Below, in pieces: positions 1 to 64,000 of a stretch of 64,000 bases of DNA. The notes under the pieces are model-generated. The model was given only the letters and a program-made list of their open reading frames with translations, did not search any database and had not been told where the DNA came from. Source of the DNA: Burkholderiales bacterium. GTDB lineage: Bacteria; Pseudomonadota; Gammaproteobacteria; Burkholderiales; SG8-39. Numbering within the stretch: the stretch's first letter is position 1; every line of letters starts with the position of its first letter. The stretch covers positions 77,295 through 141,294 of the forward strand of contig JACZJT010000018.1 of the NCBI GenBank assembly GCA_014860445.1. Direction: 5' to 3'. The position numbers and the translations under genes are program-made.

Positions 1-2443
1 GTGAATCGAGTTCACCGTCATGGACGACGATGTTGTCGCGCAGCAGGCGCACGCGCGCGCCGCGTTTGATCACGCCGTCCTGCACCATGCAACCCGCGAC
101 CGTGCCGATCTTGGAAATCTTGTAGATATTGCGGATTTGCACCGTGCCGGTGACGCTTTCCTTCTTCTCGGGGGTGAGCATGCCCGAGAGCGCCGCCTTC
201 ACCTCGTCAACCGCGTCGTAAATGATGTTGTAGTAGCGAATATCCACGCCCTGCGATTCGGCCAGTCGTCTGGCGGCGACATCGGCGCGGGTGTTGAAAC
301 CGATGACCACGGACTTCGAAGCAAGCGCAAGGTTGATATCGGATTCGGTGATTGCACCGACGCCACTGTGCACTACAGTCACTTTGACTTCTTCGTTGGA
401 CAGGCGCGACAGCGCGTGCGCCAACGCCTCGCGCGAGCCCTGCACGTCGGCTTTGATCAGCAACGCGAGGGTCTTGACCCCGCCTTCGCCCATCTGTTCG
501 AACATGTTTTCGAGCTTTGCCGCCTGCTGCTTCGCAAGTTTCACTTCGCGGAACTTGCCCTGGCGGAACAGCGCGATCTCGCGCGCCTTGCGCTCGTCGG
601 CCAGCGCCACCGCCTCTTCACCGGCAAGCGGCACATCCGAAAGCCCCTGGATCTCTACGGGAATGGAGGGCCCGGCCTGCTCCACCGCCTGACCGGTCTC
701 GTCCAGCATCGCCCGCACCCGGCCGAACACCGAACCGGCGAGCAGGATATCGCCGCGATGCAAAGTACCCGACTGCACCAGAATGGTCGCGACCGGACCC
801 TTGCCCTTGTCGAGGCGCGCTTCGATCACCAGGCCCTTTGCCGGCGCCTCGACCGGCGCCTTGAGTTCCAGCACCTCGGCCTGCAACAGCACCTGCTCGA
901 GCAGGCTGTCGATGCCCACGCCGGTCTTCGCCGACACCTGCACGAACGGCGACTCTCCGCCGTATTCCTCCGGCACCACGCCTTGCGCGACCAGTTCCTG
1001 CTTCACGCGCTCAAGGTTGGCATCCGGTTTGTCTATCTTGTTGATCGCCACCACCAGCGGCACATTGGCCGCTTTGGCGTGCGCAATCGCCTCTATGGTC
1101 TGCGGCATGACGCCGTCGTCCGCGGCAACGACAATAATGACGATGTCGGTGGCTTTCGCACCACGCGCCCGCATCGCGGTAAACGCCTCGTGGCCCGGGG
1201 TATCGAGAAACGTCACCATGCCGCGCGGGGTCTGCACGTGATATGCGCCGATATGCTGGGTGATGCCGCCTGCTTCTCCCGATGCGACGCGGGTTCGGCG
1301 GATGTAGTCCAGCAGCGAGGTCTTGCCGTGATCAACGTGGCCCATCACGGTCACCACCGGAGCGCGCGCGAACAACTCGTGCGCGGACTCGTGCGCCTCA
1401 GGCTGCTCGTTGAGAAAGGTGTCGGGTTCGTCCAGTTTGGCCGGCTTGGCGATGTGCCCCATGTCCTCGACCACGATCATGGCGGTTTCCTGGTCGAGCA
1501 CCTGGTTGATGGTGACCATGCTGCCCAGCTTGATCAGCGTCTTGATGACTGCGGCTGCTTTGACCGACATCTTGTGCGCCAGGTCGGCGACGGTGATCGT
1601 TTCGGGCACCATGACTTCGCGCACCACCGGCTCGGTCGGCGCAGCGAACGTCTGCGCGGATTCCGCCTGGGCCGCGGGTTTGTGGCGTGCGCTCTTGGGC
1701 GTATGCCAGCCCGATGCGCCGCCGACGTCGCCGCGGGTCTTGATCGTGCGCCGCTTCGCCGACTCGTCCTTCCAGATGGTGGTCGTTTTCTTCTTGGGGC
1801 TCTTCTTGTCGCCCTTGGCGGCTTCGTCGACTTTGGGCTTGTGCAGCGTGCCGTCCGTGGCCGGCGCCGTCGCCGTCGCCGTCGCCGGCTCCGCGCTCGC
1901 CTTGGCTGGCGCCTCCTGCGCACGCTTCTCTTCTACCTCGCGAACCTCGGCGAGTTTCTTCTCGCGTTCCTGCTTCTCGCGCAATTCCTCGGACTGGCGG
2001 GCCATCAGCTCCGCCTGGCGCTTTTGCTCCTGCTCGCGCAATTCGAGCTGCTTTGCGTCGACAGCCGGCGCGCGCGCCGCGGCCGGAGCTTTCTTTTTCT
2101 CTTCGACCACCGCCACCGGCGCTTCAGGCGGCATTTCGACTGTGGCATCGCGTTTGACGAACACGCGCTTTTTCTTGACCTCGACCTGGATGGTGCGCGA
2201 TTTTCCCGTCGAATCCGATTTCTTGATCTCGGAAGTCTGCTTGCGCGTAAGCGTGATCTTGCTCTTCGCCTCGGTGGCCCCGTGCACCTTGCGCAGGTAC
2301 TCGAGCAGCCGTGTTTTGTCCTGCTCGCTCAGCGTGTCCTCAGCCTGCTGCTTGTGCACGCCAGCGGCTTTGAGTTGCTCGAGCAGCACCGAAGGCTGGA
2401 CTTTGAGCTCCCCGGCAAATTGTGTAACGCTAGTTTGCGCCAT
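1..2443 (-). CDS. infB: Translation initiation factor IF-2 (C-terminus off the left edge)
   Basis: IF-2 is the GTPase that positions fMet-tRNA on the 30S subunit and drives subunit joining. The frame opens at an ATG at 2443 and stays open to base 1, giving about 814 residues; the C-terminal tRNA-binding domain is cut by the window edge. Visible parts are an N-terminal IF2_N domain (start [13 protein letters not shown]), a long Lys/Glu/Ala-rich linker, a second IF2_N-like segment near residue 240-290, and the G domain with GHVDHGKT (368-375), DTPGH (414-418) and NKID (468-471). It lies 9 nt downstream of nusA, as the last visible gene of rimP-nusA-infB. The linker contains a short hexanucleotide tandem repeat coding alternating Ala and Thr. 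Identity is secure. Confidence 0.97.
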
Positions 2444-2452
2444 ACCGGCCCC

Positions 2453-3940
2453 CTACTTCCCTTCCTCTTCTGCGAACCAATGTTCGCGCGCTTTCATTAT
2501 CAACGCCTTGGCACGCTCGGAATCCATGGCGCAGATCTCGATCAGATCGTCCGTGGCCAGATCTGCCAGGTCATCGCGCGTATTGATTCCGGCCTCGGCG
2601 AGTTTCGCCGCTATCTGGGTGTCCATGCCTTCCAGACCCAACAACTCCGGATCGACGCCCTCTACTTTCTCCTCGCTTGCGATTTCCTGCACCAGCAGGG
2701 CATTGCGCGCTCGGCTTCTGAGCTCGTTGACCGTGTTCTCGTCGAATGATTCGATTTCCATCATTTCATTGATCGGGACATAGGCGACTTCTTCCAGCGA
2801 GGAGAAACCCTCCTGGATCAGGATGTCCGCCACTTCCTCGTCCACGTCGAGCTTTTCTATGAACGTGGTACGGATGCCGGCACTCTCTTCCTGGTGCTTC
2901 TTGGCCGACTCCTCCTCGCTCATCAGATTGATGGTCCAGCCGGTGAGTTCGGAAGCAAGGCGCACGTTCTGACCGCTCCTGCCGATGGCGATCGCAAGAT
3001 TGGCCTCGTCCACCACCACGTCCATGCTGTGCTTCTCTTCGTCGACCAGGATGCTGGACACATCGGCCGGCGCCAGTGCGCCGATGACAAATTGCGCCGG
3101 ATCTGCCGACCAGAGCACGATGTCGACGCGCTCGCCGCCCAGTTCACCGGTGACCGCCTGCACGCGTGATCCGCGCATGCCTACGCAGGTGCCGATCGGA
3201 TCGATGCGCTTGTCGTTGGTGAATACCGCGATTTTGGCGCGCACGCCGGGATCGCGGGCCGCCGACTTGATTTCCAGCAGGTTTTCCTCGATTTCCGGCA
3301 CTTCCAATCGGAACAATTCGATGATGAACTCCGGCGCCGTGCGCGACAGAACCAGTTGCGGACCGCGCACATTGCGATCGATGCGCAGCAGCAGGGCGCG
3401 CACGCGGTCACCCACGCGCAGGTTCTCTTTCGGAATCATCTGGTCGCGCGGCAGCACCGCCTCGATGCGGCCGGACTCGATCACGGCATTGCCGCGCTCG
3501 ATGCGCTTCACCGTGCCGGTCACCAGCTTGTCGCCGCGGCCGAGGAAATCCTGCAGGATCTGTTCGCGCTCTGCGTCGCGGATCTTCTGCAAAATCACCT
3601 GCTTGGCGGCCTGCGCGCCGATCCGGCCGAATTCGATCGGCTCGAGCGGCTCCTCGATAAACTCCTCGAGTTGTATATCAGCGTGTTGTTTGATCGCCTC
3701 CGACAGCGGGATCTGCTGCGGCGGATTTTCCACGGCTTCATCGGCCACGACCTGCCAGCGGCGGAAGGACTCGAATTCCCCGGTTTCGCGGTCGACAGCC
3801 ACGCGCACATCCGCGTCGTCGCTGAAGCGCTTTTTGGTGGCCGAAGCGAGCGCCATTTCCAGCGCGACAAAGACCACGTCTTTATTGACGTTCTTTTCGC
3901 GCGACAGGGCGTCCACCAACAGCAGAATCTCACGGCTCAT
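2453..3940 (-). CDS. nusA: Transcription termination/antitermination factor NusA
   Basis: NusA binds RNA polymerase and nascent RNA and modulates pausing, intrinsic termination and antitermination. At 495 residues it matches the length of the proteobacterial form with two C-terminal acidic repeats. An N-terminal polymerase-binding domain (about 1-125) is followed by an S1 domain (about 135-200, [16 protein letters not shown]), two KH domains ([14 protein letters not shown] and [14 protein letters not shown]) and the acidic HhH-type repeats (about 365-495). The ATG at 3940 follows a strong GGAGGTG Shine-Dalgarno sequence. It sits between rimP (17 nt) and infB (9 nt). NusA may autoregulate through the hairpin in the operon leader; that is inference. 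Confidence 0.97.
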
Positions 3941-3957
3941 TTACTGCACCTCCAACT

Positions 3958-4425
3958 TCAAAATTCAACTTTGGGTACCAGGCGCGCCTTGTCGATATTG
4001 GCGAGATCGATGCTCACCAACCCGCCCTCGGTCTCCAACTCGAGCCTGCCCCGTTCCACCGCGCGCATCACGCCGGTAAAATTGCGCCGGCCGCCCTCGG
4101 GTATTCTCAACGTCAAACGCGCCTGTTCGCCGACAAAGCGCACAAAATCCGTCTCTTTCTTCAAGGGCCGATCCAAACCGGGCGAGGACACCTCCAACCG
4201 GTCGTAATCGACGTCTTCCACTTCCAGCACCCGCGCCAGCTGATTGCTGACCCTGGCGCAATCATCCACCGTGATTCCGCTCACGCCGGCGTCCTGCGGT
4301 CCTGCCGGCGGCTTGTCTATGAAAAGCCGCAGCATTTTGCCCCGATTGGACAGTTCGACGTCGACGAGCTCGTAACCGAGCCCGTCCACCGTTCTTTCGA
4401 GCAAGCCGCGCAGTTCGATAGCCAC
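3958..4425 (-). CDS. rimP: Ribosome maturation factor RimP
   Basis: RimP assists late 30S subunit maturation. The 155-residue product has the family layout: an N-terminal alpha/beta domain with GLGYELVDVEL, the conserved LEVSSPGLDRPL segment in the middle, and a C-terminal Sm-like barrel ending in IDKARLVPKVEF. The start is a GTG at 4425, chosen because the protein then begins MAIELRGLLE, matching homologues. No convincing Shine-Dalgarno sequence is visible, because the 8 bases before the GTG belong to a T-rich run following a hairpin. First gene of the rimP-nusA-infB operon. Confidence 0.95.
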   Translation of the reverse strand: MAIELRGLLERTVDGLGYELVDVELSNRGKMLRLFIDKPPAGPQDAGVSGITVDDCARVSNQLARVLEVEDVDYDRLEVSSPGLDRPLKKETDFVRFVGEQARLTLRIPEGGRRNFTGVMRAVERGRLELETEGGLVSIDLANIDKARLVPKVEF

Positions 4426-4429
4426 AAAT

Positions 4430-4451
4430 AAAAAATGGGCTGACCGCCCAT
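4430..4451 (-). terminator. Terminator-like hairpin in the rimP leader
   Basis: On the minus strand ATGGGC-GGTCA-GCCCAT forms a 6-bp stem with a 5-nt loop, followed at once by TTTTTATTT and then the rimP GTG. It has the form of a short intrinsic terminator or attenuator. It lies downstream of the predicted promoter at 4480-4508, so it would sit in the operon's own leader. Alternatively it ends transcripts coming from rluB, whose stop is 129 nt upstream. Confidence 0.55.
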
Positions 4452-4479
4452 CCCGCTGACCACATTCAACAGATTGAAA

Positions 4480-4508
4480 ATTATATCAGAAAATTACCCC
4501 ACGAACAA
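4480..4508 (-). promoter_or_regulatory. Sigma70 promoter for rimP-nusA-infB
   Basis: Reading the minus strand, TTGTTC (4508-4503) and a perfect TATAAT (4485-4480) are separated by 17 nt. Transcription would start near 4473, giving a leader of about 48 nt before the rimP GTG that contains the hairpin at 4435-4451. Confidence 0.7.
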
Positions 4509-4579
4509 TCCGTTTTGTCTTTGGCGATGTGATGCTTAGGGGTGAAACTTTAGATATGTTCTACTGTCGCCGCGCCGGA

Positions 4580-5500
4580 TCAGGGGCGCCGGCGGCCGGT
4601 CTTGGCCGGCCCCGTCCGGGACCGGCGCACGCCAGCCGATTTACGCCTGGGCGCCGGTTTAAGCACCACCGCCTGTGGCTGGAATTCCAGCGCGGCGAGC
4701 AGGCGCGCAATTTCCGCTTCGTCCAATTCGCGCATCTGCCCGCGTTTGAGGTGGGACGGCAGTGTAATCGGGCCGAAGCGCACCCGCATCAGGCGGCTCA
4801 CCATCACATTCAGTGCCTCGAACAGGCGCCGCACCTCCCGATTTCGCCCTTCACTCAGCACCACGTTATACCAGTGGTTGCTGCCCTGCCCGCCTGCGTC
4901 CATGATGCTGTCCAGGTGCGCCGGCCCGTCATCCAGCGGCACCCCGGTGCGCAAAGCCTGCATCTGTTCTTCGCTCAATTCCCCCAGCACGCGCACCGCA
5001 TATTCGCGCTCGATTCTGTGACTCGGGTGCATCAGGCGGTTGGCAAGTTCACCCGAAGTGGTAAAGATCAACAGACCACTGGTATTGAAATCCAGCCGGC
5101 CGACCGCGACCCACTTCGCGCCGCGCAGCCGCGGCAGTTGATCAAACACCGCCGGACGCCCTTCCGGGTCGTCCCGGCTGACGATTTCACCGGTGGGCTT
5201 GTGATAGATCAACACGCGCGCCGCGTCGTTGCGGCGCAATCGCACCGGCCGCCCGTCGACCAGCACGCGGTCCTCCGCACTCACGCGCGTCCCGACGCCT
5301 GCCGGCACGCCATTGACGCTGACTCTGCCCGCCGCGATCCACAGTTCCATTTCTCGGCGCGAACCCAGGCCGGCGCCGGCGAGCACCTTTTGCAACTTGT
5401 CCGAACTGGCGGGTTCGCTAGTCGGCTGCGGCGGCCGGCGCGGCAGTCTCTGCGGCTGCGCTCGGCTCTTCGCTGGGCTGTGTTTGCGGGGCAAGGTCAA
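4580..5500 (-). CDS. rluB: 23S rRNA pseudouridine synthase, RluB-type
   Basis: Forms pseudouridine in 23S rRNA (position 2605 in the E. coli enzyme). An S4 RNA-binding domain (about 35-82, [18 protein letters not shown]) is followed by the RsuA/RluB catalytic domain with [11 protein letters not shown], in which D137 is the catalytic aspartate, and by the [19 protein letters not shown] motif. The C-terminal tail is Arg/Lys/Pro-rich. The longest frame opens with TTG at 5500 and overlaps the 3' end of scpB by 83 nt; an internal TTG near 5395 is an alternative, so the true N-terminus is uncertain. The trpS-scpA-scpB-rluB order supports the assignment. Confidence 0.92.
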
Positions 5501-6023
5501 GGGTGCTGCTTATCTGTTCAAGCGGTGGCAATTCCTGCAAGGAGCGCAGGCCCAGGTCGTCGAGGAAATTCTTGGTCGTTGCATACAGCGCGGGGCGTCC
5601 CGGAACGTCACGATAGCCTACCGTATCGATCCAGCCGCGCACCTCCAGGCTCTTGATCACGTTGGTGGAGACGGTCACGCCGCGAATGTCTTCAATGTCG
5701 CCGCGCGTCACCGGCTGACGGTAGGCAATGATCGCGAGCGTTTCCATCACCGCGCGCGAGTAGCGCGGCGGCTTGTCATGGGACAGGCGCTCCAGGTACT
5801 GCTGGAACTCCGGTCGCGTCTGGAAGCGCCAGCCGCTCGCCAGATTGACCAGTTCCACGCCGCGGTCCTGCCAGTCTTCACGCAATTCGTCGAGCAGGCG
5901 CCGCAGCGTGTCCGTGCCGATCTCCTCCTCGAACAAGCGCTTGAGTTCGGTCAGCGTGAGCGGTTCCTGTGCCGCCAGCAGGGCGGTCTCCAGGACGGTC
6001 TTGGCTTCATTCGGATTCAGCAT
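5418..6023 (-). CDS. scpB: Segregation and condensation protein B
   Basis: ScpB dimers bind the ScpA kleisin in the SMC condensin-like complex that organises and segregates the chromosome. The 201-residue protein contains tandem winged-helix folds and the family signature [16 protein letters not shown] in the middle. The ATG at 6023 is preferred over an in-frame TTG six bases upstream. The start lies within scpA (17-nt overlap), typical of coupled scpA-scpB. The Glu/Ala-rich C-terminal tail is unremarkable. Confidence 0.95.
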
Positions 6024-6867
6024 GTGCAAGCTTCACGTAAATCGGAGCATAGGGCTCCGACTGGGTCACTTCGATCAAACTCTCGCGCACCAGTTCCAGC
6101 AGCGCGAGAAAACTCACCACGACCACCGCCACCCCTTTGCCCACCTCGAACAGCGAGGTGAAATTGACAAACTGGCCGCCGTGCAACCGGCGCAGCATTC
6201 CGGACATGAATTCGCGCACGGACAACTCCTCGCGCGTCACCTTGTGATGCTGCGTCATCCGCGCGTGCATCAGCAGCGACTGCCACGCTCCGATCAGGTC
6301 CTCGGTGCGCACCTGCGGCAGGCGCTGCACCGCCACCTGCTCGATCCATACTTCGACCGTGAGGAAATCGCGCCCCAGCACGGGCAGCGCATCGAGCTTG
6401 TGCGCGGCAAGCTTGATGTTCTCGTATTCCATCAACCGGCGCACCAACTCGGCGCGCGGATCCTCTTCGTCCTCGCGCAGGGCGCGCGGACGCGGCAGCA
6501 GCATCCTGGACTTGATTTCCATGAGCAACGCGGCCATCAGCAGATATTCCGCGGCCAGTTCCAGATTCCGGCGGCGCATCAGTTCCACGTACTCCAGATA
6601 CTGCTCGGTCAGCCGCGCCATCGGAATATCGAGAATATCGATGTTCGCCTTGCGGATCAGATAGAGCAGCAGATCGAGCGGGCCTTCGAAGGTATCGAGG
6701 AAGACCTCGAGCGCGTCCGGCGGGATATACAAATCCGCGGGCATCTCCAGCATCGCCTCGCCGCGCACCGTGGCAACGCGTGCATCCGGCGCCGCCGCAG
6801 GCGCGAGAAGCACCGCACCCTCGATCGGTTCCAGCGGTGCGTCGTTGGCTGCTGCCGGTTCGATCAC
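6007..6867 (-). CDS. scpA: Segregation and condensation protein A (kleisin)
   Basis: ScpA is the kleisin linking SMC heads. The 286-residue product has the kleisin N-terminal helix region with [23 protein letters not shown] and the typical [23 protein letters not shown] segment. The C-terminal winged helix is shorter and less distinct. The start is a GTG at 6867 overlapping the trpS stop (GTGA), indicating translational coupling. About 35 residues precede the kleisin domain, as in many proteobacterial ScpA proteins. Confidence 0.94.
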
Positions 6868-8066
6868 GAGTAGTTCAATCCCATTGCTTCGCGCACATCG
6901 CGCATGGTTTCGGTCGCCAGCGTGCGCGCCTTTTCGCAGCCGTCGGCAAGTATGCTTCTTACCAGGCTCGGGTCATCCAGATAGCGCTGCGCGCGCTCGC
7001 GCATCGGCGCCTGTTCCGCCAGTATCGACTGAATCAGCGGCTGCTTGCAGTCGAGGCAGCCGAATGCCGCGCTCCTGCAGCCTTTCTGCACCCAATCGCG
7101 GGTATCGTCATCCGAGTAGACCAGATGCAATTGCCATACCGGGCATTTGTCGGGATCGCCCGGGTCGTTGCGTTTTACCCGCGCCGGATCGGTGGGCATG
7201 GTGCGCAATTTCTTGGTCACCGCGGCGGCATCCTCGCGCAGAGTGATGGTGTTGTTGTAAGACTTGGACATTTTTTGCCCATCCAGGCCCGGCAATTTGG
7301 AGGAATCGGTCAGCAGCGCCTGCGGTTCGGCCAGGATCATGCGCCCGCCCCCCTCCAGATAGCCGAACAGGCGCTCGCGGTCGCCCATCGACAGGTTTTG
7401 CTGCTCATTGAGCAGCGCACGCCCGGCCTGCAGGGCGGCGTCGTCTCCCTGCTCCTGATAGCGGGTGCGCAACTCGTTGTACAACTTTCCCTTCTTGCTG
7501 CCGAGCTTTTTCACCGCAGCCCTGGCCTTGTCCTCGAAACCGGATTCACGTCCGAACAGATGATTGAAGCGGCGCGCCACCTCGCGCGTCAGTTCGACGT
7601 GCGGCACCTGATCTTCGCCCACCGGCACGAAGGCGGCGCGATACATGAGTATGTCGGCGCTTTGCAGCAAGGGGTAGCCCAGAAAACCGTAGGTAGCCAG
7701 GTCGCGGTCGGCAAGTTTCTCCTGCTGGTCCTTGAAACTGGGTACGCGCTCCAGCCAACCCAGCGGCGTAATCATCGACAGCAGCGTATGCAGTTCCGCG
7801 TGTTCGGGCACGCGCGATTGGATGAACAGCGTCGCCCGCGACGGGTCGATCCCGGCGGCAAGCCAGTCGATCACCATGTCCCATACGCTCTCCTCGATCA
7901 CTTCGGGCGTGTCGTAATGGGTCGTCAGCGCGTGCCAGTCCGCGACGAAAAACAGGCATGGGTACTCGCTTTGCAGTTTGACCCAGTTCTTCAGGGCCCC
8001 GTGAAAATGCCCCAGATGCAGGCTACCGGTGGGGCGCATGCCCGAGACGACGCGTTGCTCGTACAT
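6864..8066 (-). CDS. trpS: Tryptophanyl-tRNA synthetase
   Basis: Class I synthetase charging tRNA-Trp. The HIGH-type motif HLGH is at residues 17-20, preceded by SGMRPTGS, and the KMSKS loop appears as GQKMSKSYNN. At 400 residues it is longer than the roughly 330-residue E. coli enzyme. The extra length is an insertion in the middle (about 170-230, rich in Lys, Gln and Arg), which I recall as common in betaproteobacterial TrpRS. It heads the trpS-scpA-scpB-rluB cluster and starts 12 nt after the stop of the M50 protease gene. Confidence 0.97.
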   Translation of the reverse strand: MYEQRVVSGMRPTGSLHLGHFHGALKNWVKLQSEYPCLFFVADWHALTTHYDTPEVIEESVWDMVIDWLAAGIDPSRATLFIQSRVPEHAELHTLLSMITPLGWLERVPSFKDQQEKLADRDLATYGFLGYPLLQSADILMYRAAFVPVGEDQVPHVELTREVARRFNHLFGRESGFEDKARAAVKKLGSKKGKLYNELRTRYQEQGDDAALQAGRALLNEQQNLSMGDRERLFGYLEGGGRMILAEPQALLTDSSKLPGLDGQKMSKSYNNTITLREDAAAVTKKLRTMPTDPARVKRNDPGDPDKCPVWQLHLVYSDDDTRDWVQKGCRSAAFGCLDCKQPLIQSILAEQAPMRERAQRYLDDPSLVRSILADGCEKARTLATETMRDVREAMGLNYS

Positions 8067-8078
8067 GTAATTTGATTC

Positions 8079-8741
8079 CTAGAGTTGAAAAATGGTTGCG
8101 ATCACATGTATCGACGCATTCACCATGGGATTGAGGATTGCACCGAGTATATTGGTGAACAGCAATACCAGCAAAATCGGGAAACCGTACGGTTCCAGGC
8201 GTGAAAAGCCGTAGGCCATTCGGTTGGGCAGCAGGCTGACCGCAATGCGACCGCCGTCCAGGGGCAATATGGGCAGCAGATTGAGCAGCATCAGCACCAG
8301 GTTCACGGTGATGCCCGCTTTCGCCATCAGACTGAGCGGCAGCGTGAACGCGGTGGACGGAGCAAGCACCGCGAGTTTGAATGCGAACGCCCACAGCAGA
8401 GCCATGCACAGGTTCGCAAACGGCCCCGCCGCGGCCACCCAAAGCATGTCGCGCTTGGGATGGCGCAAGCCGCCGAAATCCACCGGCACCGGCTTCGCCC
8501 AGCCGAACAGAATGCCGCCGGCGCCCATCAGACTGCTCGTGGTGAGGATCAGCAGCGGCACCAGCACGGTCCCGACCGGGTCGATATGGCGCAGGGGATT
8601 CAGGCTCACACGCCCAAGCACGTAGGCGGTGTTGTCGCCGAACATCCTCGCCACGTAGCCATGCGCCGCTTCATGCAGGGTGATCGCGAAGATCACGGGG
8701 AGTGCATAAATGGCGATAGTCTGGACGAGATTGAATTCCAT
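8079..8741 (-). CDS. Site-2-type M50 zinc metalloprotease, membrane protein
   Basis: Integral membrane protease of the M50 (S2P, sporulation factor IVFB) superfamily. The zinc-binding HEAAH is at residues 23-27 inside the first membrane helix, and the third ligand is in LPILPLDGGR in a later helix. About five to six hydrophobic segments span the 220 residues. No PDZ or CBS domain is present, so this is the minimal YwhC-like form often found next to trpS. The substrate is unknown. The ATG start at 8741 is unambiguous. Confidence 0.88.
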   Translation of the reverse strand: MEFNLVQTIAIYALPVIFAITLHEAAHGYVARMFGDNTAYVLGRVSLNPLRHIDPVGTVLVPLLILTTSSLMGAGGILFGWAKPVPVDFGGLRHPKRDMLWVAAAGPFANLCMALLWAFAFKLAVLAPSTAFTLPLSLMAKAGITVNLVLMLLNLLPILPLDGGRIAVSLLPNRMAYGFSRLEPYGFPILLVLLFTNILGAILNPMVNASIHVIATIFQL

Positions 8742-8807
8742 GGCCCCAGCGGTAGAAAAACGTTGATTTTATCAGACTCGGTCCTGTGGACCGAAGCTTA
8801 AAGACTG

Positions 8808-9431
8808 CTAAAAGCCGAACGGCTCCAGACTGCCCTTGCCTTCACGCAGCAATTCCGGCGCGGTTCCGGTCAGGTCGACCATAGTGGTCGGATCGACGCC
8901 GCAGGATCCCGCGTCCAGCACCAGGTCGAGCGCGTGTTCGAGTCGCGTGCGGATTTCCTCTCCATCGTTGAGCGGCAAATCGTCCCCCGGCAAACTCAGC
9001 GTGGCCGACAGCAAGGGCTCGCCCAGCGCTGACAGGAGCGCATTTGCGACGGGATGCTCGGGCACGCGCACGCCGATGGTCTTGCGCCGCGGGTGCAGCA
9101 GCCGCCGCGGTACCTCCTTGCTCGCCAGAAGAATGAAGGTATAGCTTCCGGGCGTGAGCTTGCGCAACAAGCGGTATTGCACATTGTCGACCTGCGCGTA
9201 AGTCGCGATCTCCGACAGGTCGCGGCACATCAGCGTGAGATGGTGCTTGTCGTCAATCTTGCGGATGCTGCGCAGCCGCTGCATGGCCTCCTTGTCGCCG
9301 ATGTGGCAACCGATCGCATAACAGGAATCGGTCGGATAGGCGACCACGCCGCCCGCGCGAATGATGGCCGCGGCCTGGCTGATCAGCCGCGGCTGCGGAT
9401 GGGTAGGATGAACGGAGAAGTACTGCGACAT
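8808..9431 (-). CDS. yciO: YciO/Sua5/YrdC-domain protein
   Basis: Member of the YrdC fold that binds nucleotide and threonylcarbamoyl groups. The protein resembles E. coli YciO over its whole 207 residues (MSQYFSVHP start, GGVVAYPTDSCYAIGC, TLMCRDLSEIATYAQVDN, PGSYTFIL, KEVPRRLL, KTIGVRVP). It lacks the extra C-terminal domain of long Sua5 proteins. Whether YciO proteins support threonylcarbamoyl-adenosine synthesis is not settled. Its neighbour is RNase AM, as in E. coli, where yciO and yciV (rnm) are adjacent. Confidence 0.88.
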   Translation of the reverse strand: MSQYFSVHPTHPQPRLISQAAAIIRAGGVVAYPTDSCYAIGCHIGDKEAMQRLRSIRKIDDKHHLTLMCRDLSEIATYAQVDNVQYRLLRKLTPGSYTFILLASKEVPRRLLHPRRKTIGVRVPEHPVANALLSALGEPLLSATLSLPGDDLPLNDGEEIRTRLEHALDLVLDAGSCGVDPTTMVDLTGTAPELLREGKGSLEPFGF

Positions 9432-9486
9432 TTGAAATCAGTGAGGAAGGAAAGCGCGGAGGAACGGCTAATGCGGGGCCGGCGCC

Positions 9487-10326
9487 TCACCAATCGTGCC
9501 AGACAGGCTTGAGATCGGCATTCAGGTTGGGCAGCTTGCCCAGATCGATGCGGGATTCCCCCGGACCGTGGAAATCCGAACCGCGCGACGCCAGGAAACC
9601 GAATTCCTTCGCCAGAATCGCATACTCGAGGAATTGCTCTGCCGTATGGCTGCTGGTCACCACCTCGACACCGCTGCCACCGCCGTCCTTGAATTCGCCG
9701 AAGAACTTGCGCATCTCGGTACGCGTGAGTTTGTAGCGGCCGGGGTGCGCGACGACCGCGACGCCGCCGCCGGCCTTGATGTAGCCCAGTCCTTCCTCCA
9801 GGGTTGCCCACTGATGCGGCACATAGCCGGGCTTGCCGCTGACCAGGTAGTGCTGAAAAGCACTCTTGACGTCGTTGACATAGCGTTTTTCAACCAGGAA
9901 GCGCGCAAAATGCGTGCGGCCGATCAGATTCGGGTTGTCGACGTAGGCGTAGGCCCCCTCGAGGCTGCCGGGGATGCCGACGCGCGCGAGATCCTCCGCC
10001 ATTTTTTTCGCGCGTTCGGTGCGACCCTCGCGTATCGCATGCAGGCCCTGCTGCAATTGCGGATTGTCCGGATCGATGTTGAGTCCGACGATGTGGATGG
10101 TGATGCCGCCCCAACTGACCGACACCTCCACGCCGTTCACGAAGCGCAGACCGATGTCGGCGGCTTCGGCACGCGCTTCGGCCAGACCGCAGATCTCGTC
10201 GTGGTCGGTAAGCGCGAGGACATCGACGCCGTTGCCGGCCGCCCGCCGCACCAGATCGACGGGCGCAAGCAGGCCGTCGGAAGCGGTCGAATGGCAATGC
10301 AGGTCATAGTTCGGCACGGTTTGCAT
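9487..10326 (-). CDS. rnm: RNase AM / 3',5'-nucleotide bisphosphate phosphatase (PHP)
   Basis: PHP-domain metallohydrolase of the YciV/TrpH family; the E. coli member is a 5'-3' exoribonuclease trimming rRNA 5' ends and also hydrolyses pAp-type nucleotides. Metal-binding motifs are visible: DLHCHST at 8-14, TDHD at 40-43, a central His in VAVVAHPGRY and the late GSDFHG. The length of 279 residues fits the family. The gene lies 55 nt upstream of yciO on the same strand, matching the E. coli pairing. Confidence 0.9.
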   Translation of the reverse strand: MQTVPNYDLHCHSTASDGLLAPVDLVRRAAGNGVDVLALTDHDEICGLAEARAEAADIGLRFVNGVEVSVSWGGITIHIVGLNIDPDNPQLQQGLHAIREGRTERAKKMAEDLARVGIPGSLEGAYAYVDNPNLIGRTHFARFLVEKRYVNDVKSAFQHYLVSGKPGYVPHQWATLEEGLGYIKAGGGVAVVAHPGRYKLTRTEMRKFFGEFKDGGGSGVEVVTSSHTAEQFLEYAILAKEFGFLASRGSDFHGPGESRIDLGKLPNLNADLKPVWHDW

Positions 10327-10385
10327 ATGCGATTGATTTTAACATGCAGATGGCTGCCCCTCGCCCGCGCGCGCTTGGGCGGCGT

Positions 10386-11258
10386 CTAAGCGCGTTGCAA
10401 GAACGCCTCGATCAGCCCGGCCAGTCGCTCCGGCTGGTCGTGATGCAGCATGTGTCCGGCTTCCGCGATGGTATGTGCGCTCAATTCGCGAAAACACGCC
10501 ATGCGCGCTTCATGGTCGCCTGCGTTGATGCGCATGCGCTCCATGGTTTTCGACTCCGCGCCGTCTATCCACAATACCGGCGCTGCGACATTGCGCCAGC
10601 AGGCCATGGCTTCCTCGAGTTGGTAGGCCACCGGATTGATCAGCTTGTGCGCCGGATCGCTGCGCAATTCGACCGGGCCCGCATCCGTCTGCCTGCCCCA
10701 GTGCCGCGCCAGAAACAGCGACCGCTCTTCGGACAGGCGCGGGTTGCCCGTGCGCATGCGGGCGGCGAGTTCGGAAAAATCGGCGTAACTGCGAAACCCC
10801 GGCTTGTCGGCGAGCTGCGCCAGCCACTTGGCGTAGCGGCCCGGCGCCTTGGCCGGATCGGTGCGGCTCATGCCGAAACCTTCCAGGTTGATCAAGCGCG
10901 CCACGCGTTCCGGACGCACGCCTGCGTACATGCTGGCGATATTGCCGCCCATGCTGTGGCCGATCAGCGTGGCCGCGCGCTGCGGCTCGAAATGCGTCAA
11001 CAGCGCGTCCAGATCGCCCATGTAGTCGGGAAACCAGTAGCTGTCGGCCGGACCCCAGTCGGACAGGCCATAACCGCGCCAGTCCGGCGCGATCACCTGC
11101 CAGTCCGCGCGCAGGGCGTCGACCAGAAACTGAAACGAAGCGGAGACGTCCATCCAGCCGTGAAGCATGAACAGCTTCGGCTGATCTGAATTACCCCAAA
11201 CGCGGCAGTGATAGCGCAGTCCGCGTATATCGACAAAAATGGATTGGTCGGGTTTCAT
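10386..11258 (-). CDS. Alpha/beta-fold hydrolase
   Basis: A 290-residue alpha/beta hydrolase. The oxyanion-hole HGW follows strand 3 (MLHGWMD at 31-37), the nucleophile elbow is GHSMGG with S102, and the catalytic His is in EAGHMLHHDQPE near the C-terminus. A helical cap lies between about 130 and 220. The substrate cannot be told from sequence; esterases and haloalkane-type hydrolases share this pattern. It is divergent from the gamma carbonic anhydrase gene, with 70 nt between start codons. Confidence 0.85.
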   Translation of the reverse strand: MKPDQSIFVDIRGLRYHCRVWGNSDQPKLFMLHGWMDVSASFQFLVDALRADWQVIAPDWRGYGLSDWGPADSYWFPDYMGDLDALLTHFEPQRAATLIGHSMGGNIASMYAGVRPERVARLINLEGFGMSRTDPAKAPGRYAKWLAQLADKPGFRSYADFSELAARMRTGNPRLSEERSLFLARHWGRQTDAGPVELRSDPAHKLINPVAYQLEEAMACWRNVAAPVLWIDGAESKTMERMRINAGDHEARMACFRELSAHTIAEAGHMLHHDQPERLAGLIEAFLQRA

Positions 11259-11328
11259 TTTCGGCCGCCATCATAACAGGCGGCGGCATCTGCTATTATT
11301 TCCGCGCGATCATTTTCAAGGAAAACGC

Positions 11329-11859
11329 ATGGCTGTCTATTCGCTCGGCGATCGCCGGGTGCAGGTAAAAGGTACGGACTGGTATATCGCCGAAAACGCG
11401 ACGGTCGTCGGATCGGTGTTGATCGAGGACCGGGCCAGCATCTGGTTCAATGTGGTCATCCGCGGCGACAACGACCAGATCACCATCGGCGAAGGCAGCA
11501 ACGTGCAGGACAGTTCCATGCTGCACACGGACGCGGGCATCAAGCTCAGCCTCGGGCGCAACGTATCGATCGGTCATCTGGTCATGCTGCACGGATGCAG
11601 CGTCGGCGACGGCAGCCTGATCGGCATCAACAGCGTGATTCTCAACCACGCGGTCATCGGCAAGCACAGTCTGATCGGCGCGGGATCCTTGATACCCGAA
11701 GGCAAGACCATACCGGACGGGGTGCTCGCACTGGGCTCGCCCGCAAAGGTCGTGCGCGACCTGTCGCAGGCGGAGATAGCGAATCTGCAGAACATCGCCG
11801 ACGGCTATGTGCGCCGGGCGAAAATTTTCCGAAAACAACTGCAGCCGCAGCAGCTTTGA
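11329..11859 (+). CDS. Gamma-class carbonic anhydrase-like hexapeptide protein
   Basis: Left-handed beta-helix protein of the YrdA/PaaY/CamH-type gamma carbonic anhydrase family. The three zinc-ligand histidines are present (H66 in MLHTDAG, H83 and H88 in GHLVMLHGC). The ATG at 11329 is chosen because it gives the family N-terminus MAVYSLGDRR and follows AAGGAAAA; an upstream in-frame ATG at 11239 would add 30 residues overlapping the divergent hydrolase. Length is 176 residues. YrdA-type proteins often have weak or no anhydrase activity, so the catalytic role is not certain. Confidence 0.9.
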   Translation: MAVYSLGDRRVQVKGTDWYIAENATVVGSVLIEDRASIWFNVVIRGDNDQITIGEGSNVQDSSMLHTDAGIKLSLGRNVSIGHLVMLHGCSVGDGSLIGINSVILNHAVIGKHSLIGAGSLIPEGKTIPDGVLALGSPAKVVRDLSQAEIANLQNIADGYVRRAKIFRKQLQPQQL

Positions 11860-11890
11860 ACCGCTGCGGCGCCGGACAGACCGTCTGGAA

Positions 11891-12655
11891 TTACTTCGGC
11901 GTCAGGCGAATGGCGCCATCCAGCCGGATGGTTTCGCCGTTCAGCATTTCATTCTCGATGATGTGCTTCGCGAGTGCCGCATACTCCGATGGCTTACCGA
12001 GTCGGGACGGGAACGGCACCAGCTTGCCCAGCGCGTCCTGCACGTCCTTGGGCATCCCGAGCAGCATGGGCGTCTCGAAAATTCCCGGTGCGATCGTCAC
12101 CACGCGTATGCCCGAGCGCGACAGATCGCGCGCGATCGGCAGGGTCATGCCCACGATGCCGCCCTTGGACGCCGAATAGGCCGCCTGGCCGATCTGGCCG
12201 TCGTAAGCCGCCACCGACGCGGTGTTGATAATCACGCCGCGTTCGCCGGCGGCATTGGGCGCCGCCTTGCTCATGGCATCGGCTGCGAGGCGAATCATAT
12301 TGAAGGTGCCGATCAGGTTGATGCCGATAACGCGGCTGAAACTCGCGAGCGCATGCGGACCGTCCTTGCCCACGGTTTTCTCGCCGATGGCGATGCCTGC
12401 GCAATTGACGAGACCCTGCAAGCCGCCGAAATCCTTCAGCGCCAGCGCCACCGCAGCCTTGCCGTCTGCTTCAGCGGTGACATCGGTCTTGATAAATCGC
12501 GCCTGAACCAGTTCCTTCGCCAGGGCGGAGCCCGCATCGGCATTGACGTCGGCGATGACGACCTTGCCGCCCGCTGCCACTATGGTGCGCGCGGTGGCCG
12601 CACCGAGACCGGAGGCGCCTCCGGTGACGATAAATACACTGTTCTTCAGTTCCAT
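11891..12655 (-). CDS. SDR, 3-hydroxyacyl-CoA dehydrogenase type (HSD10-like)
   Basis: Short-chain dehydrogenase of 254 residues resembling bacterial relatives of type-2 3-hydroxyacyl-CoA dehydrogenase, which oxidise 3-hydroxyacyl-CoA (for example 2-methyl-3-hydroxybutyryl-CoA). The cofactor motif TGGASGLG (11-18) and an acidic D36 after strand 2 indicate NAD. Catalytic residues are S147, Y160 and K164 (YSASK), with N113 in IGINLIG. The start ATG at 12655 gives MELKNSVF and is preferred over the upstream codon at 12715. It is convergent with the gamma carbonic anhydrase gene, with 31 nt between stops. Confidence 0.87.
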
Positions 12656-12787
12656 TTGTGCCTTTCCAGTTTGTCGAGAAAAATCGGTATCGGCTCTGGC
12701 CCGCAGCCGACGCAATGCATGAGCAATGAAATTCGCGCGGAATGACGCGCGCCGCCGCCTCGAGGCGCCGGAGCGACTGCCGCCAGA

Positions 12788-13072
12788 CTAATGATCTTCG
12801 ATACGGGGCCTGAACTCTTCGGCCAGTTCGCCTGTGTCCGGATCCACCCATTCGGCGATTCCGATTTCGTCCTCCGCCTGTTCAACGCTCTCGCCCGGTT
12901 CGTAGTCCGAGTCGGCCCTGTATTGCATGTCTTCGACCGCTTCGAGCAAAGTTGCAAACGGGCCTGACTCCCTGCCGCCTTCCTTCGCTTGCCAGTAAAA
13001 CCCGTCGGGGCGCTCGATGACTTGCGCACGGTCAAAATCGGGGGGCGTTTCCGGAATCAGCTTTTTTTTCAT
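12788..13072 (-). CDS. Small acidic protein of unknown function
   Basis: A 94-residue, strongly acidic protein (MKKKLIPETPPDF start, many Asp and Glu in the second half, ending RPRIEDH) with no recognised domain, signal peptide or membrane segment. The ATG at 13072 is chosen over one five codons upstream because it begins the Lys-rich family-like N-terminus. A perfect FNR-type box lies 98 bp upstream with a matching -10 element, suggesting induction under low oxygen. Function unknown. Confidence 0.7.
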   Translation of the reverse strand: MKKKLIPETPPDFDRAQVIERPDGFYWQAKEGGRESGPFATLLEAVEDMQYRADSDYEPGESVEQAEDEIGIAEWVDPDTGELAEEFRPRIEDH

Positions 13073-13143
13073 ATCAAACCCATACAAATAATATTGACCT
13101 TGGAAAAATGCGCCGCGCTGGGCTATTCCATGCTTACCGCGAA

Positions 13144-13183
13144 TCTATATGCTCCAGCAACCGCGCCGTTTGATCAAGATCAA
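13144..13183 (-). promoter_or_regulatory. FNR/ANR-type box and -10 for the small acidic protein
   Basis: TTGAT-CAAG-ATCAA at 13170-13183 is a perfect match to the FNR/ANR consensus. On the minus strand a TATAGA (13149-13144) follows; with a start near 13137 the box would be centred close to -40, the class II activator position. The site lies between the small acidic protein gene and the 3' end of the HI0933-type gene. Confidence 0.7.
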
Positions 13184-13232
13184 TCATACGCCTGGCGCAG
13201 GGCGTCTGCCATTGCATCCTGCGACACTTGCG

Positions 13233-14429
13233 TCATGCCGCTTGACCGGCGGCCTGCGCGCTCGCCCAGGCCCACTGAAAATTGAAGCCGCCAAGGTGAC
13301 CGGTCACATCCACCACTTCGCCGATAAAATACAGGCCCGGCACCGATTTCGCCTCCATGGTTTTCGAAGAAAGGCCATCCGTGTCGACGCCACCCAGTGT
13401 GACTTCGGCCTTGTTGTAGCCCAGCGTGCCCGATGGCTTCACCTTCCAGCAATGCAGTTCCTGCGCCAGCGTGTGCAGCGTGCCTTGAGACAACTGGTTG
13501 AGCGGCTTCAGCGCATCGTGTGCCTCGCACCACTGCTGCGCAAAGCGTTTTGGCAATTGTTGCGCGAGCAGACTGCTCAGCTGCAGTCTGTTTGAGTGCT
13601 CCGACATCAACCAGGCGAGGGCATCGCGATCCGGCAACAGATCGATCTCGATCGCATCTCCCGGACGCCAGTAGGAGGAAACCTGCAGGATGACCGGACC
13701 GGAAAGTCCGCGGTGCGTCAGAAGCAGATTTTCGCGGAAACTCCCGCCATTGCAGGAGACTTCCGCGTCTATGGAAATCCCGGACAGGTCGCCGAAGCGC
13801 TCCAGGGTTTCGGGACCGAAGCTGAGCGGAACCAGCCCGGGGCGCGGCGCAACGATTTTCATCCCGAACTGCTCGGCAATGCGGTAGCCGAATGGCCCCG
13901 CGCCGATTTTCGGCACCGACAGACCGCCGCTCGCCACCACCAGGGAGTGCGAACCGTACGTGCCCTGGTCCGTATCCACGACGAACGCCCCGCCCTCACG
14001 ACGCACGGCACGCACTTCGCAGGGCATGCGCCAGTGCACGCTACCACGTTCGCATTCGCATTTCAGCATGTCGATGATCTGCTGTGCGCTGTCGATACAA
14101 AACAGCTGGCCGAGACTTCGTTCCTCGTACTTGATGCGGTAGCGCTCGATCAGCGCGATGAAATGCTGCGGGGTGTAGCGCGCCAGCGCCGAGCGGCAGA
14201 AATGCGGGTTCTGCGAGAGATAGTTCTCCGGCGCGCAGTGCAGGTTGGTGAAATTGCAGCGTCCGCCCCCCGAGATGCGGATTTTCTCGGCCAGTTTGCG
14301 TGCATGCTCGATCAGCAAAACCCTGCGGCCGCGCTGGCCGATCTTCGCCGCGCACATCATCCCGGCCGCGCCCGCGCCGATGACGATGGCGTCCCAGTGG
14401 CCGGTGCCCTGCGCCAAGGCGGCCTCCAA
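13233..14429 (-). CDS. HI0933/YhiN-family FAD-dependent oxidoreductase
   Basis: Flavoprotein of the HI0933 (YhiN, BaiN-like) family, 398 residues. The N-terminal FAD-binding motif is VIGAGAAGMMCA, followed by the family signature KIRISGGGRCNFTN; the C-terminus carries the second dinucleotide motif GLYFIGEVVDVTGHLGGFNFQWAW. The physiological substrate is unknown for most members; gut homologues reduce bile-acid intermediates. The frame opens with TTG at 14429, one base after the stop of the upstream dehydrogenase. No ATG lies before the FAD motif, so a TTG start is likely but not proven. Confidence 0.88.
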   Translation of the reverse strand: MEAALAQGTGHWDAIVIGAGAAGMMCAAKIGQRGRRVLLIEHARKLAEKIRISGGGRCNFTNLHCAPENYLSQNPHFCRSALARYTPQHFIALIERYRIKYEERSLGQLFCIDSAQQIIDMLKCECERGSVHWRMPCEVRAVRREGGAFVVDTDQGTYGSHSLVVASGGLSVPKIGAGPFGYRIAEQFGMKIVAPRPGLVPLSFGPETLERFGDLSGISIDAEVSCNGGSFRENLLLTHRGLSGPVILQVSSYWRPGDAIEIDLLPDRDALAWLMSEHSNRLQLSSLLAQQLPKRFAQQWCEAHDALKPLNQLSQGTLHTLAQELHCWKVKPSGTLGYNKAEVTLGGVDTDGLSSKTMEAKSVPGLYFIGEVVDVTGHLGGFNFQWAWASAQAAGQAA

Positions 14430-14430
14430 G

Positions 14431-15321
14431 CTAATGCTTGCGGCCGATCAGACGGCTTATCACCGGAAAATAAAGATCGCCGTCGCCGGCCTCGACCGCC
14501 TTGCGCAACCAGCTATCCGCGTTGCGCGCGCCGCTGGCATCGACGGCACTCTCCTGCGCGAGCCGCAGCGCATAGGACAAGTCCTTTCTCGCGTATTCCG
14601 TCGAAAACGCGCGCTCGGGAAAAATGCCGGGAAGGATCGCCTTCATGCCGTGATTGCGCAGCGCAAAACTGTCGGCCGATCCTTTCGCCAGCGTTTCGAA
14701 CAGCAGTTTCGGATCGACACCGGAGCGCGTGCCGATGGCATGCGCTTCGGACAAGGCCACCACGGTTTCGAACAGCACCATGTTGTTGAGTATTTTTACT
14801 ACCTGTCCGCAACCCACCGGGCCGCAATGCGTCACGTCGCTCGCGAACATGTCAAGCAGGGGGCGCAGCCTATCGTAGGTCTTGACGTCCGCGCCGACCA
14901 TCACTGACAGGGTACCGGCCTCTGCGGCCGCGCGCGTGCGCGCCACGGGCGCATCGACGAAACTTGCGCCGCGGCTTGCGAATTCCTGCGCAAGCTGGCG
15001 TGTCAATTCCACAGGCGAGGTGCCGAGGTCCACCACCACCAGCCCGCGACGCGCTGCTGCCAGCAACCCGTCGGTGGCGCGTGCGAGTTCCGCGACGATC
15101 TCGCCCGAGGGCAGGGAAAGAAACACGATGTCGGCCTGCTCGGCCACCGCGCTTGCCGAGGACGCGGCGAGCACGCCTTGCGTGGCCAGGCGCGCCAGCG
15201 GCGCCGGATCGCGATCGCAAGCGTAGACGCGTGCGCCGGACTTGAGCGCGAGGTTGCGGCAGATGGGTTCGCCCATCACCCCCAGTCCGATAAAGCCCAG
15301 TGCCTGGGCCGCGGTGCTCAT
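14431..15321 (-). CDS. 3-hydroxyisobutyrate dehydrogenase-family NAD(P) oxidoreductase
   Basis: Beta-hydroxyacid dehydrogenase of 296 residues. The N-terminal Rossmann motif is GFIGLGVMGEP (9-19), the substrate-binding signature resembles DAPVAR followed by AGTLSVMVG, and the catalytic Lys lies in GCGQVVKILNN. ATG at 15321 gives MSTAAQALGFIG; an upstream codon at 15360 would add 13 Arg-rich residues and is less likely. Substrates of this family include 3-hydroxyisobutyrate, tartronate semialdehyde and related acids; the exact one is not decidable here. It is the third of three same-strand dehydrogenases. Confidence 0.85.
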   Translation of the reverse strand: MSTAAQALGFIGLGVMGEPICRNLALKSGARVYACDRDPAPLARLATQGVLAASSASAVAEQADIVFLSLPSGEIVAELARATDGLLAAARRGLVVVDLGTSPVELTRQLAQEFASRGASFVDAPVARTRAAAEAGTLSVMVGADVKTYDRLRPLLDMFASDVTHCGPVGCGQVVKILNNMVLFETVVALSEAHAIGTRSGVDPKLLFETLAKGSADSFALRNHGMKAILPGIFPERAFSTEYARKDLSYALRLAQESAVDASGARNADSWLRKAVEAGDGDLYFPVISRLIGRKH

Positions 15322-15478
15322 GCGCGCCTCGCCGCGCCTGCGCCGTGGGTGCCGCCGCAATCAGCGGCAAAGCTGTGACCGGTATGCATTCTTGAACTTT
15401 CCTTTTCTGAGATGAAGGACAAATCTATTGTTCAGACCGACTTACTTGTCAATTCTGGCAATTTAATCCAGGCCGGCG

Positions 15479-16231
15479 TCAGAATTGATAACGCCGCAGT
15501 CCGCCGTCCACCGGTATCACCGTGCCGGTAATGTAGCGCGCCAGCGGCGAGGCCAGGAAGCAGACCAGTTGCGCGATGTCCTCGGGCTCTCCGTAGGCGC
15601 CTACCGGTATCTCATGCTCCGACTGCCACTGGCGGTATTCGGGCGTGTAGTTGCGCAAAATCTGTTCGCTCATTATCCGCCCGGGCGGAATCGAATTCAC
15701 GGTGATGCCGTGCTTGCCGACCTCGCGCGACAGGCCTTTGGCCCAGGAGTGCATCGCCGCCTTTGCGCAGAAAGCGCCGTTGATGCCTTCCGGCTCGGAC
15801 TTTCCGGTGATGTTGACTATGCGCCCCCAGTTGCCCGCCATCATCTGCTGCAGCAGCTGGTGCGTCAGCTGTCGCTGACGCGTGAAGTTGAGCGTGATCG
15901 CTTCGTCCCACTGCTCTTCCGATGCGTCCAGTTCGAAGCGCCGGCTGCCGCCGGCGTTGTTTACCAGAATGTCGACCGAGCCCAGATCGCGCAGTGCGCG
16001 ATCCGCAATTGCGCTCGCCGCGTCCGGTTGCATGAAATCACATTCGATGACCGCCGGTTGCGCGCCGCCGCCGGCGACGATCTCGGCCGCGAGTTCCTCC
16101 AGCAGATTTTTGCGCCGCGCGACGATGGCCAGGCGCACGCCTTCCGCAGCAAGGGCCAGCGCAATAGCGCGGCCGATGCCGCTGCTCGCGCCGGTGACCA
16201 GGCCTGTCTTGCCGGCAATTTGCAGATCCAC
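15479..16231 (-). CDS. Atypical SDR lacking the YxxxK motif
   Basis: A 250-residue protein with the SDR fold: TGASSGIG at 13-20, NNAG at 91-94 and the C-terminal ITGTVIPVDGG. Where classical SDRs have Y-x-x-x-K, this protein reads NGAFCAK (151-157): the Tyr is Phe and one residue is missing. The region usually holding the catalytic Ser is NITGKSE. Substrate chemistry may therefore differ from ordinary carbonyl reduction, or the protein may have lost it. The GTG start at 16231 follows AGGAGG with 6-nt spacing. It sits between an SAF-domain oxidoreductase and a beta-hydroxyacid dehydrogenase. Confidence 0.85.
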   Translation of the reverse strand: MDLQIAGKTGLVTGASSGIGRAIALALAAEGVRLAIVARRKNLLEELAAEIVAGGGAQPAVIECDFMQPDAASAIADRALRDLGSVDILVNNAGGSRRFELDASEEQWDEAITLNFTRQRQLTHQLLQQMMAGNWGRIVNITGKSEPEGINGAFCAKAAMHSWAKGLSREVGKHGITVNSIPPGRIMSEQILRNYTPEYRQWQSEHEIPVGAYGEPEDIAQLVCFLASPLARYITGTVIPVDGGLRRYQF

Positions 16232-16248
16232 GCCCTTCCTCCTTCGCC

Positions 16249-17610
16249 TCAGGCTGCTGCGCGCCCGGCGACCTTGGCAAACAATGCTTCCATTTCACGC
16301 CGCACCTTGTATGCAGGCAGGTTTTCGTCCATCGCCACATCCGCCCAGGTGAGCGACTGGCCTTTTTTCACCGCGCGCACGAGCTTGACCTGGTGCGCGA
16401 GCCCCAGCGGCAGTCCGCCATACGCAAGTGATTTGCCGGCCTGAAACAGTTTGCCCCACACTGTATAGCCGCCTTCGCCGTCGAGCATCTCGCCCGGCTT
16501 GAGGTCGCGCTTGGCGGTCGCGATCACATCCGCATTGAAGCAGCTTGCGGCGCCGGTCGCCTCGCCGCGCAGTCCGACCGCCGCGACCGAAATGCCCAGT
16601 TCCAAGCCGATCAGATGCCAGCGCTTGTACAGACAGGCGTAGCGGCCGCTGGGATCGGTGCGCACCATATACTCCTTGAAACAGTTGCGGATGTACTCGG
16701 TTTCGCCCTCGAACACGACGAATACGCCCATGCGGATATCGTAGGGAATGACGCGCCCGTCCGTTTCCAGCGAGGAAATCACCTCGACCTGGCCTTTCTG
16801 GTGCAGCACGCCGCCTTCAGCAATCGGCCGGCATACGAATGGGATGTCGTCCACCGATGCGGGGGGAAACGTCAGGCCATCGGGCGGCGCCAGCAGTCCG
16901 GTCGCGTTGCAAACGGCCGTGCTTTCGATCGAAGGCTTGGAGCCGTCGAGGAAGGAATTGAACATCTTCGGATTGAGGCCGCCGATCTTCGCCTGTTCCG
17001 GCGTGAGGCCCCAGTTGTCCCACACGGTATCCGGCGTGGACTCGGAAAAATGCGGCAGCCATTTGTGTCCGCGCCCTGCCGCGACGACCGGGAAACCCGC
17101 AGCGCGTGCCCAGTCGACCAGTTCGCAAATCAGCGCAGGCTGATCGCCGTAAGCCAGGCTGTAGACCACGCCGGCTGCCTGCGCCTTCCTCGCGAGCAGC
17201 GGCCCGCAGAAAGCGTCTGCCTCCACGGTCACATTGACGACGTGTTTGCCGTGCGCGAACGCAGCCAGGCAATGCTCTACAGCCGCGGGCGGATTGCCGG
17301 TGCATTCGACGATGATGTCGATCTTCGGATGCGCGACCAATGCCTCCCAATCGTCTCCGAGATGGGTATTGCCCTTTGCGAACGCATCATCCAGCGTAGC
17401 GGCGCCGAACTGCTCCGCCTTCCAGCCCACCCGCTCGAGGTTGGCCCGCGCACCTGCCGGCGAAAGATCGGCGATCCCGGCCAGATGCACGCCCGGTGTC
17501 CGGGTCACCTGAGCCAGATACATGGCGGCGAATTTTCCGGCGCCGATCAGCCCGACGCGCAAAGGATTGCCTTCGGCCTGGCGTTGCCGTAATTTGGTGT
17601 ATAGGTTCAT
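16249..17610 (-). CDS. Homoserine-dehydrogenase-like oxidoreductase with SAF domain
   Basis: A 453-residue protein with an N-terminal Rossmann domain (GLIGAGKFAAMYLAQ, about 19-33), a middle homoserine-dehydrogenase-like dimerisation/catalytic region, and a C-terminal SAF-type domain (about 365-440, DLKPGEMLDGEGGYTVWG then LPLGLAHQVKLVRAVKKGQ). Such proteins are usually annotated as NAD(P)H-dependent oxidoreductases and occur in sugar-acid and related catabolic clusters; no specific reaction can be assigned. First gene of the run SAF oxidoreductase, atypical SDR, beta-hydroxyacid dehydrogenase, HI0933 flavoprotein. Its upstream region is occupied by the inverted-repeat element at 17660-17932. 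Confidence 0.82.
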   Translation of the reverse strand: MNLYTKLRQRQAEGNPLRVGLIGAGKFAAMYLAQVTRTPGVHLAGIADLSPAGARANLERVGWKAEQFGAATLDDAFAKGNTHLGDDWEALVAHPKIDIIVECTGNPPAAVEHCLAAFAHGKHVVNVTVEADAFCGPLLARKAQAAGVVYSLAYGDQPALICELVDWARAAGFPVVAAGRGHKWLPHFSESTPDTVWDNWGLTPEQAKIGGLNPKMFNSFLDGSKPSIESTAVCNATGLLAPPDGLTFPPASVDDIPFVCRPIAEGGVLHQKGQVEVISSLETDGRVIPYDIRMGVFVVFEGETEYIRNCFKEYMVRTDPSGRYACLYKRWHLIGLELGISVAAVGLRGEATGAASCFNADVIATAKRDLKPGEMLDGEGGYTVWGKLFQAGKSLAYGGLPLGLAHQVKLVRAVKKGQSLTWADVAMDENLPAYKVRREMEALFAKVAGRAAA

Positions 17611-17659
17611 CGTGGTTCCATCAAAGTGAAAAACAGAACTTGCGTCGCCCCGGCCGGCC

Positions 17660-17932
17660 TAGGGTCTGTTGACATTCACCGCATGAGACGCGTTGCCTCC
17701 AAATGCGGATGACTGCAAGGCGCGCGACGAAGCCAAGGGTGGTTCCCTTGGCGAGGAGCGCAACGCCGCAGGCGCCGCATTTGGAGACAACCCGAAGGGA
17801 CGGGGGATAATTTTGGCGCAGCACGGCGTTGCTCGTCGCTTGTTTGGAACGACCAAACGGCACTCCTCGCGCCTTGTGCTGCATCCAAAATTACCCCCGT
17901 CGCGCTCATGTGCTGAATGTCAAAAGACCCTA
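17660..17932. mobile_element. MITE-like element with terminal and nested inverted repeats
   Basis: A 273-bp non-coding block bounded by 19-bp terminal inverted repeats, TAGGGTCTGTTGACATTCA (17660-17678) and its complement at 17914-17932 with one mismatch. Inside are two large stem-loops. Arm 1 pairs 17697-17708 with 17775-17786 (12 bp perfect), with an inner hairpin GCCAAGGG/CCCTTGGC (17732-17739/17745-17752). Arm 2 pairs about 17799-17824 with 17876-17901 (near perfect), with an inner hairpin GTTTGG/CCAAAC (17842-17847/17853-17858). Its right end supplies the ftsB stop codon. No transposase is encoded, so it is either a MITE mobilised in trans or a REP/BIME-like repeat; copy number cannot be judged from one window. 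It fills the only gap here between 17611 and 17929. Confidence 0.75.
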
Positions 17933-18231
17933 GTGCTTGGGCACGGGCGCGGAGGCCGGGGGTTTTTCCAGAAGCTGAAAGAAAATTTCATCCTGCCGGA
18001 TCATGCCCAGCTCGAAGCGGGCTCTTTCCTCGATCGCGTCGTAGCCCTGCTTCAAATCGCGCACCTCGGCGTCCATCGCGTCGTTGCGCACTCGCAGCCT
18101 GGCATTGTCGTTCTTTTGCGCACTGACCTGGCGATCGATCTCCCACACGCGCAACCAACCGCCCTTGCCCAGCCACAGCGGGTACTGCAGCAATACGATC
18201 AACGCGGCAAGGACGATGGATAGCAGGCGCA

Positions 18232-18232
<1 letters not shown>
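17930..18232 (-). CDS. ftsB: Cell division protein FtsB
   Basis: FtsB joins FtsL and FtsQ in the divisome and helps activate septal peptidoglycan synthesis. The 100-residue protein has one N-terminal membrane helix (about 3-20, [20 protein letters not shown]), then a coiled coil (about 31-75) with the family segment [18 protein letters not shown]. The ATG at 18232 overlaps the eno stop by one base (TGATG), so the genes are coupled. The final TAG lies inside the terminal inverted repeat of the adjacent element. The preceding residues PVPKH may be the native end or may have been altered by insertion. Confidence 0.93.
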
Positions 18233-19560
<1,328 letters not shown>

Positions 19561-19575
19561 TCACGGCCCGTGTCG

Positions 19576-22160
<2,585 letters not shown>

Positions 22161-22203
22161 TCAACGCAATGTTCGCACGCCGACGGCGCGCGGCAGGAAG
22201 AAC

Positions 22204-23850
22204 TCAGTCTGTTCCGCGCAGGTCCTTGCGCAGAATCTTGCCCACGCCGGTTTTTGGCAGGTTATCGACGAAACGCACGAATTTCGGCACCTTGTAGGCG
22301 GTCATTTCCTTGCGGCAATGCGCGATGACATCCTCGTCGGTGATCGTGGCACCCGGGGCCTTGACCACGAACAGGCGTACCGCCTCGCCGGTTTTTTCGT
22401 CCGGCGCGCCCACGCAGGCACACTCGGCAACGCCCTCGAGCGCAGTGGCCACCGCCTCCACTTCATTCGGGTAGACGTTGAAGCCGGACACGATGATCAT
22501 GTCCTTTTTGCGGTCGACGATCTTGAGGAATCCTTTTTCGTCGAACATGCCGATGTCGCCGGTGCGGAAATAGCCATCCGCGGTAAACGCGGCTTTGTTC
22601 GCCTCGGGCTGCTGCCAGTAGCCGTTCATCACCTGCGGGCCCTTCACGCAGACCTCACCGGATTCTCCTATGCCCACGAGCCGGTCCTCCGCGTCGAGCA
22701 GGATGATGTCGGTCGAAGGCAGCGGCAGGCCGGTGGTGCCGGAAAAATCCTGCACCGAAGCCGGATTGAAGGACACGACCGGTGAGGTTTCAGAAAGGCC
22801 GTAGCCCTCCTTGATGTGTGCCCCGGTGATCGCCTTCCACTTGTCCGAAACCGCCGCCACCACCGCGGTACCACCCCCCGCGCCCAGGTGCAGGCGCGAA
22901 AAGTCGATTTCCTTGGTTCGCGGGTGCATGGTGAGTCCGGCGAACAAGGTGTTCACCCCGGTGAAGACCGTGGGTCGCGCCGCCTTCATGACATCGATGA
23001 ACTTGTCGAACTCGCGCGGATTGGGCACCAGCCAGTTTTCTGCGCCGACCGAAAAATACGTCAGAAAATTCACCATCAGGGCGAAGATATGATAAAGCGG
23101 CAAGGCTGTGACGACGACTTCCTGCCCTTCGCGCAGGAAGTCCGGCACGAACGCCCTGAATTGCTCGACATTCGCCACCAGGTTGCGGTGATTCAGCGCC
23201 GCGCCCTTGGACAGACCGGTCGTGCCACCTGTGTATTGCAGAAACAGCAGATCCTGCCCGCTCATGCTTACCGGCGCATAGGGCAGCTTCGCGCCTGCCT
23301 CCAGCGCATCGGCGAACTTCGTAGTGCCGCTGAGTCTCGCATCGACGGCAGGCGACGGAATTGCCAATGCACTGCCGTCGCCCAGATCGACGGTGACGAC
23401 GTTCTTCACCTTGGTCCTGGCGATGATTTCCGCAAGCGTCGCCGTCACCCCGCTGAAGATCACGATGGTTTCGCAGCCGCTGTCCTTCAACTGGTGCTCC
23501 AGTTCACGCGGCGTATAAAGCGGGTTGACGTTTGCCTGCGCGGCGCCCGCTCGGATGATGCCGAGGAATGCAATCGGGAATGCCAGAAGGTTCGGCATCA
23601 TCACCGCGATACGGTCGCCTTTTTTCACGCCTTTCCCTTGCAGCCAGGCGGCAAAATTGCGTGACAGGCGGTCGACGTCGGCATAACGCAACGACTGGCC
23701 GAAACAGTTAAACGCGGGCTTGTCGGCAAATTTCTTCATCGCCGCGTCCAGCATGTGGTTCACCGACGGATAGACGTCGGGATTGATCTCGGCTGGAATA
23801 TTGTTCGCGGCGTAGGTGGCGAGCCAGGGCTTGGCGGCGGATATATTCAT
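22204..23850 (-). CDS. fadD: Long-chain fatty acid--CoA ligase
   Basis: Adenylate-forming enzyme activating fatty acids to acyl-CoA for beta-oxidation or lipid synthesis. From the ATG at 23850 it has 548 residues beginning MNISAAKPWLATYAANNIPA, as FadD homologues do; the frame extends upstream but without family similarity. Motifs are the P-loop YTGGTTGLSKGA, the adenine-binding GYGLSETSP, the FACS segment NGYWQQPEANKAAF followed by FRTGDIG, and the catalytic Lys in KTGVGKILRKDL. Divergent from the fusion gene at 23991. A TTGAT-CCGG-ATCGA sequence lies in between (one mismatch to an FNR box) but is not convincing. Confidence 0.93.
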   Translation of the reverse strand: MNISAAKPWLATYAANNIPAEINPDVYPSVNHMLDAAMKKFADKPAFNCFGQSLRYADVDRLSRNFAAWLQGKGVKKGDRIAVMMPNLLAFPIAFLGIIRAGAAQANVNPLYTPRELEHQLKDSGCETIVIFSGVTATLAEIIARTKVKNVVTVDLGDGSALAIPSPAVDARLSGTTKFADALEAGAKLPYAPVSMSGQDLLFLQYTGGTTGLSKGAALNHRNLVANVEQFRAFVPDFLREGQEVVVTALPLYHIFALMVNFLTYFSVGAENWLVPNPREFDKFIDVMKAARPTVFTGVNTLFAGLTMHPRTKEIDFSRLHLGAGGGTAVVAAVSDKWKAITGAHIKEGYGLSETSPVVSFNPASVQDFSGTTGLPLPSTDIILLDAEDRLVGIGESGEVCVKGPQVMNGYWQQPEANKAAFTADGYFRTGDIGMFDEKGFLKIVDRKKDMIIVSGFNVYPNEVEAVATALEGVAECACVGAPDEKTGEAVRLFVVKAPGATITDEDVIAHCRKEMTAYKVPKFVRFVDNLPKTGVGKILRKDLRGTD

Positions 23851-23990
23851 GCGCGTGTTTCTCCGTATTGCAGATTGAGTGTGCAGGCGGATGCATTGAT
23901 CCGGATCGAATCGCACTAGGCGCGCATTCGTTCGTGGCGAGCCTGCGTTGATAGAAGCTATCATAGCATCCGGACTACGGGATCCCGCGC

Positions 23991-26837
23991 ATGAGTCAGA
24001 CTGAAACCGAAGTGACAGCCGACGCCGGTGCGCTCATCGCCGTGGTCGAGCAAATGGTGCGCGACACGCGCCACGGCCAGTCGATTCACGTCGATCTGGA
24101 CAGTTCCGTAGAACGTGACCTTGGCCTCGACAGCCTGGCGCGGGTCGAACTCATCCTCAGGGTAGAACGCGCGTTCGACATCAGCCTGCCCGAACATGCG
24201 CTGTATGCGGCGGAAACACCGCGCGATCTGTTGCGTCTCGTGCACGGCAGCCTGGGCGTGCATCGAGCCGAACCTGAAAAGAGTGTGCGCAGTCTGGTGC
24301 AGGCCGAAACCGGCTCGATCCTATGCGAGGCGCAAACCCTGAGCGACGCGCTCATCTGGCATGCAGACCGGCATCCGGACCGGCTGCAGGTCCACCTTTA
24401 CGGCGACGAGGGCGAACAGGAACTGAGCTACGCCGCCGTCCGCGACGGCGCCGCCGCCTGCGCAAGCCGCCTTGCGGCGCACGGTCTGCAGCCCGGGCAA
24501 ACCGTGGCCATCATGCTGCCCACCGGACGCGATTACCTGTTCAGCTTCTTCGGCGTCCTGATGGCGGGCGGCATTCCTGTACCCCTCTATCCGCCGGCAC
24601 GACCGGCGCAAATCGAAGAGCACCTGCGACGCCATGCCGGCATCCTGGGCAACTGCCGCGCAAGCATGCTGATCACCATTCCGGAGGCGAAAACCGTTGC
24701 GCTGCTGCTGCGCGCCCAGGTCGAATCGCTGCAGCGCGTATTGATGCCTGACGAGCTCGCCGGCGGAGATGCGGCATTCCAGCAGATGCCGGCAAAGCCC
24801 GGTGATATCGCTTTTCTTCAGTACACCTCCGGCAGCACCGGCAATCCCAAGGGCGTGGCGCTCACGCACGCCAACCTGGTCGCCAATATCCGCGGCATGG
24901 GCGAGGCGGTGCAGGCGGGCGCGAACGATGTATTCGTAAGCTGGCTGCCTCTTTATCACGACATGGGTCTGATCGGCGCCTGGTTTGCCGCGCTCTACCT
25001 CGGCTTTCCCACGGTGCTCATGTCGCCGCTCGCCTTCCTGTCGCATCCCAGCCGTTGGCTGTGGGCGATCCACCGCCACCGAGGCACGCTGTCGGGCGGT
25101 CCCAATTTTGCCTATGAACTGTGCATGAAGCGCATCGAAGAGCGGGATCTCGACGGCCTGGATCTGTCCTGCTGGCGCTATGCTTTCAACGGCGCCGAGC
25201 CGGTGAGTCCTGCCACGCTCAGCGCGTTCGGAGCGCGATTCGCGCGCTTCGGGCTGCCCGCGCACGCGCTGAAGCCGGTCTACGGGCTGGCAGAGGCTTC
25301 GGTGGGGCTCACCTTTCCGGCACCCGGCGCACCCAATCGCATAGACCGCATCGAGCGCACTGCGTATCAAAACCAGGGGGTAGCGCGCCCGGACGCGGAC
25401 GCGACCGGCGCGCTCGAAGTGCCCTGTTGCGGCCGCGTGATTGCGGGGCATTACCTGCGCGTGGTCGACTCCGCGGGGGTGGAACTCGCGGACCGCCGCG
25501 AAGGCCGCCTGCAGTTCATGGGACCGTCAGCGACCCGCGGCTACTATCGCAATCCCGAGCAGACGAAAAAGCTGTTCGACGGAGATTGGCTGGACACCGG
25601 CGATCTCGCCTACCTCGCCGACGGTGAACTCTATCTCAGCGGTCGCGCCAAGGATGTGATCATCCGCGGCGGGCGCAATCTCTATCCCTACGAGCTGGAG
25701 CAGGCCGTCGGCGCCCTGGCCGGCGTGCGCAAAGGCTGTGTCGCCGTGTTTGGCAGCACTGATCCGGACAGCGGCACCGAGCGCGTCATCGTACTGGTCG
25801 AAACGCGCGAGGCCGGCGCCGATGCGCAGGAAGCCCTGCGCCGCGCCATCAACGATTGCGCCATCGGCCTGATCGGCCTGCCGGCGGACGAGATCGTGCT
25901 CGCGCCGCCGCATACGGTTCTGAAAACCTCCAGCGGGAAAATCCGCCGTGCGGCGAGTCGTGAATATTATGAAAGCGGCGGCCTCAGCGCGCGGCCGGCG
26001 CCCGTGTGGCTGCAACTCGCGCGCCTTGCGCGTGCGAGCCTGCTCCCCGAACTGCGCCGGCAACTGCGCACACTATGGGGACTGGCCTACGCCGCCTGGA
26101 CCTGGCTCTGTTTCCTGCTGCTCGCCGTGCCGACGCTGGCAGCGGTTGCGCTGCTGCGCAATCCGACCCGGGGCTGGCGTATCAGCCGCGTCGTGGCCAG
26201 AGCTTTCTTGCGCCTGTGCCGCCTGCCTTTGACGGTGCGCGGGCTGGAACACATCCCCGCGTCCGGTCCGTTCGTGATGACGGCCAACCACGCCAGCTAT
26301 CTCGATGGCCTGATTCTGCTCGCTGCTTTGCGCGAGCGCGGCTACAGCTTCGCTGCAAAACGCGAACTGAGCCGGGCCTGGCTGCCGCGGCTGTTCCTGC
26401 GCGCCATCGGCACCGACTTCGTCGAGCGCAGCGATGTGAAACAAGGCGCGGCGGACGCCTCACGGCTGGCCGGCGCGGTCAAGTCCGGGCGCTCTCCGAT
26501 TTTTTTCGCCGAGGGAACGTTCACCCGGACTGCGGGCCTGTTGCCGTTTCGCATGGGCGCATTCGTGGTCGCGGCGCAAACCGGCGTACCTCTGGTGCCG
26601 GTGACAATACGCGGTACGCGTTCGGCATTGCGCGACGGCAGCTGGTTTGCGCGCCGCGGTGCGATCTCGGTCACGATCGCCGCGCCGCTCACACCGCAGG
26701 GAAACGACTGGAACGCAGCAGTGGCGCTACGCGATGCAGCGCGCGCAGAAATCCTGCGTCACTGCGGCGAGCCCGACCTGGCACCGCGCAACGGCAACAC
26801 AGCTACGCCGGCGAGCGCATCCGAAGACGCCGCGTAA
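23991..26837 (+). CDS. ACP - fatty acyl-AMP ligase-like - PlsC acyltransferase fusion
   Basis: A 948-residue three-part protein. Residues 1-90 are an acyl-carrier domain with DLGLDSLARVEL, S48 being the likely phosphopantetheine site. Residues about 115-660 are an adenylation domain with YTSGSTGNPKG (278-288), the FAAL-typical LPLYHDMGLIGAW (319-331), YGLAE (431-435), TGD (536-538) and catalytic K650. A hydrophobic segment at about 701-722 anchors the rest to the membrane. Residues about 745-905 are a PlsC/LPLAT domain with NHASYLD (H767, D772) and EGTFTR (841-846). Inference: a free acid is adenylated, loaded on the in-cis carrier and passed to a lipid acceptor. E. coli Aas combines acyltransferase and synthetase in the opposite order and lacks the carrier. 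It is convergent and abutting with the acetoacetyl-CoA synthetase gene. Confidence 0.9.
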   Translation: MSQTETEVTADAGALIAVVEQMVRDTRHGQSIHVDLDSSVERDLGLDSLARVELILRVERAFDISLPEHALYAAETPRDLLRLVHGSLGVHRAEPEKSVRSLVQAETGSILCEAQTLSDALIWHADRHPDRLQVHLYGDEGEQELSYAAVRDGAAACASRLAAHGLQPGQTVAIMLPTGRDYLFSFFGVLMAGGIPVPLYPPARPAQIEEHLRRHAGILGNCRASMLITIPEAKTVALLLRAQVESLQRVLMPDELAGGDAAFQQMPAKPGDIAFLQYTSGSTGNPKGVALTHANLVANIRGMGEAVQAGANDVFVSWLPLYHDMGLIGAWFAALYLGFPTVLMSPLAFLSHPSRWLWAIHRHRGTLSGGPNFAYELCMKRIEERDLDGLDLSCWRYAFNGAEPVSPATLSAFGARFARFGLPAHALKPVYGLAEASVGLTFPAPGAPNRIDRIERTAYQNQGVARPDADATGALEVPCCGRVIAGHYLRVVDSAGVELADRREGRLQFMGPSATRGYYRNPEQTKKLFDGDWLDTGDLAYLADGELYLSGRAKDVIIRGGRNLYPYELEQAVGALAGVRKGCVAVFGSTDPDSGTERVIVLVETREAGADAQEALRRAINDCAIGLIGLPADEIVLAPPHTVLKTSSGKIRRAASREYYESGGLSARPAPVWLQLARLARASLLPELRRQLRTLWGLAYAAWTWLCFLLLAVPTLAAVALLRNPTRGWRISRVVARAFLRLCRLPLTVRGLEHIPASGPFVMTANHASYLDGLILLAALRERGYSFAAKRELSRAWLPRLFLRAIGTDFVERSDVKQGAADASRLAGAVKSGRSPIFFAEGTFTRTAGLLPFRMGAFVVAAQTGVPLVPVTIRGTRSALRDGSWFARRGAISVTIAAPLTPQGNDWNAAVALRDAARAEILRHCGEPDLAPRNGNTATPASASEDAA

Positions 26838-28796
<1,959 letters not shown>

Positions 28797-28799
28797 GTT

Positions 28800-29213
28800 T
28801 CAGGGTCCGATAAGTTTGCGTATGGTATCGGGCAGCGGCACCGACTTTTCTTTGGCGTAATCCACCCAGACCACCTTGGCGCCGCCCTCGGCGTAGACTC
28901 GCCGCGGATCGTAGCTCGGGCGCAGTTCCAGGTAAGTCTGCAGGCTGCTGCGCCCGATCTCGCCCACATAGGTTTTGATCTCGACATCGCCCGGATACAC
29001 GAGCTGCTTGATGAAGGTGCAATGGGCATTGACGATCACCGGTCCCTGCCCCTTGACCACCGAGCGCGCGCCGATCGCTTCAAACCAGGAAATGCGCGCC
29101 TGTTCCATGTAGCGGAAATAGATCGTGTTATTGACGTGACCCATCGCATCCATGTCACCCCAGCGGATGGGCATGAGTTCGGTATGCACGAGCTTGCGCT
29201 TGATCGCGGTCAT
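28800..29213 (-). CDS. Hot-dog-fold acyl-CoA thioesterase (4HBT family)
   Basis: A 137-residue thioesterase of the YbgC/4-hydroxybenzoyl-CoA family. The active-site segment is RWGDMDAMGHVNN (18-30), with the catalytic Asp among D20/D22 and His-Val-Asn following. It probably hydrolyses short or aromatic acyl-CoA esters; substrate not determinable. It precedes the acetoacetyl-CoA ligase gene by 3 nt and is divergent from the ETF-QO gene. Confidence 0.87.
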   Translation of the reverse strand: MTAIKRKLVHTELMPIRWGDMDAMGHVNNTIYFRYMEQARISWFEAIGARSVVKGQGPVIVNAHCTFIKQLVYPGDVEIKTYVGEIGRSSLQTYLELRPSYDPRRVYAEGGAKVVWVDYAKEKSVPLPDTIRKLIGP

Positions 29214-29242
29214 CGTATCGGTGTCGCGGAACGGGGAGTCGC

Positions 29243-29250
29243 ATTATAAT
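29243..29250. promoter_or_regulatory. Palindromic -10 element between thioesterase and ETF-QO genes
   Basis: ATTATAAT reads as TATAAT on both strands and lies 30 bp from the thioesterase start and 107 bp from the ETF-QO start. It could serve divergent transcripts. Matching -35 elements are weak on both sides, so this is a tentative call. Confidence 0.4.
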
Positions 29251-29356
29251 TCCGCTGAGCTCGAATAGGCACCGTCCAATGCGCCTGTTGCAGCGGATGC
29301 GGCCGCGCCGCGCCGCTGAACACGCGTATCCGCGATCAAATCAAACGGGGGTACAC

Positions 29357-30985
29357 ATGCAACGCGAAGCGATGGAATACGATGTGGTGATCGTGGGCGG
29401 CGGACCATCTGGACTGGCCTGCGCCATACGGTTGAAGCAGCTCGCTACCGAAAAAGGCCGCGAGATCAATGTCTGCCTGATCGAAAAGGGCTCGGAGATC
29501 GGCGCACACATTCTTTCCGGCGCGGTGCTCGAGCCGCGCGCGCTCGACGAGCTCCTGCCTGACTGGAAAGCGCTGGGCGCGCCGCTGAATACCCCCGCCG
29601 GGGAAGACCGCTTCCTGTTCCTCACCGAGAAGCGCGCGATCAAGCTGCCTACGCCGCCGACCATGAACAACCACGGCAATTACATCATCAGCCTGGGCAA
29701 CCTGTGCCGCTGGCTGGGGCAGCAGGCAGAGGGCCTCGGCGTCGAAATCTACCCGGGTTTCGCGGCCGCCGAAGTGCTCTACCACGAGGACGGCTCGGTC
29801 AAAGGCGTGGCTACAGGGGATCTGGGCATAGGCAAGGACGGCCAGCATACCGAGAACTATCAGGTCGGCATGGAACTGCACGCAAAACAGACGATATTCG
29901 CCGAGGGCTGCCGCGGGTCCCTGACCAAGACGCTGATGCAGAAATTCAATCTGCGCGAGGGCGTCGACCCGCAGGCCTACGGCATCGGCATCAAGGAACT
30001 GTGGGAAGTGAAGCCCGAGCGCCACCAGGCGGGCTTGATCGTCCATACCACCGGCTGGCCGGTGGACAGCAAGACCTACGGGGGGTCGTTTCTTTATCAC
30101 CTGGAAAACAATCAGGTCGCGGTGGGTTTTGTCGTCGGCCTGGATTACCAGAATCCCTGGATGAGCCCCTATGACGAGTTCCAGCGCTTCAAGACCCACC
30201 CGGCGATCCGCGGTTTTTTCGAGGACGGACGGCGCATCGCCTACGGCGCGCGCGCAATCAGCGAAGGCGGCTTCCAGTCGCTGCCGAAGCTCACTTTCCC
30301 CGGCGGTGTGCTGGTCGGCGATACCGCGGGCTTCCTGAACAACGCCAAGATCAAGGGCATACACACGGCGATGAAATCGGGCATGGCCGCGGCCGAAGCC
30401 GTGTACGACGCGCTGGCGCAGGACGGAACACGGGAGGTCGTCAGCTATCCGGAAAAAATCCGCGGCACCTGGATCTGGGATGAACTGTACCGCGTGCGCA
30501 ATATCCGCCCGTCGTTTCGCTGGGGCTTGTGGGGCGGGCTCGCGTACTCGGCGGTCGACACCTTCGTGTTCCAGGGCAAAGCGCCGTGGACGCTGCACAA
30601 TCACGACGATCACAGCCAGTTGAAACGCGCTGCCGACTGCCAGCCCATAAACTATCCCAAACCGGACGGCAAGCTCACGTTCGACAAGCTCGGTTCCTTG
30701 TTCATTTCCAACGTCAATCACGAGGAAAACCAGCTCTGCCACCTCACGCTCAAGGACGGCGCGGTTCCGGTCAAAGTCAACCTCGCGCTCTACGCCGGAC
30801 CGGAGCAGCGTTATTGCCCTGCAGGCGTATACGAGTTCATCAAGGCCGACGACGGCAGCGACAAGCTGCAGATCAACGCGGCAAACTGTGTGCACTGCAA
30901 GACCTGCGATATCAAAGACCCGACGCAGAATATCAACTGGGTTGTGCCTGAAGGCGGCGGCGGACCGAATTACCCGAATATGTGA
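29357..30985 (+). CDS. Electron transfer flavoprotein-ubiquinone oxidoreductase
   Basis: Membrane-associated iron-sulfur flavoprotein that passes electrons from acyl-CoA dehydrogenases, via ETF, to ubiquinone. The 542 residues from the ATG at 29357 begin MQREAMEYDVVIVGGGPSGLACAIRLKQ (FAD site). The C-terminal ferredoxin-like domain has the cluster cysteines in YCPAGVYEF and NCVHCKTCDIKDPTQNI. The family segments GDTAGFLNNAKIKGIHTAMKSG and GGLAYSAVDTF are present. An in-frame start at 29279 is rejected because it adds Arg-rich non-homologous sequence. It fits with the fatty-acid activation genes upstream. Confidence 0.97.
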   Translation: MQREAMEYDVVIVGGGPSGLACAIRLKQLATEKGREINVCLIEKGSEIGAHILSGAVLEPRALDELLPDWKALGAPLNTPAGEDRFLFLTEKRAIKLPTPPTMNNHGNYIISLGNLCRWLGQQAEGLGVEIYPGFAAAEVLYHEDGSVKGVATGDLGIGKDGQHTENYQVGMELHAKQTIFAEGCRGSLTKTLMQKFNLREGVDPQAYGIGIKELWEVKPERHQAGLIVHTTGWPVDSKTYGGSFLYHLENNQVAVGFVVGLDYQNPWMSPYDEFQRFKTHPAIRGFFEDGRRIAYGARAISEGGFQSLPKLTFPGGVLVGDTAGFLNNAKIKGIHTAMKSGMAAAEAVYDALAQDGTREVVSYPEKIRGTWIWDELYRVRNIRPSFRWGLWGGLAYSAVDTFVFQGKAPWTLHNHDDHSQLKRAADCQPINYPKPDGKLTFDKLGSLFISNVNHEENQLCHLTLKDGAVPVKVNLALYAGPEQRYCPAGVYEFIKADDGSDKLQINAANCVHCKTCDIKDPTQNINWVVPEGGGGPNYPNM

Positions 30986-31157
30986 GTCCCACGAACCGCC
31001 GCGTGGCCTTGTTGATGATGCTGATATAGCGCATGAGGTATGTTCAGTAATAGTCTGTTTTATCTACATATTTATATTTTAATAGCGTTCCATTTGGCTT
31101 GATATCCGTAACCGACGGGTTCCAGAGGGTTAAACAAATCTAGGCCTCCCATTTTTC

Positions 31158-31185
31158 TTGCATAATCGAACGTTCGTGCTATTAT
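31158..31185 (+). promoter_or_regulatory. Promoter and palindromic operator of the TetR-family gene
   Basis: TTGCAT (31158-31163) and TATTAT (31180-31185) are 16 nt apart. Between them lies the perfect 10-bp palindrome CGAACGTTCG (31167-31176). An operator placed between -35 and -10 is the usual arrangement for an autorepressed TetR gene. The ATG follows at 31192, so the transcript would be nearly leaderless or start inside this region. Confidence 0.65.
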
Positions 31186-31191
31186 TCGTTT

Positions 31192-31836
31192 ATGCGAAAA
31201 GGACAAAAAACCCGCACGGCAATTTTGGACGATGCACTCGCCCTGGCTAGCCAGATCGGCTTGTCCGGCTTGACCATTGGCACCCTTGCCGAGCGCAGCG
31301 GTCTGTCCAAGAGCGGCCTGTTCGCCCACTTCGGTTCCAAAGAAGGCCTGCAGCTCGCCGTCATTCAGGGCGTGCGGCAGCTCTATTCCGATCTGGTATT
31401 TCTGCCCGCCCTGCAGCGGCAGCCGGGCCTGCCGCGGCTGCGCGCCATCGTGGAGAACTGGCTCGAATGGACGGGCAGCGCCAAGCTTCCCGGGGGCTGC
31501 ATCATGACCGCGGCGGCGTACGAATTCGATGATTGCCCCGGACCGGTCAGGGAACTGGTCTCCCAAAGCCTGCGCGAGCTGCGCAAGACCCTGGTTCGCT
31601 CGGTACGCATGGCGGTCGACGCCGGCCAATTGTCCACGGATGCCGATCCCGAGCAGCTTGCGTTCGAGATATGCGCCATCTACGCAGGAGCGCAACTCGA
31701 CGCCCGCCTTTTCGACGATCCCGACGCACGCCGGCGCGCCCTGCTCGCTTTCGAGAATTTGCTCGACCGCTCCGCCTGCGCAGCGCCCCCTGCAATCGGA
31801 AGGGATGCATCCGCATCCTTCGCGGAAAAACACTGA
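31192..31836 (+). CDS. TetR/AcrR-family transcriptional regulator
   Basis: A 214-residue regulator with an N-terminal helix-turn-helix (about 1-60; TLAERSGLSKSGLFAHFGSKEGLQ) and a ligand-binding C-terminal domain containing LPGGCIMTAAAYEFDD. It probably represses its own gene through the palindrome directly upstream. The next gene on the same strand is a GNAT acetyltransferase 10 nt downstream, so it may be the co-regulated target. The ligand is unknown. Confidence 0.9.
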   Translation: MRKGQKTRTAILDDALALASQIGLSGLTIGTLAERSGLSKSGLFAHFGSKEGLQLAVIQGVRQLYSDLVFLPALQRQPGLPRLRAIVENWLEWTGSAKLPGGCIMTAAAYEFDDCPGPVRELVSQSLRELRKTLVRSVRMAVDAGQLSTDADPEQLAFEICAIYAGAQLDARLFDDPDARRRALLAFENLLDRSACAAPPAIGRDASASFAEKH

Positions 31837-31845
31837 CTGGATTGC

Positions 31846-32442
31846 ATGAACACGAAACCGACATCCGATTTCATGGCGAAGCTGCGGTCTTCGTATTCGC
31901 CGATCTATGGCCAGGCGATCAGCATCAGGCCGATGCAACCCGACGATCTCGACATCGAAACCGAGTTCGTGCAGGCCTGGTCCCCCCAGACGCGTTACAA
32001 CCGCTTGTTCAGCGCGGGGGCTTACACCTCGCCCGAGCGTCTGAAGGCGATCACGCGCGTCGATTTTACGCGCGACATGGCGCTGATTGCCACGTTGATG
32101 CTCGACGACCGGGAAGTGCAGATCGGCGTCGCCCGCTACGTGCTGCGCAACGATGACAGGACCTGTGAATTCGCTCTTGCAGTGGCGGACGCCTGGCAGC
32201 ACCGCGGCATCGGCCGCGCGCTGATGCTGAATTTGATCGACAACGCCGCTGCCGCAGGAATTGAGACCATGGTGGGTGATGTCCTTTCCACCAATGCGCC
32301 GATGCTGCATTTCATGCGCGCGCTCGGCTTCGCGGTCGATGCCTCTCCGGAGGGTCCGGAAATTCGCCGCGTCAGCAAGCGGCTGGCGCGGGAGGCTGCG
32401 GCATCAAACCCGGAAGAAATCCCTTCAAAGGAAAACCGCTAG
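31846..32442 (+). CDS. GNAT-family N-acetyltransferase
   Basis: A 198-residue acetyltransferase with the acetyl-CoA binding signature QHRGIGRALMLNLID and the preceding beta strands CEFALAVAD. The first 25 residues are a non-conserved extension. Related stand-alone GNAT proteins resemble the C-terminal domain of protein acetyltransferases, but the substrate cannot be told. Encoded 10 nt after the TetR gene. Confidence 0.85.
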   Translation: MNTKPTSDFMAKLRSSYSPIYGQAISIRPMQPDDLDIETEFVQAWSPQTRYNRLFSAGAYTSPERLKAITRVDFTRDMALIATLMLDDREVQIGVARYVLRNDDRTCEFALAVADAWQHRGIGRALMLNLIDNAAAAGIETMVGDVLSTNAPMLHFMRALGFAVDASPEGPEIRRVSKRLAREAAASNPEEIPSKENR

Positions 32443-32473
32443 CAGCAGACCTCTGCAACGCGGAAGCGCATCT

Positions 32474-33598
32474 TCAGTACGCCCACTCGAGCACCAGGCG
32501 GCCGAATTTGTCGCTGCGCGGATTCCATAAACGCAAAACATCGGTGTAATTGCGCCGCACCAGACTGAAGCTCACGGAGAAACCTCCGTAATGCAGGGCC
32601 GCCCCGCTTTCCCCCTCGACGATGAACGGCCGTGGCTGCCCGATGTAGGGGCTGGACCGGTTGAACATGCCGCCCTGCTGCAGCGCGTTGTACGCTACCG
32701 CGTCACCGTGCAGACGCGCGAACCAGTACAGATCGAAATCCTCCTTGCGCTTCCACAGTTGCCAGCCGGCGTCGGATTTGACGCCGTCGGCCGCTGCGAG
32801 TGCCTCCAACGGGTGATTGCTATGCCATTGGGTGATGTAATTGCTGCGGAACCTGCCCAGGCGCATCGTGACGCCGGTGCCGGCATAGGCCTGGAGATTG
32901 CCCAGGCCGAACTGAAAATGCGGTGTCAAGTCGAGATAAGGCAGGGGTTGCCATGAACCGGGCACGTATTCGTAGCGGAACACCACCCCCGGTTCATTAT
33001 GTATCTGCGCGGCCCAACCCTGCGGAATGGGGGAATGCGTAATGTTGCGGTGGATGAAGGTCTGCAAATGCTCGCCCTGCGCGCACGGACCGATGCAACC
33101 CAGGTCCAGGCCGTAGCGCCAGTAGCGGCCGTCGCTCGCGAAGAGCTCTCGGTAAAAGCCGAAGTACAGCCAGGCCGCGTACGGCCGGTCGCCAGACGGA
33201 ATCTGATCCGGCGCCAGCGTGATGTCGCTGGGCGTATACATGCTGTGCCCGAAGTAGAAAGTGTAGCTTTTGTGATAGCACAGCTTCCCGTTCGCGCACT
33301 CGGCCGTACTCACCGGATCGAGATTGAAGCCGGGCAGAAACCCCTCGTCCGCATCCGGCGGTTTTCGGTATTGCCTGAGCCCCAGATACTTGTAACCGTA
33401 GCGCACGCCATCGGTATAGTTTCGATCGGTCTTGAAGAAGACGTCGTTCTCGTATTCGAAGCGCTGTTTGCGCTGGCTCAGGGCTTTTACTTCGTTGAAG
33501 TCGTCGAGCAGTCTGCCCAGATAGCCTTCGGCAGCGGCTGCGCCGCTGAAACCCAGGGCGATAAACGCCGCCAGCAGACGCATGCACGCCCGTTTCAC
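32474..33598 (-). CDS. LpxR-family lipid A deacylase (DUF2219)
   Basis: Outer-membrane beta-barrel of the LpxR family; Salmonella LpxR removes the 3'-acyloxyacyl group of lipid A. The 374-residue product has a signal peptide (about 1-23, ending SGAAAAEG), then the LpxR hallmark FEYENDVFFKTDRNYTDGVRYG, a His in YFGHSMYTPSD, and DRPYAAWLYFG. The final residues LVLEWAY form a typical barrel-terminal strand ending in an aromatic-rich sequence. The GTG at 33598 overlaps the HAD gene stop (GTGA). The LPS context agrees with kdsA in the same window. Confidence 0.85.
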   Translation of the reverse strand: MKRACMRLLAAFIALGFSGAAAAEGYLGRLLDDFNEVKALSQRKQRFEYENDVFFKTDRNYTDGVRYGYKYLGLRQYRKPPDADEGFLPGFNLDPVSTAECANGKLCYHKSYTFYFGHSMYTPSDITLAPDQIPSGDRPYAAWLYFGFYRELFASDGRYWRYGLDLGCIGPCAQGEHLQTFIHRNITHSPIPQGWAAQIHNEPGVVFRYEYVPGSWQPLPYLDLTPHFQFGLGNLQAYAGTGVTMRLGRFRSNYITQWHSNHPLEALAAADGVKSDAGWQLWKRKEDFDLYWFARLHGDAVAYNALQQGGMFNRSSPYIGQPRPFIVEGESGAALHYGGFSVSFSLVRRNYTDVLRLWNPRSDKFGRLVLEWAY

Positions 33599-34206
33599 AG
33601 TGCGCCGAAGGCCTGCAAATCGCGCCGCAACTTCGCCGCATCCACGAACTGCTCCGCCGGCAGGCCGCAGGCGCGCGCCGCCGCGGCATACTCGGGAATA
33701 TCATCGAAGTAAATCATTCGCGCGCCGGCGGTGTTCAGGTTCAGCGCATGGTCGAAAATCTCCCGCTCCGGCTTGGCGTGGCCGAGTTCGTAGGAAAGCA
33801 CCAGTCGCCCGAACTTTCCCAGAAACCCGTAGTGGCTGCGCACATGCCCGAAATGCAGGGGATCGGTATTGGACAGCAGCATGAGGTCGGCTTTGCACGC
33901 GATTTCATCCAGCAGGCCGGTCACCTCGTGCTGTTCGGCAAATATGTCGCACCAGATATCCGCAAACTCCGTGTATGCGAGCTGCACGCCGATCGAAGCG
34001 CAAAAGCGCTCGGCGAACTCACGAGGGTCGAGACGACCGGTGTCAAAGCCGAGTTTGTCCTCGCCGCTGGCGATGGCTTCTTGAATGATTGCTGCAGGCG
34101 CGCTGCCGGCAGCCTCCAGACGCCTGCAGGCGCGCGTGAAATCGACGCTGACCAGCACGCCGCCCAGATCGAAAACTACCGTTGGACGCGAGTCCGGCTT
34201 ATTCAT
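33595..34206 (-). CDS. HAD-superfamily phosphatase (YihX-like)
   Basis: A 203-residue HAD hydrolase. Motif I is FDLGGVLV with nucleophile D13; Gly stands where many HAD enzymes have the second Asp, as in the YihX group of sugar phosphatases. Motif II is LLSNTD, and the C-terminal ARMIYFDDIPEY supplies the metal-binding acidic pair. The substrate is unknown. It is coupled to the downstream LpxR-like gene by a 4-nt overlap. Confidence 0.85.
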   Translation of the reverse strand: MNKPDSRPTVVFDLGGVLVSVDFTRACRRLEAAGSAPAAIIQEAIASGEDKLGFDTGRLDPREFAERFCASIGVQLAYTEFADIWCDIFAEQHEVTGLLDEIACKADLMLLSNTDPLHFGHVRSHYGFLGKFGRLVLSYELGHAKPEREIFDHALNLNTAGARMIYFDDIPEYAAAARACGLPAEQFVDAAKLRRDLQAFGAL

Positions 34207-34450
34207 GATCCTTCATGCATTGAGTGTGCAGCAGGACGGGCCAGTCGAATATCGGCAAGCACCTCGGCGGCATTCGCGGCGACACGCGCCGTCGCGGACC
34301 ACGCCCACGGCGTCGAGCGCATCGTCCAAATCGCCGTTGGTTGTCATTTTAGCAGAGTCGCTACCGCGCGGAGTCGCCCGCCTGGATCGAATCCGCGCTA
34401 GCATGGCGGCAATTCCGCCTCAAAAACCATTCATTCCACTGGAGATCACC

Positions 34451-35269
34451 ATGAGCGCAGCAGCCGATATCAACATGGCCCTGTTCTGCGACTTTGAAAA
34501 CGTCGCACTCGGCGTACGCGAATCAAAGTACGACAAATTCGACATCAACAAGGTACTGGAGCGGCTCCTGCTCAAGGGCAGTATCGTAGTCAAGAAGGCC
34601 TACTGCGACTGGGAGCGTTACCGCGAGTTCAAGGCGCCGATGCACGAGGCGGCGTTCGAACTGATCGAAATTCCACATGTGCGCCAGTCGGGGAAGAACT
34701 CGGCGGATATCCGCATGGTCGTTGATGCACTGGACCTGTGCTATACGAAGTCGCACGTTGATACCTTTGTCATCATCAGCGGCGACTCCGATTTCTCGCC
34801 GCTCGTGTCCAAACTGCGCGAGAACAACAAGACCGTCATCGGGGTGGGCGTCAAGAACTCCACCTCCGATCTGTTGATCGCCAATTGCGACGAATTCATT
34901 TATTACGACGATCTGGCTCGCGAAAAAGCCAAAAAGCAGTCACGCAGGAAGCCCGCGGCCAAGGCGGGCGCCGGAGCGCAGTCCAAGTCCGCGCCGCAGG
35001 AGGAAAGCGACAAAAAGCAGGAAGCGCTGGACATCGTAATGGAAACCGTGGAGGCGCTCATCGCAGAGCGCGGCGAGGAGGAGAAGATCTGGGGGTCGAT
35101 GGTGAAACAGGCGCTCAAGCGGCGCAACCCCGGCTTCAACGAGACCTTTTACGGCTTTCGTTCATTCGGCAGACTGCTCGACGAGGCCGAAGCGAGAAAG
35201 CTGATCAAACTCGATCACGACGAAAAGTCCGGCGGCGTCACCATACGCAGTGTCAACACCGACGACTAG
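34451..35269 (+). CDS. NYN-domain nuclease with C-terminal LOTUS/OST-HTH domain
   Basis: A 272-residue protein with a PIN-like NYN domain (about 5-155) carrying the acidic residues D14 (FCDFENV), D86 (SADIRMVVD) and D112/D114 (SGDSDF), which bind catalytic metal in this LabA/DUF88 family. A Lys/Ala/Ser-rich linker (155-190) leads to a LOTUS-type winged helix (about 190-268; WGSMVKQALKRRNPGFN, FGRLLDEAEARKLIKL). NYN-LOTUS proteins are predicted RNases or RNA-binding regulators. The ATG at 34451 follows GGAG and replaces much longer frames that lack homology. The 244 bp upstream, to the divergent HAD gene, show nothing else. Confidence 0.88.
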   Translation: MSAAADINMALFCDFENVALGVRESKYDKFDINKVLERLLLKGSIVVKKAYCDWERYREFKAPMHEAAFELIEIPHVRQSGKNSADIRMVVDALDLCYTKSHVDTFVIISGDSDFSPLVSKLRENNKTVIGVGVKNSTSDLLIANCDEFIYYDDLAREKAKKQSRRKPAAKAGAGAQSKSAPQEESDKKQEALDIVMETVEALIAERGEEEKIWGSMVKQALKRRNPGFNETFYGFRSFGRLLDEAEARKLIKLDHDEKSGGVTIRSVNTDD

Positions 35270-35302
35270 CGTTTCCCGATTGGGCGTGCATCGCCGCCCG
35301 CG

Positions 35303-35316
35303 TTGATTTTTATCAA
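35303..35316 (+). promoter_or_regulatory. FNR/ANR-type box upstream of the universal stress gene
   Basis: TTGAT-TTTT-ATCAA is a perfect FNR/ANR consensus. The centre (35309.5) would lie at about -41.5 for a start near 35351; TAAGCT at 35339-35344 is a modest -10. The gene begins at 35428 with a strong AAGGAGG ribosome-binding site. Confidence 0.75.
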
Positions 35317-35427
35317 GATTGCGCACTGCCGGCGACCTAAGCTGGTAGAGGAAGCGGATCGCCCGGAAACCGGGAATTCGGCCACGTATAGCGCGGGTAA
35401 TCCTCGACCGATGCGAAAGGAGGCGGT

Positions 35428-35871
35428 ATGTACAAACATATTCTTGTCCCGACGGACGGCTCCAGGCTTTCGATCAAAGCGGCCAGGCAGGCGGTCCAAC
35501 TTGCCAAGGCGCTGGGTGCGAAAATTACGGGCTTTCATGCCGCCCCGGATTTCAGCGCGACTTACTATGGCGACGGATACGTCCTGCGTCCGCCATCGTC
35601 CAAGAAGCAGGTCGAACTCGCGCGAAAACAGGCGCTCAGATACCTGTCCCTGGTCGAGGTCGAGGCCGAAGTGGAAAAAGTGCCCTGCAAGGTACTGCAC
35701 ACAATCAGCGACCGGCCCTATGAAGCGATCATCGACGCCGCAAAAAGAAGGAAATGCGATTTGATCGTGATGGCCTCGCACGGCCGGCGCGGCCTGTCTG
35801 CGTTGGTGCTGGGCAGCGAGACGCAGAAAGTGCTGACCCACAGCACGATCCCGGTGCTGGTGTGTCGCTGA
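35428..35871 (+). CDS. Universal stress protein (single domain)
   Basis: A 147-residue Usp-fold protein (MYKHILVPTDGSRLS start). The ATP-binding pattern G-2x-G-9x-G(S/T) is present in SHGRRGLSALVLGSETQ, so it is probably of the nucleotide-binding class. AAGGAGG precedes the ATG. The perfect FNR box upstream fits the known induction of usp genes by oxygen limitation in several proteobacteria. Its stop codon abuts the stop of the convergent crotonase gene with no base between. Confidence 0.93.
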   Translation: MYKHILVPTDGSRLSIKAARQAVQLAKALGAKITGFHAAPDFSATYYGDGYVLRPPSSKKQVELARKQALRYLSLVEVEAEVEKVPCKVLHTISDRPYEAIIDAAKRRKCDLIVMASHGRRGLSALVLGSETQKVLTHSTIPVLVCR

Positions 35872-36654
35872 CTATTTGCCCTGAAATTTGGGTTTGCGCT
35901 TTTCCATGAATGCGCGTCTGCCCTCGCGATAGTCTTCGCTGTCGAAGCAGATTTCGATCATGCGCGCGGTGTGCGCCAGATCACGTGCAGCCGGATCCAG
36001 TCCCGTCTGACGAATTGCAAATTTTGCCGCGGCAAGGGTAAGCGGCGCATTTTCCGCGACCAACGCACAGTACGCCGCAACCTCGCGATCGAGATCGCCC
36101 GCCGGCAGCACGCGATTGAGGAAGCCCATTCTGAGCGCATCGGCCGCGTCGAATTTTCGCGCGGAGAAGAATATATCGGCGGTGCCCGCCGCCCCGATGA
36201 TCTGCGTAAAACGATTGATGCCCGTGTAGTTGTAGCCCAGTCCCAGGCGGCCTGCGGGCATGCGGAAAACTGAATCCGCGGAGGCAAACCGCACATCGCA
36301 GGCGGCGGCCAGCCCGAGCCCGCCGCCCATGCAAATGCCGCGAATCTTGGCCACCACCGGTTTGCTGCACCGTACCGGTGCCTCATAGGCATCCACCACC
36401 GCCTGGTTGTATATCGCCTGCGCGTCAGCGCTGCCGCGCGCTTTTTCGAATTGCGATATGTCGGCGCCGGATATAAAAGCCTTCTCGCCAGCGCCGGTGA
36501 TCACGATCAGGCGCACCTCGGGATCCGCGTCGAACCCGGCGATCGCCTTGGGCAGCGCCATCCACATATCTTGCGAGACTGCATTGAATTTCGTCGGATT
36601 GGAGAAAATCACCCAACCGACAGCGTTTTCCTTGCGCGCGATCAATTCACCCAT
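35872..36654 (-). CDS. Crotonase-fold protein without the hydratase glutamates
   Basis: A 260-residue enoyl-CoA hydratase/isomerase superfamily member. Oxyanion-hole segments FISGADI (60-66) and CMGGGLGLA (108-116) are present. The two glutamates that perform water addition in rat mitochondrial hydratase (E144, E164) align with G114 and A134 (GGLGLA, RMPAGRLGLGY), so simple hydration is unlikely. Crotonase relatives also do isomerisation, decarboxylation, hydrolysis and C-C cleavage. ATG at 36654 follows GAGGAG. It lies downstream of the CoA-transferase gene, with a strong terminator between. Confidence 0.86.
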   Translation of the reverse strand: MGELIARKENAVGWVIFSNPTKFNAVSQDMWMALPKAIAGFDADPEVRLIVITGAGEKAFISGADISQFEKARGSADAQAIYNQAVVDAYEAPVRCSKPVVAKIRGICMGGGLGLAAACDVRFASADSVFRMPAGRLGLGYNYTGINRFTQIIGAAGTADIFFSARKFDAADALRMGFLNRVLPAGDLDREVAAYCALVAENAPLTLAAAKFAIRQTGLDPAARDLAHTARMIEICFDSEDYREGRRAFMEKRKPKFQGK

Positions 36655-36679
36655 GACGCTCCTCTAGGAGTCTGTAACG

Positions 36680-36705
36680 AAAAACGAGGGGAAGTCTCCC
36701 CTCGT
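36680..36705 (-). terminator. Intrinsic terminator after the CoA-transferase gene
   Basis: On the minus strand the stem ACGAGGGGA/TCCCCTCGT (9 bp, 4-nt loop) is followed by TTTTT. It sits 52 nt after the CoA-transferase stop and only 25 nt before the crotonase ATG, so it separates, or attenuates between, these two same-strand genes. Confidence 0.85.
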
Positions 36706-36756
36706 CCTCACCAAACCGGTCCGCAGCAAAACGGACTGTTGCCGGATCCAACTGCC

Positions 36757-37950
36757 TCAGATGGCTTTGCAGTTTCGCAGTGCGGCGATTTCCGCCGCGC
36801 TGTAGCCCGCCTCGCCCAATACCTCGTCGGTATGCTCGCCGATCTCGGGCGTCGCGCTGACCATCGTGGCCGGCGTGCGCGACAGTCCCACTGCCTGATT
36901 CACCACGCGAATGTCGCCCAACTTCGGGTGCTTGACCTTCGCCGCCGCCCGCAGATGCTGCACCTGCGGGTCCGCAAACACCTGATCCATGGTGTAGATC
37001 GGCCCGCAAGGCACGCCGGCCGCGTTCAGTTCGGATATCCACTCCTCACTCTTCCTTGCGCTCAAGGCTTCGTTCAACTCCTCGTTCAGTGCCTTGCGGT
37101 TCTTCGCGCGATTGTCACCGCCTTTGAATTCGGCGCGCTCGAGGATCTCCGGCCGTCCGATGGCCTTGCACAGGCGTATCCACATGCCTTCGCCCGACGC
37201 GGCGACATTGATGTAGCCGTCCGCGGTGGTGTAAGCCGAAGTCGGTATGCTGGTCGGATGGTCATTGCCGACCTGCGGCGGTACCTCGCCGTCCATCAGA
37301 TAGCGTGCCGCCTGAAAATCCAGCAATGCAATTCCGGACATCAAGAGCGATGACTGCACCCACTGCCCCTGTCCGGACACTTCGCGCTCGAGCAAGGCTG
37401 TCAGAATGCCGAGCGCGGCGTACAGGCCGGCGCTCACGTCCGCGATCGCCGCGCCCGTGCGCATCGGCCCCTCGCCCGGGCGGCCGGTGACCGACATCAG
37501 GCCGCTCATGCCCTGCGCGATCTGATCGAACCCCGGTCTTGCGACATAGGGGCCGTCCTGCCCGAATCCGGAGATGCTGGCCAGGACTATGCGCGGGTTG
37601 ATCGCCTTGAGGGATTCGTAGTCGACGCCGAGACGATACTTGACATCGGGACGGTAATTCTCGACTACGACGTCGGCCGTGCGCACCAGCCTCGCGAACA
37701 CGTCGCGCCCCTCCGGTAGTTTGAGGTTGAGCGTCATCGAGCGCTTGTTGCGGTGCAGATTTTGAAAATCCGGCCCGTTGCGCGGCCCGCCCATGCTTTC
37801 ATTCGCGTCCAGACCCGGCGGCGATTCGATTTTGATGACATCGGCGCCGAAATCCGCCAATTGTTTGACGCAGGTCGGGCCGGCGCGAACGCGCGACAAA
37901 TCAAGAACGCGAAAGCGCGAAAGTGCGCTTGAAGCTGGAGTATGGGTCAT
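36757..37950 (-). CDS. CaiB/BaiF (class III) CoA-transferase
   Basis: Moves CoA between carboxylic acids. The 397-residue protein has the family N-terminus (RVLDLSRVRAGPTCVKQLADFGADVIKIE), NLKLPEGRDVF, and the catalytic-Asp segment TGAAIADVSAGLYAALGIL. The C-terminal lid carries GVPCGPIYTMDQVFADPQ. Substrates could include oxalate-, succinate- or branched-acid CoA pairs; nothing specific is visible. It lies downstream of the ThDP-enzyme gene on the same strand (152 nt gap) with a clear terminator after it. Confidence 0.92.
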   Translation of the reverse strand: MTHTPASSALSRFRVLDLSRVRAGPTCVKQLADFGADVIKIESPPGLDANESMGGPRNGPDFQNLHRNKRSMTLNLKLPEGRDVFARLVRTADVVVENYRPDVKYRLGVDYESLKAINPRIVLASISGFGQDGPYVARPGFDQIAQGMSGLMSVTGRPGEGPMRTGAAIADVSAGLYAALGILTALLEREVSGQGQWVQSSLLMSGIALLDFQAARYLMDGEVPPQVGNDHPTSIPTSAYTTADGYINVAASGEGMWIRLCKAIGRPEILERAEFKGGDNRAKNRKALNEELNEALSARKSEEWISELNAAGVPCGPIYTMDQVFADPQVQHLRAAAKVKHPKLGDIRVVNQAVGLSRTPATMVSATPEIGEHTDEVLGEAGYSAAEIAALRNCKAI

Positions 37951-37964
37951 GGTGAGGCCGTGGC

Positions 37965-37998
37965 GGTTTCAGAGTGAGGCGGGTTTCGGAGTGAGGCG
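37965..37998. repeat. Tandem 17-bp direct repeat upstream of the CoA-transferase gene
   Basis: Two adjacent 17-bp copies, GGTTTCAGAGTGAGGCG and GGTTTCGGAGTGAGGCG, differ at one base. They lie 15 bp before the CoA-transferase ATG on the minus-strand reading. A second, shorter direct repeat (TTTCCGCGT twice) occurs at about 38042-38066. They may be regulator sites or replication slippage; no function is evident. Confidence 0.6.
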
Positions 37999-38102
37999 CT
38001 GCGCGTGCAATTATCGCGTCAGCGCCGGCGCACCGCAAGTATTTCCGCGTATTTGTTTCCGCGTGTTGCCTTTCATCTCGACCGGGGTATTGTCGGTACG
38101 AA

Positions 38103-39791
38103 TCAGGCAATCCATTCACTCACAGGCGCACTTGCCTGCTCCAGAGGCTGGCACAGAACATCCACGAGAACGGGCTCGTTCGACTCGATCGCCAGCCTCA
38201 AGGTCGCCGCCAGTTTTGCGGGGTCTTCCACACGGTAACTCTTGACGCCGAACGCACTCGCCACCGCTGCGTGGTCGGTGCGCGAAAAATCCACGGAAAA
38301 ATATCGCTCGCCGAAGCCTGTTTTCTGCCCGGCCTTGATCCAGCCGTAGGACGCGTTGGAGATGACGATCATCGCGAGCGGAACCCTCAAGCGGCAGATG
38401 GTCTCAAGCTCTCCCACGGTGAATCCGAAACTGCCATCTCCCATGACTGAAACGATTTTCGCGCCCGGCCGGCCGAAATGGGCGCCGACCGCGGCAGCCA
38501 TGGAATAGCCCAGCGCGCCATGCGCGCGGTTGCTGATGAATTGTCGTCCGGTGCGCGCGTTTTCGTAGTACGCGGAAAAATACGGGCAAGGCGTGCCCGG
38601 GTCGGCGACGACGACTGCATCCCCAGGGAGCACGCGATTGAGTTCGGCCACCACGCGCTCCGGCCGGATCGGGGATTCGCCCGATTCGGCGAGTTTGCGG
38701 AACGCGGCGAACTTTTCCTGCTTTGCCGCCGCTACCGCATCGCGCCCCCAAGTGCGCGCATGCGCACCGGCGGCTTCCAGTTCGTTGTTCAGAATCGCGA
38801 GCGTCAGCTTCGCGTCGCCCACCATGCCCACCGCAACCGGATAGTTTGTGCCGATTGCGGCGGCATCGATGTCCAGCTGCATCACCGTAACCTTGCCCGG
38901 CGCCGGATAGCGCCAGCGCTCTGTCGTCACCGATCCCGCGCGGCAACTCACGAACACGACCAGATCCGCCGCCTGCACCACGCTGCGCGTGGGCAAAGTG
39001 CCGCCGTTGGAGCCAACCACGCCCAGCGCGAGCGGATGCGTATCGCCTATGCTGCCCTGCCCGCTGATGGTCGTAGCGACCGGCGCACCCAGGCGCTCGG
39101 CGCAGGCGATCAATTCCTGTTCCGCCCCCGATATCACCACCCCGCCGCCGACGATAAACAAGGGCCGCTCCGCCTGTGCAAGCAACCTGGCCGCTTCCTT
39201 GACCGCCGCCGGATCGGCGCCGGAGCGGCGCGACGGAAACTGATTCAGGCTCGCGTCGCCCCAGATATCGGCCGCGTCGACCAACTGCTTTTGTACGTCA
39301 TAGGGAAGACCGATATGCACCGCGCCCGGCCTGCCGGTAGTCATCTGTTTGAACGCGGTACGCAGCACGCGCGGTATGTCTGCACCGGAATCAAGCACTG
39401 TGTTCCACTTGGTCAGCGGCTTGAACAGGGCCTTCTGATCGAGTTCCGTGAGCGCGTACCGGCCGCGCGCCGACACCGAAATATCGGAGGTAAAGCACAG
39501 CACCGGGATCGACGACTCGTTGGCCTCGACGATGCCGGGAAGGATGTAAGTCGCGCCGCCACCGCTGGGCCCTTCGCATACGCCGACGCGGCCGGACACG
39601 CGCGCATAACCGTCAGCCATGTAGGCGGCGGAACGCTCATCCCGGGTGAGGATGTGCTGCATTCCGTGATCGAGCCGGCACATCGCATCGTAGAACGGCA
39701 GCGAAGTATCGCCGCACAGACCGAAAATATGCTTCACGCCATGCAGCTGCAGCATGCGCACGAAGGCTTCGCCGCCAGTAACCTGATCCAT
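38103..39791 (-). CDS. ThDP-dependent enzyme of the acetolactate synthase/decarboxylase family
   Basis: A 562-residue protein with the three-domain ThDP fold. The activating Glu is E52 (TRDERSAAYMADGYAR), and the ThDP/Mg motif is VMGDGSFGF with a downstream Asn in ISNASYGW. No regulatory subunit gene follows, arguing against a biosynthetic acetolactate synthase. Relatives include oxalyl-CoA, benzoylformate and sulfoacetaldehyde-type enzymes. Location next to a class III CoA-transferase recalls oxc-frc oxalate modules, but the protein does not closely resemble oxalyl-CoA decarboxylase. Exact reaction unknown. Confidence 0.87.
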   Translation of the reverse strand: MDQVTGGEAFVRMLQLHGVKHIFGLCGDTSLPFYDAMCRLDHGMQHILTRDERSAAYMADGYARVSGRVGVCEGPSGGGATYILPGIVEANESSIPVLCFTSDISVSARGRYALTELDQKALFKPLTKWNTVLDSGADIPRVLRTAFKQMTTGRPGAVHIGLPYDVQKQLVDAADIWGDASLNQFPSRRSGADPAAVKEAARLLAQAERPLFIVGGGVVISGAEQELIACAERLGAPVATTISGQGSIGDTHPLALGVVGSNGGTLPTRSVVQAADLVVFVSCRAGSVTTERWRYPAPGKVTVMQLDIDAAAIGTNYPVAVGMVGDAKLTLAILNNELEAAGAHARTWGRDAVAAAKQEKFAAFRKLAESGESPIRPERVVAELNRVLPGDAVVVADPGTPCPYFSAYYENARTGRQFISNRAHGALGYSMAAAVGAHFGRPGAKIVSVMGDGSFGFTVGELETICRLRVPLAMIVISNASYGWIKAGQKTGFGERYFSVDFSRTDHAAVASAFGVKSYRVEDPAKLAATLRLAIESNEPVLVDVLCQPLEQASAPVSEWIA

Positions 39792-39891
39792 GTGTACCTC
39801 GATGTTGAATTGAAGCGGGCGAATTTTCGCTTTTCTTTGCGCTGCCGTCCACCGCCGGGACGGGCACCGCAGATTGCGAACCTCGCGACCT

Positions 39892-40236
39892 TCAGCCGGT
39901 GAGCGGTGCCTTATTGCCTTTGCACAGACCCTGCGGGCAGGGAAAATGATAAAAACGCTGGTTCAGATAGAGCGTGATATCGTCGATATCTCCCGCATTC
40001 CAGACGCCGCCGGACTCCCTGCTCCAGCGCTGTACCTGCGCGCGCAAACTTGCAAAAGATGCGGCCTTGCGCGCACTGCGGCCGTGCACGCTGCTGTTGT
40101 GGCATGCTCCGCAGCGCGTTTCGTAAAGGAGTTTGCCGCGCTCCACGTCGCCGGCTGCGTATGCCGACGACAGTCCCGTAAAGACCGCAATTGCCAATGC
40201 GATACATGCAGCCGGTATCGAGTCCCGCGGGATCAT
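39892..40236 (-). CDS. Small periplasmic c-type cytochrome lacking an axial Met
   Basis: A 114-residue protein with a signal peptide (about 1-27, ending SSAYA) and one haem-binding CGACH (42-46). In class I cytochromes c a Met supplies the sixth ligand, but no Met occurs after residue 1. Remaining candidates are H51 or the His in RFYHFPCPQGLC, which also has two extra cysteines. The haem may therefore be bis-His or open-sited, suggesting sensing or catalysis rather than plain electron transfer. It lies 41 nt downstream of the response-regulator gene, so the two are probably co-transcribed. Confidence 0.85.
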   Translation of the reverse strand: MIPRDSIPAACIALAIAVFTGLSSAYAAGDVERGKLLYETRCGACHNSSVHGRSARKAASFASLRAQVQRWSRESGGVWNAGDIDDITLYLNQRFYHFPCPQGLCKGNKAPLTG

Positions 40237-40277
40237 GGACTGGCCCTGGTAGAACGCAGCGCACGCAGGCAGCGCAT

Positions 40278-41081
40278 CTAGCGCATCCCGAGCACCGACC
40301 GGATGCCGGTAAGCAGCACATCGCGATCGAAGGGTTTGGTGATGTAGCCGTCGGCCCCGCCGGCGAGTCCGCGCATGACGTCCTCGCGCTGCGCCTTTCC
40401 GGTCAGCATGATCACCGGTATGGATTTCAGTTGCGGATGCGAGCGCATGCGCGCCAGAACGTCGAAACCATTGGTGTCCGGCAGGCCGACGTCGAGCAGG
40501 GCCATGTCCGGCAACGGCGGTGCGCGCAGCGCTTCCAGTATCTGCTCACGGTTGGCAGCCATCCGCGGCACAAATTTTTCCATGGTCAACAAGAACTTGA
40601 GGGCACGCTGCAATTCGGGATCGTCTTCGACAACCAGCACGTGATAGCTGGTTCCGTTTGCCGGTTCAATCTTTGTTGCCGCTTTGCGAGCGATGCTCAC
40701 GTAATAGCCGTTGAGCTTCAGCGCTGTGGTGCCGTTTTCCGCTTCCTCGTGCGCCTGCCCGGCGGCTTCCGCTGTGGGCTCGGCCGGCGCCTGGTCGGCA
40801 AAGAAATAGCTGAAGTCGATATTCAGTTCCTGTTCCGGGGTTGCGGGCTTGATGTATTCGCCCTGCGCCAGCAACTGCGCGGTCCGCCGGATTTCCTCGG
40901 AACTCAGCGCCTTGGTGCGTTGCTCGATTTCCTGAATACTCGACTTCCCGTCGAGCAGAACCAGCAGTTCCAGCTCGGCGTTGGAGAGTTCGGTAGACCC
41001 GCTCTTGAGTTCTTCGTCGCCCTTCTCCGTAAGCGCGAATACGTCGTCGCCGCGAATCTGTATGCGTTCTTCCATAGTCAT
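40278..41081 (-). CDS. Response regulator with C-terminal receiver domain
   Basis: A 267-residue protein. Residues 145-267 are a CheY-like receiver with acidic E152/D153/D154, phospho-acceptor D197 (LLDVGLPD), T227 and K249 (TKPFD). The N-terminal 100 residues have no recognised DNA-binding family but contain helix-rich segments (SNAELELLVLLDGKSSIQEIEQ, SSEEIRRTAQLLAQGEYI) resembling a winged-helix response module; the receiver is at the C-terminal end, the reverse of the usual order. No sensor kinase is adjacent. The ATG at 41081 follows AGGTGA. An FNR-like box within a larger palindrome lies 97 bp upstream, and a c-type cytochrome gene follows. Confidence 0.85.
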   Translation of the reverse strand: MTMEERIQIRGDDVFALTEKGDEELKSGSTELSNAELELLVLLDGKSSIQEIEQRTKALSSEEIRRTAQLLAQGEYIKPATPEQELNIDFSYFFADQAPAEPTAEAAGQAHEEAENGTTALKLNGYYVSIARKAATKIEPANGTSYHVLVVEDDPELQRALKFLLTMEKFVPRMAANREQILEALRAPPLPDMALLDVGLPDTNGFDVLARMRSHPQLKSIPVIMLTGKAQREDVMRGLAGGADGYITKPFDRDVLLTGIRSVLGMR

Positions 41082-41177
41082 GAAATCACCTCACGCGACC
41101 GCTCTTCGATTGATGCCTCGGCATCAGGCAACGGACGACCGTATTTGAGCATTTAGCCCGTTGCTTGGCCAGCGCTT

Positions 41178-41204
41178 TTGATCTGCGTCAAGCTGACGCA
41201 GATC
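41178..41204 (-). promoter_or_regulatory. FNR-like box embedded in an 11-bp palindrome
   Basis: TTGAT-CTGC-GTCAA (41178-41191) differs from the FNR consensus at one position and is centred about 41 bp upstream of a plausible start for the response-regulator gene, with TAAATG at 41155-41150 as a possible -10. It overlaps a perfect inverted repeat, GATCTGCGTCA-AGC-TGACGCAGATC (41180-41204). A terminator is less likely: the T run follows it only on the plus strand, where no gene ends. Confidence 0.6.
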
Positions 41205-41287
41205 TTTTCGATTCGAACCGTGCACCAATTTCAATGCCCGCTGTAAAGGACTCCGGCCCATCAGCTGCTCCGCTGGTCCACCTTAAC

Positions 41288-41701
41288 TCAATCGATGACC
41301 TTTCCGCGCATCAGCTTGACCGCGCCGCGTCGGGTTTTGTGGTCCAGGCGTTTTCTTTGCGAACTCCGGGTCGGCTTGGTCGGTTTGCGCTTTTTCCGGG
41401 ACACGGCGACGCTTCGGACGAGTTCCTGCAGCCGTTGCAAGGCCTCTTCCCGGTTCTTGTCCTGACTGCGGTACTGCTGCGACTTGATCACGACCACGCC
41501 GTCCTTGGTTATGCGCTGATCGCGCAGTCCCAGCAGGCGTTCCTTGTACACATCCGGAAGCGACGAAGCATTGATGTCAAAGCGCAGGTGAATTGCGCTG
41601 GACACCTTGTTGACGTTCTGCCCCCCTGCCCCCTGGGCGCGAATTGCACTGATCTCGATCTCGCGCGCCGGGATGGCGACGCCTATGGAAATTTGCAGCA
41701 C
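41288..41701 (-). CDS. arfB: Peptidyl-tRNA hydrolase ArfB (ribosome rescue)
   Basis: ArfB (YaeJ) releases peptides from ribosomes stalled on mRNAs lacking a stop codon. The GGQ motif lies in RAQGAGGQNVNKVSSAIHLRF, and the C-terminal basic tail that enters the mRNA channel is present (RKKRKPTKPTRSSQRKRL). The GTG at 41701 is chosen because it gives the family N-terminus (V/M)LQISIGVAIP and 137 residues; the longer frame to 41827 overlaps the GIY-YIG gene and lacks homology. It starts 13 nt after the GIY-YIG stop. Confidence 0.92.
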   Translation of the reverse strand: MLQISIGVAIPAREIEISAIRAQGAGGQNVNKVSSAIHLRFDINASSLPDVYKERLLGLRDQRITKDGVVVIKSQQYRSQDKNREEALQRLQELVRSVAVSRKKRKPTKPTRSSQRKRLDHKTRRGAVKLMRGKVID

Positions 41702-41714
41702 TGTCGCGTCTGCC

Positions 41715-41969
41715 TTATCCGTCGCCGTATCGGCAGGCGAGCTTGCGCTTTTCGCTCGGAGGCATTTGTTTGATTTGGTATTCCGCTCTGGAGGCCGCCG
41801 ACCGATCGGCATATTCGATCGCCGCAAGCAAACGCAGCGGTGGATGGGAACGCGTATAGCGCGCGCCCTTCCCGCTCAAATGCACGGCGTAGCGCGCCGC
41901 CACGTCCACTGCGATTCCGGTATAAATGCTTCCGCCCCTGCACTCGATCAGGTAGACGAACCAGGCCAT
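41715..41969 (-). CDS. GIY-YIG domain protein (UPF0213/YhbQ-like)
   Basis: An 84-residue stand-alone GIY-YIG nuclease domain. The motif appears as FVYLIECRGGSIYTGIAVD, with a downstream Arg in the helix and Glu in SRAEYQIKQM. Members such as E. coli YhbQ have been reported to cleave DNA, but the role is unsettled. It is sandwiched between ppdK and arfB on the same strand with short gaps (21 and 13 nt), so it is likely part of that transcript. Confidence 0.88.
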   Translation of the reverse strand: MAWFVYLIECRGGSIYTGIAVDVAARYAVHLSGKGARYTRSHPPLRLLAAIEYADRSAASRAEYQIKQMPPSEKRKLACRYGDG

Positions 41970-41990
41970 GCGCCGAATGGGCCCCGGCGC

Positions 41991-44783
41991 CTATTTCAGG
42001 CCTACATAGCTCCCCTCGAGCAGCTTTGCCTGCGCCGCCGCCAGGCGCGCTATCGGCACGCGCGGCCCCGAGCAGGACACGTAGTCGATAGCGATACTGT
42101 GACAGAAATGGATCGACGCCGGATCGCCGCCATGTTCGCCGCAAATGCCCACTTTCAAGTCCGGTCGTGTCTGGCGCCCGCTCTCGACCGCCATTTTCAT
42201 CAACTGCCCCACGCCCTTGACGTCCAGCACCTCGAAGGGATTGTCCTCAAGGATGCCGGTTTCGTTGTAGGCAGGCAGAAACTTGTTCTCCGCGTCCTCG
42301 CGGCTGAACGAGAACGTGGCCTGGGTCAGGTCGTTGGTGCCGAATGAAAAGAACTCGGCATCCTGGGCCATGCGCCCGGCGCGCAGACAGCCGCGCACCA
42401 CCTCCAGCATGGACCCGAATTTGAATTTGACGCTGATGCCGTGCGTGAGTTCGACCACCTTGTGGATACGCTGCACCTTGGTGTGTATGCGCAGGAGTTC
42501 CTCCACGGTTGCCACCTGCGGCACCATGATCTCCGGATAAATCACGGTTCCTTCGCGCGCGCATAGCGCGGCGGCTTCCAGGATCGCCTGAATCTGCATC
42601 GTATAGATTTCCGGGTAGGTGATACCCAGGCGCACACCGCGGTGCCCCAGCATTGGATTGACTTCGGCCAGCGCACGGACTTTCTTGAGGATCGCCTCCT
42701 TCTTGTGGATCACGTCTTCTTCCAGATGCGATTCCTTGAAGACATGCAGGCCGCCCATCAGTTTGGTCAAACCGTCGGCATACTGCTGGTAGAGCTTGGG
42801 ATTGAGCAGTTTCATCGTATCGGGCAACTCCTCCAGGCCCTTTATCGTGTCGCTCAAATGATGCAGATTCGCGATTTCAAGCTCGAGTTGTGCCGCGGTC
42901 GGAAGGAATTCGTGCATGGGCGGATCAAGCAGGCGGATGGTCACCGGCAGGCCCTTCATCGCCTTGAAGATGCCCTTGAAATCCGAACGCTGTATCGGCA
43001 GCAGACGGTCCAGCGCCGCCTGGCGCTGTTCCACCGTCTCGGCCAGGATCATTTCCTGCATGATCGGCAGCCGGTCGGTGCTGTTGAACATGCGCTCGGT
43101 GCGCACCAAACCGATTCCTTTTGCGCCGAATTCGCGCGCGCGGACCGCGTCTTCCGGCGTGTCCGCATTGGCCATCACCTTGAGGGTCGCGGTCTCGTCC
43201 GCCCAGGCGAGCAGCGTTGCCATTTCCTCGGAAAATTCCGCCTCCACCGTCGGCACCTCGCCGGCGTAGACATGGCCGGTGCCCCCGTCTATGGTGATCA
43301 CATCACCCTCGTGCAGCGTGGTTTCTCCGATGACGGCGCTGCGCGCCTTGTCGTCGATCACGATCTGCTCGCAGCCGGAAACGCAGGGTTTGCCCATGCC
43401 GCGCGCGACCACCGCCGCGTGCGAAGTCTTGCCGCCGCGGCTGGTGAGAATGCCCTGTGCACGGAAAAACCCATGAATATCCTCCGGCTTGGTTTCCTCG
43501 CGCACCAGAATGACTTTTTCTCCCGCATTACCGCGCGCTTCGGCGGTATTCGCGTCGAACACGATCTTTCCCGAGGCCGCTCCCGGAGAAGCCGGCAGCC
43601 CTTGCGCCAGCGATCTACCATGGAAATTCGGCGCCAGCTGCGGCACCAGCAGCTGTTCGAGCATGGGCGGTTCGACGCGCAGCAGTGCGCGCTCCTTGGT
43701 AATCAGCCCCTCCTTGAACATCTCCACCGAACTGCGCACCATGCCGCGGGCGTTCATCTTGCCGTTGCGGGCCTGCAGGCAGTAAAGCGTGCCTTTTTCG
43801 ATGGTGAACTCGAAATCCTGCACTTCGTGGTAGTGGGATTCCAGCCGGTTGTGCAGTTCCAGCAGCTGTAGGTAGATTTCGGGCATCTCCTGTTCCATTT
43901 CCGCGATAGGCTTGGGCGTGCGTATCCCCGCAACCACATCCTCGCCCTGGGCATTGGTCAGGTATTCGCCGTAGATCACGTTCTCCCCGGTGCCGGGATT
44001 GCGCGTGAAGCCGACACCAGTACCGGAATCGTTGCCCATGTTGCCGAACACCATGGTGCAGACGCTGACTGCGGTGCCGTTGGCTTTGTCCTTGGTGATC
44101 TTGAACTGCTTGCGATAATCCACCGCGCGCTTGCCCATCCATGACCGGAATACCGCCCCCACCGAAATCTCGAGCTGCTCGAACGGGTCCTGCGGGAAAG
44201 GCTTGCCGGTGTGGCGCTTGACGATATCGAGAAATTCCCCGACCAGCTCCTTCAGCTGTTCGGCGGAAAGGTCCAGATCCAGGCGTGCCCCGTGTTTGCG
44301 CTTGAGCACTTCCATCTTTTCCTTGAACTGCTTGTCCTCGATACCCAGCGCGATGTTGCCGAACAGCTGGATGAAGCGTCGGTAGGCGTCGTAGGCAAAG
44401 CGCTGATCGTTGGTCTGCTTGATCAGCCCCTGGAGCGACACGTCATTGAGGCCGAGATTGAGTATGGTGTCCATCATCCCCGGCATGGAGATTGCGGAAC
44501 CGGAGCGCACCGAAATCAGCAGCGGGTTCTTTGCGCCGCCGAAACTCTTGCCGGTTTTCTTCTCCAGCGCCGCCATGTGGGTCTTGATACCGTCCATCAG
44601 CCCGTCGGGCAGCCTGTTTGACTCCAGGTAGGCAAGACAGGCTTCGGTGGTCACGGTGAAGCCCGGCGGCACGTTCAGGCCGATCTGCGTCATCTCGCAC
44701 AGGCCTGCACCCTTCCCGCCCAGCAGAATCTTGTTCTTGCCGTCGCCCTCTTCGAACGCGTAGATGTACTTTTTGGTGGTCAT
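41991..44783 (-). CDS. ppdK: Pyruvate, phosphate dikinase
   Basis: Interconverts pyruvate, ATP and phosphate with phosphoenolpyruvate, AMP and pyrophosphate, giving a reversible, PPi-linked step between glycolysis and gluconeogenesis. The 930 residues from the ATG at 44783 begin MTTKKYIYAFEEGDGKNK. The ATP-grasp domain is N-terminal, the phosphorylated His lies in GGKTSHAAVVARGMGKPCVSG, and the PEP/pyruvate barrel ends with CGEHGGDPASI and CSGPRVPIARLAAAQ. A regulatory-protein (PDRP) gene is not adjacent. The 226 bp upstream, to the universal stress gene, hold no recognisable feature. Confidence 0.97.
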   Translation of the reverse strand: MTTKKYIYAFEEGDGKNKILLGGKGAGLCEMTQIGLNVPPGFTVTTEACLAYLESNRLPDGLMDGIKTHMAALEKKTGKSFGGAKNPLLISVRSGSAISMPGMMDTILNLGLNDVSLQGLIKQTNDQRFAYDAYRRFIQLFGNIALGIEDKQFKEKMEVLKRKHGARLDLDLSAEQLKELVGEFLDIVKRHTGKPFPQDPFEQLEISVGAVFRSWMGKRAVDYRKQFKITKDKANGTAVSVCTMVFGNMGNDSGTGVGFTRNPGTGENVIYGEYLTNAQGEDVVAGIRTPKPIAEMEQEMPEIYLQLLELHNRLESHYHEVQDFEFTIEKGTLYCLQARNGKMNARGMVRSSVEMFKEGLITKERALLRVEPPMLEQLLVPQLAPNFHGRSLAQGLPASPGAASGKIVFDANTAEARGNAGEKVILVREETKPEDIHGFFRAQGILTSRGGKTSHAAVVARGMGKPCVSGCEQIVIDDKARSAVIGETTLHEGDVITIDGGTGHVYAGEVPTVEAEFSEEMATLLAWADETATLKVMANADTPEDAVRAREFGAKGIGLVRTERMFNSTDRLPIMQEMILAETVEQRQAALDRLLPIQRSDFKGIFKAMKGLPVTIRLLDPPMHEFLPTAAQLELEIANLHHLSDTIKGLEELPDTMKLLNPKLYQQYADGLTKLMGGLHVFKESHLEEDVIHKKEAILKKVRALAEVNPMLGHRGVRLGITYPEIYTMQIQAILEAAALCAREGTVIYPEIMVPQVATVEELLRIHTKVQRIHKVVELTHGISVKFKFGSMLEVVRGCLRAGRMAQDAEFFSFGTNDLTQATFSFSREDAENKFLPAYNETGILEDNPFEVLDVKGVGQLMKMAVESGRQTRPDLKVGICGEHGGDPASIHFCHSIAIDYVSCSGPRVPIARLAAAQAKLLEGSYVGLK

Positions 44784-45009
44784 GATGACGCCTCTGGAAA
44801 TTAGCGGAATTTCGAATGTCATTGAAACAGGCAAGCAGCCGGTTGGGCCCCGCTGAACGCACGATCCCGCAATTTTCTCACAGGATGACGCCGTCGCGAT
44901 AGGTTGCTATTGCGCCAATGGACACCCGAACCTTGTGCAGGCGCGGCGTGCCCCGCAATTTCCGGCCCGCGCCCGTGAATGGCGGAATGGACCGGACGCG
45001 CCCCCGCCC

Positions 45010-45840
45010 TTAGTGGGACATCAGAATCGGCGCCGTCATCGATTCGAGTATGGTGCGCGTGGCGCCGCCGAGTATCCATTCCTTCAGGCGCGAATGTCCA
45101 TAGCAGCCCATGACGATGAGATCGGCGTCCAGGTCCGCGGCACGCGACAGCAGTTCGTTGCCCACATCGATTTCAGCGCCGCGATCGGTCTTGATCTCCA
45201 CGCGTACGCCGTGTCGAACAAGGAACAAGCCGATGTCCGCACCGGGAACCTTGCCGTGCTCGCCGTTCTTCGGGCTTACCGCCATGACATGGACGCTTTT
45301 CGCCAGGCGCAGCATCGGTATCGCGTCAGTAACCGCCCGCGTCGCTTCCCGGCTCGCATCCCAGGCGACCAGAATTCGAGTGCCTATGCTGGGGAAAAGG
45401 CCTGCGCTGGGCAGAATAAGCGCCGGCCGCCCGGCTGCCATCACCAAACGCTCGGGAAAATCAGTTCCGTTGCCCGCCTCGTCCGTCATGTCGGTCTGGC
45501 CAATCACCACCAGATCGGCATAGCGCGCGTGCAGGGTCATTGCCTCGACCGGATCTTCAATCGCGCGGCGCCATTCGATCTTGTCGAAACCGGCTGCTGA
45601 TGCTTTTTCAGTGAATTCATTCTCTGCGCGGGCCATCGCTGCGGCGACAGTGTGCTTTTGCGAATCGAGAATCGCGGCTCCCATCTCGGCCATGACATAT
45701 CCGGGCGGCTCGAACGGCGCAATCGCATGCAGCGCGACCAGGTGCGCATCGTGCTGGCGCGCCAGCCTGAGGGCGACGTCGATGCGCACTGCGCAGCGTT
45801 TGCCGGAGTCGATGTGAACAAGTATGGTTTTGTAGCTCAT
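45010..45840 (-). CDS. Tandem-domain universal stress protein
   Basis: A 276-residue protein with two Usp folds: MSYKTILVHIDSGKRC at the N-terminus and a second from about 150 (GTRILVAWDASREATRAV). The C-terminal domain keeps the ATP-binding pattern GCYGHSRLKEWILGGATR; the first domain lacks it (IGQTDMTDEAGNG). This matches the UspE-like architecture. The ATG at 45840 is preferred over one at 45888. A perfect FNR box with a well-placed -10 lies about 180 bp upstream, as for the single-domain Usp gene at 35428. Confidence 0.92.
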   Translation of the reverse strand: MSYKTILVHIDSGKRCAVRIDVALRLARQHDAHLVALHAIAPFEPPGYVMAEMGAAILDSQKHTVAAAMARAENEFTEKASAAGFDKIEWRRAIEDPVEAMTLHARYADLVVIGQTDMTDEAGNGTDFPERLVMAAGRPALILPSAGLFPSIGTRILVAWDASREATRAVTDAIPMLRLAKSVHVMAVSPKNGEHGKVPGADIGLFLVRHGVRVEIKTDRGAEIDVGNELLSRAADLDADLIVMGCYGHSRLKEWILGGATRTILESMTAPILMSH

Positions 45841-45988
45841 CTGGATTCCTTCCATTTGCACGACCAGCGCCTGGCCCGGTTTCGTCACCGGAGCGTCGCC
45901 CCTTAACTTCGATTCGAGCGACCAGCCCGGGCGTCAGCGTGGTCACGGCGCGCTCTGCCTGACACTCTCAGAACCGCGCCACACATTC

Positions 45989-46030
45989 ACCATAGCGTGG
46001 AGTCGGGTCGGGAATGTTGATGAAAATCAA
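45989..46030 (-). promoter_or_regulatory. FNR/ANR box and -10 for the tandem Usp gene
   Basis: TTGAT-GAAA-ATCAA at 46017-46030 is a perfect consensus. On the minus strand TATGGT (45994-45989) falls where the -10 should be for a class II FNR promoter centred at about -41.5. The leader to the ATG at 45840 would be about 140 nt. Confidence 0.75.
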
Positions 46031-46194
46031 GCACCCATCGGCTGCGGCGGCGGCCTGAAGTCAGGCTCGCCACAAAAGAAAACGGACACTCGAAGTTAGA
46101 TAGTCGAGTGCCCGCAAGATCCCTTCTGCCCAGAAGGATGGGAGGAAATCAGCAAAAGGGTGAGCTAATGTTATGCCCAGAATCGGACAGGGAT

Positions 46195-46208
46195 TTGATT
46201 AAGGTCAA
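46195..46208 (+). promoter_or_regulatory. Near-consensus FNR-type box before the secreted orphan gene
   Basis: TTGAT-TAAG-GTCAA differs from the consensus at one position. It lies 171 bp before the ATG at 46379 on the plus strand. No clear -10 is seen at the ideal distance, so support is weaker than for the perfect boxes. Confidence 0.45.
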
Positions 46209-46378
46209 ATGGACTGCGGATTTCGGAAAAGAATGACAGTTCGTAGCGGTACGCTCAGGGCCTGCCTAGCGCGGTGTTTCCGAGGGAGCTTCGGGCTTTG
46301 CGCGGCTGGTTTGCTCCGGCTCGCTCACTTCAGCCGAGCAGGCGCATAATCCGCACATTTAACCGACACAGGTGTCCC

Positions 46379-47632
46379 ATGAAATCCCGATTTCTCGCTG
46401 CGGCCGTAGCCGCGGTTCTCCCCCTGCCCCTGCTCGCTCAGACACAACAGATAAAACCGCCTATCGCATCGTACTGGATGAACGTGGAGACCGCGGGCGG
46501 GATGGGGATGGATATACCAGCGGGAATGGCCAGCATGCTCCCGCCCGGAATGCAGGGCGGGAAAAGAATGAAACTGGACCTCGGATCCTCCAGGCAGGCC
46601 GGCGGCGAGCCGCACGCGGCGCATGCCATTCCGCCGGGGCTGTCGATGGGGCCCAGTTTGCCGCTACTCACCCCCCCCATCGGGCACGCCACGGCGCGTG
46701 AGCGCGACGAAGAGCCCGCATACGAGCGGCCCAAGGGCAGGATGCTGATCTACTGGGGCTGCGGCGAAACGGTACGCCCCGGCCAACCGGTGATCATCGA
46801 CTTTGCGAGTCTCAACACGCAGGACGCGGCGCGCGCCTTCCGCGGCAGTTCCATTACGCGGCCGCGCGGCCCGGCTTCCGGCCGAAGCCGCGGCTACGGC
46901 ACCTGGCCGAACAAGGAGGACTCACGCGCCATACCGCAAGCTGGATCGCTGCAGGGCGAGCACATCATATCCGGCAACTACGCGCCAGAAATCCGTTTCG
47001 CGGTCGGCGAGCGCTATGATTTCATGGACGCCGTCGTATTCGACCCCGTGCGCAAGACACAGGGCGGCGCATACGCGGTCAAATGGAAGTCGATTCCCAA
47101 TGCGACCGGTTACTTCGCCACTGCGATGGGCCAGGGTGAAAACCAGAACGACGTGGTGACCTGGTCTTCCAGCGAAATACAGGAGATGGGCCAGGCCCTG
47201 ATGGATTACATCCCGCCCCGGGAAGTCGAACGGCTGATTCGCGAAAAAATCGTGATGCCGCCGCAGATGACCGGTTGCACGGTTCCCGCGGGCATGTTCA
47301 AAAGCGAGGCTTCGATGTTGAATTTCATCGCCTACGGCAACGAACTGAATTTGGTGCACCCGCCCCGCCCGAAAGACATCAAACAGGTATGGGAACAGGA
47401 GTGGGCGGTAAAACTGCGCCTGAAGTCGACTGCGACGACCATGCTTGCCGAACAGGAAGGAGACGAACGCCGGGCCAGGGCGTCCGGCGCGCAGCGCGAA
47501 GCCGGCCCCGCCATGACGCCTGCACCGCAACCGGACGCGCCACCTGCACAGGCCGACAAGCCGGGGGGCCCGACGCCAGCGGACGCGGTCCAGGAAGGCG
47601 TGAAAGCGCTACGCGGGATTCTGCGCTTCTGA
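46379..47632 (+). CDS. Secreted protein of unknown function
   Basis: A 417-residue protein with a clear signal peptide (MKSRFLAAAVAAVLPLPLLA, cleavage near residue 20). The mature part starts with a Gly/Met-rich region (about 35-60), then a central region with GRMLIYWGCGETVRPGQPVIIDF. It ends with a Pro/Ala-rich tail (about 370-405). There is no membrane anchor, lipobox or recognised domain. I do not recognise the family well enough to name it. It is convergent with the ThDP-enzyme gene (3 nt between stops), and a candidate FNR box is upstream. The upstream codon at 46274 would hide the signal peptide and is rejected. Confidence 0.8.
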   Translation: MKSRFLAAAVAAVLPLPLLAQTQQIKPPIASYWMNVETAGGMGMDIPAGMASMLPPGMQGGKRMKLDLGSSRQAGGEPHAAHAIPPGLSMGPSLPLLTPPIGHATARERDEEPAYERPKGRMLIYWGCGETVRPGQPVIIDFASLNTQDAARAFRGSSITRPRGPASGRSRGYGTWPNKEDSRAIPQAGSLQGEHIISGNYAPEIRFAVGERYDFMDAVVFDPVRKTQGGAYAVKWKSIPNATGYFATAMGQGENQNDVVTWSSSEIQEMGQALMDYIPPREVERLIREKIVMPPQMTGCTVPAGMFKSEASMLNFIAYGNELNLVHPPRPKDIKQVWEQEWAVKLRLKSTATTMLAEQEGDERRARASGAQREAGPAMTPAPQPDAPPAQADKPGGPTPADAVQEGVKALRGILRF

Positions 47633-47635
47633 TTT

Positions 47636-49276
47636 TCAGCCCTGCCGGCGCTCCGGCAGGGTGACCGTCAGACTGGTCTTTATTTCGATGAACGAGGGTT
47701 CGCCTGCGTCGAGACCGCTGGCGATCGCTCCAGCGACGTCTTCCTCCCTAACCACGCGCTGTGAACGCATGCCGAAAGCACTCGCAATCCGTTCGAAATC
47801 CGGATTGAACAAGCTGGTACCAAGCACCCGGCCGGGGTAGTGCAGTTCCTGCTGGATTCGAATCGAGGCATAGCTGCCGTTATTGGCCAGGATAAAGAGG
47901 ATCGGCAGCTTGCGCTCGACCGCCGCGATCATCTCGTTACCCGTCATCATGAAGCCCCCATCGCCCACCATGCAGATCACCTGTCGCTCCGGGAAACGCA
48001 GTTGCGCTGCGATCGCTGCGGGCGTGCCGTAACCCATGGTGCCCGACAAGGGCGACATGAGTCGCTGCGGCGGCACGAAGCCGAAATGGCGGTAAACCGG
48101 GGCGGCAAAGGTTCCTGCGTCCACGCACACGATGGCGTCCGCGTCCGCCTGCTCGCGCACCGCCCTTGCTACCCGTGAGAAATCAATACCGTCCGCGGCC
48201 TGGCGCTGCGGCCAGGCCGCGTGCGCATCGTGAATTGCCTTGAGGCGCCGGTTCCAGTCGGCACGGGCCGGCCTTGACCCCGCCTTTGGTTCCCGCGTGA
48301 GGACGCGTGCAAGTTCGATCGGGTCGCACACCAGGCCGAAATCCGGCGCGAAATGCAGTCCGACGATATGCGCGTCGGCATAGGCATGGACGAAGGTCTG
48401 TGCCGGAGACGGCAGATCGGGAAAACGGTAGCCCTGGCTGGTGATGTCCCCAAACCGGGTGCCCAGCGCAAGGATGAGATCGCTTTGGCGGAACGCGTCG
48501 ATTTGGCGCTGCGGATTGGCCAGTCCCAGTTCACCGACGTAGAGCGGATGCAGATTGGAAAAAATATCGTGGCGCCTGAACGACAGCGCGACGGGGATCT
48601 GCCAGGCTTCTGCCAGCGCCACGAGCGCCTCGCGCCCGCCCGGTGCCTCGAAGGCGCCGCCCGCCACGATCAGCGGTCGCTCGGCCGCTTCGATGCGGCG
48701 TACCAATTCGCGCAGTGTGGAAGCATCTGGCTGCGTGTGGGATTCCAGCTGTGCGCGCCAGCGCGCTAATGCCACCTCCTGCTGCTGCAAATCCTCAGGT
48801 ATTACCAACACCACCGGTCCCGGCGTGCCCGAAGTCGCCAAGCGGATCGCTTTGTATGCGGCCTCGGCAATCTGGTCCGGGTCGGTCGCCTCAAACACCC
48901 ATTTCGCGATCGTTCCGTACATGCGCCGGTAGTCGATCTCCTGGAACGCCTCGCGCCGCAGGTCTGCGCGCGGCACCTGTCCGACAATCAGAATCATGGG
49001 AATCGCGTCTTGCTGCGCAGTGTGCACCGCGATGGCGGCATTGGTCGCCCCGGGCCCCCTGCTTACCAGCGCTATCCCTGGTCGCCCGGAGAGCCTCGCA
49101 TCGGCCACTGCCATGAACCCCGCACCTGACTCGTGGCGGCAGGTTACGGGATCAATACCGGGAAAATCGTACAAGGCATCCAGAATACCGAGGTAGCTCT
49201 CGCCTGGAACCAGAAAGACACGGTCGATGCCGTGCTGCTCAAAGACCGACAGCAGCGCGTGTGAGGAACTCACCAT
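47636..49276 (-). CDS. ThDP-dependent acetolactate synthase-like enzyme
   Basis: A 546-residue ThDP enzyme of the AHAS/POX superfamily. The activating Glu is in CRHESGAGFMAVADARLSG, and the cofactor motif is MVGDGGFMMTGNEMIAAVERK with NNGSYASIR downstream. There is no small regulatory subunit, so a catabolic carboligase or decarboxylase is more likely than branched-chain amino-acid synthesis. The ATG at 49276 is preferred (purine-rich AGGGTCGGGA upstream) over longer frames with low-complexity N-termini. It lies 62 nt downstream of the export operon on the same strand. Substrate unknown. Confidence 0.85.
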   Translation of the reverse strand: MVSSSHALLSVFEQHGIDRVFLVPGESYLGILDALYDFPGIDPVTCRHESGAGFMAVADARLSGRPGIALVSRGPGATNAAIAVHTAQQDAIPMILIVGQVPRADLRREAFQEIDYRRMYGTIAKWVFEATDPDQIAEAAYKAIRLATSGTPGPVVLVIPEDLQQQEVALARWRAQLESHTQPDASTLRELVRRIEAAERPLIVAGGAFEAPGGREALVALAEAWQIPVALSFRRHDIFSNLHPLYVGELGLANPQRQIDAFRQSDLILALGTRFGDITSQGYRFPDLPSPAQTFVHAYADAHIVGLHFAPDFGLVCDPIELARVLTREPKAGSRPARADWNRRLKAIHDAHAAWPQRQAADGIDFSRVARAVREQADADAIVCVDAGTFAAPVYRHFGFVPPQRLMSPLSGTMGYGTPAAIAAQLRFPERQVICMVGDGGFMMTGNEMIAAVERKLPILFILANNGSYASIRIQQELHYPGRVLGTSLFNPDFERIASAFGMRSQRVVREEDVAGAIASGLDAGEPSFIEIKTSLTVTLPERRQG

Positions 49277-49338
49277 TTTCCCGACCCTATCCAGTTCGTA
49301 CATTGACAATCGCGCCGGTACAATAGCAAAAACAACCG

Positions 49339-50538
49339 CTATTCGCTGCGCAAGGCTTCGAGTGGATCCAAATGCGCCGCGCGGCGCGCCGGCAGAACGC
49401 CTGCCGCCAGCCCCACCGCCAGCGCCACCAATTCCGCCAGCAGCGCATAGCTCCATGGTGTATGCACCGGCAGGGCCGGCAACACCAGATGAAGCGCAAG
49501 CGCAGCCCCCCAGCCCAGCAGCAGACCGGCCGTGCCGCCCAGTACCGCGAGCAATGCGGCCTCGCCCAGAAACAGCAGCAGAATACTCCGGCGCGTCGCG
49601 CCCACCGCGCGCAGCAGGCCGATCTCCGACGTGCGTTCGGCCACTGCGATGGTCAGGATGGTGAGTATGCCGACGCCGCCGACCACCAGAGATATGCCTC
49701 CGATCGCGACCACGGCAAAGGTAATCGCGTTTAGCACGGTTCCGAAGACCTCGAGCATTTTCTGTTGCGGCGTAACGGTGTAGTCCTCGGAGCCATGGCG
49801 CGCGCTGAGTATGCGTTTGATGCCCTCCTCCACCTCCGCGAGCGGTGCAGTGGGCTCATAGGTGATGTCGATTTCCATCAGGCTTTCACGGTTGAACATT
49901 TCCAGCGCCCGACCGACCGGGATGAACACCGTGTCATCCAGGTCGAAGCCGAGCACCTGGCCTTTGGACTGCATCACACCGACTACGCGATAGCGCTCGC
50001 CGCCTATGCGGATACGGTCGCCCAGGGGATTGGCGCCGCCAAACAGTTCTGTCGCGGCCTTGGAGCCCAGCACCGCGAATGCGCGCGCCGTGCGCGGATC
50101 GTCTTCCGGCAAAAAATTGCCGACCGCGACACGCATGCGAAATGCGGCCGCAAAATCGGCGCCTACGCCATACAGGGTGACACGGCGGCTTTTGCCGAAA
50201 TGGGTGACTTCCGCGTTTCCCTGAATCACCGGCACCGCGGCTTGCGCATAGGGTGTGCGGCGCAAGGCCAGCGCGTCGTCGATGGTAAGCGGCCGTACCG
50301 TATTCACCGCACCCAGCGGCGCCCCATGCGTCTGGATGCGCCCCGGGGCCACCGCGATGATATTGGTGCCAAACTGGGTAAATTCGTCGATGACGAAGCG
50401 ATGCAAGCCTTCGCCTATGGATGTAAGCAAAATCACCGCAGCGATACCGACAGCGATGCCCAGGGCGGTAAGCGCCGTTCGCAGGCGCTGCGCCCCGAGG
50501 GAGATGTAGGTAAAACTGATGAAATCGGCGTAGCGCAT
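49339..50538 (-). CDS. MacB/FtsX-type ABC transporter permease (second copy)
   Basis: A 399-residue permease with one N-terminal membrane helix (about 20-42), a large MacB-type periplasmic domain, and three C-terminal helices ending in the FtsX-domain signature (GLLRAVGATRRSILLLFLGEAALLAVLGG). Lacks an ATPase domain. It probably pairs with the adjacent permease to form a heterodimer powered by the ATPase at 51763. ATG at 50538 gives MRYADFISFTYISLGAQRLRTALT; the frame to 50670 overlaps the previous gene. Confidence 0.9.
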   Translation of the reverse strand: MRYADFISFTYISLGAQRLRTALTALGIAVGIAAVILLTSIGEGLHRFVIDEFTQFGTNIIAVAPGRIQTHGAPLGAVNTVRPLTIDDALALRRTPYAQAAVPVIQGNAEVTHFGKSRRVTLYGVGADFAAAFRMRVAVGNFLPEDDPRTARAFAVLGSKAATELFGGANPLGDRIRIGGERYRVVGVMQSKGQVLGFDLDDTVFIPVGRALEMFNRESLMEIDITYEPTAPLAEVEEGIKRILSARHGSEDYTVTPQQKMLEVFGTVLNAITFAVVAIGGISLVVGGVGILTILTIAVAERTSEIGLLRAVGATRRSILLLFLGEAALLAVLGGTAGLLLGWGAALALHLVLPALPVHTPWSYALLAELVALAVGLAAGVLPARRAAHLDPLEALRSE

Positions 50539-50552
50539 CCGGATTCCGATGT

Positions 50553-51761
50553 TTACCTGCGCGACAGCGCTTGAACCGGATCGAGCTGCGCCGCACGCCG
50601 CGCCGGTGCCAGAGTAAACAAGACGGCCGTGAACATCGCGATCGCGGGTGCCGCAATCAGCGCCCACCATGGCGCCTGGAACGGTATCGTCGGGTACATC
50701 TGCACCGCGACGTTGCTTCCCAGCTGGCCCACTGCAAGCCCCGCCGCGGCGCCGCCAAGCGCGAGCAGCATGGCTTCCGTGAAAAACAACAGTCGAATTT
50801 GCGGCCCGGTGGCGCCGAGTGCCTTGAGCAAACCGATCTCGCGCCGCCGTTGCGTCACCGCGATCAGCATCACGTTCATGATCAAAATACCCGCCACTGC
50901 CAGACTGATGGCGGCGATGCTTGCCACGGTCAGCGTCAACGCACGCAGGATGCGGTCGAATGTCGCCAGCACGGCATCCTGGGTGATCACGGTGACATCA
51001 CGCTCACCCTCGTGGCGCAGCCGCATGATATCTTCGACATCGGATTGGGCTGCGGAAATCTGTTCGCGGCTTTTTGCTTCGACCAGAATGCGAAACAGCG
51101 CCTCGGTATTGAACAGCGCCTGCGCGGCAGCCAGCGGCACGATGACGATTTCGTCCGTATTGAATCCCAGCGACTGGCCCTGCGCCGAGAGAATTCCGAT
51201 TACGCGAAAACGGCGGTCGCCGATGCGCACCCATTCGCCCAGGGCCGAACGGGATCCGAACAATTCATTCGCCACTTTTGCGCCGACCACGCAAACCGGC
51301 TGGCTGTGACGCGGATCGACTCGCGGCAGAAAACTGCCCTGTGCGACTTCCATGTGCCGGATATCCATCAGGTCCGCGGTGGAGCCGAGAACCGGTGTTT
51401 CACGACTGCGACCGCCTGCGCGCACGTCGCCCGCGCCGACGATCAGCGGCGCAAACCGCCGTATGGCGTGACTGCGCTTGAGCGCCAGCGCGTCCTCCAG
51501 CGTCATATCGCGCGGCGTCTTGCCGATCAACACCCCGGGCATCGCGCCTGCGGTTTCGCTGCGCCCGGGCAGGACGATGATCAGGTTGCTGCCGAGCGAA
51601 CCGAACTGATTGGCGACATACAGGCGCGCCCCCTCTCCGAGCGCCGTCACCACCACCACGGCGGCGACGCCGATGCCCATCGCAAGCAGAATCAGCAGGG
51701 TGCGCGAAACCGAGCCGCGCAGCACCTGCCAGGCAAACTGGAGTACGTCGGCCACGCGCAC
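50553..51761 (-). CDS. MacB/FtsX-type ABC transporter permease (first copy)
   Basis: A 402-residue permease with the same topology as its neighbour: an N-terminal helix (LLILLAMGIGVAAVVVVTALGEGA), a periplasmic MacB-PCD domain, and three C-terminal helices with GLLKALGATGPQIRLLFFTEAMLLALGG. The start is a GTG at 51761, one base after the ATPase stop. Two related but different permeases suggest a heterodimeric export or lipoprotein-release type complex. Confidence 0.9.
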   Translation of the reverse strand: MRVADVLQFAWQVLRGSVSRTLLILLAMGIGVAAVVVVTALGEGARLYVANQFGSLGSNLIIVLPGRSETAGAMPGVLIGKTPRDMTLEDALALKRSHAIRRFAPLIVGAGDVRAGGRSRETPVLGSTADLMDIRHMEVAQGSFLPRVDPRHSQPVCVVGAKVANELFGSRSALGEWVRIGDRRFRVIGILSAQGQSLGFNTDEIVIVPLAAAQALFNTEALFRILVEAKSREQISAAQSDVEDIMRLRHEGERDVTVITQDAVLATFDRILRALTLTVASIAAISLAVAGILIMNVMLIAVTQRRREIGLLKALGATGPQIRLLFFTEAMLLALGGAAAGLAVGQLGSNVAVQMYPTIPFQAPWWALIAAPAIAMFTAVLFTLAPARRAAQLDPVQALSRR

Positions 51762-51762
51762 T

Positions 51763-52437
51763 TCAGCCCCTCTCGTCGCCGACGATCGCGCCGTCGAGCA
51801 TGCGCAATCTCCGGTGCGAACGTGCGCCGATCTCCGGGTCGTGGGTCACGATGATCACGGTTCCGCCGTTTTGATGCACGCGTTCCAGCACGCTGAGCAC
51901 TTCCTGACCGGTGTGGCGGTCAAGATTGCCGGTAGGTTCGTCCGCGAGTATCACCGTCGGACCCATCGACATCGCCCGCGCTATCGCGACGCGCTGGCAT
52001 TGGCCGCCGGAAAGCTGATCGGGACGATGACCGGCTCTTGCTTCCAATCCGTATTCGGCGAGCAGGCGATCCAATCTGCGCCTGCGCTCGGCCGGGTCGA
52101 TTCCGGCCAGCACCATCGGCAATTCGATGTTCTGCACCGCTGTCAGGCGGGGAACCAGATGAAAGAACTGGAACACAAAGCCGATCTTTTCGCGGCGTAC
52201 CCGGGCCAGTTCGTCGTCGTTCAGTGCGGTGACCTTGCGCCCGTCCAACTCATAACTGCCCGCATCCGGCCTGTCGAGCAGGCCGACTATATTGAGCAAG
52301 GTCGATTTGCCCGACCCGGACGGCCCCATGATGGATAGATATTCGCCGTGCGTGATTTCGAGATCCACGTCACGCAAGGCATGAACTTCTTCGCCCCCGA
52401 CGAGAAACGTGCGTGCGATGCCGTTGAGGCGGATCAT
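51763..52437 (-). CDS. ABC transporter ATP-binding protein (MacB/LolD type)
   Basis: A 224-residue ATPase. Walker A is GPSGSGKST (about 39-47), the signature is [15 protein letters not shown], and Walker B is [16 protein letters not shown], the last segment typical of the MacB/LolD/FtsE group. The ATG at 52437 overlaps the adaptor-gene stop (ATGA). It powers the two downstream permeases. Confidence 0.95.
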
Positions 52438-53657
52438 TGCGCCTGGACCGCGGCGGCGTCCTTTTTGCCTGTCGACGAATTCCCGGTCGTCGCACGTGCA
52501 CCGGCTTTGACGCCCTCGCGCTCGAGCGAGGTGACCACCCGGTCGCCCTTGCTCAAGCCGGTTTTGGCTTCGGTGAAATCCCAGTTCGACAGGCCTGTCT
52601 GGATCTTGCGCTCCTCGAGCACGCCGCCGGCGCCGAGCACCAGCACGCGGTTGCCCGGCATCAGTGCCGGGGTCGGCACCCGCACCACGCCATCGTGGCC
52701 ATTCAAAACGATTTCAATATCCGCGCTGTAACCGATCAGCAGGTGTTTTGCCTCGCCGGGCCGGTCGAATTCGACCTCCACTTCCACGGTGCGCGCCTGT
52801 TTCTCCACGGCCAGCACGTAGGGGGCGATGCGGCGCACCGTGCCGGGAAAGTGCCGCCCGCGATAGGCGTCCAGGGTGACGCGCCCGGTCATGCCGACCT
52901 TGAGCTGCGCCGCATCCACCTCGTCGATCGGCGCGGACACGTAGAGGCATGAATCGTCGATCAGATCGACCGCCGGCAGCGTCGGAATACCCGGAGGCGA
53001 TGGCGTCAGATACTCGCCCACTTCGCCGTTGACTTCGGCGACGATACCGGCGAACGGCGCGCGCAGCACCGTACGATCGACGTCCGCACGCGATGCCTGG
53101 ATGCGCGCCTGGGCCTCCGCCACCTGTGCGCCGGCCGAATCGCAGCCGGCCTGTTTTGCCGCCGCATCCGTGCGGGCGCGCTCCACTGCCTCCTGCGATA
53201 TGAAATTGCGTGTCCGGAGTTCATCGGCACGCTTCGCGTCGCGCGCGGAGGCCTTGGACAGTTCGCATACCTCGCGCAGGCGCGCCTTCGCGGTCTGCAA
53301 CTGCTGGCGCGACATGCGCTCGCGCGCCGCAACGTCGTCGCTCCACAGACTCAGCAGCACCTGCCCCGGGTGCACCCTGTCGCCTTCTTTCACATTGAGC
53401 TTTTCGATGCGACCGCCTGCCGGCGGCGCGAGCTTGGCCCGCCTGCATGCCATCACCGAGCCCGCGCGCGTGTTCGCCACCGTATTTTCCACGCGGCCGG
53501 CATCGACCGGCGAAACCGTCACGACCACCGGCTTCGGGCGCGTGAGGTACCAGGCCGTCCCCGCAATCAGGGCGATGACGACAAGCGCTAGCGCAAGACC
53601 GATTAAAAAGCCGCCGGATTGCGCCGGCAGGCCATGGCCATTTTTCGTTTTCTTCAT
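52434..53657 (-). CDS. Periplasmic adaptor (MacA/HlyD-type membrane fusion protein)
   Basis: A 407-residue adaptor with an N-terminal membrane anchor (about 17-42), a split lipoyl domain (GGRIEKLNVKEGDRVHPGQVL and VLRAPFAGIVAEVNGEVGEYL), an intervening coiled-coil hairpin (about 110-200), and beta-barrel and membrane-proximal domains. It links an inner-membrane exporter to an outer-membrane channel; no TolC-type gene is adjacent. First gene of adaptor-ATPase-permease-permease. The cargo is unknown. Confidence 0.92.
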   Translation of the reverse strand: MKKTKNGHGLPAQSGGFLIGLALALVVIALIAGTAWYLTRPKPVVVTVSPVDAGRVENTVANTRAGSVMACRRAKLAPPAGGRIEKLNVKEGDRVHPGQVLLSLWSDDVAARERMSRQQLQTAKARLREVCELSKASARDAKRADELRTRNFISQEAVERARTDAAAKQAGCDSAGAQVAEAQARIQASRADVDRTVLRAPFAGIVAEVNGEVGEYLTPSPPGIPTLPAVDLIDDSCLYVSAPIDEVDAAQLKVGMTGRVTLDAYRGRHFPGTVRRIAPYVLAVEKQARTVEVEVEFDRPGEAKHLLIGYSADIEIVLNGHDGVVRVPTPALMPGNRVLVLGAGGVLEERKIQTGLSNWDFTEAKTGLSKGDRVVTSLEREGVKAGARATTGNSSTGKKDAAAVQAQ

Positions 53658-53806
53658 AGCATGTAATTATGAGGTGCAGAACGCAGGACTGGATGAATTA
53701 ATCGCTTCGTCGCCAGCGCGCAACAATCCGCCGCATCGATACTTTGACAACATGCCCGCTTACACGGGGAAGCACATTCAGGCTACGCGCTGCGCATGCG
53801 CCTGAT

Positions 53807-53820
53807 TTGATCCTGGTCAA
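53807..53820 (-). promoter_or_regulatory. Weak FNR-like box upstream of the export operon
   Basis: TTGAT-CCTG-GTCAA, one mismatch from consensus, lies 150 bp before the adaptor ATG in the 235-bp gap after the EAL-type gene. No convincing -10 is found at the expected distance, so this is tentative. Confidence 0.3.
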
Positions 53821-53892
53821 GAGAAGCACGATGGAACCGGCGACGAACCGCCCCTTCGACCTTGTCGCGCAGCCCCGACCCGCCGGACGGCG

Positions 53893-55194
53893 CTAGCTGG
53901 CGAAGCGGGTAATGAAATCTTCCGGGCTGACGGGCGGCCCCCTGAAATCCGCCTGCATAAAATCGCAGCCGAGTTCAAGAATCCGGGCCGCCTCCGCCTC
54001 ATCCGTAACGCCGATCGCGACGACATCGAATTTTAGCTTGTGGACCAATTCCACCAGGGACCGAAACACGCCTTCGGACTGCGGATGCGCGGCCCAGTCG
54101 TGCGCAATGCGCACGTCGATTTTCAACTCCTGGAACGGCAGGGTCGCAAGCCAGAACAGCGACGAAAGCGGTGCGTCCGAATCGTCCATCGAAAGCTTCA
54201 CGCCGATTTCATTCAGCCGCTTGATCTGTGCCCGCGCCGGCTCATGCGTTTCCAGTATTGCGAGATCCCCGATTTCGAGCATCAGCCTGCCGGGACGCAA
54301 GGACCAGGTGCGCAGCGCGCGCTCGACGAGTTCGGCAATTTCGGGATTCAACAAAGTACGCGCCGGCAGATTGACAGCGACGCGCAAGTCGAGTCCGGCG
54401 CGCTGGCGCAGTTCCGAGCAGTTGCGCAGCGCCCGGTTCAACAGCGAAGAGATCAGCTTGGTGACCATCCCTCCCGCGTCCGCCGCGGCAATGGCTTCGC
54501 GCATCGGTACCAGCGCGCGTTCGCCGTCGTGCCAGCGCAACATGGCTTCAACGCCCATTATCTGCCCGTAACGCAAGTCGAACTGGGGCTGAAACACCAG
54601 TTCCAGCAAGTCGTCTGCAATCGCCGAGCGCAGGCGGCCTTCCTCCACCAGCCGTGAATTTTCCGAATCCTGTGCATGGTCGTAAAAAGCGATATGACCA
54701 TCCTTCCCGGCGGCCGCCGTGCAAGCGCTCTTGGCATGTTGAAGCAGCGGCTCAACACCGTCTGCAGGTGCGGGAAAGATCGCGATCCCGACCGACGGAG
54801 ACGCATAGACTTCCGCTTCGCCCAGCCACAGGGGTGCGCTCATTGTGCGCAACAATTTTTCCGCCGCGAGCTGGGCGAGTTGCGCACTCTCGACCACTGG
54901 AAGCACGCAGGCCAGTTCATCCCGCCCGAGGTCGCCGGTGAAATCGCCCGGTCGCAGCACTTCCGCGCCTATGCCGGCCACCATCCGGGAACGAACGGCG
55001 TCACCGGTCTGATAGCCCCACAGCGCATCGATCCGTCCGATCACTCCGAAATCGGCGAGCAGCAACGCCAGGCTGTGTCCGTCCGCGCGACGTTGTTCGA
55101 CGCAGCCGCGCAGGCGGTCGAGAAATGTAACTTCTTCTCCGCTGACCGGCTCGGTCGAAACCGCACCCGCTTCCGCGGATTTTTCAGCATTCAA
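53893..55194 (-). CDS. Degenerate GGDEF-EAL protein
   Basis: A 433-residue two-domain protein. The GGDEF domain (about 25-180) has GRDEL (90-94) in place of GGDEF, so cyclase activity is doubtful. The EAL domain (about 190-430) has E216-A-M218 for EAL, keeps N275, E307, D337/D338 and K358, but has AIGVT (393-397) where active enzymes have AEGVE, and loop 6 reads DSDAPLSSL rather than DFGTGYSSL. Loss of these residues suggests a c-di-GMP-binding or protein-interaction role rather than hydrolysis. The frame opens with TTG at 55194 overlapping the HD-GYP stop (TTGA); the exact start is uncertain. Last gene of the second-messenger operon. Confidence 0.85.
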   Translation of the reverse strand: MNAEKSAEAGAVSTEPVSGEEVTFLDRLRGCVEQRRADGHSLALLLADFGVIGRIDALWGYQTGDAVRSRMVAGIGAEVLRPGDFTGDLGRDELACVLPVVESAQLAQLAAEKLLRTMSAPLWLGEAEVYASPSVGIAIFPAPADGVEPLLQHAKSACTAAAGKDGHIAFYDHAQDSENSRLVEEGRLRSAIADDLLELVFQPQFDLRYGQIMGVEAMLRWHDGERALVPMREAIAAADAGGMVTKLISSLLNRALRNCSELRQRAGLDLRVAVNLPARTLLNPEIAELVERALRTWSLRPGRLMLEIGDLAILETHEPARAQIKRLNEIGVKLSMDDSDAPLSSLFWLATLPFQELKIDVRIAHDWAAHPQSEGVFRSLVELVHKLKFDVVAIGVTDEAEAARILELGCDFMQADFRGPPVSPEDFITRFAS

Positions 55195-56390
55195 AGGAAG
55201 AGTTCCCTCGGATCGACCTTGACTGCGTCGTATTCCAGCGTGCGGCGTATCCGATAAACCTCATCGGGCGTCGCCTTGGGCTCTTTTGCCAGGTCGAGCA
55301 TCTTATACGGCCGGGTTTCATTACCCTTCGCATCCCTGACCACCATGACACGGGGTTGGAGGCGACGCAGCGGGTTTTGCGCAATCACGATTCCGACTTC
55401 CCCGCTATTCAGCTCGACCGCGCTGCCGACCGGGTAAACCCCGACGCATTGGATGAACTGCTCCACCAGGGCGGGCTGAAACAACTTGCCCCGTCCCTTG
55501 TAGATAACGTTCAGCGCATTCGACGGTGACATGTGCTTGCCCTGCGGCGCTGGCGCAACCAATGTGTCGAACGCGTCCACAATCGCGGCAATCATCCCCG
55601 GCAATGCAATTGCCACACCACGCAGGCCCCGCGGGTATCCGGTGCCGTCGAAATGCTCATGGTGCAACGATGCGAGCCCGGGAAGGTCGTTCGGCAGGCC
55701 TTGCGTCTTGTTCAGGATCTCGACGGAGTGATCGACATGAGACTGATACAAGACGGTTTCCTCCGGCGTGAGGTTCCCCAGCTTTTCGAGCAGTGCGGTC
55801 GGGAGCTTTAGTTTGCCTGCGTCCTGAAGCAGGCCGAGCAGGCTGAGCTGTTCTATGCTCTCGCGCGACAACTGCAGAAAACGGCCGAAGATACTCATCA
55901 TTACCGACACGTGGATCGAGCGATTGAAAGCCTCCCCGCTCTTTTCCTGCAACTGCACCAGCAGGGTAGCCGCGTCCGGATTTCGTACCACGCTTTCGGT
56001 GATATCCGTCGCCGCCTGCTTGACTTTGACGCCGTCGACCGCGTGCCCGACCCGCACATCGCGGCTGATCTGTCGCAAAACCGTCGCGGTTTCCGTTATG
56101 GCGCTGCGGGCCCTCGGCAGTTCCATATCGAGGCTCGCGCTTTCCTTGTACACCGTGGATCCGCGTATGCTGGCCGCAGTGCCGCCCGCGTGTCCCTCGA
56201 CTTCGGACAAATCCTCCTTCTCGGGGTCGACGAAGACATGGCCGCAATATTTCTTCATTGCGTCGATCTGCTTCTGGCTTTTCAGCACAAATCCCTGAAA
56301 TACGAACGGGGTTTCCGTCCACGGCCGGTCAAGCTTCGACACGTACATGCCGAGTTGGAGCTCGTCAACCGAAATCTGCTTTAGTTCCAT
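55191..56390 (-). CDS. DUF3391 - HD-GYP-like protein with altered HD dyad
   Basis: A 399-residue protein with an N-terminal DUF3391 domain (about 1-130; LQLGMYVSKLDRPWTETPFVFQGF) and an HD-GYP domain (about 150-320). The GYP signature HHEHFDGTGYP is intact (243-253), with H160, H218 and H221 retained. The HD dyad itself reads Q189-D190 (LLGLLQDAGK, normally LLHDIGK), which removes one metal ligand. HD-GYP proteins hydrolyse c-di-GMP; activity here is questionable. The ATG at 56390 lies one base after the adenylate cyclase stop, and the gene overlaps the EAL-type gene by four bases. Confidence 0.88.
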   Translation of the reverse strand: MELKQISVDELQLGMYVSKLDRPWTETPFVFQGFVLKSQKQIDAMKKYCGHVFVDPEKEDLSEVEGHAGGTAASIRGSTVYKESASLDMELPRARSAITETATVLRQISRDVRVGHAVDGVKVKQAATDITESVVRNPDAATLLVQLQEKSGEAFNRSIHVSVMMSIFGRFLQLSRESIEQLSLLGLLQDAGKLKLPTALLEKLGNLTPEETVLYQSHVDHSVEILNKTQGLPNDLPGLASLHHEHFDGTGYPRGLRGVAIALPGMIAAIVDAFDTLVAPAPQGKHMSPSNALNVIYKGRGKLFQPALVEQFIQCVGVYPVGSAVELNSGEVGIVIAQNPLRRLQPRVMVVRDAKGNETRPYKMLDLAKEPKATPDEVYRIRRTLEYDAVKVDPRELFL

Positions 56391-56391
56391 A

Positions 56392-58755
56392 TCAATATTT
56401 GCTCTGTACCGACCACACGCCGTCCCAATCCCGCGACGGCGGCGCGCCGCGAAAGATTTCGCAGCGGTCCAAATATATCCGCGACGGACCATCCTGCGGA
56501 TTGGCTGCGAGCGCATCGCGGAAACAGCGGGCCGCAGACATCCAGTCGCGCCCGCGATAACGGCTCAGCCCCTCGTTGAATGCCTCTATCACGGTTTCGC
56601 GATGAGGGAAGGATTCTTCCGTGTGGTGCCCGATCACTTCGTAAATTGCCACTGGTTCTTCCATGCCGCGCACCCGGATCAGATCAATTTCACGCACGTC
56701 CGACTGAACTTTGATCCGCTTGTAGGTGTTGTTGCAGATTAGCACCGAAGTGCCGTAATACTTGTTCGCGTCCTCAAGCCGGTGGGCGATGTTCACGCGA
56801 TTGCCAATCACCGTATATTCTAACCGTTTGGGCGAACCGATGTTTCCCGCCACCACGTCGCCGGTGCTGATGCCGACACCGATCCGGATCTCATCCCGCC
56901 CCCGCGCCGCAAGCCTGTCATTCAACACGCGCAGACCCGCCATCATGTTGCTGCCGACCTTGACCGCATTGTCGGCGTCGTCCGAGTCCTGCAGCACAGA
57001 ACCGAATACCGCCATGATCATGTCGCCCATGTACTTGTCGAGCACCCCGCGGTGGGCGAAAACGATGTCGACCATGTCGGTGAAATACTCGTTGAGCAAT
57101 GCCACCGTTTCCTGCGCGCCCAGCCGCTCCGAAATCGAGGTAAAGCCGCGGATGTCCGAAAACAACACGCTCACCTCGCGATTGATTCCGCCGAGTACGG
57201 TTTCTCCCCTCTCGAGCAGCTGGTCCATCACGCTCTTGCTCATATAGCGCGACAAGGTATTGCGCATGCGCTTCTCGCGGGTGATGTCCTCCATCATCAA
57301 CATGTAACCGATTCGTTCGTCGCTCATGCTCACGAGCGGAACCGTCGTAAGATCGACAGAAACCGCGTTGGCGTCCTCCACGTAAAGGTCCGTATCCACG
57401 GTGATGTCGGTCTTTCCCGCGGAACGCACCTTTTCCAGACTGCTCGCCACCCAGGCATTGCGCCCGACGAAAAGTTCGGCGAGCGAGCGCCCGACGAGTT
57501 CGACCTCGTCCCGGCGCAGTATGCGAACGGCGGCATCATTGACTTTTCGCAGAACGCCGTCCGCATCGAGCGTGAGCACGCCGTTGCTCATGCTGCGCAA
57601 AATCGATTCGTTGTAATTTCGCTCTGCGTTGATTTCCTCGAACAGCTGCGCATTGTGAATCGCTATGGCGGCTTCGGCGCAAAATGCGTGCAGCCGCCGC
57701 TCGTCGGCCGCGTTGAACGTGCCCGCCTTGCGGTTTAGTATCTCCATCACTCCGATGGGACGCGCACCCTTGGCCAGAATGGGCATGCACAGGATGCTGC
57801 TGGTTCGATACCCGGTGCGCCGGTCGATCTCCGGATTGAAACGCGCATCCTGATACGCGTCCAATATGTTGATCACCCTGCCGGAGGTGAAGCATTCACC
57901 GGCAATTCCGGCATTGGACGGAAAGCGGATTTCCGTGCTGTGGATGCCACCCGCGGAGTGTGAATACAGTTCGTTTCGCTTCGGGTCGTGCAGGAACAGC
58001 GCTCCGCGTTCGGAATCCAGAAGCTGGGTCGCCGCAGACAGGATTTTCTCGAGCAAGGGCCCGAGGCGGATTTCGGAGACGATCGAACTGATGACTTCGA
58101 GCAGCATTGCCTCCTCCTGCTGCTGGCGTTCGACTTTTTCGAAGAGGCGCGCATTTTCGAGCGCCGCTGCGGCCTGTTGTGACAGGCCTTCCAGCACGCG
58201 CTGGTCTTCGAGGTCGAAATCCCCGGTGTGCTTGTTCAGCACCTGGGTGACGCCGATCACCTCCTGATTCTTGTTGCGGATGGGGACGCAAAGGATGTTC
58301 CTGGTGCGATAGCCGGTACGACGGTCGACTTCCTGGTTGAAACGTCTGTTGTCGTAAGCATCCGCAGTGATGATCTCGGCTTCCCCCTTGGTGAAAACGG
58401 AACCGGCAATTCCAAGATTGCTCGGGAAGCGGACTTCACCCATCACGTTGCCCTGCATCACCCGTGAGTACAGTTCGCTGGTTTCCGGATCGTACAAAAA
58501 CATGGAACTGCGATCTGCGTTCAGCGTCTGCGTGACCACGCCCATCAACCGTGGAAACAGCACATCGAGCGAGAGACTGTCGGAGACGCGGTTGGCGATG
58601 TCGGTAATAGCGGAAGTGCGCCTCAGCAGTTCCGCCATCTGGTAGAAAAGCTGCGTCGTTTCGGCTTCGCTGCGGCCGTGCAGCAAGCCTTCTATTTCCC
58701 GCATGCTCAGCGGGCGCTCAACCAGGGAGCGTGCGGTCTCAAGATCGAATTGCAT
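56392..58755 (-). CDS. GAF-GAF-PAS class III adenylate cyclase
   Basis: A 787-residue soluble cyclase. GAF1 (about 50-205) and GAF2 (about 220-375) both end with the NKFDE-type motif of cyclic-nucleotide-binding GAFs (N174-K175, F180, D184; N341-R342, F347, D351-E352). A PAS domain (about 385-495) precedes the cyclase domain (about 520-700), which has metal-binding D534 and D578, K574 and T648 at the base-specifying positions (favouring ATP), and N655/R659 in the transition-state pair. A helical, TPR-like C-terminus follows (about 720-770). It heads a tightly coupled operon with HD-GYP and EAL proteins. Likely produces cAMP under allosteric nucleotide control; inference. Confidence 0.92.
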   Translation of the reverse strand: MQFDLETARSLVERPLSMREIEGLLHGRSEAETTQLFYQMAELLRRTSAITDIANRVSDSLSLDVLFPRLMGVVTQTLNADRSSMFLYDPETSELYSRVMQGNVMGEVRFPSNLGIAGSVFTKGEAEIITADAYDNRRFNQEVDRRTGYRTRNILCVPIRNKNQEVIGVTQVLNKHTGDFDLEDQRVLEGLSQQAAAALENARLFEKVERQQQEEAMLLEVISSIVSEIRLGPLLEKILSAATQLLDSERGALFLHDPKRNELYSHSAGGIHSTEIRFPSNAGIAGECFTSGRVINILDAYQDARFNPEIDRRTGYRTSSILCMPILAKGARPIGVMEILNRKAGTFNAADERRLHAFCAEAAIAIHNAQLFEEINAERNYNESILRSMSNGVLTLDADGVLRKVNDAAVRILRRDEVELVGRSLAELFVGRNAWVASSLEKVRSAGKTDITVDTDLYVEDANAVSVDLTTVPLVSMSDERIGYMLMMEDITREKRMRNTLSRYMSKSVMDQLLERGETVLGGINREVSVLFSDIRGFTSISERLGAQETVALLNEYFTDMVDIVFAHRGVLDKYMGDMIMAVFGSVLQDSDDADNAVKVGSNMMAGLRVLNDRLAARGRDEIRIGVGISTGDVVAGNIGSPKRLEYTVIGNRVNIAHRLEDANKYYGTSVLICNNTYKRIKVQSDVREIDLIRVRGMEEPVAIYEVIGHHTEESFPHRETVIEAFNEGLSRYRGRDWMSAARCFRDALAANPQDGPSRIYLDRCEIFRGAPPSRDWDGVWSVQSKY

Positions 58756-59015
58756 GTGGATACGTAGGCCTCATAAGAATAGCCACCGGCAGTTTCCCCG
58801 TGTCTCGATCACGATTGACCGCCGCGATCGGCAAGTCGGCAAGCCAACACACCCGCCCAACGGGGGCGCGACCTCCCGACCCGCGCCTCGCACAACCAGC
58901 TTATGCTCGAAACTGTACCGCAATCTCGATGAACCGAACAAGTACGGTCGTTTTTCCCGCATGCCCGGGCTTTCGGCGCATCATCCCCATGCGAATCGGG
59001 ACGATTGCCGTCGGG

Positions 59016-59561
59016 TTACCAAACCCGCAGTTTGACCTGAATAGCCAGAGCGCCATCGAAACGATCGGCAACGGTCGGAATGAGGCTGATATTGGCGCCC
59101 AGCATCCTGCCTTCGATCGATAGCATGGGCAATGGGGCGACGAACCAGGCGCCGTTCCGATAATTCGGATAGCCGTCAAACGCACCAAGGGCGATGCCCA
59201 CGCCAACGTCGACACCGCGTACCTTCCAGTGCAGGGGCCGCCACTCGTAACCTGCGTAGTGCGTTCTCGTGCGGTTGCTGTTTATGAAGCTGCCTGCCAT
59301 CAATGCGTGCTTGTTGGACAGCATGACTTCCGCACCGAAGCCGATATTATTGTTGCGCAATCCCTTGCCGGAGTCGAAGTGATGCGAGTAGATGCCGGGA
59401 TTGAGCCAAACCTGCGGCCACGACTCCTCATTTGATTCGATCGCCTGCGCACCGGCGGAATACGCTGCAGCGCACAGCAAAGCCATCGCACCAAAGCACT
59501 TGCGACCGGTCCCTGAGCGCGATGTTCTAGCCGCGCTTCGAACGCCAAGTTCAAACCTCAT
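59016..59561 (-). CDS. Small outer-membrane beta-barrel protein, PagP-like fold
   Basis: A 181-residue protein with an Arg-rich N-region, a hydrophobic signal segment (about 25-38, ending SAGAQA), and then a pattern of short amphipathic strands (WLNPGIYSHHF, NNIGFGAEVML, GVDVGVGIALGAFDGYPNYRNGAWF) ending LAIQVKLRVW, a typical barrel-terminal strand. Relatives in Burkholderia are often mislabelled sn-glycerol-3-phosphate transporters. Function unknown. ATG at 59561 is chosen over a TTG one codon upstream. The 260 bp between its stop and the cyclase start hold nothing recognisable. Confidence 0.7.
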   Translation of the reverse strand: MRFELGVRSAARTSRSGTGRKCFGAMALLCAAAYSAGAQAIESNEESWPQVWLNPGIYSHHFDSGKGLRNNNIGFGAEVMLSNKHALMAGSFINSNRTRTHYAGYEWRPLHWKVRGVDVGVGIALGAFDGYPNYRNGAWFVAPLPMLSIEGRMLGANISLIPTVADRFDGALAIQVKLRVW

Positions 59562-59661
59562 CAACGAGTCCTTTCCCCGGATTCGCCCGGGCGTCAGTCA
59601 TCCTGCATCGATTTTACCCATATTCTCGCGGCACCCTTTCGGAAATTCGCAGCCGGTGTAT

Positions 59662-61020
59662 TCATTTCGCCGTTTCCCGCATGGTCACGAACTCCTCGGC
59701 CATGGTCGGGTGAATACCGATGGTGGCATCGAACTCGCGCTTGGTCGCACCGCACTTGAGCGCGACGGCGAAGCCCTGGATGATCTCGCCGGCATCCGCG
59801 CCCACCATGTGCACGCCGAGCACGCGATCGGTCTCTTTGTCCACGACAAGCTTCATCAGCACCTTCTCCCCGCTCCCCGTCAACTGGTGGCGCAGCGGGA
59901 CGAATGTACTGCGGTACACGTCAATCGCACCGCCGCGTTCGCGCGCCGTTGCCTCCGAGAGGCCGACAGTGCCAATATTGGGATTGCTGAAAATAGCGGT
60001 CGGTATGCCTTCGTAGGCCATACTGCGGGCACCGGATCCGAACAGGTGATCCGCCACGACCATGCCTTCCGCGAGCGCGACCGGCGTGAGCAGCAGGCGG
60101 TCGATCACATCCCCCACGGCATAGATCGAGGGCGCGCTGGATTGAAATGTTTCGTCAACCACGACTGCGCCGTTTTCCGTCAGATCGACACCGGCATTCT
60201 CCAATCCCAGGCCGCGCGTATTGGGCGCGCGCCCTGTCGCGTACATCACGCACTCCGCCGTCAGTTCGCTAGCGTCCGCGAACGTCGCGCACAGCGCACC
60301 GCTGTGGGTGTCGCGCGTGATCCGCTCGATGTTGCTCCGGAATCGAATCTTCATACCTTTGTTTATCATTTCCCCGGCGAGAAAACTGCCAAGATCGGAA
60401 TCGAATTCCTTCAGCAGTCGTTCACCGCGATAGACCAGCGTCGTATCCACGCCGAGCCCGTTGAAAATGGAAGCGAATTCAACCGCGATGTAACCGCCTC
60501 CCACGACCAGGGCTCGCCTGGGCAGTTCGGGCAGATGGAAGGCTTCGTTCGAACTGATGGCGAATTCCGCGCCGGGAATGGGCGGCGCCACCGGCCACCC
60601 GCCGGTGGCGACAAGGATGTAACGAGCGCTGATTCTCCGCCCCTCGATTTCCACGGCATGCGCATCCACGAGCGTTGCGCGCCCGCGCATCAGTTCGACC
60701 CCTGCGCCGGAAAGCAGTTTTTCATACACACCGTTCAAGCGCGTAATTTCGCGGTCCTTGTTGGCGATCAGCGTCGGCCAGTCGAACGAAGGAGACGCCG
60801 CGCGCCAGCCGTAGCCGGCTGCGTGTTCGAAATCTTCGCCGTAATGAGCGGCATAGGAAAACAGTTTCTTGGGTATGCAGCCCACATTGACGCAGGTGCC
60901 GCCGAGATAGCGCTCCTCGGCGACGGCAACCCTCGCCCCAAGACCTGCGGCGTACCGGCTCGCGCGCACCCCGCCCGATCCCGCGCCTATGGTGAAGAGG
61001 TCATAATCGTATTTCGCCAT
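59662..61020 (-). CDS. gor: Glutathione-disulfide reductase
   Basis: NADPH-dependent reduction of GSSG to GSH. The 452 residues from the ATG at 61020 begin [22 protein letters not shown] (FAD motif). The redox-active disulfide is [13 protein letters not shown], the NADPH motif is [13 protein letters not shown] followed by [10 protein letters not shown] with NADPH-type arginines, and the catalytic His-Glu is in [11 protein letters not shown] longer frame to 61164 crosses the divergent gshA start region and is rejected. It is divergent from gshA, forming a small glutathione locus. Confidence 0.96.
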
Positions 61021-61205
61021 GTACTTGATCCCCGCTTTTTTGGTATTGCATCGCCTGGGGTTCCCGCCGTCGACAGTCGTCAGGCTGACAGCCTTGCTGT
61101 GCGCCCCGCATAGCGAAACTGCATGGTAACTTAAAGATGGGTACCGGACCGTAGACAGTGACACGCTTCTGCTACCCTACGGGTATTGAAACCACGGAAA
61201 CAGGT

Positions 61206-62804
61206 ATGAATCGCATTACCCAATTGCTGCGCGAGCTCCGGCCGGACGTGCTGAACGGCATCCGGCGCGGCGTCGAGAAGGAAAGCCTGCGTGTCAGGCC
61301 GGATGGCATGCTTGCGAAAACGCCGCATCCTGCCGGACTCGGCTCCGCGTTGACCCACCCGCACATCACCACCGATTTCAGCGAATCCCAACTGGAACTC
61401 ATCACCGGCGTGCACACGGACGTTGACGCATGCGTCGCCGAGCTCACTGAAATCCACCAGATCGTCTACCAGCACGTCGGCGATGAATTGTTGTGGAGCC
61501 CCAGCATGCCCTGCGGCCTCCCGGCGGACGACGATATTCCGATTGGCCAGTACGGAAGTTCCAATCTGGGCCGCGCAAAGACGGTATACCGGCAGGGTCT
61601 TGCGCATCGCTACGGCAGGCGGATGCAAACGATCTCGGGCGTGCACTACAATTTCTCGGTGCCGGAGTCGGCGTGGCCGATACTGCAGCGGGCCGATGCC
61701 GCAAGCGGTCCGGAAATCCGCTACAAGGCCGACGCATATTTCCACCTGATTCGCAACTTCAGACGCCATTCCTGGCTGCTGCTCTACCTGTTCGGCGCCT
61801 CGCCCACAGTCTGCCGCAGCTTCGTCGCCGGCCGCACGCACGGGCTGCAGGAATTTACCGCCGGCACCCTGTATCTGCCTGGTGCAACCTCGCTGCGCAT
61901 GGGGCCGCTCGGGTATCAGAGCGACGCGCAGGCCTCGCTGGCTGTGAGCTACAACAGCCTGAGGAGCTACGCGGAATCTCTGAATGCGGCCCTGACCCAG
62001 CCTTATCCGCCCTACGAGGCCATGGGGCTGCGCAAAGGCGATGACTACCTCCAACTGGGCACATCGCTGTTACAGATCGAAAACGAGTTCTACGGCACCA
62101 TCAGGCCGAAGCCGCGCTTTCGTTCCGGGGAGCGCCCCCTGTACGCGCTGGGCGAGCGCGGCGTCGAATACATCGAAGTGCGCTGCATGGACAACGACCC
62201 GTTCTCGCCAGTCGGCATCACTGCGAGCACCATGCGTTTCCTCGACATCTTTCTGCTGCACTGCCTGCTCCATACAAGCCCCCCGGATACGCCGGCGGAA
62301 ATCGCCGCGATGTCGCGCAACCAGCACAACGTGGCTTTGCGCGGCCGTGATCCGAACCTGCGTCTGATCAGGCTCGGCGAGGAACTGGGTCTGGCTGATT
62401 GGAGCCGCAGACTGTTAGTGGAGTGCAAGCCGATCGCAGCGGCACTGGATCATGCGCATAGCGGCAACGCCTACCGGGATGCCCTTGCCACCGCCGATGC
62501 GGCCTGCGCCGATTCCTCGAAAACGCATTCGGCAAAGGTCCTCGCTGAAATCCATCGAAGCAAAGACGTATCCTACGTCGCTTTCGCGCTGGCACAGTCC
62601 GCCCGCCACCGAAGCGTGCTTCGGGAACGGAAACCGTCTCCTGAAATTGAAGCGCGCTATGCGCAGATGGCCGAGGAATCGCTTGCTGCCCAGCAAGGTA
62701 TCGAAGCCACCGACACCGTGCCTTTTGAAACCTACAGGCGGCAATACCTGTCGAAAGACCTCATGAGCGGGTCCCTGCTTCAATCATCGTGTAAAAGTAC
62801 CTGA
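61206..62804 (+). CDS. gshA: Glutamate--cysteine ligase (type 1)
   Basis: First enzyme of glutathione synthesis. The 532-residue protein resembles the E. coli GshA family: RRGVEKESLRVRPDGMLA, the substrate region TTDFSESQLELITG, and GVHYNFSVP. The RCMDNDPFSPVGI and LRMGPLGYQSDAQ segments follow the usual order. ATG at 61206 is preceded by CAGGT and gives MNRITQLLRELRPDVLNGI; the earlier in-frame codon at 61158 is not needed. It is paired with gor across a 185-bp divergent region. No gshB in the window. Confidence 0.96.
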   Translation: MNRITQLLRELRPDVLNGIRRGVEKESLRVRPDGMLAKTPHPAGLGSALTHPHITTDFSESQLELITGVHTDVDACVAELTEIHQIVYQHVGDELLWSPSMPCGLPADDDIPIGQYGSSNLGRAKTVYRQGLAHRYGRRMQTISGVHYNFSVPESAWPILQRADAASGPEIRYKADAYFHLIRNFRRHSWLLLYLFGASPTVCRSFVAGRTHGLQEFTAGTLYLPGATSLRMGPLGYQSDAQASLAVSYNSLRSYAESLNAALTQPYPPYEAMGLRKGDDYLQLGTSLLQIENEFYGTIRPKPRFRSGERPLYALGERGVEYIEVRCMDNDPFSPVGITASTMRFLDIFLLHCLLHTSPPDTPAEIAAMSRNQHNVALRGRDPNLRLIRLGEELGLADWSRRLLVECKPIAAALDHAHSGNAYRDALATADAACADSSKTHSAKVLAEIHRSKDVSYVAFALAQSARHRSVLRERKPSPEIEARYAQMAEESLAAQQGIEATDTVPFETYRRQYLSKDLMSGSLLQSSCKST

Positions 62805-62870
62805 GCCAGGTATGCAGCGCGAAACTAACGAGGAATTGAGGCGCGGCGCCCCGCATAGCCTAACAGGTGC

Positions 62871-64000
62871 TTATTGAATCATCGCGTTGGCGTCTTTTCC
62901 GCTTGTGCGCTTCAGGAAACCGCCGACCCTGCCGCAAATGGCCTGCACCGTCGAAAGAAACTGGGCGTGCGGCTCGCTGATCGCACGACTGTTGAAGGCG
63001 AATACGCCGATCGTCTTGCCTTCGACTTTCACGGGAAACGCAAACGCGCCGCGCACCTGGGACTGGTCCTTCAAAATCGCCGACATCGCCCGGGCGTCCT
63101 TGGTGACATCAGAGATCCACAAGGGCTGACCTGACTGCCACACCTTCCCGGACATGCCCACGCCGGGGCCGTAAGTGAAATCCCTGGCTGCGGCGAGAAA
63201 TCCCTGGGCCGCCGCATCCTGCGTTCCCCAGGACTCGACCAGACGCAATACGCCCGCGGCATCGTCCACGCGCAGGTAGCGGCCGCAATCCCATTTCTGC
63301 GTTTCACAGATGTTGCGTATCACAGATCTCAACGCCTCGGAAACTCCGTTCGCACGATTGATGCCGTTCGCCACTTCATACTCAAGCGCGTTCATTTGTT
63401 CCGTGCGCTTGCGCTCGGTGATATCCCGGAAAATACAGATCGCGTGCCATTTCTTGTCCACGTACACGCCGGAAACCGAAACCTCCGTAACGATCTCCAC
63501 ACCATCCTTGCGCAATCCGGGAAGCTCCAGTGTCCTGCCTGCGACAGGCCCCTGACCGGCTCTTCTAAGGTCGATAAAATTCTTTTCGAATTCCGCGCGA
63601 TCTGCCGCGGGTATGATCAATTCATGAAGTTTTTTTCCCTGCGCTTCCTGCCGGCTGTAGCCGAAAATCCGCTGTCCTGCCTCGTTCCAGAACGCGATCC
63701 TGCCGGCGTTATCCATCATGACAACGGCATCCTGCGCGGCGGCGCTGACGACGCGCACCCGCTCCTGCGCGAGACTGTGGCTGGCGAGGACTTCCCGCAT
63801 CATGTACATCGAGGCCACGATCAGCAGGGAAAACCCCAGCCCCATCCACTCGTCGGCAACCTGGTAGATTTCCGCGCCGGCGCTGCCGCGCTCCATGCTG
63901 TAACTCAGCACGCTGCGAAACCATTGCACCAGCAGCGCACCCGAAAGAAGAATCCAGCCCACGACCCAGCCGGACAATCGTATGTCGGAAAAAGCCAGCC
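62871..64000 (-). CDS. Membrane-anchored PAS-GAF sensor protein (5' end off the right edge)
   Basis: The frame is open to base 64000, so the true start lies outside the window; a TTG at 63977 is an unlikely start. The visible part has hydrophobic segments (VVGWILLSGALLVQWF, LGFSLLIVASMYMM), then a PAS domain (about 80-195 from the TTG; DAVVMMDNAGRIAFWNEAGQRIFGYS, CIFRDITERKRTE) and a C-terminal GAF domain (about 205-360; GVGMSGKVWQSGQPLWISDV). It ends after the GAF domain, so no kinase, GGDEF or regulator output is present. Convergent with gshA, 66 nt between stops. Confidence 0.82.
   Translation of the reverse strand, partial: LAFSDIRLSGWVVGWILLSGALLVQWFRSVLSYSMERGSAGAEIYQVADEWMGLGFSLLIVASMYMMREVLASHSLAQERVRVVSAAAQDAVVMMDNAGRIAFWNEAGQRIFGYSRQEAQGKKLHELIIPAADRAEFEKNFIDLRRAGQGPVAGRTLELPGLRKDGVEIVTEVSVSGVYVDKKWHAICIFRDITERKRTEQMNALEYEVANGINRANGVSEALRSVIRNICETQKWDCGRYLRVDDAAGVLRLVESWGTQDAAAQGFLAAARDFTYGPGVGMSGKVWQSGQPLWISDVTKDARAMSAILKDQSQVRGAFAFPVKVEGKTIGVFAFNSRAISEPHAQFLSTVQAICGRVGGFLKRTSGKDANAMIQ

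Follow-up and report, generated by a model that had tools for sequence, protein, structure and literature searches.

Degenerate HD-GYP and GGDEF-EAL proteins that act as c-di-GMP receptors are already known, each kind separately. DvhD of Desulfovibrio vulgaris has an HD-GYP fold without the HD dyad and is described as binding c-di-GMP, with no metal seen and no hydrolysis (PMC13090378). LapD binds c-di-GMP via its EAL domain (PMC3032553) and FimX is a further degenerate GGDEF-EAL protein (PMC3527489), both catalytic motifs being damaged in each. A betaproteobacterial HD-GYP protein with QD in place of HD is Bordetella PdeE, for which the portion of PMC12805831 drawn on here mentions neither a GGDEF-EAL nor a cyclase partner. 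In RpfG, the GYP motif is reported to be critical for binding GGDEF proteins (PMC4159591). Finally, cAMP and c-di-GMP are joined in one module in Bd1971 and Lcd1, in which, as described in PMC6717892, cAMP controls an active c-di-GMP enzyme, in Lcd1 through a GAF domain.

The window, by which we mean the whole 64,000-nucleotide stretch of Burkholderiales DNA that was analysed, contains three co-directional genes encoding an adenylate cyclase, an HD-GYP protein and a GGDEF-EAL protein. No description of such a three-gene set was found in the literature searched.

56392..58755, minus strand: GAF-GAF-PAS class III adenylate cyclase (787 aa, ATG start)
58147..58563 (approximate limits), minus strand: GAF-A of the cyclase, NK..F..DQ at residues 174-185
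57658..58059, minus strand: GAF-B of the cyclase (residues 233-366), NR..F..DE at 341-352
57283..57609, minus strand: PAS domain of the cyclase (residues 383-491; Pfam)
56644..57177, minus strand: class III nucleotide cyclase domain (residues 527-704; Pfam and motifs)
55191..56390, minus strand: DUF3391/degenerate HD-GYP protein (399 aa, ATG start 1 nt past the cyclase stop)
55920..55922, minus strand: R157, replacing PmGH metal ligand H189 (PmGH alignment)
55824..55826, minus strand: Q189, replacing the HD-dyad histidine, PmGH H221 (PmGH alignment)
53893..55194, minus strand: degenerate GGDEF-EAL protein (433 aa, TTG start)
54943..54954, minus strand: RxxD (residues 81-84) at c-di-GMP I-site spacing
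54913..54927, minus strand: GRDEL for GGDEF (residues 90-94)
54013..54015, minus strand: I394, replacing the first AEGVE glutamate

These coordinates bear out the tight coupling claimed when the DNA was first inspected on its own (the sequence-only reading), with the 1-nt gap followed by a 4-nt overlap (TTGA) between the HD-GYP and GGDEF-EAL genes. Promoter and terminator scans gave matches at chance level only.

In the cyclase Pfam recognises two GAF domains, a PAS domain and Guanylate_cyc. The motifs FSDIR, LDK..GD, TVIG and VN..RL, to whose residues we assign presumed metal, base-selecting and transition-state roles, are all present here and throughout the orthologous clade, in every one of its 29 rows (two rows repeating a genome). 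The catalytic motifs are thus as intact as the sequence-only reading held them to be, and the enzyme is predicted to be active. Its two ‘NKFDE-type’ GAF domains are so only approximately: on the motif definition that we assume, neither is complete, GAF-A reading N-K-F-D-Q and GAF-B N-R-F-D-E. The named GAF-tandem adenylate cyclases that we take to be nearest in type are CyaB1 and CyaB2 of Anabaena/Nostoc. Both combine tandem GAF domains with a class III cyclase, and the window protein matches chains of class III cyclases as well as 1ykd, a GAF structure; its incomplete NKFDE motifs and its coupling to a c-di-GMP-type pair set it apart. Its own genome has nine class III cyclase and 33 cNMP-binding domain matches.

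The HD-GYP protein comprises DUF3391 and HD_5 (E = 3.4e-28) according to Pfam, and its model matches Bd1817, PmGH and DvhD by fold, the c-di-GMP-bound DvhD HD-GYP domain ranking among the best. Taking the PmGH metal ligands (PMC4159591) as reference, six of the eight positions are kept (E185, D222, H250, H276, H277 and D305), along with K225 and the G, Y and P of GYP. The HD-dyad histidine H221 is replaced by Q189, giving the QD for HD already noticed in the sequence-only reading, which missed a second ligand loss, H189 to R157. In PmGH, H221A and H189A are each reported to have essentially abolished activity (PMC4159591). Judged from its residues, then, the window protein cannot build the full catalytic centre of an HD-GYP phosphodiesterase. 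The PmGH guanine contacts R314 and K317 are A and G.

H221 is replaced in 100 of 101 readable loci among the nearest homologues; where an EAL gene is the neighbour, it is absent from all 73 loci that can be read. Elsewhere in the domain, G, Y and P are kept in 101, 100 and 99 of 102 loci, H250 in all 102 and E185 in only 28. These loci are nearest homologues and no random sample: 80 are the best 80 of 518, while the 20 loci used for gene order were hand-picked, mostly from the best matches. Many weaker matches (about 30-36%) lie outside the sample, and L106, the sole locus examined among them, keeps HD.

For the GGDEF-EAL protein, Pfam finds GGDEF and EAL domains but no HAMP or further domain, about 20 residues preceding GGDEF. 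Among solved proteins PA0575 and MorA are the best matches, with LapD in 28th place by fold. The losses of GGDEF (now GRDEL, outside the GG(D/E)EF signature) and of both AEGVE glutamates (now AIGVT) were correctly read at the outset, and leave both catalytic motifs degenerate. The EAL-signature glutamate is retained, as EAM. Of the eight core EAL residues, which we number on the assumption that they are E, N, E, D, D, K, E and Q, seven are kept, the missing one being the first AEGVE glutamate at I394, presumably E352 in RocR numbering. There are further changes in loop 6 (DFGTG) and at a second glutamate (E268 to D); with loop 6 changed and the AEGVE glutamate gone, the domain lacks the full residue core of an EAL phosphodiesterase.

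Residue counts and a tree were obtained for 68 of the 74 EAL partners, leaving out a duplicate of L132 (L088), three broken or cut genes (L154, L157, L170) and two loci with a cut HD-GYP gene (L188, L191). The second G of GGDEF is missing in all 68. Both R and D of RxxD are present in 64 and the D in every one, but ordinary GGDEF domains have the motif just as often (9 of the 10 GG(D/E)EF motifs found in own-genome loci). All eight core EAL residues are kept in 15 partners, none with a cyclase in the stretch examined, while each of the 18 scorable cyclase-linked partners lacks at least one. In the cyclase-linked loci of family f46 the damage lies elsewhere in the core (D296 to G, N to K). As the EAL-intact loci are phylogenetically clustered, their zero out of 15 does not amount to 15 independent observations; the tree itself comes from a quick search, its outer branches are long and its only support values are SH-aLRT.

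Compared with the described systems, the window set is distinctive in several respects. DvhD is described with a periplasmic dCache and a PAS domain, SQ for HD and no double histidine, whereas the window protein has DUF3391 ahead of the domain, keeps HH and D222, and has GGDEF-EAL and cyclase neighbours. Unlike LapD and FimX, the GGDEF-EAL protein has no HAMP domain in Pfam, keeps the EAL glutamate and is partnered by a pseudo-HD-GYP protein. PdeE, compared by description, is a membrane Cache-HD-GYP protein (PMC12805831), and RpfG is an enzymatically active phosphodiesterase. In contrast to Bd1971 and Lcd1, as they are described, the c-di-GMP-type proteins here lack catalytic residues and the cyclase is separate.

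The HD-GYP/GGDEF-EAL pair is widespread in the same order as in the window, and 52 of 73 pairs allow a start that couples the two genes by a 4-nt overlap. The sequence-only reading had suggested looking for the gene set in other genomes, and the linkage does recur: 24 of 26 cyclase orthologues retrieved with the cyclase as query adjoin the pair, in three gene layouts. A family search over 98 genomes gave 22 cyclase matches, spread over 20 genomes; 20 of the 22 matches adjoin the pair (in three of these the contig ends inside or just past the HD-GYP gene). In a second family all four cyclases adjoin it, and a further locus, L089, has merely a short cyclase-like ORF there. Three clades of the cyclase tree match the three layouts, namely upstream (12 rows), convergent downstream (10) and co-directional downstream (5), two rows repeating a genome. 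A 1-nt gap separates the cyclase and HD-GYP genes in 8 of 11 upstream-layout loci. In the stretches examined around five cyclase outparalogues (about 45% identity), on the 15-kb scale, neither partner is present, and two same-clade copies, G001:C110 and G012:C156, are unlinked to the pair. Conversely, the pair is present in genome G010 (99% complete) while an orthologous cyclase is absent, and 81 of 102 HD-GYP loci have no cyclase in the stretch examined, some being cut by contig ends. Since the cyclase-less loci include some, in Sulfuritalea and Sulfurisoma, whose EAL domain is likewise degenerate, the pair evidently functions without a cyclase neighbour. No extra conserved partner was evident, the largest other neighbour cluster comprising 9 ORFs in 8 of 102 loci. 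The interpretation of the operon first offered survives in its conserved set, intact cyclase motifs and conserved residue loss; it needs amendment as to the GAF motifs. The refuting condition that it set itself, homologous operons with intact HD and AEGVE motifs, receives a split answer: no readable pair keeps the HD histidine, but the EAL core and AEGVE are intact in 15 pairs, all with no cyclase in the stretch examined.

All three genes are under purifying selection. Between the window and L118, dN/dS is 0.069 for the cyclase, 0.067 for the HD-GYP gene and 0.192 for the GGDEF-EAL gene; over six comparisons with the window the latter two range over 0.067-0.121 and 0.186-0.227. These low values, with the recurring linkage, make the set more than a chance association, and together with the residue conservation they disfavour sporadic mutation or recent decay. 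Identities between the window and G080 (cyclase 66%, HD-GYP 49%, GGDEF-EAL 35%) raised the suspicion of horizontal recruitment of the cyclase into f46. In RpoB, however, two f46 genomes share 81.3 and 81.7% identity with the window, against 81.0-85.2% for four f1 genomes of the convergent type and 74.6-82.7% for four genomes from other families (the G013 and G278 rows, which were wrong frames, are disregarded, and 9 of 24 genomes gave no RpoB match). There being no clear discordance, such recruitment is not claimed. In G018, RpoB is 88.9% identical to that of G440 against 81.7% to the window, while its cyclase and HD-GYP proteins are 75.7% and 73.1% identical to the window's against 57.7% and 58.1% to those of G440, a pattern that may stem either from transfer of the operon or from misbinning of the contig.

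The best explanation, which we hold tentatively, is that a cAMP generator is wired to a non-catalytic pair of c-di-GMP receptors. That the pair controls or localises the cyclase is plausible from gene neighbourhood and residue conservation, and a receptor role has precedent for each half, in DvhD and LapD. The operon would then be a junction between cAMP and c-di-GMP, an active cyclase being coupled to a two-protein sensing unit. The HD-GYP half, lacking its full catalytic centre, would contribute the GYP loop and retained metal-ligand positions, and the GGDEF-EAL half its RxxD and most of the EAL pocket. The two proteins may bind each other, as the RpfG HD-GYP domain binds GGDEF proteins via GYP, and binding of c-di-GMP would alter their complex so that the cyclase is activated, inhibited or positioned. 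Several observations weigh against this reading: the many cyclase-less loci and G010, the two unlinked same-clade cyclase copies, the short ORF of L089, the replaced guanine contacts, the poor retention of E185, the loss of just one core EAL residue in the window and the frequency of RxxD in ordinary GGDEF domains. A more specific version, in which the two pseudoenzymes form a c-di-GMP-to-cAMP converter that directly gates the cyclase, having arisen from a pair whose EAL domain still worked and then lost residues separately in two cyclase-carrying lineages, is unlikely as a whole.

It is possible, if somewhat doubtful, that shared regulation suffices: the pair would act on a separate target such as motility, pili or exopolysaccharide, with the cyclase nearby because both outputs are needed in one condition, and with no physical or allosteric link. 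The many cyclase-less loci, and the persistence of the pair in G010, fit this. Yet adjacency persists in the convergent layout, which excludes a shared transcript of cyclase and pair, each of the three layouts is kept in its own cyclase clade, and the 1-nt gap recurs among upstream loci. Information could also flow in the opposite direction: the GAF/PAS cyclase would do the sensing, and either the cAMP it makes or the protein as such would switch the pair and hence c-di-GMP physiology. Bd1971 and Lcd1 are precedents for cAMP gating, and the genome has the cNMP-binding domain and class III cyclase matches counted above, but neither pair protein matches a cNMP-binding or GAF domain (Pfam, E up to 0.01), and we consider this route improbable.

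We likewise give little credence to residual or altered catalysis, whereby the set adjusts c-di-GMP beside the cyclase, through an alternative metal site in the HD-GYP protein or through slow cleavage by the EAL domain. The ligands, K225 and core EAL positions still in place speak for it, as do the EAL-intact homologous pairs, and in RpfG, an active enzyme, two of the ligand positions are altered (PMC4159591), while the FimX EAL domain is reported to keep four of ten essential residues and was crystallised with the product pGpG (PMC3527489). The RpfG changes, however, sit at E185 and H189, not in the HD dyad, and H221A left PmGH essentially inactive (PMC4159591); the window EAL domain has lost the AEGVE glutamate and loop 6, and f46 shows its own damage. 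Least probable is that the pair is degenerating after losing an enzymatic role. GGDEF-EAL dN/dS exceeds that of both other genes, reaching 1.17 in the close pair L161/L162 (at a dS of only 0.01), and the EAL gene of L154, a cyclase-linked relative, is split into two open frames. Against this stand the low dN/dS of both genes relative to the window, conservation of other residues over distant lineages and the recurrent possibility of a coupled start.

The wiring that we favour, with c-di-GMP-type pseudoenzymes kept beside a cyclase in three layouts, would run in the reverse direction to that of Bd1971 and Lcd1. The set offers a compact system for testing how two pseudoenzymes might regulate a different second messenger, and marks a large set of HD-GYP proteins in Betaproteobacteria without the HD histidine. 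It suggests that a group of environmental bacteria may possess a built-in link between cAMP and c-di-GMP signalling.

The set in the window consists of three co-directional genes, with the following domain-scan assignments:

53893-55194, minus strand, GGDEF-EAL gene (GGDEF-EAL)
55191-56390, minus strand, HD-GYP gene (DUF3391-HD_5)
56392-58755, minus strand, cyclase gene (GAF-GAF-PAS-cyclase)

The class III signature motifs, in which we assume the usual residue roles, are intact in the cyclase. Domain matches in the source genome alone (4.6 Mb, 73 contigs) include 10 EAL and 25 GGDEF domains alongside cyclases, so that genes for both second messengers exist there; its 33 cNMP-binding and 9 class III cyclase matches, set against 2 PilZ matches, represent many potential cAMP parts. 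A GAF cyclase paralogue on contig C21 (38972-41206), 45% identical and unlinked to the pair formed by the HD-GYP and GGDEF-EAL genes, is also seen in many family genomes.

Aligned with the reference phosphodiesterase PmGH, for which ligands and alanine mutants are listed in the available excerpt of PMC4159591, the window HD-GYP protein has Q189 where the HD dyad should have H221, and R157 where PmGH has H189, and retains E185, D222, H250, H276, H277, D305 and K225. Such losses of catalytic residues are conserved. They were assessed in 102 loci, namely the window, one relative, 20 loci hand-picked from a search of the order and the 80 top-scoring of 518 loci in a genome scan, whose records mostly name Betaproteobacteria, Burkholderiales, Rhodocyclales or Sulfuritalea; these are nearest homologues rather than a random sample, and one genome is counted twice (L088 and L132). 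H221 is replaced in 100 of the 101 readable loci, the sole exception (L106) being a 33% homologue with no EAL neighbour, and in all 73 readable loci that have such a neighbour. Position H189 is R in 71 of the 102 loci and H in 21, H250 is kept in all, H276 and H277 in 101, and the GYP residues in 101 (G), 100 (Y) and 99 (P). Two MAG contigs, L153 and L162, are recorded as Bordetella parapertussis yet group with environmental window-family loci, and these titles may be mislabels.

An EAL partner adjoins the HD-GYP gene in 74/102 loci (14 of the 20 hand-picked ones), some of the remainder stopping at contig ends. With the EAL gene as query, a same-strand HD-GYP gene is adjacent in all 20 best matches among relatives, and 52 of 73 pairs allow a coupled start with a 4-nt overlap. 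For a number of DUF3391/HD-GYP homologues that carry QD, no GGDEF-EAL gene was found alongside (L175-L178, L180-L182, L184-L186, L189 and L194-L197, some cut by contig ends); several have other neighbours in common (clusters c14, c19 and c35).

In the window GGDEF-EAL protein, GGDEF reads GRDEL and AEGVE reads AIGVT, so that both glutamates are gone, as is loop 6; the EAL glutamate is kept (EAM), with 7 of the 8 core EAL positions retained, in what we take to be RocR numbering. Among 68 partners scored, all lack the second G of GGDEF; the eight core EAL positions are all intact in 15, and the other 53 have lost at least one. RxxD is present in 64/68, yet also accompanies 9 of 10 GG(D/E)EF motifs from own-genome loci. 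The cyclase is absent from the stretch examined in all 15 EAL-intact loci and present in 18 of the 53 EAL-degenerate ones. A tree of the pair (68 rows, motif columns excluded) places EAL-intact rows outside both the window-family clade and that of a second family, f46; the intact L179 and L183 fall between the two clades (support 89, long branch) and the intact L165 inside the window-family side. The f46 clade has lost D296, the window type has lost the AEGVE glutamate, and the N is gone in many of both. Since the clades differ partly in the residues lost, these sequences suggest at least two separate losses of EAL residues, although the intact and degenerate labels are clustered on the tree. 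At one cyclase-linked relative (L154, 1419-2717) the GGDEF-EAL gene is broken into two same-strand open frames, a split that may be real or an assembly error.

Linkage of the cyclase to the pair is conserved. The cyclase query gave 22 matches in 20 of 98 family genomes, and 20 of these matches adjoin the pair; in three of these cases the contig stops within the HD-GYP gene or shortly past it. A sample of 399 genomes from the order added four, all f46 and all linked (4/4). Weaker matches, at about 45% identity, are outparalogues, with neither partner nearby in the five examined. The cyclase tree, which also holds two unlinked copies and five outparalogues, has three clades with one layout each: the cyclase leads in one (12 rows), lies downstream and convergent in another (10) and downstream and co-directional in the third (5), two rows repeating a genome. 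Where the cyclase comes first, the gap is 1 nt in 8/11 loci. Against this linkage, 81 of the 102 HD-GYP loci show no cyclase in the stretch examined, including Sulfuritalea and Sulfurisoma loci with degenerate EAL, and one 99% complete genome (G010) carries the pair but no orthologous cyclase. Two further loci may be mentioned. A short ORF in f46 genome G233 (L089, 3459-3797), which corresponds to residues 21-148 of the cyclase and lies next to an intact-looking pair, is possibly a broken cyclase copy. Genome G018 carries a window-type cyclase and HD-GYP gene (L127) but an RpoB nearer to that of a genus-mate with the convergent type, which may reflect operon transfer or misbinning.

The genes of the set are under purifying selection. 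Between the window and its relative L118, dN/dS is 0.069 for the cyclase, 0.067 for the HD-GYP gene and 0.192 for the GGDEF-EAL gene; the corresponding ranges across six relatives are 0.069-0.132, 0.067-0.121 (some HD-GYP frames including a 5' extension) and 0.186-0.227. The GGDEF-EAL value of 1.17 for the very close pair L161/L162 says little, dS being only 0.01. AlphaFold2 models of both partner proteins have a mean pLDDT of 86. The HD-GYP model (pTM 0.77) best matches Bd1817, PmGH and the c-di-GMP-bound DvhD HD-GYP domain in the PDB; the GGDEF-EAL model best matches the GGDEF-EAL modules of PA0575 and MorA, and its pTM of 0.61 leaves the domain arrangement unsure.

Each half of the set has precedents, while the combination of cyclase and pair is undescribed in the literature searched. 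The HD-GYP half is preceded by DvhD and, in excerpts of the sources, by the QD-GYP protein PdeE of Bordetella (PMC12805831), the GGDEF-EAL half by LapD and FimX, similarly from excerpts, and one half by B. pseudomallei NosR (excerpt of PMC12570481). An excerpt of PMC6717892 describes c-di-GMP enzymes gated by cAMP. The listings from searches of open-licence literature gave no account of an adenylate cyclase combined with a pair of this kind, and the combination is absent from the available sections of a review (PMC11139211) on regulation by cAMP and c-di-GMP.

The chief rival to a physical mechanism is that cyclase and pair share regulation, with no contact between them. In the mechanism that we propose, the pair would bind c-di-GMP without cutting it, by analogy with DvhD and LapD, both described as doing so in excerpts of PMC13090378 and PMC3032553, respectively. 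The HD-GYP and GGDEF-EAL proteins may bind each other, as the example of RpfG would suggest, and their complex would then act on the cyclase.
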